Assembly (NCBI RefSeq): GCF_003144195.1
Contig: NW_020290001.1
Coordinates: 234,967 to 298,966, forward strand
Source: Ceraceosorus guamensis
Taxonomy: Eukaryota; Basidiomycota; Exobasidiomycetes; Ceraceosorales; Ceraceosoraceae
Length of the DNA: 64,000 nt
Direction of reading: 5' to 3'
Shown here: positions 1-64,000 of the stretch, piece after piece
Position numbering within the stretch: position 1 is the stretch's first letter
Layout of the letters: every line of letters begins with the position of its first letter
Program-made: the position numbers and the translations under genes
The notes under the pieces: generated by a model
Databases searched by the model: none
Told to the model about the DNA's origin: nothing
What the model saw: only the letters and a program-made list of their open reading frames with translations

Positions 1-513
1 TTTTTGAGCTTGGAAGAGAGGAGGGGGCAAAAATCTTCACAGCAGCAGCTGCTTCTTATCCCTTTTGCGAGACATGAACTTTACCAACGCGAACGACACT
101 GTCAGCGTCATTCATCCAGCATGTAAGTCAAAATTTGTGCGGTGCTGTGCTTGACTTACGACGACTTTGCGCGAAAGGCATCGCCAAGCTAGCTACGACC
201 GCACTAGGTAGGCCGTTCGCATCTGCAGGAACCATGGCGTAGCGTGCAATGCGCCCCGACTTGACCCACAAGAGCTCGCGGATCGCGTCAGGGCTGTCAG
301 AAAGGACACTTGCGGACTACATGATTGCTGAGCAGTCAAGGGACGAGCGAGGCGATCAAGACTGCACGCACACCTTGCATTGATGGCCAGCACGCGCTCA
401 AGAAGCCATGCAAATATAGTCGCGAGTGAGCTGGTGTCGTTGGTATGGCCGGCTGCTGTTGTATGGCTGCATGGTCGCGTGGTTGCCCACGCATGCTGCT
501 GCTGCTGCGTGAT

Positions 514-544
<31 letters not shown>

Positions 545-1305
545 NNNNNNNNNNCCCCCCCCCCCCGAGCCCCCCCCAGCCGGCGTAATTCGCGGCTTGA
601 GGGCATTTGTCGGAGAAATCGGATGTTGTCCTGCAAGCTGCGCCCGCGGACTTGTTTAGGGTCGTAGCCTAGCTGACTTCAGCAAGCACGCAAATGCGCC
701 AACGGACATACATGTGACTACTATGCGCGCCCAGGCTCAAGCAATTTTACGAATCGTGAATCTTTGTCTGAAGCGCGCAAGTCGTGGGTGGCGCAGCGCA
801 TGCAGCATGCCAATAGAGCTCTCTCCCGCGTGAGCTGTAACGTCCACGGACTGGGCTTGACCGGAGATATGTAGTGTCGCAGTCGTGAGTGGTCGTACCT
901 TGCACCGCGGCATAAGAGGTCCTTGACGCTTGGATGTGGGCGCAATTCTTCCGTGCATGGGCGCGCCGCGCTGCATATATATGCTCTGGACTATAGCACA
1001 ACCCGTCGGAAGCGAGGGGTGCGTGCATCAGCGCTCAGCTTAAAACGCTCGGACCACCCGATGCCTCCACCGGCACAACAGAGTTGCAGCAGATTCGCAA
1101 CTTGTGACTTGCCTTTCCTTGTCATGATGGATGCGCAATGTGAATCTTCTTCATCGTCCACCACACACTTTGCACTTCGATCGAGGTTAGAAGTGCTGAT
1201 CAGAATTCAGAAGGATTATAAGCTAGGACACAGCACAAGACGGTGTCAAAGACCTCATTACGAAGGCGCTTCCCGAGAAAGCTGCATGAAGTATTAGACC
1301 AAGTC
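1..1305. other. Gene-poor left edge
   Basis: No reading frame here looks like a protein I recognise, and the open frames are short and low in complexity. The stretch contains the poly-C/N gap at 516-566. A GTAAGT that could be a splice donor occurs near position 122, so the last part of a gene lying off the left edge cannot be excluded. I see no exon body that supports one. Confidence 0.4.
516..566. repeat. Poly-C homopolymer with 10-nt assembly gap
   Basis: A run of C at 516-544 is followed by ten N (545-554) and more C to 566. The true length is unknown. Open frames crossing it (poly-Pro or poly-Gly) are artefacts. Confidence 0.95.
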
Positions 1306-2821
1306 ATGAGGGGCTCAACAACAGCAACAGCGATGGCATTCAGCTTGCCTGAACTTGTCCTTGGTATTTTGCGACATCTGCCGCAAAGGAGCGACGTGCT
1401 CAACGCCGCCTGCGTCAATCAGGTATTCAGGGATGTGGCCGTCGGCAGAATGCTGCGCAAGACCCAATTAAGGGCTCGCGTGACGCACAAGAAGCTGTGG
1501 AGGTATCTGATCGCCAACCCGGAAGGCGCAAAACTGATCACTCGTCTAGACATTACCCGAGGCTGGCCGGACGTGCACAGCGATGGACAGGAGTGGGAGG
1601 CCAGATTGGATCCGGCCGTTGCGGAGGTCGTGCCGCTCGGCTTCGAGAGGCCGGCCGATGAGGGCACCTTCCGATGGCCCAATTCAATCCCAAGTGCGAG
1701 TGAACGAGCCGATCACAGCGAAAATGTCCCAGAACAAGAAGCAGCTCTGGATGCGCAAGTGCAGGATGTCTCTGAAGGCGAGCATCTCCTCGTCTCTGCT
1801 CTCGGCAATCTGACATCACTGGAGACGTGAGCACCAGCTCCAAGCCCGCAGGTCGATGCATCACGGAAGCTGACGAATCGCTTCCTATACATGTCCTAGT
1901 TTTGTGTGGGATTCTGCGCCGCCTTGTCAGCCTTCTGGTCCCGAATCACGAGCAGATGTTTGGGGCGCGCTGCGCGCATCTTGTCCCAATCTTCGGCGAT
2001 TGTATGTCAACGACTACAGTGGTGGCTCGCCGTATCAGCCGAAGCCAGCCAGACAAAGCGCATTCGAAGAGGAGACTGCACGCTTGAAACGAAGGCATCC
2101 CCCCATTTGGGGTCCGCAGGTTCGTATTGGCATCGCAGTCGTTACGCCACCGTAGATCTGCTCAAGACACGGCTGACGATGAGTTCAAATGCCGATTCTG
2201 CAGTTCTTTGACAACGTGTCAGGCTTGACACACTTCAGCTTCACGACCTGGGCCTTTTGGGCTGACGAGGATGCTGTAGAAGGCTTGAAATGCACAGACT
2301 TGGAACAGCCCCTTCGGACGAGGTGTCCGGACCTTCGCGTAAGTCACGTCCCTCGCCGTCCTGCCATCTCAGCCTCCTCTGACGTTGATCGGTGTTTGCG
2401 AGGAATGCCAAAGTTTCTAGAGCTGCAGATGCATCTGATGCCTTACGACACAGCAACATTGAATGTGGACAACTTGTTGAACAGTGAAGCCGGCACACCC
2501 TGGGCGAACCTGGAAGCTTTGAGGATGTACAATTGTGGAGCGACTAGAGCCGTGGTGGAGAAGTTCATCGAGACGCACGCAAAGCTTCAAGAGCTGCAAG
2601 CGATTCACACTGGGAAAGTAGACGACACGTGGCAAGAGGAGGGGGCCTACGAAGACCTGAAATTCGCTGAAGGCATTCAATTGACCATACCTCGTGGCAG
2701 AGTCAAGGTGAAGGACCAGCTTGCGAAGGTTGAGCAAATTTTCGGGGCCGAGGCTTGGCGATTCGCTTGGCATTCAGGTCAGGACGAGTGGAAGAGAGCA
2801 GGACGATACTACTTTACGTGA
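1306..2821 (+). CDS. F-box domain protein
   Basis: Probable substrate-receptor subunit of an SCF-type ubiquitin ligase. Exons 1306-1826, 1900-2119 and 2204-2821 keep one frame; the introns are 73 nt (GTGAGC...TAG) and 84 nt (GTTCGT...CAG). The protein is about 452 aa. An F-box-like segment lies at residues 11-45 (FSLPELVLGILRHLPQ, then an N-x-V-F-R-D core). The rest has leucine-rich stretches such as CPNLRRLYV and LEALRMYNC, which suggest irregular LRRs for substrate recognition. No ATG is available further upstream in the frame; the ATG at 1333 is an alternative start directly before the F-box. The substrate cannot be inferred. The second donor is non-consensus, so that junction is the weak point. 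Confidence 0.6.
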
Positions 2822-3059
2822 GGCCAGGCCCTGGAGCGCCGTGTCAATGATATTCGTCATCTTGCGCCTTGGGTCTCGAATTTCCGCTTGGGATCGCTGG
2901 AATCAGTGCGCAAAGTATGGTCTCAACTGAATGGTGATTTGGGACGTGTGTGTGTCAGATTTTTGGTACATCTCGATCACGAAAGCGCTAAAGAGCGGTG
3001 GTATATGCGTTACATCGAGCTGTGCGAGCGGGCTCTCTACAAGATCTCAACGCCCAGGC

Positions 3060-4328
3060 TTAGTCGCCCTTTGTTACCTCAAAAGCGGCGTACTTTGGAA
3101 GTGGATAGTCTTCGTCGTCGTTCTTCTTTGCCCCTCCGAATCTGTTGATGATGAGGGGCGTGCGCGAGCAGAAAGCAAACGCGCTCACGAAGCTCCAGAG
3201 CAGAGATCTCTTCCATCCGACGTAAGGGTGCATGATGCTGGGAATGAAGGACGGGATGTCTTGACACTCTGTGACGAAAGGTCTGAATTTCCTTTCATAC
3301 TCTTCGAGAGCCGTGGTAATCGAGGCGCCTTCTTTGAGGTTAGCGAGCTCGCCTGCTAGGGTGTAGGCTCCGTTGATGGCGAGCGGTGTTCCCATTCCGG
3401 AGAGCGGAGTCGGCGCGTACGCAGCATCACCTACGCACACGATCCGATCCTTGGACCACTTTGAGAGCCTGATCTGCTGAATCGCTTGGAAGTAGAGATC
3501 ATCGGCGTCGGGCATCGCGTCCAGGAAGCGCTGAGCTTCCCAGCCAGCATCGCCAAATTCTTTTCTGCACAAATCCTCTTGCGTTTGTCGATCGCCTCGT
3601 GACGCAGACTGCCAAGCTTTTTTCTGCTGCTCGTTGCTGGGCATGAGACTGAGAAAGGCGCGGTACGTGCCGTGCGAGTCAGGTCTAGAGCTGACGACTC
3701 GAGACTTTTTCGCCGTGTAGACAGTCCACCAGTTGGTGTCTGTGGGCTTGCGAGGCACAGTAAAGTAGATGCCGTACATGTTCTTGTCGATGATTGTCAG
3801 CCATTCTTGAGGGAAGTTGTTGCGACGAATTCTCGACCATTGGCCATCCGCTGCGACCAGCAGATCAGATTCGAGAGTCTCGCCGTTGCTCAACTGCACT
3901 TTGACGAGCTTCTCGTCGTTTTGCAGAACCTTTTCGATGATGATGCCAAATCGGTAGTCTATAAGGGGATGGTCCTTGGTTGCCTCGAAGAGTACCTTGG
4001 CTAAATCTCCTCTGAGAATTTCGAATTCCTGCGTCGGACTGGTCGCGATGCCCTCTTGGACCGGCATGCGCGCAAAGAAGCGGCCCTTGTCGTCGACGAA
4101 GTGCGTGCCCTTTTCTAGCGTGTTGTAGCGCTTGAGCTCATCGATCAAGCCCATCTTGCGCATGATGACGATGGCGCTGCCTTTGATGTCGATGTTCTGA
4201 CCTTGTGCGAGCAGAGCGGGTGCCCTTTCCAGGACCGTGACGCGGATGCCGGCCTGGGCGAGGAAGTAGGCTAGGACGGGTCCGGCTATGCCAGCACCGC
4301 TGACGAGGACGTGACGGACTGCGGACAT
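3060..4328 (-). CDS. FAD-dependent monooxygenase (PHBH/TetX-like)
   Basis: Single-exon 422-aa flavoprotein hydroxylase of the PHBH fold, predicted to use NAD(P)H and O2 to hydroxylate a small, often aromatic, substrate. The N-terminal Rossmann motif VSGAGIAGPVLAYFLAQAG sits at about residues 8-26 and is followed by an acidic residue (VLER) for the FAD ribose. The second FAD motif is at about residues 295-320 (RIVCVGDAAYAPTPLSGMGT, with the conserved GD). The start was placed at the ATG (4328) directly before the Rossmann fold. An in-frame extension of 48 residues reaches 4472 but would start almost on the predicted transcription start. A TATA box lies upstream. No biosynthetic cluster surrounds it, so the substrate is unknown. 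The C-terminus has a hydrophobic stretch (LLWSFVSAFAF) that may touch membranes. Confidence 0.85.
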   Translation of the reverse strand: MSAVRHVLVSGAGIAGPVLAYFLAQAGIRVTVLERAPALLAQGQNIDIKGSAIVIMRKMGLIDELKRYNTLEKGTHFVDDKGRFFARMPVQEGIATSPTQEFEILRGDLAKVLFEATKDHPLIDYRFGIIIEKVLQNDEKLVKVQLSNGETLESDLLVAADGQWSRIRRNNFPQEWLTIIDKNMYGIYFTVPRKPTDTNWWTVYTAKKSRVVSSRPDSHGTYRAFLSLMPSNEQQKKAWQSASRGDRQTQEDLCRKEFGDAGWEAQRFLDAMPDADDLYFQAIQQIRLSKWSKDRIVCVGDAAYAPTPLSGMGTPLAINGAYTLAGELANLKEGASITTALEEYERKFRPFVTECQDIPSFIPSIMHPYVGWKRSLLWSFVSAFAFCSRTPLIINRFGGAKKNDDEDYPLPKYAAFEVTKGD

Positions 4329-4502
4329 GATGGGTGACAGTGAGGCGTAGTGGCAGTGGAACTTGAGTTTTGCGGGTAGTTGCGGAAAGTCACTGAGATG
4401 TGGATGAAGCTTTGAGAGCTGTTTGTGTATGCGAGAAGCTCCCAGGTGAGTGAGCTGGATTGTGGGATTCAAGAATAACGTGCTCTAGGATCATGCAAGC
4501 GG

Positions 4503-4515
4503 CCCTTTATATAGA
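4503..4515 (-). promoter_or_regulatory. TATA box of the FAD monooxygenase gene
   Basis: On the minus strand the sequence reads CTATATAAAGG, about 175 nt before the chosen ATG at 4328. A transcription start about 30 nt downstream would fall near 4475 and give a 5' UTR of about 145 nt. This is inferred from position and consensus only. Confidence 0.55.
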
Positions 4516-7500
4516 CGAGGGACCATCTCGAGCCCAAAGCTTCCAAAGGCGGTCGCAGCAGGTCCACGATCACCAACACCGTGCTTGCTCGGTACAGCGA
4601 CGATCACGATGTGGTTGCTGAATTGACTCATTCGTGAGTGCAATTACCAAGTCACAGAGCGGCTAAACTACATTCTTGCTGCTGATTGTGAGATCGATCA
4701 GCAGCGCAGCAGAAGGATTGCAGAACTCAGCCCCGGCGACTGGCGCACTCGTAATTGGTATCATGCTGTGCGGCTAAGCGTGCAGCTGCCGTATGTGGAG
4801 TGGTCATGATTCCGCGGGCGCTCCGCCGTAGGCATACCGCGTAAACGGTAAGCGCATCGGACGGACTGTTTTTGGGCTCAAGCGGCCGTCCGCCCCGATG
4901 GAAATCAAGAATCTGGCATCGTGCGCCTGCGCCGATGACGCACGTGATCTTACCGCTGCATTCCGTTCATCAGCGGCGTGCATATGTGGCCCCGCGGCGT
5001 CATGAACGTCCGGCATGCCGCGGCCGGCACCGCCGAGCGCATCTTCGAACGCTCCGCAACACAAGCTATGTGTACTGCTTTGGTCAAAGTGAGATTTCCA
5101 GACTACCTTGCATCGCATCACAGCAGCCTTAGAGTTACAGAACGCAAATCTGTGAATGCGAGATCCGTGCTGTTAAGGCGACGTCGCCGCCCCACATCGG
5201 ATTATCCGGCTGGATTGCCCTCAACAGATGCACTCGTGGTATCAAAAGGCAGCCAGAAGTCAAGAGCCATCAGAATGTTACGAATGTCCGAGTCGTGAGT
5301 GGAGGTCTCATAAGAGTTCTTCGGAAAGCGCTACACTCCTTCACATACAACTGGAGAGCATCTCCCAGCTTGCTGTCTCCTTGGGCGACTATCGTACATG
5401 GAGATGCGGTTTCTGATTCGCGACGCGGGCCTTTGAGCGTAGGGAGGCTGGACGGCTCGGTCGGTGTTTATCCTCGCAGACCTTGAACGAGAGATGAGCT
5501 GCTGTGTGCAATTGGAGGATCCTCAATGTGTTCCGCAAGCAAGTTTCGCAAGAAGCTGAAAGCGCCCAAGGTCGGCTGCCTTCGATGCCAAGGTCGGAGC
5601 GGCCGTGTCGGTCATCCTGGTTGTGGGTGCCTTTTGTCAGATCGTGCGACCAAGGCAACTCATCGTCGGGATCGACACCACGCCCACCACGACTCCTGAC
5701 TGCTGCATTTAGGGCGAGCTACGTGATAATTTTTGGAGCACTGGACTGGCATGAGCAGGGGCAGTCCGGGAAATACCTACCAATCGATCGGTCGCAGTCG
5801 CCTTGGAGTTGCTACCAACGGGCCCAAAGGCTGTTCTGGAGAGAGATGATCAGCATAGGTATGGACGCCTGGAGAGGCTTTCCACGCCTGCACATGCCTA
5901 GGAAGGAGAAGCGCTCAGCTTGATGCGTGAAAAGATACGGGCAAGTCCGCAGAGTGCGAAGAGTGTCAGGCTTATCAAGCTTTGCAGCGGCTCGCACTTT
6001 GGCTGATGACCACACGATTCATTGTCAGAAATTGTGACACATACAAGATTCACCACTGGTCAAAATCACCAGCACTGCGACAGTACTGATATTAGGAGTG
6101 CAGAGGCGTTGACCAGAAGGGTTGCCACGAGCCAATATAAGCTTCGGCGCTCATGCCGAGCTTTCCGAGCCCAAGCACTCTCCCTAATTTCAACGCGCGT
6201 GGACGACCTCTCTCTGCTGCTTGCAAGATCGCCTATGGTATTAGTTGAGATGCTTGAAGTGAGCTTCTGGTGCGTGCTTCTGGCCCCGTGAACCTGGGCT
6301 CAAGGTTCCGACGAGACCAAAGGCCTGTCACACCTGCCCTCGCCAGCAATCGTGGATCGCGAATGCTCCCTCAGGAAGAGACCTCGAGCGACTTGGCCTG
6401 GTGCTTCGAAAGCGGGCTGGACGCATGTGCAGCGGTTGTTGAGCAGAGCCCGATCTCTGCCAAGGGTCACAGCGTGATCCCGATGAACACAGCCTCGAAG
6501 CCCGTCTTATCGCGTCATCTCCGTCCGGGCGCACAAGATGCTTTCAGACGTAGCGGGCACAACCTTGCAACGTCAGCTCGAACAGGCCAGTGACCCTTTG
6601 CTGCATAGCGAATATGTGAGCGGATCCTGCCTGAGCTAGCTAATGAAGCTTTTCTTCGCTGTTGCTAGAGTACGCGTTCTTCTCGGAAGCGCAGGACTAG
6701 CCGTATGACTTGTGACTGGTGAGCTAGCATACCAAGCGCAGCTGACCCAGCTGGCACAGTGCGCTGAACCGCCGAGTCGAGCAAATCGGTGGCTTCTGCG
6801 AAGCATGGGAACCACGTCGGACCTTCAATAAGACCATGCATGATTCTAGCGTGCGTAGGTTGACTTGACTGGCTTTGCTGTCCGAAGAGAGTCGCAGACC
6901 ATTCGGAGAACGTGTCAAAGTCCACGCTGTTCTTGAAGCCGTCCAAGTCTGCCCGAAGCGCCACCGTCCCGCGAACGAGATGCAGCCTTCACCAAGGCTT
7001 GACACAAGGGCAAGCGTCAATTACAAGTGTGGTCGTTGCCGGTGACTGGAGAGTTGCCGAAGTGTTGCACGCTCCAAGGGCAAGGTTTGGGACGAATGAT
7101 CGCTGGCGTGGAATCAGCGGCAAGGAGCGCTTTTTTGCAAAGCGTGACCATGCGTGCCTGACCAAATTTGCTCAGTAGGCTCCGCGACCACAACAGTCTT
7201 GTCTCGCGCCGAAGCATCACCAGCATCGCGAGGTTGGTTGCGGGGAGGGCGGGGGGAGAAGTGAAAAGCCCAGCAAAAGCAGGCACTTTCTTCGAATCGA
7301 CGATTCACGGCTAGCTCCGCCCTTTCGAACTGTCGGTGTGCCTCTCCTGCGCGAACGAGCTACGACGACTTCAGACTGCATTTCGCTGCCGGTGGTACGT
7401 GATATACGCGCATCCTGCCTCGCATCAGCTATAATCGGCAGCAGGGCCGCAGGCCTGGTGAGAGCCGGCGTGCATCACTTCACACTTTGACTCATCAGAC

Positions 7501-8284
7501 TTTGCTTGCGTCTGTGAGTCAAGTAGGGAGTGCGCGTGCGCGTGCGCGTGCGCGCTTGTTTGCATGCAGCCATATGCAATCAAGTCACGCACGCACGTCG
7601 TGCGCGGCCACGAGCTCTATAGCTGAGCTTCTCGCGCGCATGCTCGAAATCGAGTCGGCAGAAGGCGGGCAGCAGCAGCAGCAGCCGCAGAGTAGTCGAA
7701 AAGTAGAGAAGTATAAGCACGGTTGGAGGCGCGGGCCAAGGCACAAGCCGTCGCCAATTTTGATTTCAAGGGTGCTTGCGCGGTGATGCATGGCATGGGG
7801 AGGTGCGATCAGCGCACGAGCGAAACAGACCCAACAGCAGCGCAGCAGTCACGATTCGACTGCTGCCGAGTTCAACAACGCCCGAATCACTATGCATATG
7901 CAGTCTTGAGTTGCTACCTATCGACTGTAGTAGCAGCAGGCGGTCGGTCAGACCTGTTCTATAGCTGCACCTATAGCTATCACCGTTCACAGCTCCCCCC
8001 AGCAGACCTGAGCCGGCCAAGTTATGCGCTAGCACGCATCTCTTCTCGTCGCTTACCCTGCCAGCCGGTGCGCTGCGCTCGCACAGGTCACCACTCTTCT
8101 CGAACGTCGCCAACAAGTCAGCAGCGCGCTCAAGGGTCCGCCTTCATCCTTGCCCGCATCCCTCTTCACATACGGCGCACGCCTTTCCTGAGCGCTTCAT
8201 AGGAGCCTTCTCGCCGACCACGGCAGCGCTGTTTGCACGAGAGCCTTCCGGATCCACGCAAGCTTGTGCTCGGTTAGCCGAGCG
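4516..8284. other. About 3.8 kb with no supported gene
   Basis: Both strands hold only short frames without recognisable motifs. A minus-strand frame at 6665-6964 (99 aa) has a reasonably protein-like composition but no start context, homologous motif or splice partners that I can see. From about 7500 the DNA becomes simple-sequence rich, with (GTGCGC)n near 7531-7556 and CAG repeats near 7671-7690, and probably includes the promoter and 5' UTR of the kinase gene. Confidence 0.4.
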
Positions 8285-11200
8285 ATGGTCGATCTGACTC
8301 CGCTGCCTACGCCTGAAGCACCAGACAAAGGCCGAGCCGCATCTCAGGCGCAGACCCTTTCCGCAATCACTCCATCTCAGCAATCCAGGTCTGCTCAAGA
8401 CGTACACGACACTCATCAGCCTGCTCCTATCATTGCGGCTCCAGCCTCCCGCATAGCTGCGCGTGAACCCGTCCTCTCTGCCTTACCTGTGCTCGACGCC
8501 GGGAAGGTGCTCCCAGCTTTGACTGGTGGTCAGAGCGGCATCAACACGGCATTTGGCGAAAGTTCATCGAACTCTCCCACGGGTGCCGACGCGGGGATCG
8601 CAAGCGCGTCAGACAAGGCTCCTGACAGAATGGGTGACTCTTCCAGACGGGGCATCAGCGGTTCCATTCCAGGCAGCCAAGAGGCGATGGACGCGTACGA
8701 CGGCTACACGAGCTTCCTTAGCAGCAGCGCATCTACGGATGCACCTCACGCTGCTGCTGCTCTTGGATCGAGCACGGCCAACGCAGATCCGCTCGCGACC
8801 AAACCCTTGGTCAGCGTGCCTGAAGACGAGCAAATGTCGGGCACAGAGTTCCGCTTGGAAGAGTCAGGATCGAGTGCACAAAGAGTTGACAGCAATGGAA
8901 CGCGGTCCAGTGTTGCATCGAGTGCCTCTCGGTCGCAGAGCAGCGAGCCCCAGAACGATGTATTTGGTGGAACGAGTGCGAGCTCAGGAGGCGAGTTGAG
9001 CTCGCAACGGCGTTCAGCAAAATCTCCACGCGACGAGAGCCCTTCCAGCCCATCAGCGCAGGGGGGAGATGTGGGTAAACCGCTACCAGGTCTTCCGACT
9101 AATCGACCGGCCTCTGACTTGCGACTGAACGGCGCATGGCCGCCTCCGTCGTCGGGGATCGGAGCAGAGCAAGCGCAGCCCGGTGCTCGGCCTGATGTAT
9201 CCGCGCTACCACCTCAGCACGTCCCCCGACCGGTCTCGTACTCGTCAGATTCCACTGCTAGGTCGGGCGATCTTCCTGTGGCGGCAAACTCCACTTTGGT
9301 AACGCCTTCCATTACACGGCGATCTAGCAACAGTCCTTCCATTGTGGTGCCAGCGCAGGTCAACGGAGAGTCACCCCTCTCACCGCCTGACGCGGATCCT
9401 GCTCGATCATTAGCGGAAAGCAACAGGAGCTCCATAGATGATATCAGGCGAATGCATGCTGCGCGAGCGGCAGCGCGCGGTAACGAGTATGCTGCGCACA
9501 CGCCCGAGGCGAGGCAGCCTCGAAGGGTCCCTGGATCTGAGCCCGGCCGTCCCACGAGCGTCGTGGAGCCCAGAAATACTGACAGCGCTACCTCAAGCCG
9601 AAGCACCAGCCGCAATGCGCCTAGGGCGCGGAGCAGTGATGGTCATGAGTCCGGAGCGAGAGAAAGTCATCATTCACGAGACTCTGCGCGGACACCTCCA
9701 AGGTCGGCCGGAAGCGGCACGGCGACATCTCGGGCGGAGGAGCCGAGGGATTGGAGTCATGCTGAGCGAACAGAACGCTCTCCCCACGGTACGCCCACTA
9801 GCGCAATTGCATCTTCTTCTGACCGCGACAGAGAGCGTCGGAGTCGACGAACACTTGGCGATTACGCATTAGGAAAGACGTTGGGTGCAGGCAGCATGGG
9901 CAAGGTGAAACTAGGGGTGAAGATGACGAACGGCGAAAAGGTGGCCATCAAGATTATTCCACGTCATACCTCCTTGGCTGCCGTGCAGCAGCCCAAGTCG
10001 AGCGGCGATGCCACGCCTCAGCCTACGCCCTCAATCTTGGCGAAAGCCGCAGCGAAAGACCACAGCAAGGAGGTTCGGACGATTCGGGAGGGCAGCCTGC
10101 AGCTGCTGTTGCACCATCCCTACGTCTGCGGGATGAGAGAAATGATCATTCACCCGAACCACTATTACATGGTCTTTGAGTACGTCAATGGAGGCCAGAT
10201 GCTGGACTATATCATCTCTCACGGCAGGCTCCGCGAGAGGGCGGCACGCAAGTTCGCCAGACAAATTGGCAGTGCTCTGGAATTCTGTCATCGTAATTCT
10301 GTGGTCCACAGAGGTGAGTTGTAGAATCTTATTGTCCCTAGCTTCCCAGCACCTGACTCAGCACAAGCTCTTTCCTGCAGACCTCAAAATCGAGAACATC
10401 CTCATCTCAAAGACCGGAAACATCAAGATTATCGATTTTGGGCTCTCAAATCTCTTCTCACCTCACTCGCACCTGTCGACGTTCTGTGGCTCGCTGTACT
10501 TCGCAGCACCAGAGCTCTTGAATGCCAAGGTGTACACAGGGCCAGAAGTCGATGTTTGGAGCTTCGGCATCGTCCTGTACGTTCTTGTCTGCGGCAAAGT
10601 GCCCTTCGATGACCAGAGCATGCCCGCATTGCACGCCAAGATCAAGCGGGGTCAGGTCGAATACCCAGCCTGGCTGAGTGGAGGTGAGCCGATGTGGATT
10701 AGGTGGCGGCCAGAAAGCTTCGTACTAAATCGATAGCCTTTCCACCTCAGAGTGCAAGCACATCTTGTCAAGGATGCTGGTCACCAATCCAAATCAGCGC
10801 GCGACTCTGCCCGAAATCCTAGCCCATCCCTGGATGGTCAAGGGGTATGATGGCCCGCCAAACGCGCACCTTCCCAATAGGCAGCCACTTAGGCCGGGCC
10901 AGCTGGACCCCGAGGTGCTTCAAGGCATGACTGGCTTCGAATTTGGGGCGCCAGACGACATCGAAGCTCGACTAACAGAAGTTCTCACCAGCGAAAGCTA
11001 TCAGACGGTCCTGCAAGCGTGGGAGGTTAAGCACGGGATCTCGAGGAGCTCTTCCGGCGCTCAGATAGCATCGAACGGGACGAGCACACCTGTCGATGCG
11101 CCACTTGGCAGGGCGTCAACCAGGGGCAGCGTTGACTCAAAGTCAAAGACGGGAAGTAAGCGATTTAGCGGCATAGACTTTTACCGAAAGAAGATCAACG

Positions 11201-13560
11201 TCTTCGGCAGTGGCGCAAGCAAAGATGATCCAGGCTCCAATGGCATCCTCAATGGTGCCACGAATCCTAATGCGACATGGCCCGGGGCTGGTAAGGAGCC
11301 TTTGGACCCCACGCGCGGCTTCCATCCTCTTATCTCTATTTATTATCTTGTTGCGGAGAAGATGGAGCGCGAGCGGCTTTACGGACATTCGTTCTTTGCC
11401 AGCTCAAACGTTTCGCTCAACGGCACGCAAGGTGGTCCCTCGAATCGACCACCATCTATAGTCACAAGCTCAAGCCGGGTTGGCACGTCCATGCCTACTG
11501 CTGCCGACATCCCACAAGAAGCTCTCCGCGTGCCAGAGCAATCGCACGTCTCTGCGAATCGTAAAGAAAGCCCAGGCGTGCCTGTCGATCTTCCTGCCCC
11601 ACCTGCAAGCGCTCGCTCGACAGGCTCGACACCAGCCACACCCACTCCAGTCTTCGAGTCGCGCCAAAAGAGTCAGCCTATGCCGGTGATGACTGGTCCT
11701 CCGAGACCGCGGGCACAAGGCAACGAGTTCGAAGCCGCTTTGCGCGAGAAGGGTTTCGCAGCACCGACTTGGTCTGCTGCGACGGCTCCTGGAAGCAAGA
11801 GGTCCGAACCACCTGCGAGCATTGCGGGCGGCGCTGTCTTTGCTGGAGCCTCTGTGCGGCCAAGTAGTACTGCTCCAGCACAGGTCTCGAACCACAAACG
11901 CAGCATCAGCCTGAGCGGCAAACGCGCGCCTACTGTCGGTAGAAGCTCTGATCTCGCGCCAGCACCCTTGGAAAAGGACATCCCTGTGAGCGGGCCCAGA
12001 ATTGTGCGCAAGGACGCGGCTCTCAACACTCCGGACAAGCGCAAGACATACCATGGTGCGCTGGCTGATCACCAGGATCAATCAGCCTCTCTGGAGAGCG
12101 AGGTCCTCGCGAACCCGGCAGACAACAGCGCTCTCGCGACCCCGAACAGCGCAGGAAGCACAAGCCTGGTGAGAAGATTCGGCTCCTTGCTGGGTAGATC
12201 ACCCTCGACACCCCTGGATGTCGATAAGCGCCGTCAGCAACGCATGAGTACGGGAGCCATGTCCCTGTCCAGTAGCCCTGCCAACCGGCGTGGAAGCATA
12301 CAGGTTGGCACCGGATTGACAGGTGTCGCAGAGAATGGAGCAGAGTCGGCTGAGGCAGATCAGAACGCGCCGAGCTCAGCCGTCAGTTCCAAGAGAAGGT
12401 CCAATCTAAACGAAACAGGTTCTGGAAGCCCACAATCGATAGGCCGCACTGCAGGAGGCAAGGCTCTTTCACCGAGCAAGGGTCGTCCCAGCACTCCGGG
12501 CTCACCATTCGGAGGCTTGATGTCCGCCGAGCCAGCTTCCGCGCCTGCCGCTCAGAGCAATGGTGCTGATTCATCATGGCAGGGCGCTGCGCACCCTTCC
12601 CATCTTGGAGCTATACCGCAAAGTCGCAGAGAGTCTGCAGTGCGATCCGCAACTCTCAATGCTGGTCACTCTGTGAGCGCGACCAAGGACGCTTCGCCAG
12701 CTGTCACTGCAGCGGTGCGAACAGAGACGGAAGGCGAGCGAGAAACATCGATCTCCAAGCCAGTCTTCTTGAAGGGTCTCTTTAGCGTGCAGACCACGTC
12801 GACCAGACCGCGAAGGGAGATACACGCCGGCCTCATCCGAGTCTTTGATCGAATTGGCGTGCAGTATCGAGAGATCAAGGGAGGCTACGAGTGCGTACAT
12901 CTGCCCAGTCTGGACTTTTCAGGTGTAGGCGGCACCCCTACGTCTCTTCCAGAGGGTCGAGGTAATGTGCGAATTCCAATCACTCAAGGTGTTTCTTCTC
13001 AGGGAGTAATGGAGAATATGGACGACAATGAGAATATACGTCCCGGAGGTCCAAGACGAAAGCAGAGCCGCATCTCGTTCGTCTCGGGCAAGACGAGACT
13101 GAGTAAACGCGGCGAGGGTTCGCAAGCAGACTCTGCGAGCATTCACTCTACGCGAGACGGCGAAGCGCGGAGCCCGGTTACTTCTCGCAGTAGAGCGAGC
13201 TCCATGACGGCCAATACGCTGGAAGCTGCGTTGGAAGCAAACGCGAACAGTCCCACAGTCGAGCGTCAGCTGGGTCGTCAACGCACAGACTCTCTTAGCG
13301 GAAGTGTCGCACTCAATCCTGGCGGCAGTTCACGAGAAGCATCTGCCACGCCTGCCCCAACGACGTCCGGCCCGCCACCTGTGCCTGCAAAGGCGATGGA
13401 TCAGGCGACCGCGCATGATCTCGCCGTCCGGTTTGAAATTTTCGTAGTCAAGGTGCCGCTGCTGCTAGGTGTCAATGGACTGCAATTCCGACGAGTGGCC
13501 GGCAATCCTTGGCAGTACTCAATGCTGGCTCGCCGCGTCCTCCAGGAGCTCAAGCTATGA
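8285..13560 (+). CDS. kin1: KIN1/PAR-1/MARK-type Ser/Thr protein kinase
   Basis: Polarity and cell-wall kinase of the Kin1/Par-1/MARK family. Exons 8285-10313, 10381-10683 and 10751-13560 (two 67-nt introns) encode 1713 aa. A Ser/Pro-rich, probably disordered N-terminus of about 520 residues precedes the kinase domain: glycine loop [16 protein letters not shown] lysine near 556, HRDLKIEN with catalytic Asp near 677 (codon split by intron 1), DFG near 695, then the APEL motif. A disordered middle of about 750 residues follows. Close to the C-terminus, [12 protein letters not shown] and the final block [19 protein letters not shown] match the KA1 region diagnostic of KIN1/MARK kinases, which binds acidic phospholipids and restrains the kinase. 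Yeast Kin1/Kin2 act at sites of polarised growth. Intron 2 has a CTAAA branch-like site. Confidence 0.93.
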
Positions 13561-16520
13561 GTCTCAATGCGTCACCATCGCTTTCACCCACGATTCTCTT
13601 CTTCACTGCTTTCTCCGACAAGGTGTTGACCCGATGTACTTACGCCTCTGTGTCTTAGTGCATTTCAGTCCATCTATGCGTCATCATCCACGTCTGCGCT
13701 CAGGCTGAGCTTCCGCCCCTGTCACACCTTTGCCATACTCAAAACCCGCATCCTGCGGCTGGCCTTCCATGTTCACCGCTGGGCTCTTCTGCATCGTAAG
13801 ATGTTAGCCGCCGTGTCCTTCTATACACTTCTCTTCGCTCACACGCAATTGGAACCAATGTCATTTGTGTCATTGAGGCTGTGTTGACCGCACACTCGTG
13901 ACTCTTGACTTTTACGTGGCGGTCGATGCTTTCTGACCGCCCACTCCTTTGCACGAAGATCCAAATTCCAAAGCGGCGGGTCCGAATTGTGGAAAATCGT
14001 TCCAGGTAGAAGGTTGGCTGCATGCTGACAGCGGAGTCGCCCCACAACTTTTTTCAGTCAGCAGATCTGGTCTGGATGCCCGCGCCACTTGTGACTTTGG
14101 GCTTGTAGCGAGCGAGGTCCTGCCATGAATCGTGGCAAGTGACCTCCTTCGAACATCTCGATGCCACAACGATTTTGCGCATGTCGTCTCATCTCTTCTA
14201 TATATCTGCAAAAGGCCCGCCCGCGTGTGCGCGTCACGAATTCTAGGCATGCGGAATGCACGGCTTCAGCAAAGATGCGGAGCCGAGAGAGATGCTTGCA
14301 AATTGTTGTTGCTGTGCAAGGGGTGAGTGAGACATGGAGCACATTTCAACGCGCGTGGATGAGGTGCAGCCGTCCTATTCTATATATCGACATCATCGAA
14401 ACACCTAGCTGGGGAACACGCCCATTTGCTGTTGACCCGACGTCATTTGCCTGCGAGGTGCGGCTGCTGGCTGCTCTTTCTTGTTATTGCTGCTGCTGCA
14501 CGGCCAAGGCCGGAAAAGGGCCGCGATGACGAAAAGCGCGGAGTCCGGTCTTGCGGGCCACGCTGCATGCATTCATCAGTCATCAGTGATTCAGAGACCC
14601 CTCTGGCCTACACCGAGACCGGCGCGGTACAATGGAAGAGTCTGCTGCTGCTGTGACATTTATACGTATGTTGTTGTGAGTCGTGAGTTTGCTGGCGACT
14701 GTAGCTGAAGCTGAACGCTCAATGAGTCCACACGAGCGACCGCTCTCCCGAAGCTCGAGCGCTTGACGGAGAAACAAAGCGATGCCGCACTGCGGATCAC
14801 TATATGAACAGTTGCGGCCTCATGCGGAGAATTTGTCATTCGAACTCCACGCATTGAGCGCAAGAACGCGCAAAAGGCCGCTCGGATGATATCGATGCTC
14901 GCGACTGTAAATCATCAGTGTGCGGGCTTTGAACTGCACAGGAGTGGGTATGTCATGCTAATCACTCACTGACTGAATTTCAACCACAATGATGAGCATC
15001 AGCAGCAGCAGCGTTTTGATGTCGCTCGGCGCAACGCGACGCCCCACGGCTGCGGGCGCGGACCGAGTCCGCTCGTCTGAGTCACAACAACAAAGTCATG
15101 GAAGCGATGCTGCATGATGTGCACGGCTCCCTTAATTGGGTTGTTGCTGTCGGTACCGATAGGTGGATCAAATTGCGCAACAAGAAGCCCTCTTCAGCCC
15201 AATCCTTCAATCCACAATCAGCAAAGAGCGTGTTGCCGCGTGTGCGATGATGATGATGTGTTCACTCGACTGATGAGAGGAGCTCTGCATGCGTGCATGC
15301 TTGGATGCACGCGTCTAACCTCATCAGTCACACACTCTTTACGATCGCTGCGTCCTCGACGCCTTTTGATGAGCAGCGGTATAGGGCGCAATTTGAAATA
15401 ATCAGGCACGGTCGATCGTGGGTTTGGATGATGTGATTGTTCCCAGCCGGGTGGAATATTGACGGGGTGCTGGACGACAACAGGGCAGCGCAACCAACGC
15501 ATGCGGTCGTGCCCAGTCAGGGTTCAAGCTTCGTGCGCGGTCAGCATTAGACGACAGCGTCACGGATCGAGAGTCAGAGTCTTGAGTCAAGAGTGACGAG
15601 GATCACGTGAATGTCGCGCTGTCGGCTTTCCTGCGCTGCACCTTCCGGGCTCTTGATTCTCGATTCGATCGCCTTCCGGATGTGAGAGGCGTGATGTGAC
15701 GGCGAGCGCTCGACGCACACGCGCCAGCAATATTATTGGCATCACACGTCTTTGAGACCTCGCCACCCGCGCTAATTGCTTGGGGAAGGGTCATCATATC
15801 CTCCAGCTCGCACGCATTCAGCGCGCGACATGATCGAGCCTGAATCACAATGTACCATCGCGGCATCAGCCCTGCATGCGCGCGTGATGGCATGCAGCAC
15901 TTACACTGCGACTGTTTGATTCATGCAGTATAGCGATTGATGCTGCATCGCGTTGCCCTGCTCTCTGCTGCCTGCGCAGCCATCTGGGGCAGACGCGCTG
16001 CCGCTCCTTCATCATCCGCGCGGCGTCCGTGTGCGTGCAGCTGCTGCTGCTGCTGCCTGACGCATCAAGCGGCAGCATCCATGCGGTATGGCAGCCACTT
16101 CGCGCCTTTCGATCTTGACGCTCTGGCAGGCATGATCGGGGTTCCACGCACGCGGGCATCTTCCGCGCCCGCACAGGTCACGGTGATCGAGAGGCCTGAT
16201 GGTGGAGAAGGTCAAAGTTCAAATTGTAAATCATACATTCGCGTACCTTGGGTCCAACCACTCACGACTCACTGCTTATCCTTTCACCACGCACCATCTT
16301 CTGCTGTCACTGGCGAGAGGTTTCTCGTCGCGCCTACCATCTCGCTTGGCTTGGTGCCATTTCGATCCAGTCTCCACCTATAACGTGACACTGCAGCGAC
16401 ACGAGTCACTGCCGACGACGAGAGTAGTCACCCGTCGATCCCCGTTGCAGCATCGCACTTCACCAAGCAGGGTGCCACACTGTGCAAGCAAGCACCGCTA
16501 CTTTCAGGTGCATCATAACA
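13561..16520. other. Intergenic, about 3 kb, no supported gene
   Basis: No protein-like frame longer than about 120 residues and no RNA gene recognised. The stretch has several copies of the TCGTGA/TCACGA intergenic motif (for example near 13889, 14675, 15571 and 16259), small CAG/CTG runs, and palindromic TGCATGC-rich DNA near 15280-15310. The last few hundred bases are pyrimidine-rich and are probably the promoter and leader of the bZIP gene. Confidence 0.4.
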
Positions 16521-18947
16521 ATGCAATCTCCCGAGACTTCGCTCAAGAGGAAGCCGGCAGCTTCGGCTGCCTCGAATCTCACCAAGACTGTCAGGCGTTC
16601 AGTCACTCCAGTGTCCGACGATGAAGGCGACGCATCCGGCAGGCTCGGCCCAGGGGAAGGCGGCGATGCTGGAAATGAGCCTGGCGTCACCAAACGGACA
16701 CTGCAAAACCGCAAAGCTCAGCGCGAGTTTCGCAAACGACGCGAAGCCCGCGTACGAGACCTCGAGGAACGATGCCGTCGCTTCGACCAGATGGGGCTTG
16801 AGGCCAATGCAGAGCTTCAGCGGATAGCGAGGCGACTGAAGGACGAAAACGAGGCTCTTCGCGGCTTGCTCGTGCGACTCGGATTTGCCAACATGATCCC
16901 ACGAGCGATCGAACAGTGCAGCACGCCCAATCGCGAGGGCTACCTTGGCCAAGCGTACACCTCCGCGGCTCACGCGTCCGGCAGTAACAACAACAATAAC
17001 AATACAGCGCACTCAGGCGCTTCCTTCCTCGCGCCGCATCCTTCCACAACCGGCGTAGCGATGCCGAGCGACCTCGATCTCAATCTCAACATGAACCTCA
17101 ACGTGATGGATGTAGGCATGGGAACCAGGAGCACTACGCTGACTTCCCACCAGGACCCCGCGAATGCTGCTGGTCAGAGTGCGCAGAGACAACACTCTGT
17201 CAGCACCTCTCGTGGCAATGCAAAGAGTTCCGCAGTCTCACCATCGGGACTCTCCGTCAGCCATTTCGACTGGCCAATTAGCAACCCGAACGCATACATC
17301 ACGGACGCATTTCGCGGTAACCAAGAGACGGCCGGCAATCAGATTCGACCTGGGCTTACTCAAGTGAAGTCGCGCCAACGATCACAATCCTCGGTGCCTC
17401 AAATCATCAACATTGACGGAGCTCAGCGTGGAAACGCGCGTCACTCGCCATCAGCTAACAGCGATGGAGCAGACGGCGCAAACAACGCTCGACCAAAGAG
17501 TCCTTTGCTGTCGCTGCGCGACTTGTCGGGTACGCAAGCGTCCGCAAACGCCCAAGAGAAGCAGCAGCAGCAAAATGCGGATGTGGTTTACGAGCCAGCC
17601 GGCTCCAGCTTGGGGGGTTTCGGTGGCGCCGGTACTGGAGGGAGCGCGATGCTTGGACTCCCGCCTTCTGCGTCTCAACAATTCTCCACGGCCACGGCAG
17701 CCAACAATGCTGGGAACACGCCCACGAACTCTTCGAGCTCCCTGTTTCCATTCCCTCAGAGGACTTATCAGAACGATGCTTTGCTCAATCCCAACCCTAT
17801 CCCGTTCGCATTCAATCTCTCTAGCAACGCGTCGCATTCTCCTCCTGATCAGTCCTGGTGGGACGCCATGTGCGGCGGAGGTATGCTCACGCCTGGCCAA
17901 GATCCCACTGCCCTCGATGAGAAAGCACAAGTCGTCGCTGCAGCCCAACAGCAATCGAACTCTGACAGGAGTAGCGGAGGGCCAAGCGGCATCTTCGGTG
18001 GCACCCCGATCGACTTTTCAGCCTTCCTTTCTGGTGGTTTCACTCCAACTGGGACCTTTGGTGCTCAGAATTTCGATGGTAGCCAGGCTAACGACGTATC
18101 GCGCTCGTCAAATCAACGGCCAAATGCAGCTTCTATGGAGAAGAAATTGTCGGCCTCGCCGTCGATGCCGCCTCCCATGCCACCAACCGCACATGCTCAG
18201 ATGTTCTTGCGCTTGCTCGAACGCAAGCTCGCCTCGCGAGATTTCAGCCCGTACGCATCTTTGGGCTTCCAACCGCCAAGCATGTACCAGGACAACTCGG
18301 CAACGCAGCAGACGAAAGATGCAGGCACGAAGTCAGGCTCGAGCATGTGGCGCATACCGAGTTCGACTGATCGCACCAAGGCTACCACGATCTGGAGAGC
18401 GCCGGGGCACGGCTCCTCGCCGCTGGCACAGAGCAGCAACGCTGCCTCGATGACACCCAGCAGCGTCTACTCTCGATTGTCGCAGCATCCAGCCTTTTTG
18501 AAGACGAGCGAGAAGGAGTTGGAAGAGCTCGTGGACGCCCTCGAGCCCAGGCATTCTACCGGCTCTCCTTCTTCGGGCCGCTCTGCGAGCACGGCCAACC
18601 GTTCAGCCCAATCATTGGAAAGACGTTCAAGCTCGCAAAGCTCCAACAGGTCGTCAGACGACTTCTTTACAAACGCTACCAGGCAAAAAGACGCGGTTGC
18701 AGCCACCCATGCGCGTGGCCAGGCTCCGAACACCGGCAGACCTCCTGTGGCAGCCGGTGCACCCAAAGCGCCCCAACCACTTGAAAGCGGCGCTGCGCGA
18801 TCACCGCATAGCAGCGCAATGGAGCTGGACGAGAATGCAGTCACTCAAATACTCGACATGCTCGATGCCAAACGAGGAGGCAGTCAAGCGCAGTCTGGTC
18901 ATCGTGACGCGTCAGACTCAAATGCCCCTAGTATGATGGCTACATGA
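16521..18947 (+). CDS. Yap/AP-1-like bZIP transcription factor
   Basis: Sequence-specific transcription factor, 808 aa, single exon. The basic region at about residues 56-76 reads KRTLQNRKAQREFRKRREAR, with the N-x-x-A-Q-x-x-F-R signature that separates fungal Yap (Pap1/AP-1-like) bZIPs from other classes. It runs into a leucine-zipper-type heptad helix (LEERCRRFDQMGLEANAELQRIARRLKDENEALRGLL, written here in part). The remaining 680 residues are Ser/Asn/Gln-rich with Asn and Gln runs, typical of activation regions. I see no clear C-terminal cysteine-rich redox domain of the Yap1/Pap1 kind, so an oxidative-stress role cannot be assumed. The ATG at 16521 is the first in the frame. Confidence 0.85.
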   Translation: MQSPETSLKRKPAASAASNLTKTVRRSVTPVSDDEGDASGRLGPGEGGDAGNEPGVTKRTLQNRKAQREFRKRREARVRDLEERCRRFDQMGLEANAELQRIARRLKDENEALRGLLVRLGFANMIPRAIEQCSTPNREGYLGQAYTSAAHASGSNNNNNNTAHSGASFLAPHPSTTGVAMPSDLDLNLNMNLNVMDVGMGTRSTTLTSHQDPANAAGQSAQRQHSVSTSRGNAKSSAVSPSGLSVSHFDWPISNPNAYITDAFRGNQETAGNQIRPGLTQVKSRQRSQSSVPQIINIDGAQRGNARHSPSANSDGADGANNARPKSPLLSLRDLSGTQASANAQEKQQQQNADVVYEPAGSSLGGFGGAGTGGSAMLGLPPSASQQFSTATAANNAGNTPTNSSSSLFPFPQRTYQNDALLNPNPIPFAFNLSSNASHSPPDQSWWDAMCGGGMLTPGQDPTALDEKAQVVAAAQQQSNSDRSSGGPSGIFGGTPIDFSAFLSGGFTPTGTFGAQNFDGSQANDVSRSSNQRPNAASMEKKLSASPSMPPPMPPTAHAQMFLRLLERKLASRDFSPYASLGFQPPSMYQDNSATQQTKDAGTKSGSSMWRIPSSTDRTKATTIWRAPGHGSSPLAQSSNAASMTPSSVYSRLSQHPAFLKTSEKELEELVDALEPRHSTGSPSSGRSASTANRSAQSLERRSSSQSSNRSSDDFFTNATRQKDAVAATHARGQAPNTGRPPVAAGAPKAPQPLESGAARSPHSSAMELDENAVTQILDMLDAKRGGSQAQSGHRDASDSNAPSMMAT

Positions 18948-20346
18948 GCGCTCCGTTGTCCGCATGGCTGCTTGCAACCTTACCTCGCTATTAAGGCGTT
19001 CCTGACTGGCGTATATACACTCAATCAGCTTGTTCAGCCGGTGTCTCCAGCATGCTGCACGCAGAGTGCATCTCTCCCTGGCCGTGGCAAATTCCTACAT
19101 CTCACGTCGACTCGTCACATGCACCCAAGCGTCTCTCCTGTAACATCCCCCCCGTCTGTTCTCACCACTCTACGTTGCGCTTCCCAACTGCACTCGGATC
19201 ACAGGGCTTTCATCTAGTCTCGTTTTTATATGCTTTAATAGGCCAATCCATCCCGATCTTGAGTGACCATTCTTGATCGGCTCGCCTCTTCGCCCCGCCA
19301 TGGCTGACTGCTAGCGATGACTGACTGGTTCAACGACGCATTCGCGATTGGAAACGAGGAGGGGCAGATCACTCAAGAGCCGTCGTCCCCGCTCTCACGG
19401 CTTGGAGCCATGCGCAGACGCAGGTGCAGCTCGTCGTGTGACCGTGGCCTAAGGAGGATGGTCACGTTCCCTGGTGCGCTCAATGCAGAATCTTGCCCCG
19501 CGGACATGGACCGCTCGCCTACTGATCAGCCTTGTGCACCACAGCTACACAAAATTTTTGCGCTCACCCGCCGCACTCGAGTTTTCGTCGTGGCGAGGCA
19601 GCACCAGCATGCAGTTGTGCATGCTTGTATAGCGTCTGCGCGCCATGCAGGCGAACACGCTGCCTGCTGCAGCATGTCTGCGCGCGTAATGACCGAGGTT
19701 GTAATTTGGAGGTTGTATTCAAGTATTAATCGGCTGGAGGGAGCTAGCTAGCAGCATTGAACTCACGTGCACCATGCATGTTCTGCTTTTGAACCGTGAG
19801 AGTCGTGCGCGCGGCACGGAAGCAGTCTGAGTCGATCTGATACGTTTTCCACGCGCGAAGAAGTTGAGGGAAGAAAGAGAAGCTCGGGCGGGCGAGCAGT
19901 CAGAGTTGTGAGTGCAGCATGCGCACATGATGTGCGAGTGTGCTTGCTGCGAGGGCGGCAGTGTGAGTGTGCGTGGTGTGATGAGCGTCGCAGCCAGGTC
20001 GTTCGTGAGTCTGTGCGCTTTGGAGCATGGCGGGCGCGCATGTGCCGCGTGACATGGCGAGCAGAAGTTCTTCGTGATCCGTGCTTTGTCTGCGCTGCGA
20101 AATGAAGAATCGAATCGGACCCCCCGAGGTGGGTGAATGCTTGCCCTTCCGCACACGACAGCCATCATCCCCTCTGTTCAGTGAGATTTTTGGCCTAACA
20201 TCCATCTTTTGCTGAGTCGCAGGACCATCTCAAGCCACCTTTCAGCAGCATTGTCTACCTTTCATCTGCAAAGAGGCATTCGAAAGTCGCTCTCATCCTC
20301 GCTTTCATCCTCTGTGCTACCTGACCCCCGAGCACGTCTCTTCACC
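18948..20346. other. Intergenic, probable MET6 promoter region
   Basis: About 1.4 kb without a supported gene. Frames near 19317-19751 and on the minus strand at 19719-20205 are low-complexity and lack motifs. The last 150 bases before the MET6 ATG are pyrimidine-rich (CTTTC/CATC repeats), as is usual for leaders of highly expressed fungal genes. Confidence 0.4.
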
Positions 20347-22840
20347 ATGTCGTGAGTAGCCGTACACTTTCCTTCAAGCACATCAGTCGAGGCGAGCACA
20401 GCTCAAGCGATGCTCTCTCTTCTCCCCTGATCCGCGCCCTCCTTGCAGCCAATCCGCTGTTCTCGGTTTCCCCCGCATTGGCCCTCTGCGTGAGGTCAAG
20501 AAGGCCAACGAGGCTTACTGGTCCGGCAAGATCTCTTCTGAGGAGCTCTTGAAGGTCGCCAAGGAGCAGCGTCTCTTGACTTACCAGACCATCAAGGAGC
20601 AAGGTGTGGATGTGATCCCCACGTGAGTGCTTGTTGCGCTCGAGACTCAGTCTGCCGCGAGCTGGCTCCTCACGCAGTTCGGTATCGCGCTCTTCTCGAT
20701 CCGCAGCGGCACCTTCTCCCTGTATGACCATGTGCTTGACATTTCCAACACCTTTGGCATTGTGCCCGAGGCTTACGCAAAGTCTGGATTGAGCGCCCTC
20801 GACCAGTCTTTTGCCATGGCCCGCGGTCACCAAAAGGGCGGCGTCGACTTGCCTGCGCAGGAGATGCAAAAGTGGTTCGACTCCAACTACCACTACATCG
20901 TCCCCGAGTTCACAGAGTCATCTGCCTTTGCCATCAAGGACACCAAGCCCATCGACGATTTCCTGGAGGCCAAGCAAGCTGGCTACAACGCTCGTCCCGT
21001 GCTCGTCGGCCCCCTCACCATCCTCGCGATCGGCAAGGTCGGCGCTGACGCCAAGTCCGAAACCTTTGACCGTTGGACGCTGCTCCCCAAGCTCGCCGCT
21101 GTTTACGGCGAGCTCCTTGCCAAGCTCTCCGAGGCTGGCGCCGAGTGGGTGCAGATCGATGAGCCTATTCTCGCTCTCGACGCCGGTGCAGACTTGGCGT
21201 CTGAATTCAAGCAGACCTACGAGACTCTCGCAAAGGCTGCTCCCAGCATTAAGGTCCTTCTCGCGACCTACTTTGGACGTGTCGGCAACACTGTCAACTT
21301 CCTGAAGGATCTGCCCATCGCTGGTCTCCACGTCGACCTGGACCGCGCTCCCGAGCAGCTCGATGAGGTCCTCTCCGCGTTTGCAAGCACCAATGTCGTC
21401 ATCTCTCTTGGTCTCGTCTCTGGACGCAATATTTGGAAGACTGACCTCAGCGCTGCTCTTCAAACCGCGCAAAAGGCTGTTTCTGCTCTCGGAGGGGATG
21501 CCAAGCGAGTCATCATCTCGTCCAGCTCTTCGCTCCTGCACACCCCCATCACGCTCAAGAACGAGAAGAAGCTGGCCCCAGAAATTCTCGACTGGTTCTC
21601 CTTTGCGACTGAGAAGGCCGCCGAGGTCGCCACTTTGAATGCTGCCCTCAAAGACCCCAACAGCGCCACCGCTATCCTCGAGGTCAACCAGCGCTCCATC
21701 AAGGCTCGTCGTGATTTCGAGAAGAACTCCAACCCTGCTGTTCGTGAGAGGCTTGCAGCTGTGAAGGAATCCGACTACAAGCGCAGCGAGCCCTTCTCCG
21801 TTCGCAGCGAGACCCAGCGCAAGCACCTCAACCTGCCCACCTTCCCCACCACCACCATCGGATCTTTCCCTCAGACCAAGGAGATCCGCCAGTACCGTGC
21901 TCGCTTCACCAAGGGCGAGATCACGCAAGCCGAGTACGAGAAGTTCCTCGAGGCTGAGATTCAAGATGTTGTCAAGCGTCAGGAGGAGATTGGCATCGAC
22001 GTCCTCGTCCACGGAGAGCCCGAACGTAACGACATGGTGCAATACTTTGGAGAGCTCCTCGACGGTTTCGTCTTTACTCAGAACGCTTGGGTGCAATCGT
22101 TCGGATCTCGATACGTCAGACCTCCCATCATTGTCTCCGACGTTTCCCGCCCTGCGCCCATGACTGTGCGATGGAGCAAGTACGCGCAGAGCCTCACCAA
22201 GCGACCCATGAAGGGTATGCTTACTGGACCCGTCACCATCCTCAACTGGTCCTTCCCTCGTGCAGATGTTACTCGAGAGCTGCAGGCCAAGCAGATCGGT
22301 TTGGCTCTGCGTGACGAAGTCTCTGACCTCGAGAAGGCTGGTATCTTTGCCATCCAGGTCGACGAGCCTGCCATTCGTGAAGGTCTGCCTCTGCGAAGCC
22401 AAGACCACACTGCCTACCTCAAGTGGGCCGTTGACAGCTTCAAGCTGGCCACCTCGTCCATCAGCCCTTCCGTGCACATTGCGAGCCACTTCTGCTACTC
22501 TGACTTTGCCAACAAGCAGATCATGCAGTCCATTCTCGACCTCGACGCTGACATGGTCTCGATCGAGAACAGCAAAGCAGGCGCCAAGATCCTCAAGACC
22601 TTTAGGGACTTCAAGTACACCCAAGACATTGGCCCTGGTCTTTTCGACATTCACAGTCCCCGCGTGCCCAGCGAGGAGGAGATGTTCGCTCGTCTGAAGG
22701 ACTTTACCGCTCACATTGAGAAGGAGCGCATTTGGGCGAACCCAGACTGTGGCCTCAAGACCCGTACTTGGGAGGAGTGCACTGCCCAGCTCAAGAACAT
22801 GGTCGCAGCTGCTGCCCGCGGTCGCAAGGAGCTCGCCTGA
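20347..22840 (+). CDS. MET6: Cobalamin-independent methionine synthase
   Basis: Cytosolic 5-methyltetrahydropteroyltriglutamate-homocysteine methyltransferase, the last step of methionine synthesis. Exons 20347-20351 (only ATGTC), 20449-20622 and 20707-22840 give 770 aa, the usual MetE/Met6 length. The N-terminal half starts MSQSAVLGFPRIGPLREVKK. The C-terminal catalytic barrel starts near TTTIGSFPQTKEIRQYR and carries zinc-ligand motifs HIASHFCYSDF and NPDCGLKTRTWEE. Codon use is strongly biased to C-ending codons compared with neighbouring genes, which fits high expression. An antisense frame of nearly 600 codons over this gene is a by-product of that bias. Splicing of the 5-nt first exon is inferred from phase and from the restored, conserved N-terminus. 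Confidence 0.97.
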
Positions 22841-23508
22841 GCTTCAGCTGCGCTGGCCAAGAGCCATTTCTCTCGTTCTTCTTGCTTTCTTTTGCTTTCT
22901 TCTCACGAAATCAAGCCTCAACGGCTGGCAAGCTTCAACGGCTAGCCTTTTTCTTTTCGCCCGGCTGCGCTTCTCTTGAAGCCTCCGATTTACTCTCACA
23001 AAAGTGCGCGAGCATCCACGTGCACATTCTCCCCGTTTTACAAGTTCTCGTCTTTTGACCGTGTCCCGTCATTGACCTCTCCCCCCCTTTGTTTACGATT
23101 CTCTTGGGGGGCCTTCACCAAAGCCCCCCCTCTCGCACTAGCTTTCCGTCGAAAAGGTCTCAACACAGCTGTTACGTTCCATCCTGTCATCGTACAACAC
23201 TATCACGCATTCACGGCATTCAACTTGCAATCAATTCAGATCACCACGATCAGGGGGTGAGAGAGGCACGGCTTGTCTTTCGCTACGCGAAGCAATGAGA
23301 CGGAATCGAGTCGTATTTCCTTTGACGAACAACATTCTTAAAGAAGAAAAGACTCGCATCGCATGGAGCGACGACATCGCGGTCGCTTAGATCAGGTTCT
23401 GTCAATGAAGAGACTCGGTGGCTCTTTCGCTCAGTGGTTGTGGTGATCCGTTGAGATAACGTCCGCAGTGAGGCGCTCGCCTTTCGACCCCCGCAACCAA
23501 CAAAAAAA
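22841..23508. other. MET6 3' region and spacer before the 5S gene
   Basis: A pyrimidine-rich stretch (22841-23200), probably MET6 3' UTR, is followed by about 300 nt of unassigned DNA. At 23436-23498, 7-nt ends can pair like a tRNA acceptor stem, but no proper T arm or anticodon arm can be drawn, so no tRNA is called. Confidence 0.4.
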
Positions 23509-23509
23509 A
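23502..23509 (-). terminator. Pol III terminator of the 5S gene
   Basis: Eight T residues on the minus strand immediately follow the 3' strand of helix I. Confidence 0.75.
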
Positions 23510-23660
23510 CCTACGGCATCTAGGATTCTCGCGTGGTCCCCCACCGCAATACTGACTAGACCCTACGCAGCAGACGTCCCGTGCGGCTCGCTTCGCTCGC
23601 CGCACTTAACTTAGGAGATCGGACGGGATCCTGTGCTTTGCCAGTGGTATGGCCGTAGAT
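23509..23660 (-). rRNA. 5S rRNA gene with a 34-nt insertion (possibly a pseudogene)
   Basis: On the minus strand the ends pair as helix I (ATCTACGGC with GCCGTAGGT). The interior contains the hallmark 5S blocks: CCATACC, GATCCCGTCCGATCTCC, AAGTTAAG, TAGGGTCTAGTCAGTA, GGTGGGGGACCACGCG and GAATCCTAG. The length is 152 nt; removing 23571-23604 leaves 118 nt, the normal 5S size. Helix III keeps pairing (AGGA with TCCT). A T8 run (23502-23509) forms a Pol III terminator, and TATATATA (23683-23690) lies at -30 to -23. These support a transcribed gene. Against this, helix II pairs poorly as I draw it (ACTGGC against CTGCGT), and the insertion lies next to the internal promoter. It may therefore be a variant 5S, an intron-bearing 5S or a young pseudogene. 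Confidence 0.85.
23571..23604 (-). other. Hairpin insertion inside the 5S rRNA gene
   Basis: The 34 nt lie directly after AAGTTAAG. Together with the preceding G they form a 7-bp stem (GTGCGGC with GCCGCAC) closed by an 11-nt loop that can itself add two G-A and two G-C pairs. The 3' part, ACGGGA, is complementary to TCCCGT in the 5S helix III/loop C region. Confidence 0.75.
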
Positions 23661-23682
23661 GTTATTTAAATAGTGTCACAAG

Positions 23683-23690
23683 TATATATA
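23683..23690 (-). promoter_or_regulatory. Upstream TATA element of the 5S gene
   Basis: TATATATA at -30 to -23 from the 5S start. An upstream TATA near -30 assists Pol III transcription in fission yeast; here its position is the only evidence. Confidence 0.5.
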
Positions 23691-24063
23691 CTTTTATCTT
23701 TTTTCGATCAACTCATCCGCCTTTGCCTAGGAGAGGCCTTCACATGTTTAAGTGCACAGCCAGCCAAGTGAAAGTGAGGGTGTGGTGAGCTGCACATTCT
23801 CGGGCGCACGGTCTTGTTGCAAGGATCTTAATACTACAAGCGTCATGATGCCCTGAATGGGGCTACTGGCGCGAGAGCAGATGTGTGTCTTCCTTCACGA
23901 ATGGCAGACGCACGCACACAGAAGGGACGAGTGCTCCACCCACGGCTTCAAGCCACGACAATGCGAGGTCATTTGAGGCTTGCCCAGCACGTCAAATGTA
24001 TTTCCATGCTGCAAGACGACGATTCCGCCTGTAATTGCACAAAAGACCAACATGACCGAACTT

Positions 24064-26341
24064 CTAAAATACAATCTTTTTGCCCTGAGGTACGGCATCG
24101 GCAGCGATGCCGATCTTTTCTCTTTGCGCGCTGGCAAGAGCCGCGCCTGGCGCCTGACGCCGTTTCGAATGACCCTGAGCAGCTCTCCTCGCTTCTCTCT
24201 CTTCCTTTGTCGGCTTGTGCGCCCTTGCAAGTGGCTGTTCGGGATCAAAAGAGCCGGGAAGGGGGGCAGGCCCAGCAGTTGCAGGTTCTGCACCACCATC
24301 GTAGAGATTTTCAGCGTCCCTCTGAGGCTTGCGACGACTGAAGCCGTGCGGTGCCCTTGCGTGCGGTCTGTGTCCCGCTTCGTGAGCACCGGCAGCATTG
24401 CGGTTCTTGACTGCGCCTCGTCTCACTGCGTCCGCACTGCCGTACTCTAGCTTGATTTCCCGACCATCAAGGTAGCGCATGCGAGGACTGATGAGCGTCG
24501 CTGTGGCGTGAGCGACCGTGTGAAAGTCGACGAAAGCGAAGCTGTGCGCGGGTGCATATCGCGCAGCGTTGTCAGAGCAAGCTCGCCGCGACGAAGAGAC
24601 TCGCAGCGCAACTCACCCTTTGCACTTGTTTGTGCCCTCAAACTCTCCCATACGGATCTTGCGTATGCCTGCTCCTCTGACTTCATTGGGGCGCGCAGGT
24701 TGCTCTCTCTTTCTTTTTCGAGTGTCCTCCTTGGTATGGACACCTTCTGCGTCAGCTCGTGACTCATTCGAGGCGTCGTCATGGTCCGCTTTTGCCTTTG
24801 CGTCATCACTTGCGTCGCCCGCCAGCGACTCCTTTGGGGCGCGCTCCTGCCGAGCCTGGGCTGCTCCCTCCACAAGCTCCCGTAAGCTCGTCTCCGTGGT
24901 GGCAAACGACAGATTGCCCACGAACAGAGTCTCGCAAGGCGCATTCCTCTGCGCTCTGAGAATCTTTTGCGCAGTCTTTGTCAAACCAGTCCTTCCACGG
25001 CTACCGCTTGTTGCTTTCACATTACCATCTCCAGCGTCTCCTTCGGGCTGGGTGGTTGCGAGTGCTACTGCAGAAGGATTCAATGCAGGTCTGCCGGTAT
25101 AGTCGGAGCCAGACTTGATGAGCAATCGCCGACCGTCAAGATGCCCTTCCGAAAGAGCGATTCCCGCTTGCACAATGTCGGCGTCCGGTACATCGGCATA
25201 AGCATAGCTATTGACCAAGCAGTGTTGGAGGGTTAGCAAAGATGAGAAGAATGTACGAGTTGTGCGGCACGCAGACTCGTGTCACTCACCCTTTGTTGTG
25301 TTCCATCTTCTTTTGTCCAGAAGGCATGTGTATGCGCGAAATGCCAGTGATGCCACCTTCCTCCAGCCACTCTTTCAGCCGAGCTTCGGACGTTCGAAAG
25401 CTGAGGTTGCCAATCCAGAGACTAAAGCCGCTTCGTGCTGGCACTTTTGGCTCTGTTGCCACCGGAACAGAGTCTGCACTCCCTCCAGTACCAGCCTTGG
25501 CGGCCGCCTTTTCCAGCTTCCGCCTCTTGCGCTGCTCCTTGTGAGATATAGCTTCCACCTCTGCATCCTCCGCCTCGCCCGGTGCATCGCTCTCAGTGTC
25601 AAGCGCAGAACGCTCGTGCGAATCGCTTACAGCTACGTGTAGATCGTCTGCCGCATCGACGACTATTTGCGCTGCAGATCGAAGAGCATCGCCGGCCTCA
25701 TCTGCGGCACCGGCCTCCTCAAAATCCTGCTCCTCCTCGTCACCATCCATGGCCATTGCGGGAATCTTGATGCTCGCCTTTTTCTCCTTTTTGCTCTTTT
25801 TCGACTTCTTTTCTTTGTCCACATTCGTATCGTCTTTGCCCTTGCTGCCAGACTTGCGTGACTTTTCCGCTCCTATCGACTCTTTGGCGGCATCCATTCC
25901 GGAGGCGCTAGGTGCGGCTTGCTCCTCTTCCTCGGCACCAACCGGTGCTCTCCTCCTTTTGCTTGGCTGAGCGCCAGGTTGTCCCAGCTTGCGCTTGGAG
26001 TCAGAAACAGAGGTCGACACGCTGGACTTGGCCGCATCCGCATCCGGAGCCGCGGCCACATCGTCCGACTGTTTGCCGGATGCTTGCTCCTTGGTCAGAT
26101 GCTTGCCCTCCTTGAGCACGACTACCTGCGCACCATCAAACTCATCCTCATCGGCAGAGGCTGGGCGTTCGTGAGAGCCAGAAGCATCCAAGCCAGCACC
26201 TAGCATGTCGTCAAATTCAGACGTAGAGTGTCGCTGATCTTTGGCGTTGACCTGTTTGTGGAGTTGCTGCAAGAATTTTGGCACTTGACCCGCATTGAAC
26301 TCGAGGTTGCGCGCCGGCAAGGGCTTGTCTTTGGGTGCCAT
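24064..26341 (-). CDS. NOP13: Nucleolar RNA-binding protein, two RRMs
   Basis: Nop13-type nucleolar protein found with pre-60S ribosome precursors. Exons on the minus strand are 26341-25290, 25207-24617 and 24541-24064 (introns 82 and 75 nt), giving 706 aa. The N-terminal 300 residues are acidic/Lys-rich with Ser and KKSKKEKK-like nuclear or nucleolar targeting tracts. RRM1 begins SLWIGNLSFRTSEARL and continues through the GYAYADV and GRRLLIKSGSDYTGRP blocks. RRM2 begins TLFVGNLSFATTETSL, continues IRKIRMGEFEGTNKCKGFAFVDF, and has a long acidic insertion after its first helix. Both introns fall at the same place in the two RRMs, inside the RNP1 strand (NKG|YAYAD and CKG|FAFVD). The start at 26341 has an excellent context (CCACCATGG); an extension of 10 residues is possible. 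Confidence 0.9.
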
Positions 26342-26845
26342 GGTGGGGAGGATGAATGTGGCAGGCGGCAACGTCGCCTTGTTGAGATTCGAAGTGAGGA
26401 GGAGTCCAGAACGCTGTCAGGAAGCGATGCGAGTAGAGGGCTCCTCTCGACTGATCGTGGTCATTGTCGAGGATTTGACGCTTGATTGGAGCGCCTGGTT
26501 GTGCCCTCCTCGTCGGTCTCAGCTGGACCTGCCTGCTGCTGCCCTGCTTGCTGTAGAAACTTCACGCCCGCCAAATCAACTTTTTTCTTGACACAGCCCA
26601 ACGCATCACGTGACAGAAACCTAGCTGCCCTTAGCCGTCAACAAGTCAAACTTGTTGACATTCTGGTCTGGCTTGGCTCAACTCCCATGAAGGACTTCCA
26701 CTTCCAACCACAATTGCTCAAATCTGACGCTGCCGTCGATGCCAGCGACATTTTCCCGAGCCCAAATGGTCCAACATTGATTGTCGTTTGAGCCAACCAA
26801 CGCGCCAACACAGACCATCTGCCCACCTCGTCGTATCGATCCGTA
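26342..26845. promoter_or_regulatory. Shared divergent promoter, NOP13/MOG1
   Basis: 504 bp between two divergent start codons with no other gene. It must hold both promoters and leaders. I see no clear TATA box in either direction. Confidence 0.5.
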
Positions 26846-27800
26846 ATGGCCAGCCTGCCTCCCGCCAGCACTTCTACAGAGCACTACGCCGCTCGCGATC
26901 TTTTCGGAGGAGCAATCAAGGTGGATGTACCATTCTCATTCCTAGACGTGAGGTGAGCATCGCCTGTTCACCTTTCAAAGCCTCTCGAAGTTCGAGCGAG
27001 CCTCCTCTGACTGTCCTGCGCGCACCCTTCCTTGATGCCCTCGCTGCTTTCCCACCCCGGCACCAGTGATGTTCGACAAGTGCCAGATACTCAAGAGGTG
27101 CACGTGTCGAGGGACAAGGACGACATCAGCTTGATTGTAGAGATATTGCAGGTCGTGGATGTCGCTGCGCAGCAAGCTGGCCGCAGTGAGTTGGAAAGTG
27201 CCGTGAGGTGAGTCGATTTGCTGGAAGTCTCAGGGCGCAGATGGCGCATGGTGTGCTTCGAGTAGAAGATTGCACGGATCTAGGAAACATCCAGGCAACC
27301 TCGACTGATCGCGCACAAGTATCAGCCCTGCTGACGTGACGACGGACTTTCGCGGGTTGTGCAGGTATCACTTTGACTCGATAGCGCACGATGGTGGGGC
27401 AGCAAGCTCCTCTGTCAAGCACGTTTGGACGACATCGCCGTCACCAGCGACAAGTGTCTCACAGCCAAGCACGCCTTGCGCAGTACTTCTCATGGGTGAA
27501 CAGAGCGTGGTGAAGTACGGAGAACGTTTCGGGCATTCGGCTCAGGATAGGATACGGGTTTGGGTGGCGCTATATAGGCTCAGACCGGCGCGCAACATTG
27601 ACTTGGTGCTCAGCGTGAATGAGCCCCTTGCTCAAGCTGTGGCCGACAACGACAACGAGCAGGAGGATCTGCGAGCAGAGAGAGCAGGCGAAAGGGTCGA
27701 ACAGGTCAAAGATGAAGCTGCGGAGAGCCGGGCCAGAGGGATCTTTGAAAGGGCAGCTGGAACGCTCCGCATACATGACTGGGACCTCTTTGCGGAATGA
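26846..27800 (+). CDS. MOG1: Ran-binding nuclear import factor Mog1
   Basis: Small protein that binds Ran/Gsp1 and promotes nucleotide release in nuclear transport. Exons 26846-26952, 27067-27207 and 27365-27800 give 227 aa, similar to yeast Mog1. Diagnostic blocks are DLFGGAIKVDVPFSFLDVSDVRQVPDTQEV near the N-terminus (with the conserved RQVPDxQEV), a central acidic IVEILQ segment, and VALYRLRPARNIDLVLSVNEP, the Mog1 C-terminal strand block. A charged Glu/Arg-rich extension of about 50 residues (EDLRAERAGERVEQVKDEA) precedes the end and is longer than in yeast. Introns interrupt codons for Ser36 and Arg83. Confidence 0.88.
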
Positions 27801-28066
27801 AATGCGCTCACACATGATCGATACTGGCACTCGAGTGAAATTGTCGCGATGTGCGCGTGTGCAGCTCAAGCCTCTCTGTGCGGTGTCTGACGCAGTGTGC
27901 AATGAAGTCGTACTCGTCCGATGAACGCGTCAATGGGAGGTGAACATTGCCCTATGGCGACAGACACGCTTGAGTGTAAGTGCACATCGGGATTCGCTGA
28001 TGGATCGAGCTATGGCATTGCACCGCTGTGCGGTTTCAAAGGTGCGCGATGGGAGCGCATTCAAGC

Positions 28067-28860
28067 TTAGTTCTCCTCAATGGCGCAGATGGCATCCACC
28101 TTGGCAGCGCTGGGAGAGTTGGGGTCCCAAACGTGTCCGAGCCAGCCTTTGGCCAAGTTGCGAGCGAGCCTGAAAGAGGTGAATTGAAAAAAGTCAGGCA
28201 TTGCGTGGGCTGGAGCCCCATGCAGAGCAACGAGCGTGGCAGCACTCACTCGAGACCAACGACGCGCTGACCGAAACACAAGACTTGAGCGTTGTTCGAG
28301 AGCACAGAGCGCTCGACAGAGAAGGGGTCGTGAGCAGTAACGGCGCGGACACCCTTTACTTTGTTGGCAGAGATGGCGACGCCGAGACCAGTGCCGCAAA
28401 CAAGCAGAGCGCGGTCAACCTCGCCAGAGGCGACCTTTTGCGCAGCCAGCTTGGCAACGTTGGGGTAGGCTGCCGGGCAAGACAAGGAGGCGGGCGTTGC
28501 AGGTCAGCAGACATCAGAGCATGCGCATGTAAGGGCAGCATGCTCACCAGTCTTGTCAGTGGAGCTGTTCACACCGACATCGACGATGTTCTTCACGCGA
28601 GGGTCCTTCTTGAAATCGGCAATGATTGCGTCCTTGTATTGACTGTAATGAGCAACAGTCAGCAAACCTGGCGCACACGCATCGAAACACACTCTCGCCT
28701 ACTCACACGCCAGCCTCTGCGAAGCGTCGAGCGAATTGCGACCTTTCGAGTAAGCAAAGATTCTTTGCGCTGAAAAGGGATGGGGGGCATTCTACATGCA
28801 CGCTCCTTGGAGCGACTCACCATCGGCGGCAAAAGCAATGTTCCAAGATGGTGCAGACAT
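28067..28860 (-). CDS. rpiB: RpiB/LacAB-family sugar-phosphate isomerase
   Basis: Probable ribose-5-phosphate isomerase B or a related sugar-phosphate isomerase, 155 aa, a normal family length. Minus-strand exons are 28860-28821, 28716-28707, 28642-28548, 28469-28250 and 28169-28067. Motifs are IAFAADEAGVQYKDAI at the N-terminus (substrate Asp), NPRV-like [12 protein letters not shown], and the catalytic block [19 protein letters not shown] with the active-site Cys, ending in [13 protein letters not shown] and a C-terminal helix. The second exon is only 10 nt: it encodes the Glu-Ala-Gly of AADEAG, and without it the family motif is broken. RpiB is typical of bacteria and scattered in fungi, alongside the unrelated RpiA. 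No pathway partners lie nearby. Confidence 0.88.
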
Positions 28861-29870
28861 TTTGTGAGAGTGTATGACTGGCAGTCTTCTATGATGTGTC
28901 GTTGATTCCTGGTAGTGAAGATTATGAGTGACGAACGCAAAGCTCACTCGCTGGCGATTGTTGAGATCAGATGCAACGCACAAATGAACTTCACTCACGA
29001 CTCACAGAACTTCGACGCACATCGCAAGCACCAGCAGCAGCAGCGAGCACCACGTCGGCGTCCTTTGACATTTACGTTCTGCGTTAGACGATCCGATCGC
29101 GCACGGCAGCTCTCCACGGGCGCCATGCACCTCGCAGCTGCGCATTGAATTCCCCGCCGTGACACGCTCGCTTAAAGTCCGCGCGTGCGCACGCGGCGCT
29201 GCAAACTTACGACGTGATGTGGAGGCGAAATCCTGCAATCACGAATCAAGAATGGCACCGAATGCGCTGCAGCAGTCAGACTCAACAAACACTCGTGACT
29301 GCATGGACGCCTGCGACCGCTTTTGGGTCGCTATATGCACATCTTGCAGTGTGAGCATATAAGTCTTGAGTGATCAAGTGGTCACGAGTCACGAGCGAGT
29401 ACGAGGGTGTATTCACGTGATTGAGCCTGTTGGCCCAGCGCAAGTAGGCACGCACGCACGTGGCTGATTCTGGAGCACCCTGCGCGCAGGCTCACTCAAA
29501 TCAATGTGTCCCCCGATTGACCTGACCACGACAGCAAAAGACGCAAGATACAAACGCTGCACAAGCAGAGTGAAGCACGACTTTATGTGCACCTTGGGCC
29601 ATACAGAGGAGCGCTGATCCGATGCGAAGCAATTGAGTCACAATGGATCGGCCTTACGCGAGGTCTGAGGCTATGCGCCAAACACATTGTCACGGACCCC
29701 TGCACACCAACTGGGAGCGTTTTGTGATAGACAGCAGTAGTGGTACGAGCAGCCTTTCGACCCAGAACATGCCATTTCTGCTTCTTGTCTCCGTGTAAAT
29801 TTATGTCGCACTCCCCGCTTCTCCCACCTCCCGCGCATCTCTTCTGGCTCTGATCGAGCGACCTGGATGA
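28861..29870. other. Intergenic, about 1 kb
   Basis: No supported gene. It contains the RpiB promoter and probably the 3' UTR of the hydrolase gene, plus a cluster of the TCACGA/TCGTGA motif (28994, 29237 and 29381-29395). Confidence 0.4.
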
Positions 29871-31949
29871 TTACTGTTGAGCGGCGGCTGCCCTAGCTTG
29901 CACTCGCTCAAAGAACTCGCTGACCTTCCTTTCAACACCGCGCCTGTCGCCAGTCTTTGACTCCAGAATAGTGATGATCTCCGACGGCTCGAGCTGAGTG
30001 GCACCCGCTGCTGGATGCGCTCCTTGAATCAGAGCGGCAACTTCGGCCTCAGATGGAAGGGCGTACTGATTGTGCGCCGGCTCCCAAGCCAGAGGACCGA
30101 CGCCTCGGATTTTGGCCTCGTGCGCAGCTCGGTCCTTCTCGGATGGGAAAGTCTTGGGCTGTGGCAGCCCGCTCAAGAAAGGCACGTCGATCTTGAGTCC
30201 GGCCTTTCTTGCTTGCGCCTCGTTTCCAAAAAAGAGGTCATTGACGTGCTCATCCTTCACACTCTCAAGATCCGAAGGATCCCAAGCTGCTCTTCCTTCG
30301 CGACGTTTGCCCGTGTTCGGATCTTTCGTGAGGACGTGAGTGACCCCGGTGTGGAAATCACGACCGGCAGACAGGTCGCAGAATGCAGTAGCGAGTCGCA
30401 TGTCGAAACGAAAGGCCTCGGCGATGTCTAGACGGCGTGCGGCAGTGATCGCCTTGAGGGAGACCTTGATGCTCCGCGGTGACTTGGACTGCAACGTCTC
30501 GAGCGTCTTCTGAGCCCATTGAGCTACTGCGCCGGACACCGACGTCACGCCAAGGCCGATGAGCTGTTTCGCCGTTTGAGTGTCGTCCGAGCCATTCGAA
30601 AGCTCTGCCAGTGCTGCGAAGATTTGCTCAGCCTTCTCGAGGCCGAAGACGTGATCAAGGGCAACGCGTCTAGCGCCAACGAGGGGCGTGTCAGCAAAAA
30701 TTTGAGGACCCTTCTCGTTGTCCGAGGCGGCGAACGGATCGACAGTGTACTCTGTCAATGCACGCGCGACCTGTTCAGTGGTGGCATTGATGGGGAGAGT
30801 GCGCAGCCGGTCCAGCGCTTCAGATAGGAGGCGTTTTGGAATGAAGTGCGTCGCCAGTCCAGCCAGACTGCGAGCATCGAGCTTGTCAGTAGGGCGTGAT
30901 GGCCGGTCAGCGTATCAACAATGGCACTCACTATGCTTCCTCGCCAGATATTTGGGTGCCAGTCGTGCCGAGGTAGTAGCCGACGCGACCGTCCAGTCGA
31001 GAAAGTACCCTTGTCACACCCACATCCGGCCAGTACCCAATGCCAGTCTCGGGCATGGCAAATCGTGTGTTTTCCGTGGCAATGCGAATGGGTGCGTGAA
31101 CCGAGAGACCAACTCCGCCTCCCACTACAAGGCGCCCGTAGAAGAACGAGCGATGAGTCAATACGCATACAGAGCTCGTCTACGTGCACACACTCACTGG
31201 TGATGCCGTCCATGACGGACACGAAAGTCTTGTTGGTGCGCTTTTGCAGCGTAGCAATAGCAAAGTCGACCTCGAACTCGGCTTTGAAGAACGTGAGCGC
31301 TTGAGCCCGCACGTTGGGGTCCTGCGAAGCCGCAGCTTCGACGACGCTCTTGACGTCTCCACCAGAGCAGAGACCCCGGCCTACCCCGCGCAGCAAGATG
31401 ATCGGCGCATCCGTCTTGGAGATGGTCTGGGAATTCCATGCTCGTCAGCATGTGGCGCTTGGCAATGATGTAGACAAGGTAACTTACGTGCAGAGCCTCG
31501 CCAATCAGCGTGACCATGTCAAGGTCGAGGGCGTTGAGCGCTTTCGGCCGGTTGAGGACGATGGTCCGAAGCGGGCCTTCGCTTAGTTGCTGTACTTTCG
31601 GCTCCTTCCCCGATTCCCCGCCTCCAGTTCTGCTCGCTGTAGCGGCCTGCTTTGCCACAGCAGCGCCGGCTGAGCTCGGGTGGGAAGAGGAGGAGGCGCT
31701 CCTTCCCCTCCCACCAGGGGCGCCAAAGGCTTGCATAGCTGGCGGACCTCGCGGGTTGCCGGAGAGGTGCGAAGAGATCTGGGAGAGCCTTCGAGACATG
31801 TGTGGCGTCGATGTGCTGATCAGTTTGAGATTGGCGTGGCGAGCCGCGGATGATGCTTGGACCCGAGCCGAGAGGAGGGTGTTGCAGTGACGTTGCAGGG
31901 CCGGTCGTGCGAGACGTGCGAAGGATGGTTGTCCAGCCTGTGCGAACAT
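29871..31949 (-). CDS. EHD3: 3-hydroxyisobutyryl-CoA hydrolase, mitochondrial
   Basis: Valine-catabolism enzyme that hydrolyses 3-hydroxyisobutyryl-CoA in mitochondria; crotonase superfamily. Minus-strand exons 31949-31488, 31426-31198, 31124-30932 and 30867-29871 encode 626 aa. The N-terminus (MFAQAGQPSFARLARPALQR) is Arg/Ala-rich and lacks acids, as expected for a matrix targeting signal, and a Ser/Gly/Pro-rich linker follows. Crotonase-fold motifs are LNRPKALNALDLDMV, GRGLCSGGDVK (oxyanion hole), DGITMGGGVGLS, FAMPETGIGYWPDVG (catalytic Glu and Asp typical of HIBCH) and EEAYLAGLATHF. A long C-terminal domain with FNxRLAxAF-like and HDFxxGV-like blocks (FRFDMRLATAF, DFHTGVTHVL) matches HIBCH rather than enoyl-CoA hydratase. 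It is about 100 residues longer than typical, mainly at the N-terminus. Confidence 0.93.
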
Positions 31950-32607
31950 GGCCTTGCCAAATGTCCGCTCTCAATCAGGCACCAGTAAAGGCAAGCTGAG
32001 CAGGACAAAAAGGGGCTCGGCAGGTAGGCTGATTGGTCAAGCTTGCGTGAAGTCTGTGAATGCAGTCACAGTGTGGGCAAGTTGAACGATGGTGCTACGA
32101 CTCAATACCCAGCGTCACGTCAAGCCACGATCCGTGAGTTGGTCGCAAGTGATCATCGCTAAGCGGCAGAGGCTCCGTCGCGAGCAAAACGAAATTCCCG
32201 CCAAGTGGAGCGCGACGTCCTGGCGGTTCGAGAACAATTTGCTTTTCTCTTTTCGTCGGGTGCGTGCATTCAGCCTTTCGAAGGCGCGCGCAGTGGATGA
32301 CACGACCCAGGTGCGTGATTCACGATTGTTCACGGCTCACACGCGGTGTGCGGCTGCATATGAAGCAAAACACCGATTCGGTCCCTCCGCAATCGAGACA
32401 CAACATCATCCCCACTACGACGCGCTCATCACAAAAGCCGTGATATATCGTGGATCGAAACAAGACATTCGTGATTTTGTTGCGAGGATTGCAGAAGAGA
32501 TCAGGTGCATCTATAAACACATCGTTACGGTGACGTGGGAAGACTGCGAGCGTGAGGAAGCGCGAGAAGCATCGAGGGGGTGATGGAGCGTGGCGGGAGC
32601 GAGTGGA
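31950..32607. other. Intergenic, hydrolase promoter and transporter 3' region
   Basis: Both flanking genes are on the minus strand, so this carries the hydrolase promoter and the transporter 3' UTR. A plus-strand frame (32089-32583) has no recognisable motif and overlaps motif-rich intergenic sequence (for example CGTGATTCACGATTG near 32314), so it is not called. Confidence 0.4.
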
Positions 32608-34404
32608 TCAATGAGCATCTCCAAGAGGCACAAATGCGAAGGGGAAGATGGCAGCAGTGTTGAAGATTCCGGCGATCCAGAACTTCTTGCCGAGAGTTCT
32701 GGTGGGCTTGGTGCCTGGGTGGAACTTGAAGATGAGAGTGTAGAAGATACCACCAATGGCACCGAAGGCACCGACTGCGCCTGCCACCGTACCGCTGTTC
32801 TTTGGTCGGATGTGAGGGTAGACGGCGTAGGCTGCTCCATTGGCTGCGAAACCGGTGGTAGCAATGCCGACAATGAAGCCCAGCACGCCGCCAAGAGTTG
32901 GGGGTGCGCCTTGGTCGACGTAGAAGCCAAGTCCAATCATGAGTACACCTTGCATGATATTCATGGCGATGAGGAACACTACCTTGGCGCGCACACCAAG
33001 GCCGCGAGGACGGAAGCGGTTGTAGAGAATGTCGCAAAGGATGCCACCGAGAGGACGAGCGTACAAGTTGAGCAGGCCGTAAGTTGAGGCTGCGTAGGCG
33101 GCATCGGCAACGGAAAAGCTAGGACCAGCAAACAGCCCGTAGATCAGCTGAGGCAGAGCAGCATCCATGGCCGTCTCGAGACCAAAGGTGATGCAGTAGC
33201 TGAGCGCGACCATCCAAACTCGTAGGTCAAGGGCAATATCCAGGGCAGCGCGAGCAGTGAGAGGTTCAGATTGAGCTGCGTCATTCTTGTCGAACTGCTC
33301 TCCTGTCTCGTGGAAGTCCGACGTCTTCGCGGGAGCGTGGCGGGTGACGACCTTCTCGCTGCCCTGCTCTTGAGCACCTTCGCGCATGCGCTCCTGCTCA
33401 CGGATCTCTCTCGGATCCAGTTGAACATCTTGACCAGCAGCGACAGCCATGGCGGTACCTGGGAGTTGATGACGCTGCCACCACTTGCCGGCTGGGTGGT
33501 CGCGACCTAACAGCATCAGCACAGCAGCGACGACGAGGAGCAAAGGCACGGGCAGTGCCAAGAAGGCGATACGCCAAGCGAGGTGGGTGCTGAGGCCAGC
33601 GCGGTGCAAGCCTTCAAAGGTGTTGATCATCAATACAGGGCTCAGACCGCCGCCGAGGTTGCCCCAGCCGCCCGAGAAAGCGTTGGCGGTTCCCACGATG
33701 GTCTTGTCGAAGAAGGCGGTGGTCCAAGCTTGAGTGGGCACGAAAGTTCCTCCGAGAATCGACTAGCAATATGAGGTAGCCGACGTCAGAATCTGGTCGC
33801 AAGTGCACGCCGACACTTTCGTACTCACGATGAAGAAACGAATGGTCTCAAGCCCACCGAGGTTGCTGATGGTCGGGACGAGAGCCGAGGGAATGGCACC
33901 TACGACCAAAAGAGTAGCAAGGACTTTGCGAGGTCCCCACTTGTCCACGGCAGGTCCAACGAGGAACCGGACGACGGCAGTACCGGCAAGAGAGCACAGG
34001 TTGCTGTTTGCAACTTGGTCTGCTGTGAGTCTCAGGTCGACTCTGACGGCTTCTGTCATCAAGGCTGCGAAAGCGAACCAGCAGATGAAGGCGGTGAAGA
34101 ATCCCAGTGTGGCGAGCCAGAAGGCAGTAGAGTAGGGGTCCCAGAACCGGAAAATGGGGAATGTGTAACTTTTACCGTTGACGGGGTTCACCACTGCAGG
34201 CTCCCACAGAGAGGCCCATCTGAACTTGAGCTGTCCTGCTCGGGCTTGCCTCTGCGTCTCGGACACATACGCCTCCGTGGTAGCCACACCACCTGCGGAC
34301 ATGGGGACGATGGCGTCCTCTTGAGCTGTGCCGCGCTTCTCATCGTGGGTGGACGAAGGTGTGGAGGATGAGCCCTCTCGGGGAGAGTATTGAGGCGCAC
34401 TCAT
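32608..34404 (-). CDS. nrt2: High-affinity nitrate transporter (NNP/NRT2 family, MFS)
   Basis: Plasma-membrane proton-coupled nitrate/nitrite importer. Minus-strand exons 34404-33829 and 33762-32608 (66-nt intron) encode 576 aa. The cytoplasmic N-terminus is followed by 12 predicted membrane segments. MFS motif A is present (RFLVGPAVDKWGPRKV after TM2). The nitrate signature GGWGNLGGG follows TM4-5, and a second glycine-rich block occurs in TM11 (GTVAGAVGAFGAIGGI). A hydrophilic loop of about 90 residues separates TM6 and TM7, as is usual for fungal NrtA/Crn proteins. Unlike the nrt-nar-nir clusters of many fungi, no reductase gene adjoins it. GATA cores at 34544 and 34602 and a CCAAT at about 34660 in the upstream region could serve nitrogen control but are too short to be decisive. 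Confidence 0.93.
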
Positions 34405-35377
34405 CTTGTGCGACCGAAAGGCAAGGGTCGAGCTGGATGACGCGCGGGTGCTAAGTGAGGCGCAGCAGAGGGCAGTTGTGAGGTGAACGTGTAGTGATCA
34501 GACCGAAGGGAGGATGGACGGTTGAGGTGTGGAGAAGGGGAGAGATAATGGTCGAGCTTCGATCCGCTCGGATCAAATACCTTTCCGACGCTCGTTTCTT
34601 CGATAGCTGCTCAATCGTGCGTGCTGCCTCGACGTGAAACTGCTCTTCGATCGCTGGCCAATCAGTGAAGGGAACGAGCGAATCGGTGCCGCCCTGGGAT
34701 CGGTCTGTCACCGCGGATGCTGGGCTCGGTGACAGCCAAAGCGACATCGCCTGCTGCTGGATCATACAGTACCGATCGGTCCAACGATGGCTAGAATTCG
34801 ATACGCTGTGTTTCAAATCGAGACGCTGTGTCCTGCGAAGCCTGCCCCTGCTTCCACTACACTCTTGACTATGTGACTTGAGTCAGTTTGGGCCGTTTGC
34901 CGAGCGTTCATGGCAAGCGATGAAGCGATAAGGGGGCTTCCAGACCTGGAGTTCGCGCCCAAAAAAGTTCTGGCCAATGAGAGCCCATACTGCAGACTCC
35001 CCGTAAGATTGGAACGAGTAGGGAGGTCTGCCGTCTGCGGCACGATCCATGCTGTGTCCACTTGGCAGCCAGCAGCCTTCGAGAGGCCTTGTGTTTCGAA
35101 TCTGCGAAGAACGTCGTAGATAAGGTAGAGCGCACGAGAGGGTCGCCCATCAGTCTTGAGTCTCAACCACAAACCTGCTGCATGAAAGCTTGCAGCTGCC
35201 CGAGTGTCTGCTGCATGTGTGCCTGCCTGACAGACCGCAGCCGCAGCTTTTCCTTCCTCTGCTGGTGCTGTCGCTGCTGGCCTAAGCTTATCGCTATGAT
35301 AAGGGATGCAGCAGCCATGCAGCGCTGCAGATTTGCGACGCGCTTGATGCCGACAAGCTGCCGGCACCGCGCCACCG

Positions 35378-35396
35378 CGTCGTCGTCGTCGTCGTG

Positions 35397-35439
<43 letters not shown>

Positions 35440-35440
35440 A
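35378..35440. repeat. (CGT)n followed by (GTGC)n microsatellite
   Basis: About six CGT units run into about eleven GTGC units. Confidence 0.9.
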
Positions 35441-36505
35441 ATCGTGAATATGAGACAAGCTCAGCGTTGTACTGCGTGCCCTGGTGAGACTCGTGACTGG
35501 CCCTCATAAGAATGAAACGACAAACTCACACTCAACTGTCACAGAATAGGCTATAGAGAGCGACGGCTACCTCGATCGAATAATCGTTCGGGACATGACG
35601 TCGCTCGAAGCGTCATGGTGTAGACATCACAATCAGAATAGCATTTGACGGTGCTGTCTCTTTCACGAATCCGCATCCTAATTCGTCTTGGGGCGGCATC
35701 GATGCCCAAGACGTATCAAGGAACAAAACACAACAATCTCTGTGAAGCGCGCGCTGCTGCTCCGTGCTAGCTGCTCCGTGCGCTGTCAGAGAAGTGACGT
35801 GCAGCAACCTTCATGAGAGCTTCGGGATCCTATGAGACGCCTCGCGGTCTTTGAAGACGCCGGAGTTCATCTCGTAGAAGAAGGCTCTTAGTGCTGACCG
35901 CAAGCAACCGAATCTAGACTTTGGGTGATAGCCAATAGGACATGCAGAGCCAAGTGCTAGCTTGATTCATGTCGCTCCTCGCAGTGCACCAGCCTGACCG
36001 GGAACTTGCAACGCCAACGACTGTCCAGTCCTTCCTACCTACTCTGCATTCACACGCGGATTTCGTAAGGTGTGGCTTGGCAATCAATCAAGGCCACGCA
36101 GGAACCAAAGGCTCATGCTGCCGCACTCCTCTGGTAGGCTATAGCAGCGGTGGCTTGCGCCTCAGGTCGACTTCCTTATCGCGCGCGATCCAGGCTTGGC
36201 GACTTTGCAGGTCCGCGATCAAAGATAATCCTAAACGACGATGGGGCTCGCAGCGCCTAGACTCGCGGTTAGCTTGAGAGTCCGAATGACAGCCTACCTC
36301 CCAGCGCTCCAGACCGAGCCGTTCATCCAATGGCGTCGTGACGATCGAAAGACCAGACCGGTCCTTCCGGGCGACAAGATATCACCAACCAATCACAAAG
36401 AAGAAGCTCCATCGACGCAGGTGAGATTTCACGGTGAGCGTCTCTTGGACTAGCAAGTCCGCACAACGGAGCATGTACACCTTCCACAAGCAATTCATTC
36501 GGGCG

Positions 36506-36508
<3 letters not shown>

Positions 36509-36559
<51 letters not shown>
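36509..36559. repeat. (GT)n microsatellite
   Basis: About 25 uninterrupted GT units. Confidence 0.95.
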
Positions 36560-36563
<4 letters not shown>

Positions 36564-36811
36564 GCATGATCATGAGCTGATGTGTGTAAAGGCCGATGTC
36601 TGATGAATATCCTGTGAGTGGCGAGCGTAAGAGTGGCAAATGGAGCGGTGTTCGATGTCTGTGGGGCCGGTTAGTGGAAAGTTGAAAGCAGTAAGGATGC
36701 CGAAAGCAGCAAGCATCGGGCATTTTCGAGTCATGCAGAACGCAAATCGCAGCAGAGCAGCGGCTGTAAGCCTGCCAGACGAAGCCGAGTGCAAATTCAG
36801 CACTGCCTCAG

Positions 36812-39800
36812 CTACTTGCCCGCGACGGTGCGCGAGGTACGTTTGTTCCATGCTTGATCGACAATCGCAGTGTTTTCAAAATCGAGCAGAGTCTTGTTGC
36901 TTGCGGAGCCATTCAAAGGGCGGCCGAGAGCGCCCTGCGAAATACGACGCCGGTCCAGCTCCGTGAGCTCTCCTTTCGGCATTCTGTGCACCTTCTCGAG
37001 GTTGGCGCTGCCCTTGGAAGGGTATCTTTCCGATACCTCTGCGTGGGCTTGTGAGCTCACCAGCTTGTCGTACGTGGCTTTATGATTCTGATCTTTGTTA
37101 AAGCCACCGGCAGATGCCGGTCTGACCGTCGGGTCGTTGCTGAGCTCAGGTTGGTGATCGAGGGTCATCGATGTGGGACGCGACCTTCGAAAGCGATCCA
37201 TCGACGACGCGCCGTCTTTGGAAAGGCGCACGCTTTGGCGCCATTCCTTTGCGCGTTGTGTCGCGTCCGAGCGCTCGTCCTTCTTTACGCTGCCATCCCT
37301 TTCACCTAGTATGAGGAGCTGATTCATCGATCGACGATACTGCGATTGAGCTGCACCTGTGGAGGCTTGCTGGCGCAGCTGCTCCTCGGCTTGAGCTGCA
37401 GCCACTGCTGCCTCGTGTGCGCGCACGCGCTCGCGAAGATGCATCGTCTTGCGTTCTTCTGCCACCTTTTGCTCCCAATGCTGCTTCGCGAGCTCTAGCT
37501 CAAACGTTGCTGACACTCTCGATTGTTTGGCAGCGAGCTTGGCTTTGTGGCGTTCTTGCAGCTCCGCCATGGTCATGTGCACAGCACCGGAAGGCCCGGA
37601 CTCGTTCGCGATTCCCTTGACGGCGTCTGCGGGCCAGTCGATCGAGCTGTTGCGGTATGAAAGGGTTGAACGACGTCGGCTCGCAGGCACGGTGCCATTG
37701 ATGACTCGTCGCGGCGAATCTGGAGCCTTTGCCGTCAGATCGAATTGCGTCTTGGAAGCTCGCGGCTCAGGCGCATCCAACATGCCGCGGCCGACCGAGG
37801 CTTCTGGACTATTAGCACCCGTTCTGGCTGGCAAGTGCAAAGGCCGAAGCTGGGGAGGCGCCGTAGGCGGGAAAGCCAAGTCTGCCTGCAACTCTGCGCT
37901 CATATCAAATCTTGGACCTTGTTCGCTAAAGCGGCGCCCCGCATCGAAAGACCTTTGCGGCTCGTACACGCCATCCTGGCTGGTCTGCGTAGGTAGGCTA
38001 TCTTCTGGAGATGAGAGGCGAACTTCGTCCTCGATCATGGTTCTGAAGCCTTGGCTCAGCTCGTCCTGCGCCAGGGACAGCAGGCTAGGTAACATCGGGG
38101 CCGAAACGACCCTCGACCGCTTGGTGCGGTCATCACTAGTCCAAGGCGCGGGCTTGCTGGATGTCGTACCAGGTGCAAAGTTGACACTCCGTCGCCCACC
38201 GTCGCCTCGAAGGGGGGCATGGTAGCTGCCTGTAGCGCTCAGTGCCTCTTCAGGTGCGCTTGGAGGTGTTCCAGCTGGCAAAGCACTGTGCAATGAGGAA
38301 ATGCTCTGGCGGATGTTGGCAATCTCGTCAAGTAGTCGTTGCCGCTCTTGAAGATCAGCACTTCTTGCTGGAGGATCATCGCCGCGGGCGGGATTGGCTG
38401 CCGCTACAGCAGTAGGAAAGCGAACGGCGTTGCCCGCATACATCGTGTCTGACCTGCCGACGTTTTCGTTGCGGCTCAGGCCCTTGACACTGTCAGCAAA
38501 ACTGACGTGTGAGTTGCTCCTCGCGGGCGCAGTCGCGCCGTAGAAGATACTGCGCTGGACGAATTCATCTCCAGCTTCCGGAATCGGGGAAAGCGATTGG
38601 CCTGAGTTGTTTCGGGTGAAGCTGCCACGTGCGAAATGGGACCGATTGTCGGAGGCCTTCTCTTCGGTGGGAGTTCCTTGGCTTCCAAGCTCAGGATCGT
38701 CCGTGCGATATCCGTGCCTTCTTTCCCATTCTGCGAGGTCTCTCTGCGCATTGCGAAAGACGTGCTGCGAGGCACGTCTCGCCTGAGCGTTGATTCGTCG
38801 ATCTTCGTCGTCAGACTTGAGGGCACGCAGATTAGCTCGAAGCTCGGCAAACATCTTGGACTGTAAGGCCAAGCTCATCAAGGTACAGCCGCCGATGACG
38901 CCGAGCTCGATCTGTGCGATAGCGTCAAGGGCGGTGGCTGATCAGCTTTGCTGTTGCGCACTGATAGAAGATGGGTGCAGCATCCTAGACTGACCTGGAC
39001 GGCTTGAGGCAACGGAAACTGACCGTGCTCAAATGTTGGCCTGTGGCGATCGGCGAACAGCTGATCACCGAGCAGGTTGCGAGCGTAGAATTCTTTGAGG
39101 CCAGCTGTCGTGTAGCCTGGAGAGGAGGGCGCAGAAGAAGCAAAGGACGCACGATGTGAGCAGCAGCCCAACATGGTGGCAACGACTGTGCAGTCAGGCG
39201 ACTCACAGTCGATGCCAAGCATCACAATGGTGCTGCCGGTAAGAGCCGATGCTGCAAGGAGGACCAGCGGCTGAATGCGCTTGGATACAGCGATCGAAAA
39301 GAAGACGGCGATACACCCGAGGTAGAGCGCCCAGCGAAGTACGAGCTGCTGTATGAGACCGTCACGATGCAACGCCTGGATGAAGAGTCCCAGCGACAGT
39401 CCCCCAAGAGACGCAGCCAAAAGAGCAGCGCCAGCGTGCCAGAAGAGCGCTAGAACCCCGCCAATGATGCCCACGACTAAGCAAGCGAGCAAGAAGAGGC
39501 CGCGGGTAGTGGGTGAAGGATCGAATATCGCTCTTTCGATACCTAGCTTGAAGATCATGCACTGCTCAGGAGGTGATGGTGAGGTGGTGTGAGCACAGGG
39601 GTCGGATTCCCTAGCAGCCAGAGGATTAGCGAGCGAAGGCCCTCACCAACGTCACAAGAGCGAACCAATAGAACCTGGGGTAGGAAGCGTGCGTCAGCGC
39701 TCATTCCACATCTGGTCAACATTCCGAGGCAGGAAACCACCTGGCAGCTGAACCATTAGCGATGCCCGGGCAGCGGCTCCGGATGCAGTGGGCGCCAGAT

Positions 39801-40532
39801 TGGTCATTCCCGAGGTACCACTTCTCGGCTTTTGGAGACTCCGACCATCTTACGAGCTGGCCTGACAGCGCGGCCAAGCTGATGCGAGTGGCCCTACATG
39901 GCCTCTGAGCCGATCACATTGCAAGCACCACCGCGAGCACGAACGCGGTATCCATGCAACCGCAACATCTATCATCACGCATACGCAAAACGGCGCTGCT
40001 GCTGCTGACGATGATGAGACACCGGGCTGCGCTGTGCGGCGCTGAGCTCTTGTGATCGAAGAGCGAGACCGGCCATGAGCAGGGCAGGCGCGGAGATATG
40101 TCACCTCGGGTCCAAAGTGCCAAGCCAAGTGGGATCGCAACTGAGACGCGAGGCTGTGATAGCGCGCTCGGTGGATGCTGAGAGGCAATGGCGTCGAGAT
40201 GCCTTCATCTTGGCAGGTCTATCGCGGCAGAAATCCTGCGAGATCCGCGCTCAGACCCGCGACTCTTGCCATTTCGATTGCCAAGCTCAGCTCTCCGTGC
40301 GCATCGATGGTGTTGTTCGCTGCTGCACACGTGTTGGCAGCGAAGAGGCCGCGTCGACGACGAGGAGCTAGGCGCAACTTGCTCACATCGTGTGAGTTAG
40401 TCGTGAGTTGAGATCTTATCCCGCCGGCCCGCCGCGTCTTATGTAGCAAACAGCACGCGTGCCACGCACAGGTTAGGGCAAGCTTGCTGTGGTACCGGTA
40501 CTCTTGACTGTACGTACTTTACAGCGCCGTGA

Positions 40533-40573
<41 letters not shown>

Positions 40574-40638
40574 NNNNNNNNNNNNNNNNNNNNNNNNNNN
40601 NNNNNNNNNNNNNNNNNNNNNNNNNNNNNNNNNNNNNN

Positions 40639-40681
<43 letters not shown>

Positions 40682-41793
40682 CCTCTCTCTCTCGATCTGC
40701 CCTCCCCCTCTGCTGGCTGTGCGTGCTTGCTTGCTTGGTGCGTCGTCTTAGCCTCTCGCGGCTCGGCCACACGCGCGCTCTGCATCGCTGCTGCATGCGA
40801 CCAACTCTCGACCGCGGCTTCGCATCATCTTAAGCTGCTCCTGCTCGGCTCTTGCCATTCACATTCGTGATTCACGATTCTGATTCTGCGTGTACGCATC
40901 GTCCGCGGCCTGCATCGGCCTGGCCTGTCCTCACGACGACACTCAAGCATGCTTCGCATAGCATCTTGTCCACCATCGCTGCCGCCGCCCCATTCACTGC
41001 GCAAAGAAGCCCATACTGCTCGCCCCGCATTGCGGCAAGCCACCCCATCTTGTACGCCATTTGGCACCGTGTCTGCGCAGGGCTGTGCCTGGTCTGCCCA
41101 TGCCATGCCATCCATGATCCTCCCGTGTCTGCTCTCGATCGAGTCCTCCCTCCCCTTTGTGCTTTCGCAACGCTCGATCGCATCTGCGCGGAATCCGAGA
41201 TGATGCATTCAAGATTGTACGAGCCTGACTCACGCGCTGACAAAGTAGAGTATCCATCGCGATCGACTGGCGCGCACAGCCAGTGCACCTCCAGTGATGA
41301 TCATCACCACCCCCAATACGCCAAAAGCGGCGTCGATCCTCGTATTGAGGGGCAAATCGTCCGAGGAAGCGGCCATGCCTGCGTTGCCATCCGCCGTGCT
41401 CGAGGGAGTCGGTGCGCTGGTACTGGCTGTTGGAGATGGGCTCAGTGTAGTCGTGTAGATCGTGTAGGTTGCCCATACGGATCCCGTAGATGGTGCACCG
41501 GTGGGTCGGGGCTGACCAGAGCTCAGGGTGGTTATGTAGCTGGATGTGAAAGTTGTTGCTTGTGCAGACGCAGAAGCGGAAGCGGAGGCGGAAGTGGGAG
41601 AAGGCAAGGGTGAAGTTCTGGAGCTGACGCTCGACGAGGGACCGGGGTCGCCACCCGGACTCGAGGTCGGCAAAGGCTCTTGTTGAGGGTGAGGGCGTGC
41701 TTGCACAGCGGCCAGCAGGATCAGCGGAAGGATGGCACCCGCACCCGGGACCCTATGGCGTAGCCAAAGGCACCCATAGGTGGTGACCCTCAT
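36812..41793 (-). CDS. TM7S3/TM198-like (DUF4203) multi-pass membrane protein
   Basis: Predicted 1054-aa membrane protein of unknown function. Minus-strand exons are 41793-41234, 39674-39647, 39561-39207, 39116-38995 and 38911-36812; all phases fit. A signal peptide (ILPLILLAAVQA) precedes a Ser/Thr/Pro-rich, probably O-glycosylated segment. About six or seven membrane helices follow (FGVLGVVMIITGGALAV; WILYFVSAFYWFALVTLCM; GLFLLACLVVGIIGGV and others), then the family-like block GIDCYTTAGLKEFYARNLLGDQL and IELGVIGGCTLMSLALQ. A 680-residue cytosolic tail is disordered with coiled-coil patches. The join from 41234 to 39674 implies a 1559-nt intron containing a (CT)n assembly gap. It is supported by a GC|GTGAGT donor exactly at the stop codon of exon 1 and by matching phase. 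Alternatively these are two genes. The core 36812-39561 is secure; exons 1-2 are less so. Confidence 0.72.
39675..41233 (-). other. Inferred 1.56-kb intron of the DUF4203 gene
   Basis: All other introns I modelled are 44-98 nt (97 nt at most among the housekeeping genes). This interval has a GTGAGT donor and a TACCCCAG acceptor, contains the (CT)n/N tract and no supported exon. It may hide further small exons or reflect a collapsed repeat. Confidence 0.5.
40535..40693. repeat. (CT)n tract with a 65-nt assembly gap
   Basis: CT repeats flank N at 40574-40638. The repeat is at least 90 nt long and its true length is unknown. Confidence 0.95.
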
Positions 41794-43726
41794 TCTGAGA
41801 CGAAGAGCGCGCGCGTCGTCGCAATCAGAAATATCAATCAAGGTGCGAGGGCAAGCTGGGTAGTAGGGTGTTTGGAGAGAGGGATGGGGAGACAAATCCG
41901 GGAGGACAGTCATTCAATCATGAATCATCAGCTTGGTCTCAGCGATGCTGCTTATGTGGCAGAGGCAACAGAGCTGATCAACACACGATTGATGCTCAGC
42001 AGTCGCATAGCAATCATGAATGGGCCTTTGCGGTTGTCACGCGGCCGGTAGACACGTATATGGAACATCTCACGCCGGAGAGTCATCATCATTGCTTGAT
42101 GACATGTGTGTCTCAAACATCTCAACGGAAAGCCGCACTTCAAGGTGCATGCTGTACGGCCGTTGTACTTGAGGCGCAGGCACAACGTCGAACGGCAGCA
42201 TCCGGATCATATGAGTGGAATCCCGGCAATGACTTTTATAACACCAGGGATCGATACGCTCCTCAAGGTACGTGTCCGCCCGCAACACACATCCATGGAG
42301 AAATCACGAATGGCGTCTCTTGGGTCTTTGCCCTCAGCGGCCGGGATGGTGATGACGTGTGAGAACAGTCAAAAGTTGTGACGCATTTGACCATATTCAT
42401 CATTTGACTTTGACGCTTTACCACCCTCCTCATCTCGGCGGAGCAGCTGAGGGGAAGTGCCGTGTCGGGCCGCGCAATCATTGAAGCATGTAAGGTTGCT
42501 CACAAACTCGTGGTGCCGTCTTGACGAGATTGCGACGCCAGGTGTTCGCGGATGCGGATAGATGTCCCAACGGCAGCGTTTTGTGCCGTCGAAAAAAGTC
42601 AGACCGAGTGTCTGGGCAACCGTCAGCAGCTGTCACAAGTGATGAACGTCGATGTGGAGGCAAGTTGTTCCATGCATCACAGTATCAACGCTCAGCCATC
42701 ATCTACCTGATGTATACCAGTCAGAGTCTCGGTACATATGACGCTCCACTCAAAGGTGACTGTACTTCTGACGCGCGCCAGCAGCAGTCAACGGCTTGCG
42801 AGAGCGTTCGCGCGGACCGCGTGCTGATGCAGCCGCAAGGGGACGCGCATCCGCCGGTCTGCTCAGGCCCTGCAGAAGCGTGAGGTGTCAAGCTTGCCTA
42901 ATCATTGTCATTCTTAGGCAGCTCCAAGGATGCTCTATGGATCGTGAATCGGTACTGGTGATGGGCGATCACAAGCACGGGAGGGATGCTGGACGCAGTG
43001 GGCAAGGATGCAGTCTTGAGTCAAGAGCAGCCAATCGTGATTCGTGATTGTGGTTGTGGCCCGAAACCAAAATCTTGAAAGCTTGAAATTTGATGTGGTG
43101 GACAGAGTCCTCACCCAAGCAGCCGCGGATGCACGCTGATGCACGCGACCGTATTCAAATTGGTCACGCGTGGTCTTGTATTGGTCCCGCAGGGTCTATT
43201 TTCGCTTTGCCGCGTTCTCAATCCTGAATACAACAATCAACCATGCCTCCCCACGCAGCAATAACAGGCATGAACGCGGATGGGCCAGATCGCCGCTGAT
43301 GCACGCGTATGCATGTGTTCGGCGTGCCCAGCTTTGGTATTGGGCCTGCGGAGTTCGTATTTGACTTTGCCGAGAGTGGATTTCAGTTTGATTCAAGAAC
43401 AGTCACGAGTGCGGCCTGCATGCTGGGCGCGCGCAAGAGTACCAGACTATAGACGTTGGTGTGCGTGCCTCCACAGGTCCTGCCATTCCGGTTCTTGTAT
43501 CTCCGCTCACGTCAATCTTCCGAACGCTGACCACAATTGACTTTCGCTGTCTGCATACTGCACAAAGCATCAAATTTGCACGTCAAATCTTCTCCTAAGA
43601 GCGGTCGCTCAGCACGACCCACGTTGACGCTCAGCCGACTGACAACCTCCCCAATCGTGCAACATCGGCCGTCTGCGATATCGCAAGAACGTTGAACTCG
43701 CCACACGTCGACGCCCTGCCTGCAAC
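41794..43726. other. Intergenic between divergent genes, about 1.9 kb
   Basis: No supported gene. It contains the promoters of the DUF4203 gene (minus) and CIA2 (plus) and several copies of the TCGTGA/TCACGA motif (for example 43033-43051). Confidence 0.4.
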
Positions 43727-44634
43727 ATGGCGGACAAGGAGAATGCCAATCCGATCATTCACGCCCCTTCAGGTAGCACACAGCGTCGCAAGGAGGGCAA
43801 GAAGGACGGCGACTTGCTGGGTTCCCTTTCCCTCGGAGGTGGCAATGATTGGTGGCGGGATCCTGCCGTGCACGATACGAGCTCTGGCGGACTTGGCAGA
43901 GGCTTCGCAGATGCTTCACATGGGCTCGAAGATGGACTGGAAGAATCAGATGCGTCTGGAGGTGCGGCACTGGCCGAGGAAAGACAGGGCATCGACGCGC
44001 TCGAGGTCTTCGGTGAGTCTCGCAGTCGTTGGGATCGGATGCGGGATACAATTTATTGATTCGGTTCCTTCACCCACTCCTTTCTCTCAACACATCGCCA
44101 GATCTCATACGCTCAGTGTCCGATCCTGAACATCCGCTGACGCTTGAGCAGCTCGCAGTGGTGCAAGCTCAGCATATCAAGGTGGATGAGGGCGATCCAC
44201 AGACCGGTCGGTTGCCCACCGTTCTACTCGAATTTACGCCAACCATCCCCCATTGCTCAATGGCCACACTGATCGGTACGTGCTACAATCAGCGGAAGGC
44301 TTGCTGACCAGGGCTTCGTTTCGCTGATCCAGCCCTTGCCTCTCGTGTGTCCTCTGCAGGTCTTGCGCTGCGAGTTCGCTTGCTGCGTGCATTACCTCCA
44401 CGCTACAAGGTGGATATCCAAGTGCGGCCAGGCACGCACCAGAGTGAACGCGCAATCAACAAGCAGCTCAACGACAAGGAGCGCGTAGCTGCTGCTTTGG
44501 AGAACAACAGTCTTCTTAGCGTTGTTGGCGACTGCCTCAGCACGGCGCGGAGGAGAGGTCTGGATGAGGCGGAAGCTCTCAGGGAGGCTGAGAAGAGAGC
44601 GAGGGAGCTAGGCTTGGATATCGCTGTATGCTAG
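43727..44634 (+). CDS. CIA2: Cytosolic Fe-S assembly targeting factor (CIAO2/MIP18 family)
   Basis: Component of the CIA targeting complex that delivers Fe-S clusters to cytosolic and nuclear apoproteins such as DNA polymerases, helicases and Rad3/XPD. Exons 43727-44012, 44102-44275 and 44360-44634 give 244 aa. The N-terminal 90 residues are variable and acidic. The DUF59/MIP18 core begins [18 protein letters not shown] and contains the signature [17 protein letters not shown] with the reactive Cys, then [39 protein letters not shown] and a C-terminal ADDCL-type GDCL block. The last 25 residues ([20 protein letters not shown]) are an extra charged helix. It is convergent with the gephyrin-type gene, with 104 bp between stop codons. 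Confidence 0.93.
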
Positions 44635-44738
44635 GCAGACAATTGACTCTCGCATGGTCAGCGCAAGACACTCTCGTCGGATCGGATGAGAGCATGGCGC
44701 TTGTGATACGATTCTTGTCGAGCCAATTCAGGTCCCGG

Positions 44739-47344
44739 CTACAAAATGCTGCCAATCAGCATCGCCAGGGCCTCGGATCCTGCTTGCAACTGTGTGGGGC
44801 TTCCAGGCGAGCCATCCAGCGCAGGTACGCAGACCAGTGCGTTTGCTGTCGCCATCGAGTGCATCCCACTGCGACGGTAGTTTAGCAGTGGACGAGGTCA
44901 AGATCAGAGAACCGAGTTGAGGTAGCATGGACGGCGCGAGATTCAGAGTGCCATCACGAGGCTCACCTGCTACGTTGAGATCCGGTGCTTCTCGCCACTA
45001 ATCGACCATTAGCGTCTGGGTAGACAACAGCGCGGTGGAACTCTGGCCGGGGATCCAGCTTCATCGCATTTTCCAATCGCACCTTGACGCGGGGCACGCT
45101 CCACGACCTCCCTTGATCAGACGGCGCGATGGATGCGTGATGGCCGCAAAGCTTGCGGAGGGAAGGCAATACGAAGACGTAGAAGCACACTAGAGCGCTG
45201 GCTGGATTGCCTGGCAGTGCGAACACCACGCGATCGGAGCTTTCGCAAGGGATTGTGGCGAATGTGGTAGGCTATCGCCGTGGCTCTAACATGTCAGCAC
45301 GGCGGCCTCTTCACGGCTGGCGAGGCTAGACTGCAGCTTACCTTACCCGGCTTCATGGCGACGCGCCCAAAGTGGATCTTGCCTCCAAGGTCGCGCTCGA
45401 TGATAGGCTTCAGCAGGTCGCTTTCACCCATGCTGGTCCCGCCGGTTGTCAGAACAACTTCAGCCTCTTCCAGTCCCCTTCGAAGTGCGTCGATTGTTGC
45501 TCGACGGCTATGTGAGGACGCGAAAGCATCAAGTGATGCCCTCATTTGTGCAGATGAATACACGCTCAATGCTGAGAGACTCACTCGTCATTAACTATGC
45601 CCAAGTCGACTACTTCGTATCCAGCGGACTCGATTGCCGCCCGTAGACCGGGCCTATTGGCGTCCCAAATTCGAAATCCCCAGGCGTCAGTCTGCTGTGA
45701 AGCAGCAATGTCTGCGAGCTCGTTGCCAGTGGACAAGATGGCAACCTTCGGCTTTGTGTGTATTGTGACCTAGTATCAGAGCGCGTACATCAACAAGGGA
45801 TTAAAAAAGAGACCTCGCAGAGTCTGCCCAGAGCTCCAGCGACGCACCTTCGGATAGCCCAAGAAAGCCAAAGTGCCCAGCTCCCCGCCGAGCTCGCTCA
45901 ATCTTTGACCGGCTCGCAAGATGACACTCCCTTGTTTGACATCGCTTCCAGCCTTTCGCACATTCTCTCCCGCATCCACCTGCGCCAACACCTTGATGTA
46001 GCGCTCCTCGCCATCATCCGAGCTCTCCAGAAGCTCCGTATCCTCCACCATCACCACCGCATCGGCGCCCGACGGAAGTCCTTGGCCGGTGTTGATACGC
46101 TGAACGCTACCAGCTTCGAATCTCGCATTCGATGAACTGACCCGACACGAGCCCGGTGGTGTGTGATGGGCTGAAATTGCGTATCCATCCACGTTAGTCG
46201 TTGGTCGGAGGGGAAGATCAGTCCGTGCAGTGACGTCACGGGCGACAATTGCGCCGATCAAATTTCGGTCAATCGAGGCTTCATGTGTTTGCCGGGGTGA
46301 GGGGGTATGCTCGGCGATGAGGTTCAGAGCGGCGTCGAGCGATACTATCGGGTATGGGCTCTTGCGATGACGCGATGCTGGTCCTCCCGGGTCTCGCGTG
46401 ACGTAGCTAGGCGATTCCTCGCTTTGCTCCGTGCGAGGCTTTGGAGCGACGTGGTCCCCATGATGATGATGATGATGGTGGTGGTGTGGATGGTGATGCT
46501 GACCTTGCAGTCCAGACCCCGCTCTAGCACTGCCTGTATCTGTTTCTGTTCCGCTCAGACTGGTGTGGCTAGCTTTGGCGCCATCTCGACCTCCTCCCGG
46601 ACCTTGCATTGAGGCATGTTGCCGGCTTCCCGACCCGCCAGACACTAGCTCAAGCGCGTGCTGAAGCACGCTGTCTCCCAGCAAAGCGTCCATGCATTCT
46701 CCCACAGCTCTGGTAGATCCAGGAAGCGTGACGATGATGGCTCCCGTCTGCTGGGTCTCGGGAGTGCTCTGCGGGAGAGGAGCATGCAGTGCGATTCCAG
46801 TTACAGGTCGAGATAGGACCGCCATTGGAGTCTTCTGGAGGCTGTGAGATAATAGCAAATGCGTGAGGCCAGGTGTTGGCTTGGACACCAGCGGTGCGAT
46901 TGCCTGCGGACCAGCGAGCGCCAGACGCTAGTGAGCAATGCGAGGTCCAAGCAGACGTCTCCTTCCCATCTGGCTCACCTCTGGCGTCACATCTCGCGTA
47001 CCGAAGCCCGTTCCGCCAGTCGTCAGGATCAGATCAGCGCGTCCTGCTATCCATCGCTTGATTGTGTGCTGTATGTCGGCAACGTCATCCGCCACCACCG
47101 CCTCTTCCTCTACAGAAAACTGCTTCGACGAGTGCTGTTGCAGGCTCTCTCGCAGCGTCAGACCGGACGTGTTGGTTGTTTGGATGGGATCGCTGGCAGA
47201 CTTGGCCTGCGCGAGCGTGTCAGACACTGGAAAGCGTACAGATGATCGAAACAGACCCGAGACAGAGGTGATGAGTGGGCTATAGAGCTGAAGCGATACT
47301 CAGGAGCGTTCCTCACCGGTCAGAATGTAAGCTTTGAATGGCAT
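44739..47344 (-). CDS. cnxE: Gephyrin-type molybdopterin adenylyltransferase/molybdotransferase
   Basis: Two-domain enzyme of the last steps of molybdenum-cofactor synthesis: adenylation of molybdopterin (MogA/G domain), then Mo insertion (MoeA/E domain). Seven minus-strand exons: 47344-47317, 47226-46979, 46903-45848, 45769-45585, 45540-45342, 45271-44967 and 44868-44739, giving 716 aa. The order G then E is that of gephyrin and fungal CnxE, opposite to plant CNX1. G-domain motifs: MPFKAYILTVSDT, LILTTGGTGFGTRDVTPEA and AIAPLVSKPTPGLTH. A linker of about 100 residues carries an almost pure His tract (about 228-240). E-domain motifs: NVDGYAI, INTGQGLPSGADAVVMVEDT, VAILSTGNEL, VVLTTGGTSMGESD and FALPGNPASALVCF, ending SMATANALVCVP. 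The fourth intron is only 44 nt. Moco is needed by nitrate reductase; the nitrate transporter lies 10 kb away. Confidence 0.94.
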
Positions 47345-48175
47345 GATGGCGTGCAGGGCAACATGCGGTGTGTCACGAGGCAAGTGGTGGGAATTGGCTC
47401 TGGAGTTTTGGATGGCACGGCCGGCGCGAAGCTCACGCTTTGGGTTCGATCGTAGTGCTCACGCAGATCGCCGAGGATGTTGGGCTGGTCGATGATAGAT
47501 GATCGTGACCTCGCCGATTGAGAGTAATACGGAAGCGGCTGGGGGCCGTGTGGAGGCAGCAGAGGAATTTATTCTTGATTCCACGTTACGCGGCGGGTAC
47601 TGGCGGGCCGGTGCAGTCACGAGATGTGAGTCCTTACTCCGCACACTTGTCCATAATGTTGCAAATCAAGAATAATCAAGATTGTGATTGTAAGGACGTG
47701 TTGCATATGATGGTGACACTACTCCAACTATACGTACACTGGTGACTCTTGACTCGTGACTATACTACTCAAATTATGTGATCACGCCATGTGCATGGGA
47801 ACGGACGTCCGCGGTGAAGCTCCACGAAGGTATCTTCTGACAGCCGCGCAACATCATGCGCCCCGCCCGGACGGCGCGTCGCGTCGAACGCGCGCGAGAA
47901 GGAATTCGAGTGACGTGTTGGTGACGAGCGCGCGCGCGACATCGTCGACGTGTTAATTGCATCCGCTTCCTTCGACCTGCGGCAGATTGTGCATTCCCTC
48001 TTTTATTCACGATCAGAGCTCGGTAGGCCTTCTCCTCAAGTAACGTTCTTCGCACCCTCGAAGCATCACCGTAGGTCTCTTCGTGCGCATTCCCTCGCTA
48101 CATCTATGCCACCCTCACCGATTCGCTTTACCCCTTCTCGAGCATAGGCGTCCCCCCTTCGAGCCCGATAACGTC
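47345..48175. promoter_or_regulatory. Divergent intergenic region, cnxE/DNMT5
   Basis: 831 bp between divergent start codons with no other supported gene. It contains TCGTGAC motifs (near 47741-47760) and a GC-rich stretch of alternating CG near 47928-47942. Confidence 0.5.
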
Positions 48176-51100
48176 ATGGCCCGCTCCCCGCCATCGAGCC
48201 AGGGCACGCGCTCCGGGCGCACCCGCGTGCGCGTCTATCAGAGCGAAGATTCATCGGACGAGGAGTTGCTGCGTGGGCCAAAGAAGGCATTGAGCAGCAA
48301 GCGCAAGCGTGTCGCTTCGGATTCGGAATCCGACTTTGTCTTGGAGGAGGAGGAGGACCAGAGCGATGAAGAGGATGAGGACGAGGACGTGGCCGAAGCT
48401 GAGGAAGAAGAGTCCACCGATGAGCGGGAATCCACCGGTACTCCTGCGCTGACCGAGTCGGCGGGGGCGAGCGCCGAGCCCAGTGAAGTGACAACGCCCA
48501 TGAGTCAGCATGGCAATCGTTTCGAGGTGAGCGCGTGCACCCTTGAAAGCGTTGCGATGCATAGGGCCTCAACCAAGAGCTGTTTGCAACACCCCATCAG
48601 GTGCTCGATGACGACTGCTTCAAGAACGGAACGGATCCAGTGGTCGTCGCTCCCATAAAAGTGGATGCTGGTCTGCCAAAGAGCAGCCTCGCGATAGCGA
48701 CGGTCACTCAAGGGCAAAGCACCAAGAAGTTCAAGCAGACTCGGCTCAGCTTCGGGAAACCGGCTGCGCAGTCGCCTGCGAAGTCCCAGTCGAGCCGGTA
48801 CGTGTGGAAGCTGAGATAGGTCGGAAACTCTGCTTACTCACTCACCTCTACCACGTCTTTGATTGCTAGCGTCCGACGCGCAACGCCGGACTTCATCGCT
48901 TCTGATGATGACAGCGACTTTGGCGGCCCATCGAAAAAGCGCAGGAAGAGTGCGAGCTCAACCAAATCGAAGCCATCCACTTCATCCAGCGCCCACTGGG
49001 TGCCAGAATTCCGCAAGGATCGAAAGGTCAAGTACCGGGACTTTGTGCCGGATATGCCGAAAGCCACACTGATGGCTGCGGCCGCCAAAGACGACGCTCT
49101 GGAGGGTCGACTGCCTCCCATGCATGACCTTGACGATATCTTTGCCGACATCGTCAAGAGATGCGACACCACTGCCATCGTCGAGCTGGCCAAGACACTG
49201 CAAGTGAGCTTGCAGTACTTGCAAGCGCGTTGCAAGAGCGAGAAACGCTACTGACGTACAATCTCTCTCCGACCTTACTAGGGCCGTCCTCTTCGCGTCG
49301 CTACCATGTGCAGCGGTACCGAGTCGCCGCTTCTGGCTCTAAATCTCATGTCGCGGGCGTCCAAGGCGCAACACGGCATAGATATCGAGGTACACCACGT
49401 ATTCTCGTGCGAGATCGAACCTTACAAGCAAGCATACATTGAGCGAAACTTTGCGCCCCCGCTCTTGTTCCGAGATGTCTGCGAGCTGGGCGACGATCAA
49501 GCACACACTGCATATGGCGCGCTCGTTGACGTACCTGGCGATGTGGACCTACTCGTTGCTGGAACTAGGTGAGTGTGGAGTGCGGACGGCAGACGTGAGT
49601 TCAGGAAGGAGGCTGACCAGGGGCCTACCTTTTCAGCTGCGTGGACTACTCAGGGCTGAATAACAAGAGAAAGGGAATGGAGGAGGGAGGCGAGAGTGGA
49701 CGAACATTCTATGGCATGTTGAACTGGGTCGAGCGTCACAAACCTGCCATTGTCATTTTGGAAAACGTGAAGAGTGCCCCTTGGGCTGGGGTGGCGCAGG
49801 CTTTTGTTGACATTGACTATGATGTGAGCATCGCATTGCTCGAATGCTTTGGTAATCTTTCAGATCACTAATTCAAGCCCTTCCTCAGGCCGCCTTCTGC
49901 AACACCTTCGATACAAAGCATTACTACATCCCGCACACTCGCCAACGAGGCTATCTCATCGCCACACATAACAACAAGGACGATTACCCTGCAAATTGGG
50001 AAGCCCTCACCAAATCCATGAGCAGACCTGCTTCTTCCACCCTGGAGTCTTTTCTGCTACCCACCGACGATCCGCGCATTCAGCACGTCAGACTCCAATT
50101 TGCTCTAGGAGAGGGCTATGGAAAGGTATGTGATGTGGATGCTCTCATCGAGTGTAGGCCAGGCTGACGTCAGCCGCACCATTGTGTCCAGGGTCGGTCG
50201 ACGATCGATTGGTCGCGTTGTCAGGGCCGACACGAGCGTGCTCGAGACGAGGAGGCTCTTGGTAAATCACGCCCATTCACGGCGTGGGAAGAAGGCGGTG
50301 GCTGCAAGCTCTCGCACGATGCGTGGAATGAGTGGGCACTACCAATGCCTGAACGTGTATTGGATCTTCTCGACATCACGACCTTGCGCTGCGCTAAAGA
50401 AGGCTTTGACCCGAACTTCAAAAGTCGAGTTTGGGAGCTGAGTCAGAATGTGGATCGCAACATTGCTAGCTCGAAGCCCGGGACCGTAGGCTGCCTAACG
50501 CCTTCGGGCATGCCGTACCTCACTTCTCGAGGTGGGCCGCTGGTTGGTATCGAAGCACTTGCTCTTCAAGGACTTCCGATCGACGAGCTGCTTCTATCCA
50601 GAGAAACCAATGACCAGCTGCAGAATTTGGCGGGAAACGCCATGAGCTCTACCGTCGTCGGCACGTGCGTCATGGCTGCACTGCTGATTGCGCAGCCAGA
50701 TCTCGCAGCCCGTCGCCAAGGCAAAGATGTGTCGATGGAGATTGAGAAGTCACAAGAGGTGCAGGAGAAGCCAGACTCTGTCCTTGGGCAACTTGTCCGC
50801 AAGCCATATGACCTCGACGACCACGCTCAGCATCTCGACCTTGGTCACTTGCTGAAGCATGCTGTCGAAAGCGCGCAGCGATGCAGCTGCGAAGGTAGAA
50901 CAGGAGTGTCAGATAAGAAGATTTTCAAGTGCTCGGCCTGCGAGCACACAGCCTGCGCCACCTGCAAAGGTCGCCCGGAGCACCTCTTCGAGCTTGACGA
51001 ACGCAGTCGTCAGCGCCCAGAAGCATTCGAAGCGCAGCTGAAGAAGTATCTACCCATGCGCTTGAGACTCCAGCTTGGCGATGCCGCCATCTCGTCCAGG

Positions 51101-54100
51101 GGCTTGCGAAGTGAGTATGGACTCCTGCGTCAGCGTGTGCTGTAAATTGACATCATTTCGCCCGGCTCGTAGCTGTCGACACTTTTGCCCAGTGGCGCAA
51201 TCACGTCAGCAAAGTGTGCCAAGACGTCGTGCTGCACTTCAGTGGCCTGCTTCGGCAACGAAAGTGGACGGCAGTCTTTCTCGGCAACCAGACGCGTTTA
51301 GAACTCATTTTGGATCCGCAAACGCCCCACTGGGATCTTTACGTGGAACCCAATGCTGAGGAAGCTTCACGCGGTGCCTTGCGCGCCCTGTTGCTCCGGC
51401 CAGTCGCACGCATGGAGCTCCAACGAGGTGCTCGCGATTTGTTGACTGGCTGCTGGCAGCTCAATCTACCCGTGGCTGAGTCAATGAGGGCGACCATCAC
51501 TGGCTCGGGCGCGTTGGTGCCTTCTTGGGAAGCCAATTTAGGACTTGGTGGTGGCTATGCTGGCACGGAGCGGTGGAGTGCGATGCACGTTCACGTTGAC
51601 GGTCCTCTGGGCGAAGACCTTGACGGAGAATACGAGCTACTTGGACAATGCGGCACCGCGAACGGTGCGCTTCACGTCAAGCGAAATCGCGACTCTCGCG
51701 CAGCGAGGACGTATCTATTTCTCGATCCGCATCGTCTAGAAGGGAAAGAAGCGGACTCCTTCGTCTTCGCCCCAAACTTTGATCCTCTTCCCTTTCCGCT
51801 CGAGCGAGCCGTCATCGGACGCCTGCAGCCAGGCTGGAGACTTCCTGGACCTATCGAGACCACGTCGTCGACGGTCGACCTGCTTTCGGAGTCGAGGTGG
51901 CTGGATCACGACTCAATGTCCTTGACTACCGTAGAGCCATCACATGCCTCCTCGATGGAAGTTCCTCGGATAGCCCACATGCCAGGGCAATTTAGGACCT
52001 GTCTCGAGTCGGTTGCAGTGCTAGCTTGCCGAGCAACGATTCCTGCTCAACGAGGCAGCCAAGATGTGTGGCCTGCTCAGGATGCACAGTGGCAAATTGT
52101 TGACTTGGAGCACAAGACACTCGTAACGTTCGACAAGCTCGCCTGGCTCGTAGACAGGGTGCCTGGCATAGACGCTTTCTCTACATGGATGCCAGGTCCT
52201 CAAGTCGACGTCGAATGTGCTTCGTGCGCGGTCTGTGCTCCCGCTCGACCAGCTGTACACTGGCTACAAATTCCTGGTAGACAGCCTGTTCCAGTGGAGA
52301 ATGAGCAGCAAGCGGCTCCCTACGAGCAGGCTTTGAAGAATCGACCCTCACCATTCGTGATGCACCTTCGAGTCGACGGCGACGTGGCGACCGCTCGCAT
52401 CGGCGTCAACGCTTTGACGCTGATGCACCGCGCGCTGTCCCGCCTCCCGCCTAGGCAAGACACGGCACCTGCCACGCTTTCCTGGAAACTCAGCGCAATC
52501 GACAAAGCACTGGACGAGTTCAACATACCTTCGTACAAGCTGAGGAGCAATCGAGCAGACAGCGAGGCACCAACGCCAGCTCTCTTCCGCCTTGAATTAC
52601 GAAAAGAGCAGCGACGCTCGCTGAGCTGGATGCTCGACCAAGAAGCAGACGCGGTAGCCCCGTTCGTAGAGGAGGAGGTCTCTGAAGGCCTCCTCACACC
52701 TATGGGTTGGAGGGCGGAAGGCAAAGCCACACGACCAGTTACGGTGCGCGGCGGTGTGGTAGCTGACGCTGTGGGCTACGGCAAGACGGCCATCACCCTG
52801 GGCCTCGTCGCCGCTCGACGCCAAGCCGCGCGTGAGCGCAAGCCGAGCAAAGACAAGCGCTACATTCAGACAAAGGCTACGCTTGTTATTGTGCCTCCGC
52901 ATCTGTGCAAGCAGTGGGCCAATGAGGTCACAAAGGTGAGAGCGGGGCCATGCTGGTCGAGGTCAAAGTCTCGTCCGCTGACAGCTGCCTCCTCTCCTTA
53001 CGAAGTTCACCGGTGACAAGCTCAAAGTGCGCGTAATCCATTCAAAGGCTGAGCTCAACGCCACCACGATTGAGGATATCAAGGAAGCGGACCTGATCAT
53101 CATGTCAGTCACAATCTACAAAAGCGATGCCTACTTCGAATCCTTGTCTCGTCTTGCTGCTGCGAACCCCCTGCCTGCCAAAGCCGGGCGCTTCTTCGAA
53201 GCAGCGCTGACTCAGTCGCTTGCGGCGCTGCGCAATCGTATGCAAGAGCTGCAGACCGAAGGGGTCGCGAAAGTATTGGACTCTGTCAAGCGCCGAGTGA
53301 GTGACTGCTTCGAAGCAGCGGTGATGCCCACGCCTTACTGATCAAGCCGCGCGCGCACTCTCAATCTGTGGAATAGGTCGACTTTGACGAAACACATCTC
53401 GCATCAGCCAAGCGTAGCAAGCGTCTGATAGGTCAAGCGTACGCGGACGCCCATGCAGAGGAAGGAGACAGGGCCACGACTACAGGCGGCAAGAGCAAGC
53501 CAAAGCAGAAGGCCAAATCAAAGCGTCATGCGTCCGATAGCGAAGAAGACGATTTCCTCGATGATAGCCCTCCGCGTCGAAAAGCTGCGAAGCCCAAGAC
53601 CAGCAGCATCCCAGCCGATCCCTGGGGCTTGGGATCCGCCGTGAGTGCTGCTTGACTGCGATCTCATACAGCATGTCGCTGAACGCATCATTCCCACGGC
53701 CGCATCTAGTCTGCTCGCAAATCGTTCGGCTCGCTCCGGGCGATGCCTCTGGAGTGCTTCATGTGGGAAAGAGTGGTCGTCGACGAGTTTCATTACATCG
53801 CTGCGAATGCCGACAGAGCATTCTCAGCGATTCGAAACCTGGCTTCGCACTCCACCTGGATCCTCTCGGGCACTCCACCGACGGCCGACTTTGCGGATGT
53901 CAAGTCGATTGCCGCCTTCCTCAATATCCACTTGGGCGTCGACGATGATGCGGACTCCTCGAAACAGTCCGTCAGGAGCCGTCGGGAGAAAGAACGAACT
54001 CTGGTGGAGAGATTTAGAAATTTCGTCGAGATCCGCTCACCCGCCTGGCACCATCGAAGACAAGCTTTGGCTCAAGGTTTCCTTGACCAATTTGTGCGGC

Positions 54101-55805
54101 AGAACATAGCAGAGATTGACGAAATGTGAGTGGTCTGGACATGCATGTCGGCCACTTTCTGCGTAACACCCTGTCTCACGACTTGCTTTTGTGCGACGGC
54201 GACGACGCAGCCCATTCACTGAGCACATGCAGGCTGTCCAAATGCCAGCTGCTGAACGAGCATGCTACTTGGAGCTGGCTCACACCATCGAGTCGCTTGA
54301 CCTGCGCCTTGCGCGCCGCGTGTTCAAAGCGTCAGCTTCTGCGACCGCGGCCAAGAAGAAGGGCACAGACGGCGGTAATGATCGTGACGAGCGGCTGCGT
54401 AAGACGGTTGGTCAGAGCTCAAGCCCGGAAGAGGCGCTTTCACGTCAGGCTGCGCACTTCATGCTCGACGACATCGAAACGACGGACGCAGTGAGTACCT
54501 GCGTTTAGAAGAATCTGCGATGTGCGCTCCAGACTGACCTTGCACGCATCATTTGAAGATTGAAGCCTGCGACTTTATTGTGCGCGAGCGTCGGCGTCAG
54601 CGCGACGAGTGTCTCAAGCAGCTGCGACGGGAGATTCGCGAGGTTGCAATTCCGCAGCATTTTGTCTGCCTCTTGCAGTACGCTTTCCGCGACGACACCA
54701 ACCGTCCTCTGGTGACATTCGCACGCAATGTAGAGAATAGTGCATGGGGAGATGCACACTGCAAACCACAGCTCACCAAAATGTTAGCTGAAGTGGGCTG
54801 CACGGTCGAGGAACTCGATGAAAGAGCTGGACGTCGACGTTTCCCGAAGCTCAAGAAGAAGGCGGAGACGAGCATCTCTGACAATTGGGTTAGTCTGACG
54901 TGTGGACTTGGCGCGAAACCGGCACACTTGCTGAGATTGACGACGCTGTGCACGGACGTTTCCCCTCTCAGGAGCAGGAATTCGCGTTGCGCAATACCGT
55001 CCACCTACTGCAAAGGTTGCGCAACGAGTACTGGGCCCGCGAACAGTCGCTTCGGTATTTCACCCAAGTGCGAGATATTCAGCGCGCGCGGGTGAAGAGT
55101 GCTGCTTCGCTCAACATCGTGTGCCCCTCGCCGCAATGCAGCAAACGCGGAAGGCAGCTCGAATTGTCCGACATCTCCCTTGCATCTACTTGCGGACACA
55201 CGGGTTGCCACGACTGCGTGCTGCGTGAAGCCTACATAGGCAAGTGTTGCACACAGGACTGCAATGCTCTAGCCAAACCCACTTCGATCGTCAAGGCGTC
55301 AACCCTGGGCGTGGAAGAAAAAGGAACGCGCTACGGTATCAAACTGCAACGCATCGCAGATTTATTGCGAAGTCTTTCGACAAACGATCGGGTTCTCCTC
55401 TTCGTCCAGTACGACGGCTTGCTTGCCAAGGTTGCAGAAATTCTCCGCGAATCAAATATTTCATTTGTTAGGCTTCAAGGCACCGCCCTTCGTCGATCTG
55501 ACCAGCTGGACAGCTTCCAAAATGGTGACGAGCGTTGCCTACTACTCAATATTGCCGACGAAAGCGCTGCTGGTTCAAATCTGACGGTCGCCAATCACGT
55601 CATCTTCTTGTCGCCGCTCATCATGGAGGAGGCGCAACAGTATCACCAAACGATGGAGCAAGCGCGCGGACGGGCGATCAGATTCGGCCAAACGAAGCAG
55701 GTCCACATTTGGAGATTCGCATGTCGGGACACGATTGACGCCCAGACTATCTTGGCGCGTGAGGGAGCAAGTTTGGAAAACAAAGAGAGCTCCCGTGCCC
55801 AGTAG
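48176..55805 (+). CDS. DNMT5: DNMT5-type cytosine-5 DNA methyltransferase fused to SNF2 ATPase with RING
   Basis: Predicted ATP-dependent DNA methyltransferase, 2241 aa from 14 exons: 48176-48526, 48601-48797, 48870-49203, 49282-49568, 49637-49823, 49889-50125, 50192-51110, 51173-52935, 53006-53296, 53377-53640, 53710-54125, 54211-54490, 54559-54888, 54936-55805. Residues 1-294 are acidic and Lys-rich, with no chromodomain that I can see. The methyltransferase domain (about 295-690) has CSGTE motif I, catalytic Cys391 in GTSCVDYSGLNN (Ser replaces the usual Pro), ILENV motif VI, PHTRQRG motif VIII and GNAM motif X. A Cys cluster lies near 760-790. The SNF2 lobe has GYGKT (Lys1375), VPPHLCKQW and DEFH (1635-1638). 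A C3HC4-like RING sits at 2015-2061, then helicase C with QARGRAIRFGQ near 2194. In Cryptococcus, DNMT5 maintains CG methylation. A related Rad8-like DNMT class is the alternative. Confidence 0.92.
49282..50665 (+). other. C5-methyltransferase domain within the DNMT5 gene
   Basis: Exons 4-7 encode motifs I, IV, VI, VIII and X in canonical order. The target-recognition region between VIII and X is about 200 residues long. Confidence 0.9.
55120..55261 (+). other. RING finger coding segment of the DNMT5 gene
   Basis: Cysteines and histidine in the order C-x4-C ... C-G-H-x2-C-x2-C ... C-C-x3-C lie between the two ATPase lobes, as in Rad5/SHPRH-type SNF2 proteins. A ubiquitin-ligase function is plausible but unproven. 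Confidence 0.75.
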
Positions 55806-56813
55806 ACCGCCACCGGCACGGCGATCGCTCCGTCAAGTGATTGGAGAGACTTTGGCGGACAATTGTGTTTAATTTTGTCAAAGCCGTGGCTCGCATGGGA
55901 GGCGCTCACCACGCTTGCAACGTCTATTCACTTCGAATCAATGAATGACATGCGATGATCTCAGTCACGACTACGCATTACGGATTGGCATGCTTGCTCT
56001 AGGCTTTCTGAACGTCGTCGAGCGGACTATACGCGCAGGGAAGGTGCCTACTTCTTCGGTAGAGCAGAGGTTAATCCACCCGACAAACATCTGGTGTGTA
56101 GCACGGCTTGGCAGAGCGATAACTGCAAATTCGAAAGAAAGGTGCTTCGCTCGCATATCCGCTGTCCGGCTGGCCGGGCTCTCGCGGGCGAAAAGAGGGG
56201 AGAGGTCTACATACATTCGGCTAGCCACACTCCATCGCAGGACCATTCTCGACGCCGGAACGTGAGGGTGCACTAATCACACAGGAATTGGGTGACTTCC
56301 CCCGCGCAAATTTGGTCTACTTCGTATGAGCTTGCAGTTGCTGTCGCCATGCCTATCGATCACCAGTCAGCCAGCGTGCGGCTCAGCAGTACATGCTCTT
56401 CCGGACACCTCTTCGTCGATGCCCAGCCGTTCACCACACCTCTGTGACGATGCGGAGGACCAAGCGTCAGACGCAGCTTAGCGCTGCAGGGCAGATATAC
56501 CACGGCCGCGCCTCTGCGCACAGCGGTGCTGCATTGAGGTGCACGGATCGTCGAGGTGCGGCGGCGTTATCGCCTGCATGTTGCGGCCCGAGCTCTATTA
56601 TTGATGACGAAATTACCCAGCTGTTCGTAGCAGAGCGTTTCGTGCTTATATGAGGCTCGAGTCCCTGGCTTTCTTGCCCTCCAGCTGCAGTGCGCGCATG
56701 AGCGAAGACCATGTAGAGTGGCAGAGGAGGTATAAGAAGGGCTTGGGGCAAGTCACAAATTGGTTGCTCCCTCGCGCTTTCTTCCACATCTCGCTCAACC
56801 ACTCCATTCCACC

Positions 56814-56909
56814 ATGTCTGCAGCTCCACATGGCACGACACACTTCGACATTCATCCAACATCTGGTCTTAGTGACAGGGCTTTTGCACGTTGCTGTCAG
56901 GCTGAATAG
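56814..56909 (+). pseudogene. Possible truncated gene start (31 codons)
   Basis: A TATAAGA (56731), a pyrimidine-rich leader and a good start context (TTCCACCATG) precede a 31-codon frame starting MSAAPHGTTHFDIHPTSG and ending at TAG (56907). This looks like a real promoter and first exon, but no continuation can be found through a splice site into a longer frame, and repeats begin 60 bp later. It may be the 5' remnant of a gene cut by a rearrangement, or chance. Confidence 0.25.
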
Positions 56910-56972
56910 TAGGTCTTGTGCGCATTTCCGCCAGCTCTGCCCTAGATGAGTACAGTGCGCACCGAGTTTGAA

Positions 56973-57228
56973 GCCAACAGCTTGCTACTTCTTGCACTTG
57001 GTGCTCCTCACAGGTGGCCGGTTGTCTAGGGCACATGCCCGGGGTTTTGCTGGGCCCTGCAAGATGCCGTTCACCAGTGTTCAGTGATCAGGTGCGAGGC
57101 CAACAGCTTACTTTGTGCGTGCATAAGCCGCATTCTCCCACTTGGTACTGCTCACAGGTGGCCGGTTGTCGGAGGCACACGCCTCGTGTTGCGCAGCCCT
57201 GCAAGACGCCGTTCACCGGTGTTCAGTG
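56973..57228. repeat. Two-copy tandem repeat, about 115-130 bp
   Basis: Copies 56973-57086 and 57099-57228 share GCCAACAGCTT, CTCACAGGTGGCCGGTTGTC, CCCTGCAAGA(T/C)GCCGTTCACC and GTGTTCAGTG in order, with indels between. Confidence 0.85.
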
Positions 57229-58848
57229 CTGGACGTCTTGCTGCGTGTCTTGTGAAGCCCTGAAAATATGGGCCTTTTCACGTGGCCTGAGGTCGGTGGT
57301 AGCTTGCAGAGGGATCTTCTGGACAGCGTCTGAGCCAACTGTCCACCAGATCTAGCGGCCCAGCTTCAACAGCATACGTGTTCTCTCCCCATGCGTCAGG
57401 GCTGCCTAGCAATAGGCTCCTCGAAGTTGGAGATGACACCTCGTACGATAAAGGGGGTTACTGCCAGTGTTGATCGCGGTGTCCAAAACCAACGTGTAAT
57501 TCCGCGCGCACTGGTGGCTCCCTGACGTAAACCACTAAGTCCTGAAACACGAGGAGTGCTTTGGCGCTGGTGGAGAGGATGTTCGTAGCGGTGAAGCTGG
57601 GTCAACGGTGGCTTTCTCTTTGTAGAATACCCAGCCACCTCGTATATCGCAATGCATGCAGTAAGCTTTGCGCTGCGATCTGGTGGATGAGTGGCTAGGT
57701 CGCGCCTGGCTGTCTCGCAAGGTGCACACTCCACTGAGACGAGAAGTGTGCAGGTCATGACCATTTTCATTGTAGACATTGCTTGCGGGGCAAGCCGCAC
57801 GGGGTATCCACACAGACAAGCGGGATCCATACTTTCTCAAGACATTCCTGGCGCAGCATCGTAGACCAAGCCAGACGGGGGTGTTCACCGGCCCAATTCC
57901 GGTACAGCCTCACGCACCAAGTCAAATAGTACTTTCTACCAAATTGACTCTCGCTTGGCCCCGCAGCGCCAAGCCTCTAAGAAGTCCACTTCCATCGAAT
58001 CGGCCTCTCGATTCCACTCTCGAATCAAACCATCGCTAGCTTGTTCAAGTCGCTTGCCTGTGCGTTTAACATTTCTGCAACGGCAAGGCTATCTTCTATA
58101 CAGGTGTGTCCGGCACACCCCTCACCGACGCAGATGCGCGCTGGTCTTCATGCATAAGCTGCGCATTATCTTTGTTGTGGTAAAAGGTACAAACAAACGT
58201 GGTCGCGTCCGATCACATGTGTAAGTACAGAACAACGGAACATACATGGAGGCGTTCGAAACGTTGCGTCCGCGTCTTGCCGGTCTGCTACTTCGGATTG
58301 CTTGTTCCGGCAGCCAAAGAGGGCAGGGAATGAAACCCCGCGCGTGGCGACAGAGAGCCGCACCCTATGTGTAAGTCTACGTGACCATACACTATGTCCA
58401 CTCACGGGAGGGGTGCGTACCATAACGCCCCTGCTCTATTTATGGTGCGGGCCAAACCAAAGGCTACCTGTGAAAGAGGCGTCCGAAACGAGTCGAGTGG
58501 GGGGAGAGGCAAAAGAGGAAGATGAGGTAGGTGTAGATTGCGGACGGTGGAGCGAGAAGGAAAAGAAGCGAGTCTCTCGTCATCCATACGTCTCCGCGAG
58601 GCTTGAAGCCACTGCGCCTGACGCAGACCCGAGGGCGCGGAGTTCTGTCGGAGAGCAATACATGAGTGTGCGTGAGGGAACACCGATGTGGCCGTGCTAA
58701 CCGCGAGTGACTAGCAAGAAGAGACAGGGAGCGTGTGGGCGACAAAGATTAATGGCGAGCTGAAGGAGCTGGAGGAAACGCGCGATGTATCGAGCTGGCC
58801 TGAGGAGACCGATCATGGAGCAAGTCCTGAAGCGAGAGGGCAATCGTC

Positions 58849-58964
58849 GATGGAGATGATTACCGACAAACACAGCTCACTCCCGTCGTCAAGCCGAGCT
58901 CGATGTTTTTTGATGGAGATGATCACTGACAAGCACAGCTCACTCCCGTCGTCAAGCCGAGCTC
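58849..58964. repeat. 53-bp tandem duplication
   Basis: 58849-58901 and 58912-58964 are nearly identical (GATGGAGATGAT...AGCCGAGCTC), 63 bp apart. The second copy covers the last codons of the LINE ORF2, so the duplication lies at the 3' side of the element. Confidence 0.9.
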
Positions 58965-61646
58965 TTGAGCTCGCAGGCCAGCATGTCGTCCGCATCGATG
59001 AGTCCGAATCCCCCATACCGGCGCGGCGCGCAGACTATGCGGTATATCACCAGCCACCGATTGGTGCGGAAGATTCATGGCAGGACGACGTCCGCCACGT
59101 CCTTTGGCAGTGAAATTGCTATCGGCCCAAGGCGCAAAGAATACCTGCGACGCGAGAGAATAAAGCAGTTGATCATGTTTATGCGGCCGATGATGTCGGT
59201 GTCCTGCGTTCAAAGGAGCGGGAGCTTAGCTGCCACTGCGCAAATCCGCTCTGTGATGAATTCGACAGGGATTGTCCCTGCGTATGGATAGGGAAGCCAA
59301 GGTGAACCAAGACCTCAGCGGAGTATTGCTCGAAAGGAAGCCCAGTCAACAGGGCTGGACAACGGGGGCCAAGGACGACGCTGCAGGATTTGCTTCGGTT
59401 GGGTCTTGCATCAGCCGCTCGCCGATAGAGGCGAAGCGCCTCTTTCACCTTTCGAAGGTCGTCAACACTGGTGGCCAGCAGTACTACGTCGTCGGCAAAG
59501 GCGACCGAAGAGATGGGTCGCCGAGTGCTCAATCGCCAAGGCGGAACAAAGCCTGTATTGGCTGTGGCGTACCAGTCGAGCATTGGCTGGAGCGAGAAGT
59601 TGTAAAGAAGACACGAGCCCGGCTCGCCTTGAAGAAGTCCACAGCGCAGGGCGATGGGCTCGGTAAGGTATCCGTTGACGATGAAGCGAACCGCCGGATC
59701 TGTGTAAAGGCCGCATATAAGGTTGACTAACGACAAGGGACAACCGTACGCTGATAGTGCCTGGAATAACCACTCGCGATCGACTTTGTCGCAAGCTTTT
59801 CCTTGATCGACTGATAACAAGACTATGGTCTGGCCTAGCACCACGCTTGCAACACAGCCAGGTATGTAGCGATGGCAGCGTTGGTGGACTGCCAACCAAG
59901 CATAAACCCGCGCTGAGTTTCGGGGAGTACCTCGATTGCCATGCGTTGTAGCCGTTCTGCGTAGGCTCGGCCAACAATCCTCAAGTCTGTGTCGGCAATG
60001 CAGAGGGGCCGGTAATTGCGGAGATTGGTGCCGTCGTTCTGTTTGTAGAGCAATGTCCCTCGAAGGAGGGGGCCATGAGGAAGGGAAGCTCCCTCGCGGA
60101 GCGCGTTGACTGCTTGCGCAAGGATGAAGAGGGCGTCGGAGCAGAAGCTGTAGATAGGGTATGGAACACCGTCCATACCTGGCGCAGAGCTTGGTCGGGA
60201 GTGACGAAGACTACGGACGAACTCGGACAACGCAAAGGGAGCGTCGAGAGCGTGGACCGTGGCGTCCAAAGCGCGCTTCCGCACTGAGCTGAGGAGCTTA
60301 CTGCGAGCAGTGTCAACGTCGGCACCGCGGTCCATTGGCTGATACAGGGAGGTGTAGAATTCGCCGACAGCTTGCAGACGGTGGCCAATGTCCGTCGCCA
60401 CTTGGCCTGCTGCATTGGCGAGTGAAGCGATGGTGGGAGTGATGCCTCGTGTTTTTAGAAGAACCCACGCCGTTGGCCGCCACATCTCTGCTCGTGTGCG
60501 CGAGACGAAGGCCATATTCTCTGCGTCGGACTCCAGTCTCTCTGCGCGGCGCAGTTGCTCATGAGTCGCCTAAAAGACTCGGCGTTGATCAGGGTGGGCG
60601 AGGTCCAGACTGAGGAGTTTATCATGTAGCACCTGCACCTCGCTGAGCGCAGCATCCCGAGCGGCCTTGATGCTGAGGCCTTTGCAGAGTATCGCCACCC
60701 GAAGTCGTTCCTCGAAGGCGTACCATGTCCTTAGAGGCCCATCGATGCCGGCCTGCCGAGCGAACTCCGTGCTCTGTAGCAACCGTTCCACATAGTCGGC
60801 GACGAAAGCCTTCATTGCTGGATCGGAGGCAACACCCGGATGCAGACGCCAGGTGCCGGGACCTAGGTCGCTGATGTGGTCATCTTCCCGCACCTCAATG
60901 CTAGCAGCCCAGTGGTCGGACGGAGATGAGGAGAAGTCGGTGGCGCGCAAAGAATCGGCAAAGTAGTCGCTGATCCAGACCGAGTCGATCCTCTTTGCGC
61001 CGCTGATCTCCCCGTGCCGGTAGTTGTAGCGTGTGTACCTGCGCTCGTATGGATGTAGAAAGCGGAAGGCATCGAACAGGTGGAGATGCTCCAACACGGG
61101 CGAGATGTGACCCCAGCGGGTCTGATTTGGGTGGGTGTTGAGTGAGTCGATGTGAGCATCGTGTAAAGCGTTCCAGTCGGCGCCGATGACCACCAAGTCG
61201 GTGCTTCCCGGCAGGACGCGTGAGAAGCCAGGAACATCGGCAGCCCACCACTCGACTGCTTCTGTGCGGATGGGAGGGCAGGACAGGCTCCAGAGATGAA
61301 GAGTTTGCCGGCCGTTGCGCCCGAGAAAGGATCCTTCTGGCAGACGGACTCGAACGTGGACCCACCTGTCCCCGATTCGAGTCTCTTCAATAATCCAGTC
61401 CGGGCGGCAGATGACGATACCCGCGTCCCAAGTGAGGCAGCCGCGCGCTGTATTCGGAGCTGTCGGTAGATATCGTAGAAAGTCGCCACTATCAAAGGTG
61501 ACCGTCGGTTGTATGCGGCACTCTTGTAGAAACACTACATCGTGTTTGCGCGTCAAGGTGGAGAGAAACCTTCGTCGCCCGTCGTGCAGAAGACTAGCCG
61601 CGTTCCAGGTGGCAAAGGAGATTTTGGATTGCGTGCGGTGCGACAT
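58952..61646 (-). pseudogene. LINE ORF2 (endonuclease and reverse transcriptase), broken
   Basis: Starts at the ATG at 61646, two bases after the ORF1 stop. The endonuclease (to 60573) has ATWNAASL, FLQEC (catalytic Glu), VVIGADWNAL, KRIDSVWIS and SPSDHW, so its active site looks intact. A TAG (60570-60572) follows. The reverse transcriptase continues in the same frame (RPSSAPGMDGVPYPIYSF, then LRNYRPLCIADTDLRI). It shifts frame near 59850 into LLSVDQGKACDKVDREWL and the catalytic FADD box (SSVAFADDVVLLA), and shifts again near 59260. The third part, with TGA codons at 59210 and 59075, ends RRYGGFGLIDADDMLACELKSSA before the TGA at 58952. Confidence 0.85.
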
Positions 61647-61648
61647 CT

Positions 61649-63575
61649 TCAGGCTGAGGTGTTGCTCGGTTCCCGATCGCACTGCTCCGGCCGGTGTCCA
61701 GTCTGGCGGCAGAGCGGGCAGGTGATGTCGCGCGATGCGCTAGGGCACCTGCTTTCAGGATGTCCTATCTCGCCGCAACCGTTGCACGTTTGTCGTGCGC
61801 AAGTCTCCGCCAAATGGAAGTCGTTGGACCTGCCGCCGCAGAAGAAGCACCAATCGCGGCGGTGCTCGTAATGCATAAAGTAGTCGAGGTTCTTGTATCG
61901 AAAGTCACCGTGGAGCTGTTGAGCCGCGTCGCTGACCGGGTCGACTCCAGACAATCTGCTTTCGACTAAGAGAAGGATACCGCCTGAAAAGGTTGCTGGC
62001 ATCCGCAAAGCAGGGATGGCCGTGGTCGTTGCCCACGCGTCAAGAATCGCGACGACCCTTTCGACGTGCGCCCGAAAGGCCAGAAAGAGAGTTCGAAGGT
62101 CCTCGCGAGGCGGAAGGTCGAGGACTTTGATGACAAAGAGACCGTTCGGCAAGTCGGAGCCGCGAAAGCGAGGTACGAGAGAGAGTCCGCGGAATGTTGG
62201 CGGCGGAGCGTCGACGGCGCGTGGGAAGAGTTCTGAGGTCGGGAACCAGATGTCGGCGTGGTGCACTCCTATCTTGGGAAAGGAGATCACTGGTGCGTGC
62301 TTCTCATGCCAACCTCCGATCTTCTCTTGCAGATGCCCAGCGATCTCGAGTCGTGCCGAATTCCCGTCGCGCTCGGAAGAGAAGCTGTTGCTGCCGGCGT
62401 TGAAAGCGTAACGCAGGGTTCGCGGCGGAACTCTGGCAGAAGTGCTGGCTGGATTGGGAAGATCGTCAGCTGGAATGCGAGGCGCTTCGTCAGTGAGCAG
62501 GATGTGCCATGGTGGAAGAGGCGGCGGCGGCAGAGCGCGTCGCACGAGCAGAAGGAATAGTTGGCGGAGCATCAAACTGCTTCACCACAGGATCCGCCGA
62601 TTCTGTGGATGCAGCTGTGGACAGCGCCGGGCCGCTCCGACGACCATTCGTGGATGAAGCAGAGCTGGCTTGCGACATCGCAGAGGATGGTCGCTTGCCC
62701 CTCGCGGCCTCATTTGCCGCATCTGTTGCCGCGCAGCGTCGTCGCGCTTCAGCCAGGAGGTCTTCCCGGTGCGCAGCTTGTTTTTCCTGCCCCTCCCGAG
62801 CTCTTGCCTCTCGGTCGGCGACAGGAATCCTCGAGGGCCTGTTTGGAATGAACATCATTGGACTCTTGCCCTTTTGCAGAGACGGGGACGGCGTCATGGG
62901 GGGCGTGACCCCCAATCCGTGAGCCAAGCCCGGTGACTTTTCTGGGGTTGAGGGAGAGCCAACTGGCGTGGACGGCGGCACCAAGGCGCGGCCGCGGAGG
63001 GGAACCGTGACCCGAGGGATCACCGGACCAGCAGCTTCTACTGGCTGCAATTCAGCAGCCGGCGCGCGATTTGCACCCTCAGGGCTCTCGGCAGCCTGCG
63101 CCGCAAAGAAAGCAGCCATGCCGAGCGGTGGCGGCGGTGAGAAAGAGTGCATGGACGCAAAGTTTTGGCTTGAGTTCGGCCCATATGGCCCGTCATAATG
63201 AGCGCCTTCGACGCCCGCTTGGCTGCCGCCGTTGCGCGCAGGACCACCCGCTGCAGACGATGATGCAGTCAATTCAGCGCGAGATGAACCCACCGGTGGG
63301 GGACTGCGTGACATAGGCCCGAAGTGCGCAGCGCGGCCGACGTGATCCTCATAAGGTGAGGACTGGTCGTGGCGTTGGTGAGAGCCATCGACCTGTAAGC
63401 CAGCGTCATTCGACCTCGACGGTGTTTGCTGACGAGAGCTGCTGCCGTGTGCGATTGTGGCACGATCAGAGCGCATGGGAGGTGGCTTGATCCGGACAGG
63501 GTTGATGATCCTCGGAGCAGGACGTGGTGTCCGCGAGACAATGTGGTCCGAAGGGACAATGTGGTCCAACCACAT
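61649..63575 (-). pseudogene. LINE ORF1 (gag-like, CCHC), frameshifted
   Basis: The N-terminal part (63575-62490 frame) is Pro/Ser/Ala-rich and low in complexity. The second part (from about 62575 to the stop at 61649) is in another frame and contains a folded segment (FRGLSLVPRFRGSDLPNGLFVIKVLDLPP region, given in part), then three zinc knuckles: C-x2-C-x7-H-x4-C, CNGCGEIGHPESRC and CPLCRQTGHRPEQC. The frame change lies between about 62575 and 62490. The protein would bind element RNA. Its first residues are encoded by the tandem repeats at 63481-63768. Confidence 0.8.
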
Positions 63576-63768
63576 TGTCTCGCGGACTCCATGGGAGGTG
63601 GCTTGATTCGGTCAGGATTGATGATCCTCGAAGCAGGACGTGGAGTCTGCGAGACAATCGTGCGAAGTCTCGGCACAAAAATAGCGGGGAGGTGGCTTGA
63701 TTCGGTCAGGGTTGATGATCCTCGGAGCAGGACGTGGAGTGCGCGAGACAATGTGTCACGTCCTACTC
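63481..63768. repeat. Tandem repeat array at the 5' side of the LINE
   Basis: Units start at 63481, 63597 and 63691 with GGTGGCTTGATxCGG(T/A)CAGG and share a GATGATCCTCGGAGCAGGACGTGG core followed by CGCGAGACAAT. The spacings are 116 and 94 bp. Confidence 0.9.
63529..63587. repeat. 19-bp perfect inverted repeat
   Basis: 63529-63547 and 63569-63587 are reverse complements (GTCCGCGAGACAATGTGGT), separated by a 21-nt loop, inside the tandem array. Confidence 0.9.
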
Positions 63769-63843
63769 CTCACACATTATTGTTCCACGTCCGCGAGACA
63801 ATGCTGTGTCACGTCCTACTCCTCACACATTCACGTGATTGTT

Positions 63844-63900
63844 GTCTCGCGGACTCCACGTCCTGCTCCGAGGATCATCAACCCTGACCGAATCAAGCCA
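63844..63900. repeat. Inverted copy of the array unit
   Basis: This 57-bp segment (GTCTCGCGGACTCCACG...AATCAAGCCA) is the reverse complement of the core of the tandem units. Between it and the array lie two direct copies of a GTGTCACGTCCTACTCCTC-containing segment (about 63753-63780 and 63797-63831). Confidence 0.85.
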
Positions 63901-64000
63901 TGTCCCTGTCACGTGACCATTTTTTTTTTAGTGACGAATCATATTGATTGTTGCATGTACACATTTCCATGTCTACATACAAGCGCGGCATGTGAGCAAA

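Follow-up and report, generated by a model that had tools for sequence, protein, structure and literature searches.

The interrupted 5S-like gene of Ceraceosorus guamensis described here is no single oddity but a member of a 5S-derived hairpin class that is paired with 5S genes. It lies in the 64,000-nt stretch of contig NW_020290001.1 that was analyzed (hereafter, the window), and units of the same kind, which we term class B and which consist of a TATA promoter, the 5′ half of a 5S gene, and a hairpin, stand upstream of seven of nine normal 5S genes on the same strand (DNA search with the window gene as the query, confirmed with the unit of locus C30 as the query). We tentatively read class B, at close to an even chance, as a duplicated 5S-derived Pol III unit that would serve as a co-transcribed leader or an extra promoter, and the window copy as a fused derivative of it.

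The original prediction of a 5S gene interrupted by a hairpin, with an intact terminator and an upstream TATA box, is borne out on the minus strand (Table 1). The gene exceeds the curated score of the 5S covariance model (RF00001, 50.8 bits versus a gathering score of 38; E of 1.4e-8 in 7 kb), is the sole Rfam match above gathering score in the window, and carries both Pol III signals, a TATA box at −30 for the start and a T8 run for the stop. It is longer than the common 120-nt 5S gene by a net 33 nt and longer than the 119-nt copy at locus C32 by 34 nt, such that the earlier figure of 118 nt after removal of the insertion was right to within one base; the ends of the insertion can be slid, and its exact borders are not unique. 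The hairpin (7 plus 2 bp) lies in the 3′ strand of loop B, where helix III gives way to helix II; the Rfam model assigned the additional bases, at low confidence, to loop C and flagged many pairs of helices II and III as nonstandard. Beyond loci C19 and C30, the upstream module has no other match in the genome at E values up to 10, and the stretch downstream of the gene returned only its self-match in the genome search. The window also encodes a bZIP protein that matches one from Ceraceosorus bombacis at 92% identity across 77% of its length.

Table 1. Features of the 5S-like gene and its flanks, in window coordinates
Feature	Position	Strand	Remarks
5S-like gene (class B 5′ half + hairpin + 5S 3′ half)	23508..23660	-	153 nt; RF00001, 50.8 bits
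Class B 5S 5′ half, +1 to +55: helix I 5′ strand, helix III, AAGTTAAG	23606..23660	-	Gap-free alignment, 8 loci; model R1, 111.5 bits
Hairpin: 7 bp + 2x2 internal loop + 2 bp + triloop	23581..23605	-	
Short linker 3′ of hairpin	23567..23580	-	First 10 bases common to C41, C42, and C8 units
5S 3′ half	23508..23566	-	Identical to normal 5S genes of C41 and C42 (100% over 63 and 62 nt, T-run included)
TATA box TATATATA, -30 to -23	23683..23690	-	Offset same in 7/8 units, off by 1 in C27
TTGTGACA motif adjoining TATA box	23674..23681	-	TATATATATNTGTGACA genome search
T8 terminator	23502..23509	-	
Upstream module, also at 5S loci C19 and C30	23700..23817	-	88% and 86% identity

Paired by hand, helix I of the window gene has nine of nine standard pairs and helix III four of four, the latter as had been claimed, and helices IV and V are present in the predicted fold. 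The poor pairing attributed to helix II holds in the normal register, but a shifted register gives nine of nine standard pairs with two bulges. Because shuffled versions of the 14-nt segment fold equally well or better in 284 of 500 cases, helix II is evidence neither for nor against selection, and we rejected a functional helix II as a sign of selection in this gene. The whole 153-nt gene folds with a z score of −1.21 (24 of 200 shuffles are as good), similar to that of a normal 5S gene (−1.33). Enforcing helices I, II, and III together with the hairpin gives −53.7 kcal/mol, against −57.0 kcal/mol for the best fold (a cost of 3.3), while enforcing helices I to III in the normal gene at C41 gives −42.0 against −42.1 kcal/mol (a cost of 0.1).

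A genome-wide search with the 5S covariance model, which had been proposed as a check, was run on the 23.8 Mb of the same assembly and gave at least 11 RF00001 matches (47 of 1,093 candidates were scored): at least nine normal 5S genes (119 to 120 nt, 83.4 to 88.5 bits), the window gene (153 nt, 50.8 bits), and a copy at C134 (168 nt, 43.4 bits). DNA searches add C2, which has a promoter and then a 3′ half only, for at least 12 5S loci. Eight of the normal genes, 94 to 100% identical to the C41 gene, make up class A; the gene at C32 is a divergent third class (71% identity to the C41 gene) that reads GATATGG at the place of TATA in other copies. These 12 loci, in three or more sequence classes, support the earlier suggestion of a repertoire of divergent 5S copies.

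Some of the copies have peculiarities of their own. At C2 (L060, 1064-1167, minus strand), the 3′ half that follows the promoter mixes the two class A variants, as judged by eye. The class A 5S gene at C134 (L009, 983-1150) carries a different insertion, about 48 nt long; helix I of this gene has one mismatch (by eye), and the 168 nt fold well below shuffles (z of −3.91). The GCGCACTTGTGCGCC module of that insertion recurs in the linkers of C8 and C42; the only other matches are one on C64, with 3 mismatches, and one of 14 nt on C3 (the reversed control for the short pattern gave one match), with no 5S-like sequence seen by eye in 400 nt around either. The Rfam consensus AAGUUAAG is replaced by AAGCGGAAAC in all eight class A genes; at the same site, the window gene has AAGTTAAG, five other B units have AAGTCAAG or AAGTCGAG, and C19 and C27 have ATAGCGGG or ATAGCAGG.

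The class B unit measures 83 nt and aligns without gaps across eight loci, at a mean column identity of 91%. Seven of the eight units lack a 3′ half of their own, and only the window copy continues into one; the original suggestion of an intron-bearing 5S gene finds no support, given that at seven of eight loci no 5S 3′ half intervenes between the hairpin unit and the next promoter. The class A gene starts 132 nt after the first base of B at C14, C19, C27, and C30, 279 nt after it at C41, and 368 nt after it at C8 and C42. C96 and C32 have normal 5S genes without a B unit, showing that a normal gene can do without one, which counts against a function of class B. C134 retains a decayed B unit, scored at 21.3 bits (E of 4e-4) with R1, a model built from the eight class B units; we rejected R1 as a class B-specific test, since class A 5′ halves score 51 bits and C32 scores 43, and only the excess counts.

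Away from 5S loci, DNA and hairpin-pattern searches of the 23.8-Mb genome found no B units. All 10 genome matches to the hairpin pattern, with up to three mismatches, lie at B-unit loci (reversed control, 0), two of them being second hairpins in the C8 and C42 linkers, and all nine matches of a second hairpin-pattern search lie at 5S loci. A genome-wide palindrome or transposon was rejected as the source of the insertion because the hairpin pattern matches only at 5S loci, and an extended stem around the hairpin, considered for C30 and C14, was dropped because it is not kept in C19 and C27. The linkers between B and A at C8 (L014) and C42 (L012) hold further hairpin-like modules, with R1 scores of 18.8 and 10.4 bits in each, which looks as if the hairpin were spreading locally.

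The promoter of class B is placed consistently, with the TATA box at −30 in seven of eight units and displaced by a single base in C27. Mean pairwise identity (28 pairs of units) is 32% from −45 to −33, 71% in the TATA stretch, 65% from −23 to −15, 34% from −14 to −1, 97% in the first nine transcribed bases, and 91% in the hairpin; the TATA box has thus been retained amid sequence that has diverged. The TATA-TGTGACA motif TATATATATNTGTGACA, with up to one mismatch, lies at 5S or 5S-like starts in 9 of 11 genome matches (reversed-pattern control, 1); we rejected it as a general Pol III promoter motif, as the two other matches (C16 and C125) resemble TA repeats. At the TATA place, the class A genes of C41, C42, and C8 have the weaker CATATACATC. 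T-runs of four or more are absent between B and A in six of seven pairs, C41 having TTTT at −12, and these six pairs show one property expected of a dicistronic gene, namely, no terminator between the upstream unit and 5S.

From the copy number, the spacing, the shared hairpin, the TATA position, and the missing T-runs (six of seven pairs), all of them observed directly, we infer transcription from B and trimming of a leader. RNA started at B would run through the class A 5S gene and end at its terminator, and B would provide an additional start further upstream, together with a structured leader that would have to be removed from 5S by trimming. From the window copy we would expect an RNA of about 152 nt, unspliced and no substitute for ribosomal 5S; the copy itself is probably not a ribosomal 5S.

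Paired changes occur in both stems of the class. Among the eight units, hairpin pair 60-76 is A-U in four, G-C in three, and an A·C mismatch in one (C41), and two stem pairs of the C8 hairpin are broken. Three of the four helix III pairs are changed on both sides in C19 and C27, but these changes separate only those two units from the rest and may predate the truncation. Against 500 shuffles, the covariation score of the eight units (0.264) and their fraction of paired cells (97.1%) were reached by none, the four pairs changed on both sides by 55, and the four further pair types by 377, a control in which two of five measures are reached often by shuffles and which overstates, the eight sequences being nonindependent and from one genome. 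The decayed C134 unit keeps a paired hairpin stem with partly different bases. Palindromes can self-correct during replication, so paired changes are possible without selection. Folding z scores of B plus linker, computed for six of the seven pairs, are modest, from −0.7 to −2.5 at C30, C14, C19, and C27, −1.9 at C42, and −0.9 at C41.

Comparison of loci reveals footprints of copying. C19 and C27 differ by three mismatches from B +1 to the 5S T-run, with a sharp drop outside; BLAST, however, joins −162 to +198 at 88% overall, a weaker similarity that extends beyond the block ends, which are not absolute, and this counts against the copying of a joint transcript. C42 and C8 show no differences between the hairpin and −10. 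They diverge at three of the last nine positions ahead of the 5S start, within the 5S 3′ half, and in the spacer that precedes B, and upstream of B they become similar again (92% from −455). These patterns suggest that an RNA spanning B through the 5S terminator may have been copied back or that its cDNA may have converted the other locus. Fast change just 5′ of the start is a mark of heavy Pol III transcription at tRNA genes; a literature search on transcription-associated mutagenesis at tRNA flanks found nothing with the terms used. The window copy shares its hairpin bases with C42, and its bases past the hairpin resemble C41 and C42; together with the 3′ half identical to C41 and C42 and the upstream module common to C19 and C30, these likenesses make it a mosaic. 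It most likely arose from a B-A pair through loss of the linker, the second promoter, and the class A 5′ half. Such a loss is the shorter history because C19 and C30, which have the same upstream module, carry the B-A pair; conceivably, a full-length class B gene is instead the ancestral state.

The sequence of one genome is compatible with a working class B and with well-kept debris. As debris, which we find plausible but would place below an even chance, the B units would be truncated 5S pseudogenes from a tandem duplication that were copied with the neighboring 5S genes; the hairpin would merely have been carried along, and the window would hold a young pseudogene. Seven of the eight units cannot make 5S rRNA because their 3′ half is missing, decay is ongoing at C2 (promoter and 3′ half only) and C134 (an extra insertion and a decayed B unit), helix II of the window gene is no better than shuffles, and 18 to 83% of filamentous-fungal 5S sequences have been called pseudogenes (Rooney and Ward 2005, as cited in passages of PMC5555474). 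It is harder to see why debris would keep the same 83-nt length at eight loci and the same TATA position at seven of them despite diverged surrounding bases, why hairpin pair 60-76 would change on both sides, or why the stem would survive in the otherwise decayed C134 unit. For the young pseudogene of the original prediction, the nine normal copies fit, but the conservation of the hairpin at seven further loci does not. We consider it rather unlikely, though not far-fetched, that the B units are a new Pol III noncoding RNA or 5S-leader family, a 5S-derived hairpin RNA that most 5S genes would have upstream of them under its own TATA promoter and that, co-transcribed with 5S, would tune 5S supply, with the window copy making a free-standing, expanded 5S-like RNA of 152 nt.

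The remaining alternatives are weaker. The fixed start-to-start distance of 132 nt at C14, C19, C27, and C30, and paired changes that fit a DNA palindrome equally well, would suit a hairpin that is an upstream control site of the class A promoter (a protein-binding palindrome or cruciform), kept as DNA and not as RNA; this is improbable, given distances of 368 nt at both C8 and C42 and 279 nt at C41, the lack of a class A start after the hairpin in the window, and the preservation of helix III and the B TATA box, neither of which such a site would need. That the window gene encodes a functional variant of 5S rRNA, present in some ribosomes with the hairpin as a loop B expansion, we regard as very improbable: its TATA box and terminator, its paired helices I and III, the predicted helices IV and V, and a 3′ half identical to those of normal genes all agree with it, but there is one such copy versus nine normal genes, helix II is not above chance, and the enforced fold costs 3.3 kcal/mol, versus 0.1 in a normal gene. 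SINE3 is a 5S-derived mobile element, and B units at separate loci with different flanks, along with C19/C27 block ends close to transcript ends, recall an element of the SINE3 or Cassandra kind. We give this almost no credence, as all B-unit matches are at 5S loci, so that independent dispersal was not found, and no long terminal repeats or element body were noticed (a casual observation rather than a dedicated search).

The usual picture of a 5S gene is a single unit whose promoter is internal. If, as in the duplicated Pol III unit that we favor, most 5S genes of a genome carry a conserved upstream hairpin unit, that genome would be a naturally occurring example of 5S transcription that is doubled or dicistronic; the boundaries of the B-A copies may record which RNA was copied. 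The window gene also urges caution, in that insertion-bearing 5S-like genes can belong to a conserved class and not be isolated pseudogenes. Among known systems, the 5S pseudogenes of Aspergillus nidulans that Borsuk and colleagues reportedly described in 1988 are fused to a conserved “C block”; as far as that description goes, the likeness lies in several copies of a 5S 5′ half that continue into a conserved, G+C-rich sequence. The 5S of Halococcus morrhuae likewise has a self-contained insertion in the 5S core, but there the 108-nt insertion adjoins loop E in the only 5S, whereas the insertion here is in loop B of one full-length copy among normal ones. Dispersed fungal 5S genes undergo birth-and-death evolution with pseudogenes (Rooney and Ward 2005, cited in PMC5555474), and the present loci resemble those described in passages of that source in being dispersed, in falling into several sequence classes, and in being truncated in some cases; they differ in that the truncated hairpin class precedes seven of nine normal genes and keeps its TATA position and, mostly, its stem pairing. 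As in the dicistronic tRNA-5S genes of Yarrowia lipolytica and Trichomonascus (PMC13130702), a Pol III unit is directly upstream of 5S and a joint transcript is possible, but in the present genome that unit derives from half a 5S gene and bears a hairpin, and no tRNA was found. Cassandra retrotransposons, as presented in part of PMC10853983, also have a 5S-derived promoter outside the 5S gene proper; in contrast to them, no B-unit copies were found away from 5S, and no LTRs were noticed. Literature searches found no paper combining Ceraceosorus and 5S rRNA and no title on a 5S-derived hairpin unit upstream of 5S genes.

Two minor observations concern the flanks of the 5S loci. TTCGA or TCGAA occurs in the first 75 nt past the 5S end at 9 of 12 loci (the flanks of C8 and C42 being shared) and in the next 75 nt at 3 of 12, against a background probability of 0.178 per random 75-mer of the window; tRNAs adjoining the 5S genes, to which this B-box-like TTCGA word might have pointed, were rejected, as none was found at the 12 loci by ARAGORN or by Rfam at E values up to 10. 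Short antisense 5S fragments, recognized by eye, lie beside C30 (L018, 852-865, also a weak R1 match of 8.8 bits with an E of 1) and beside C27 (L017, just 5′ of the first TATA box), and these are possible relics of older inverted 5S copies.
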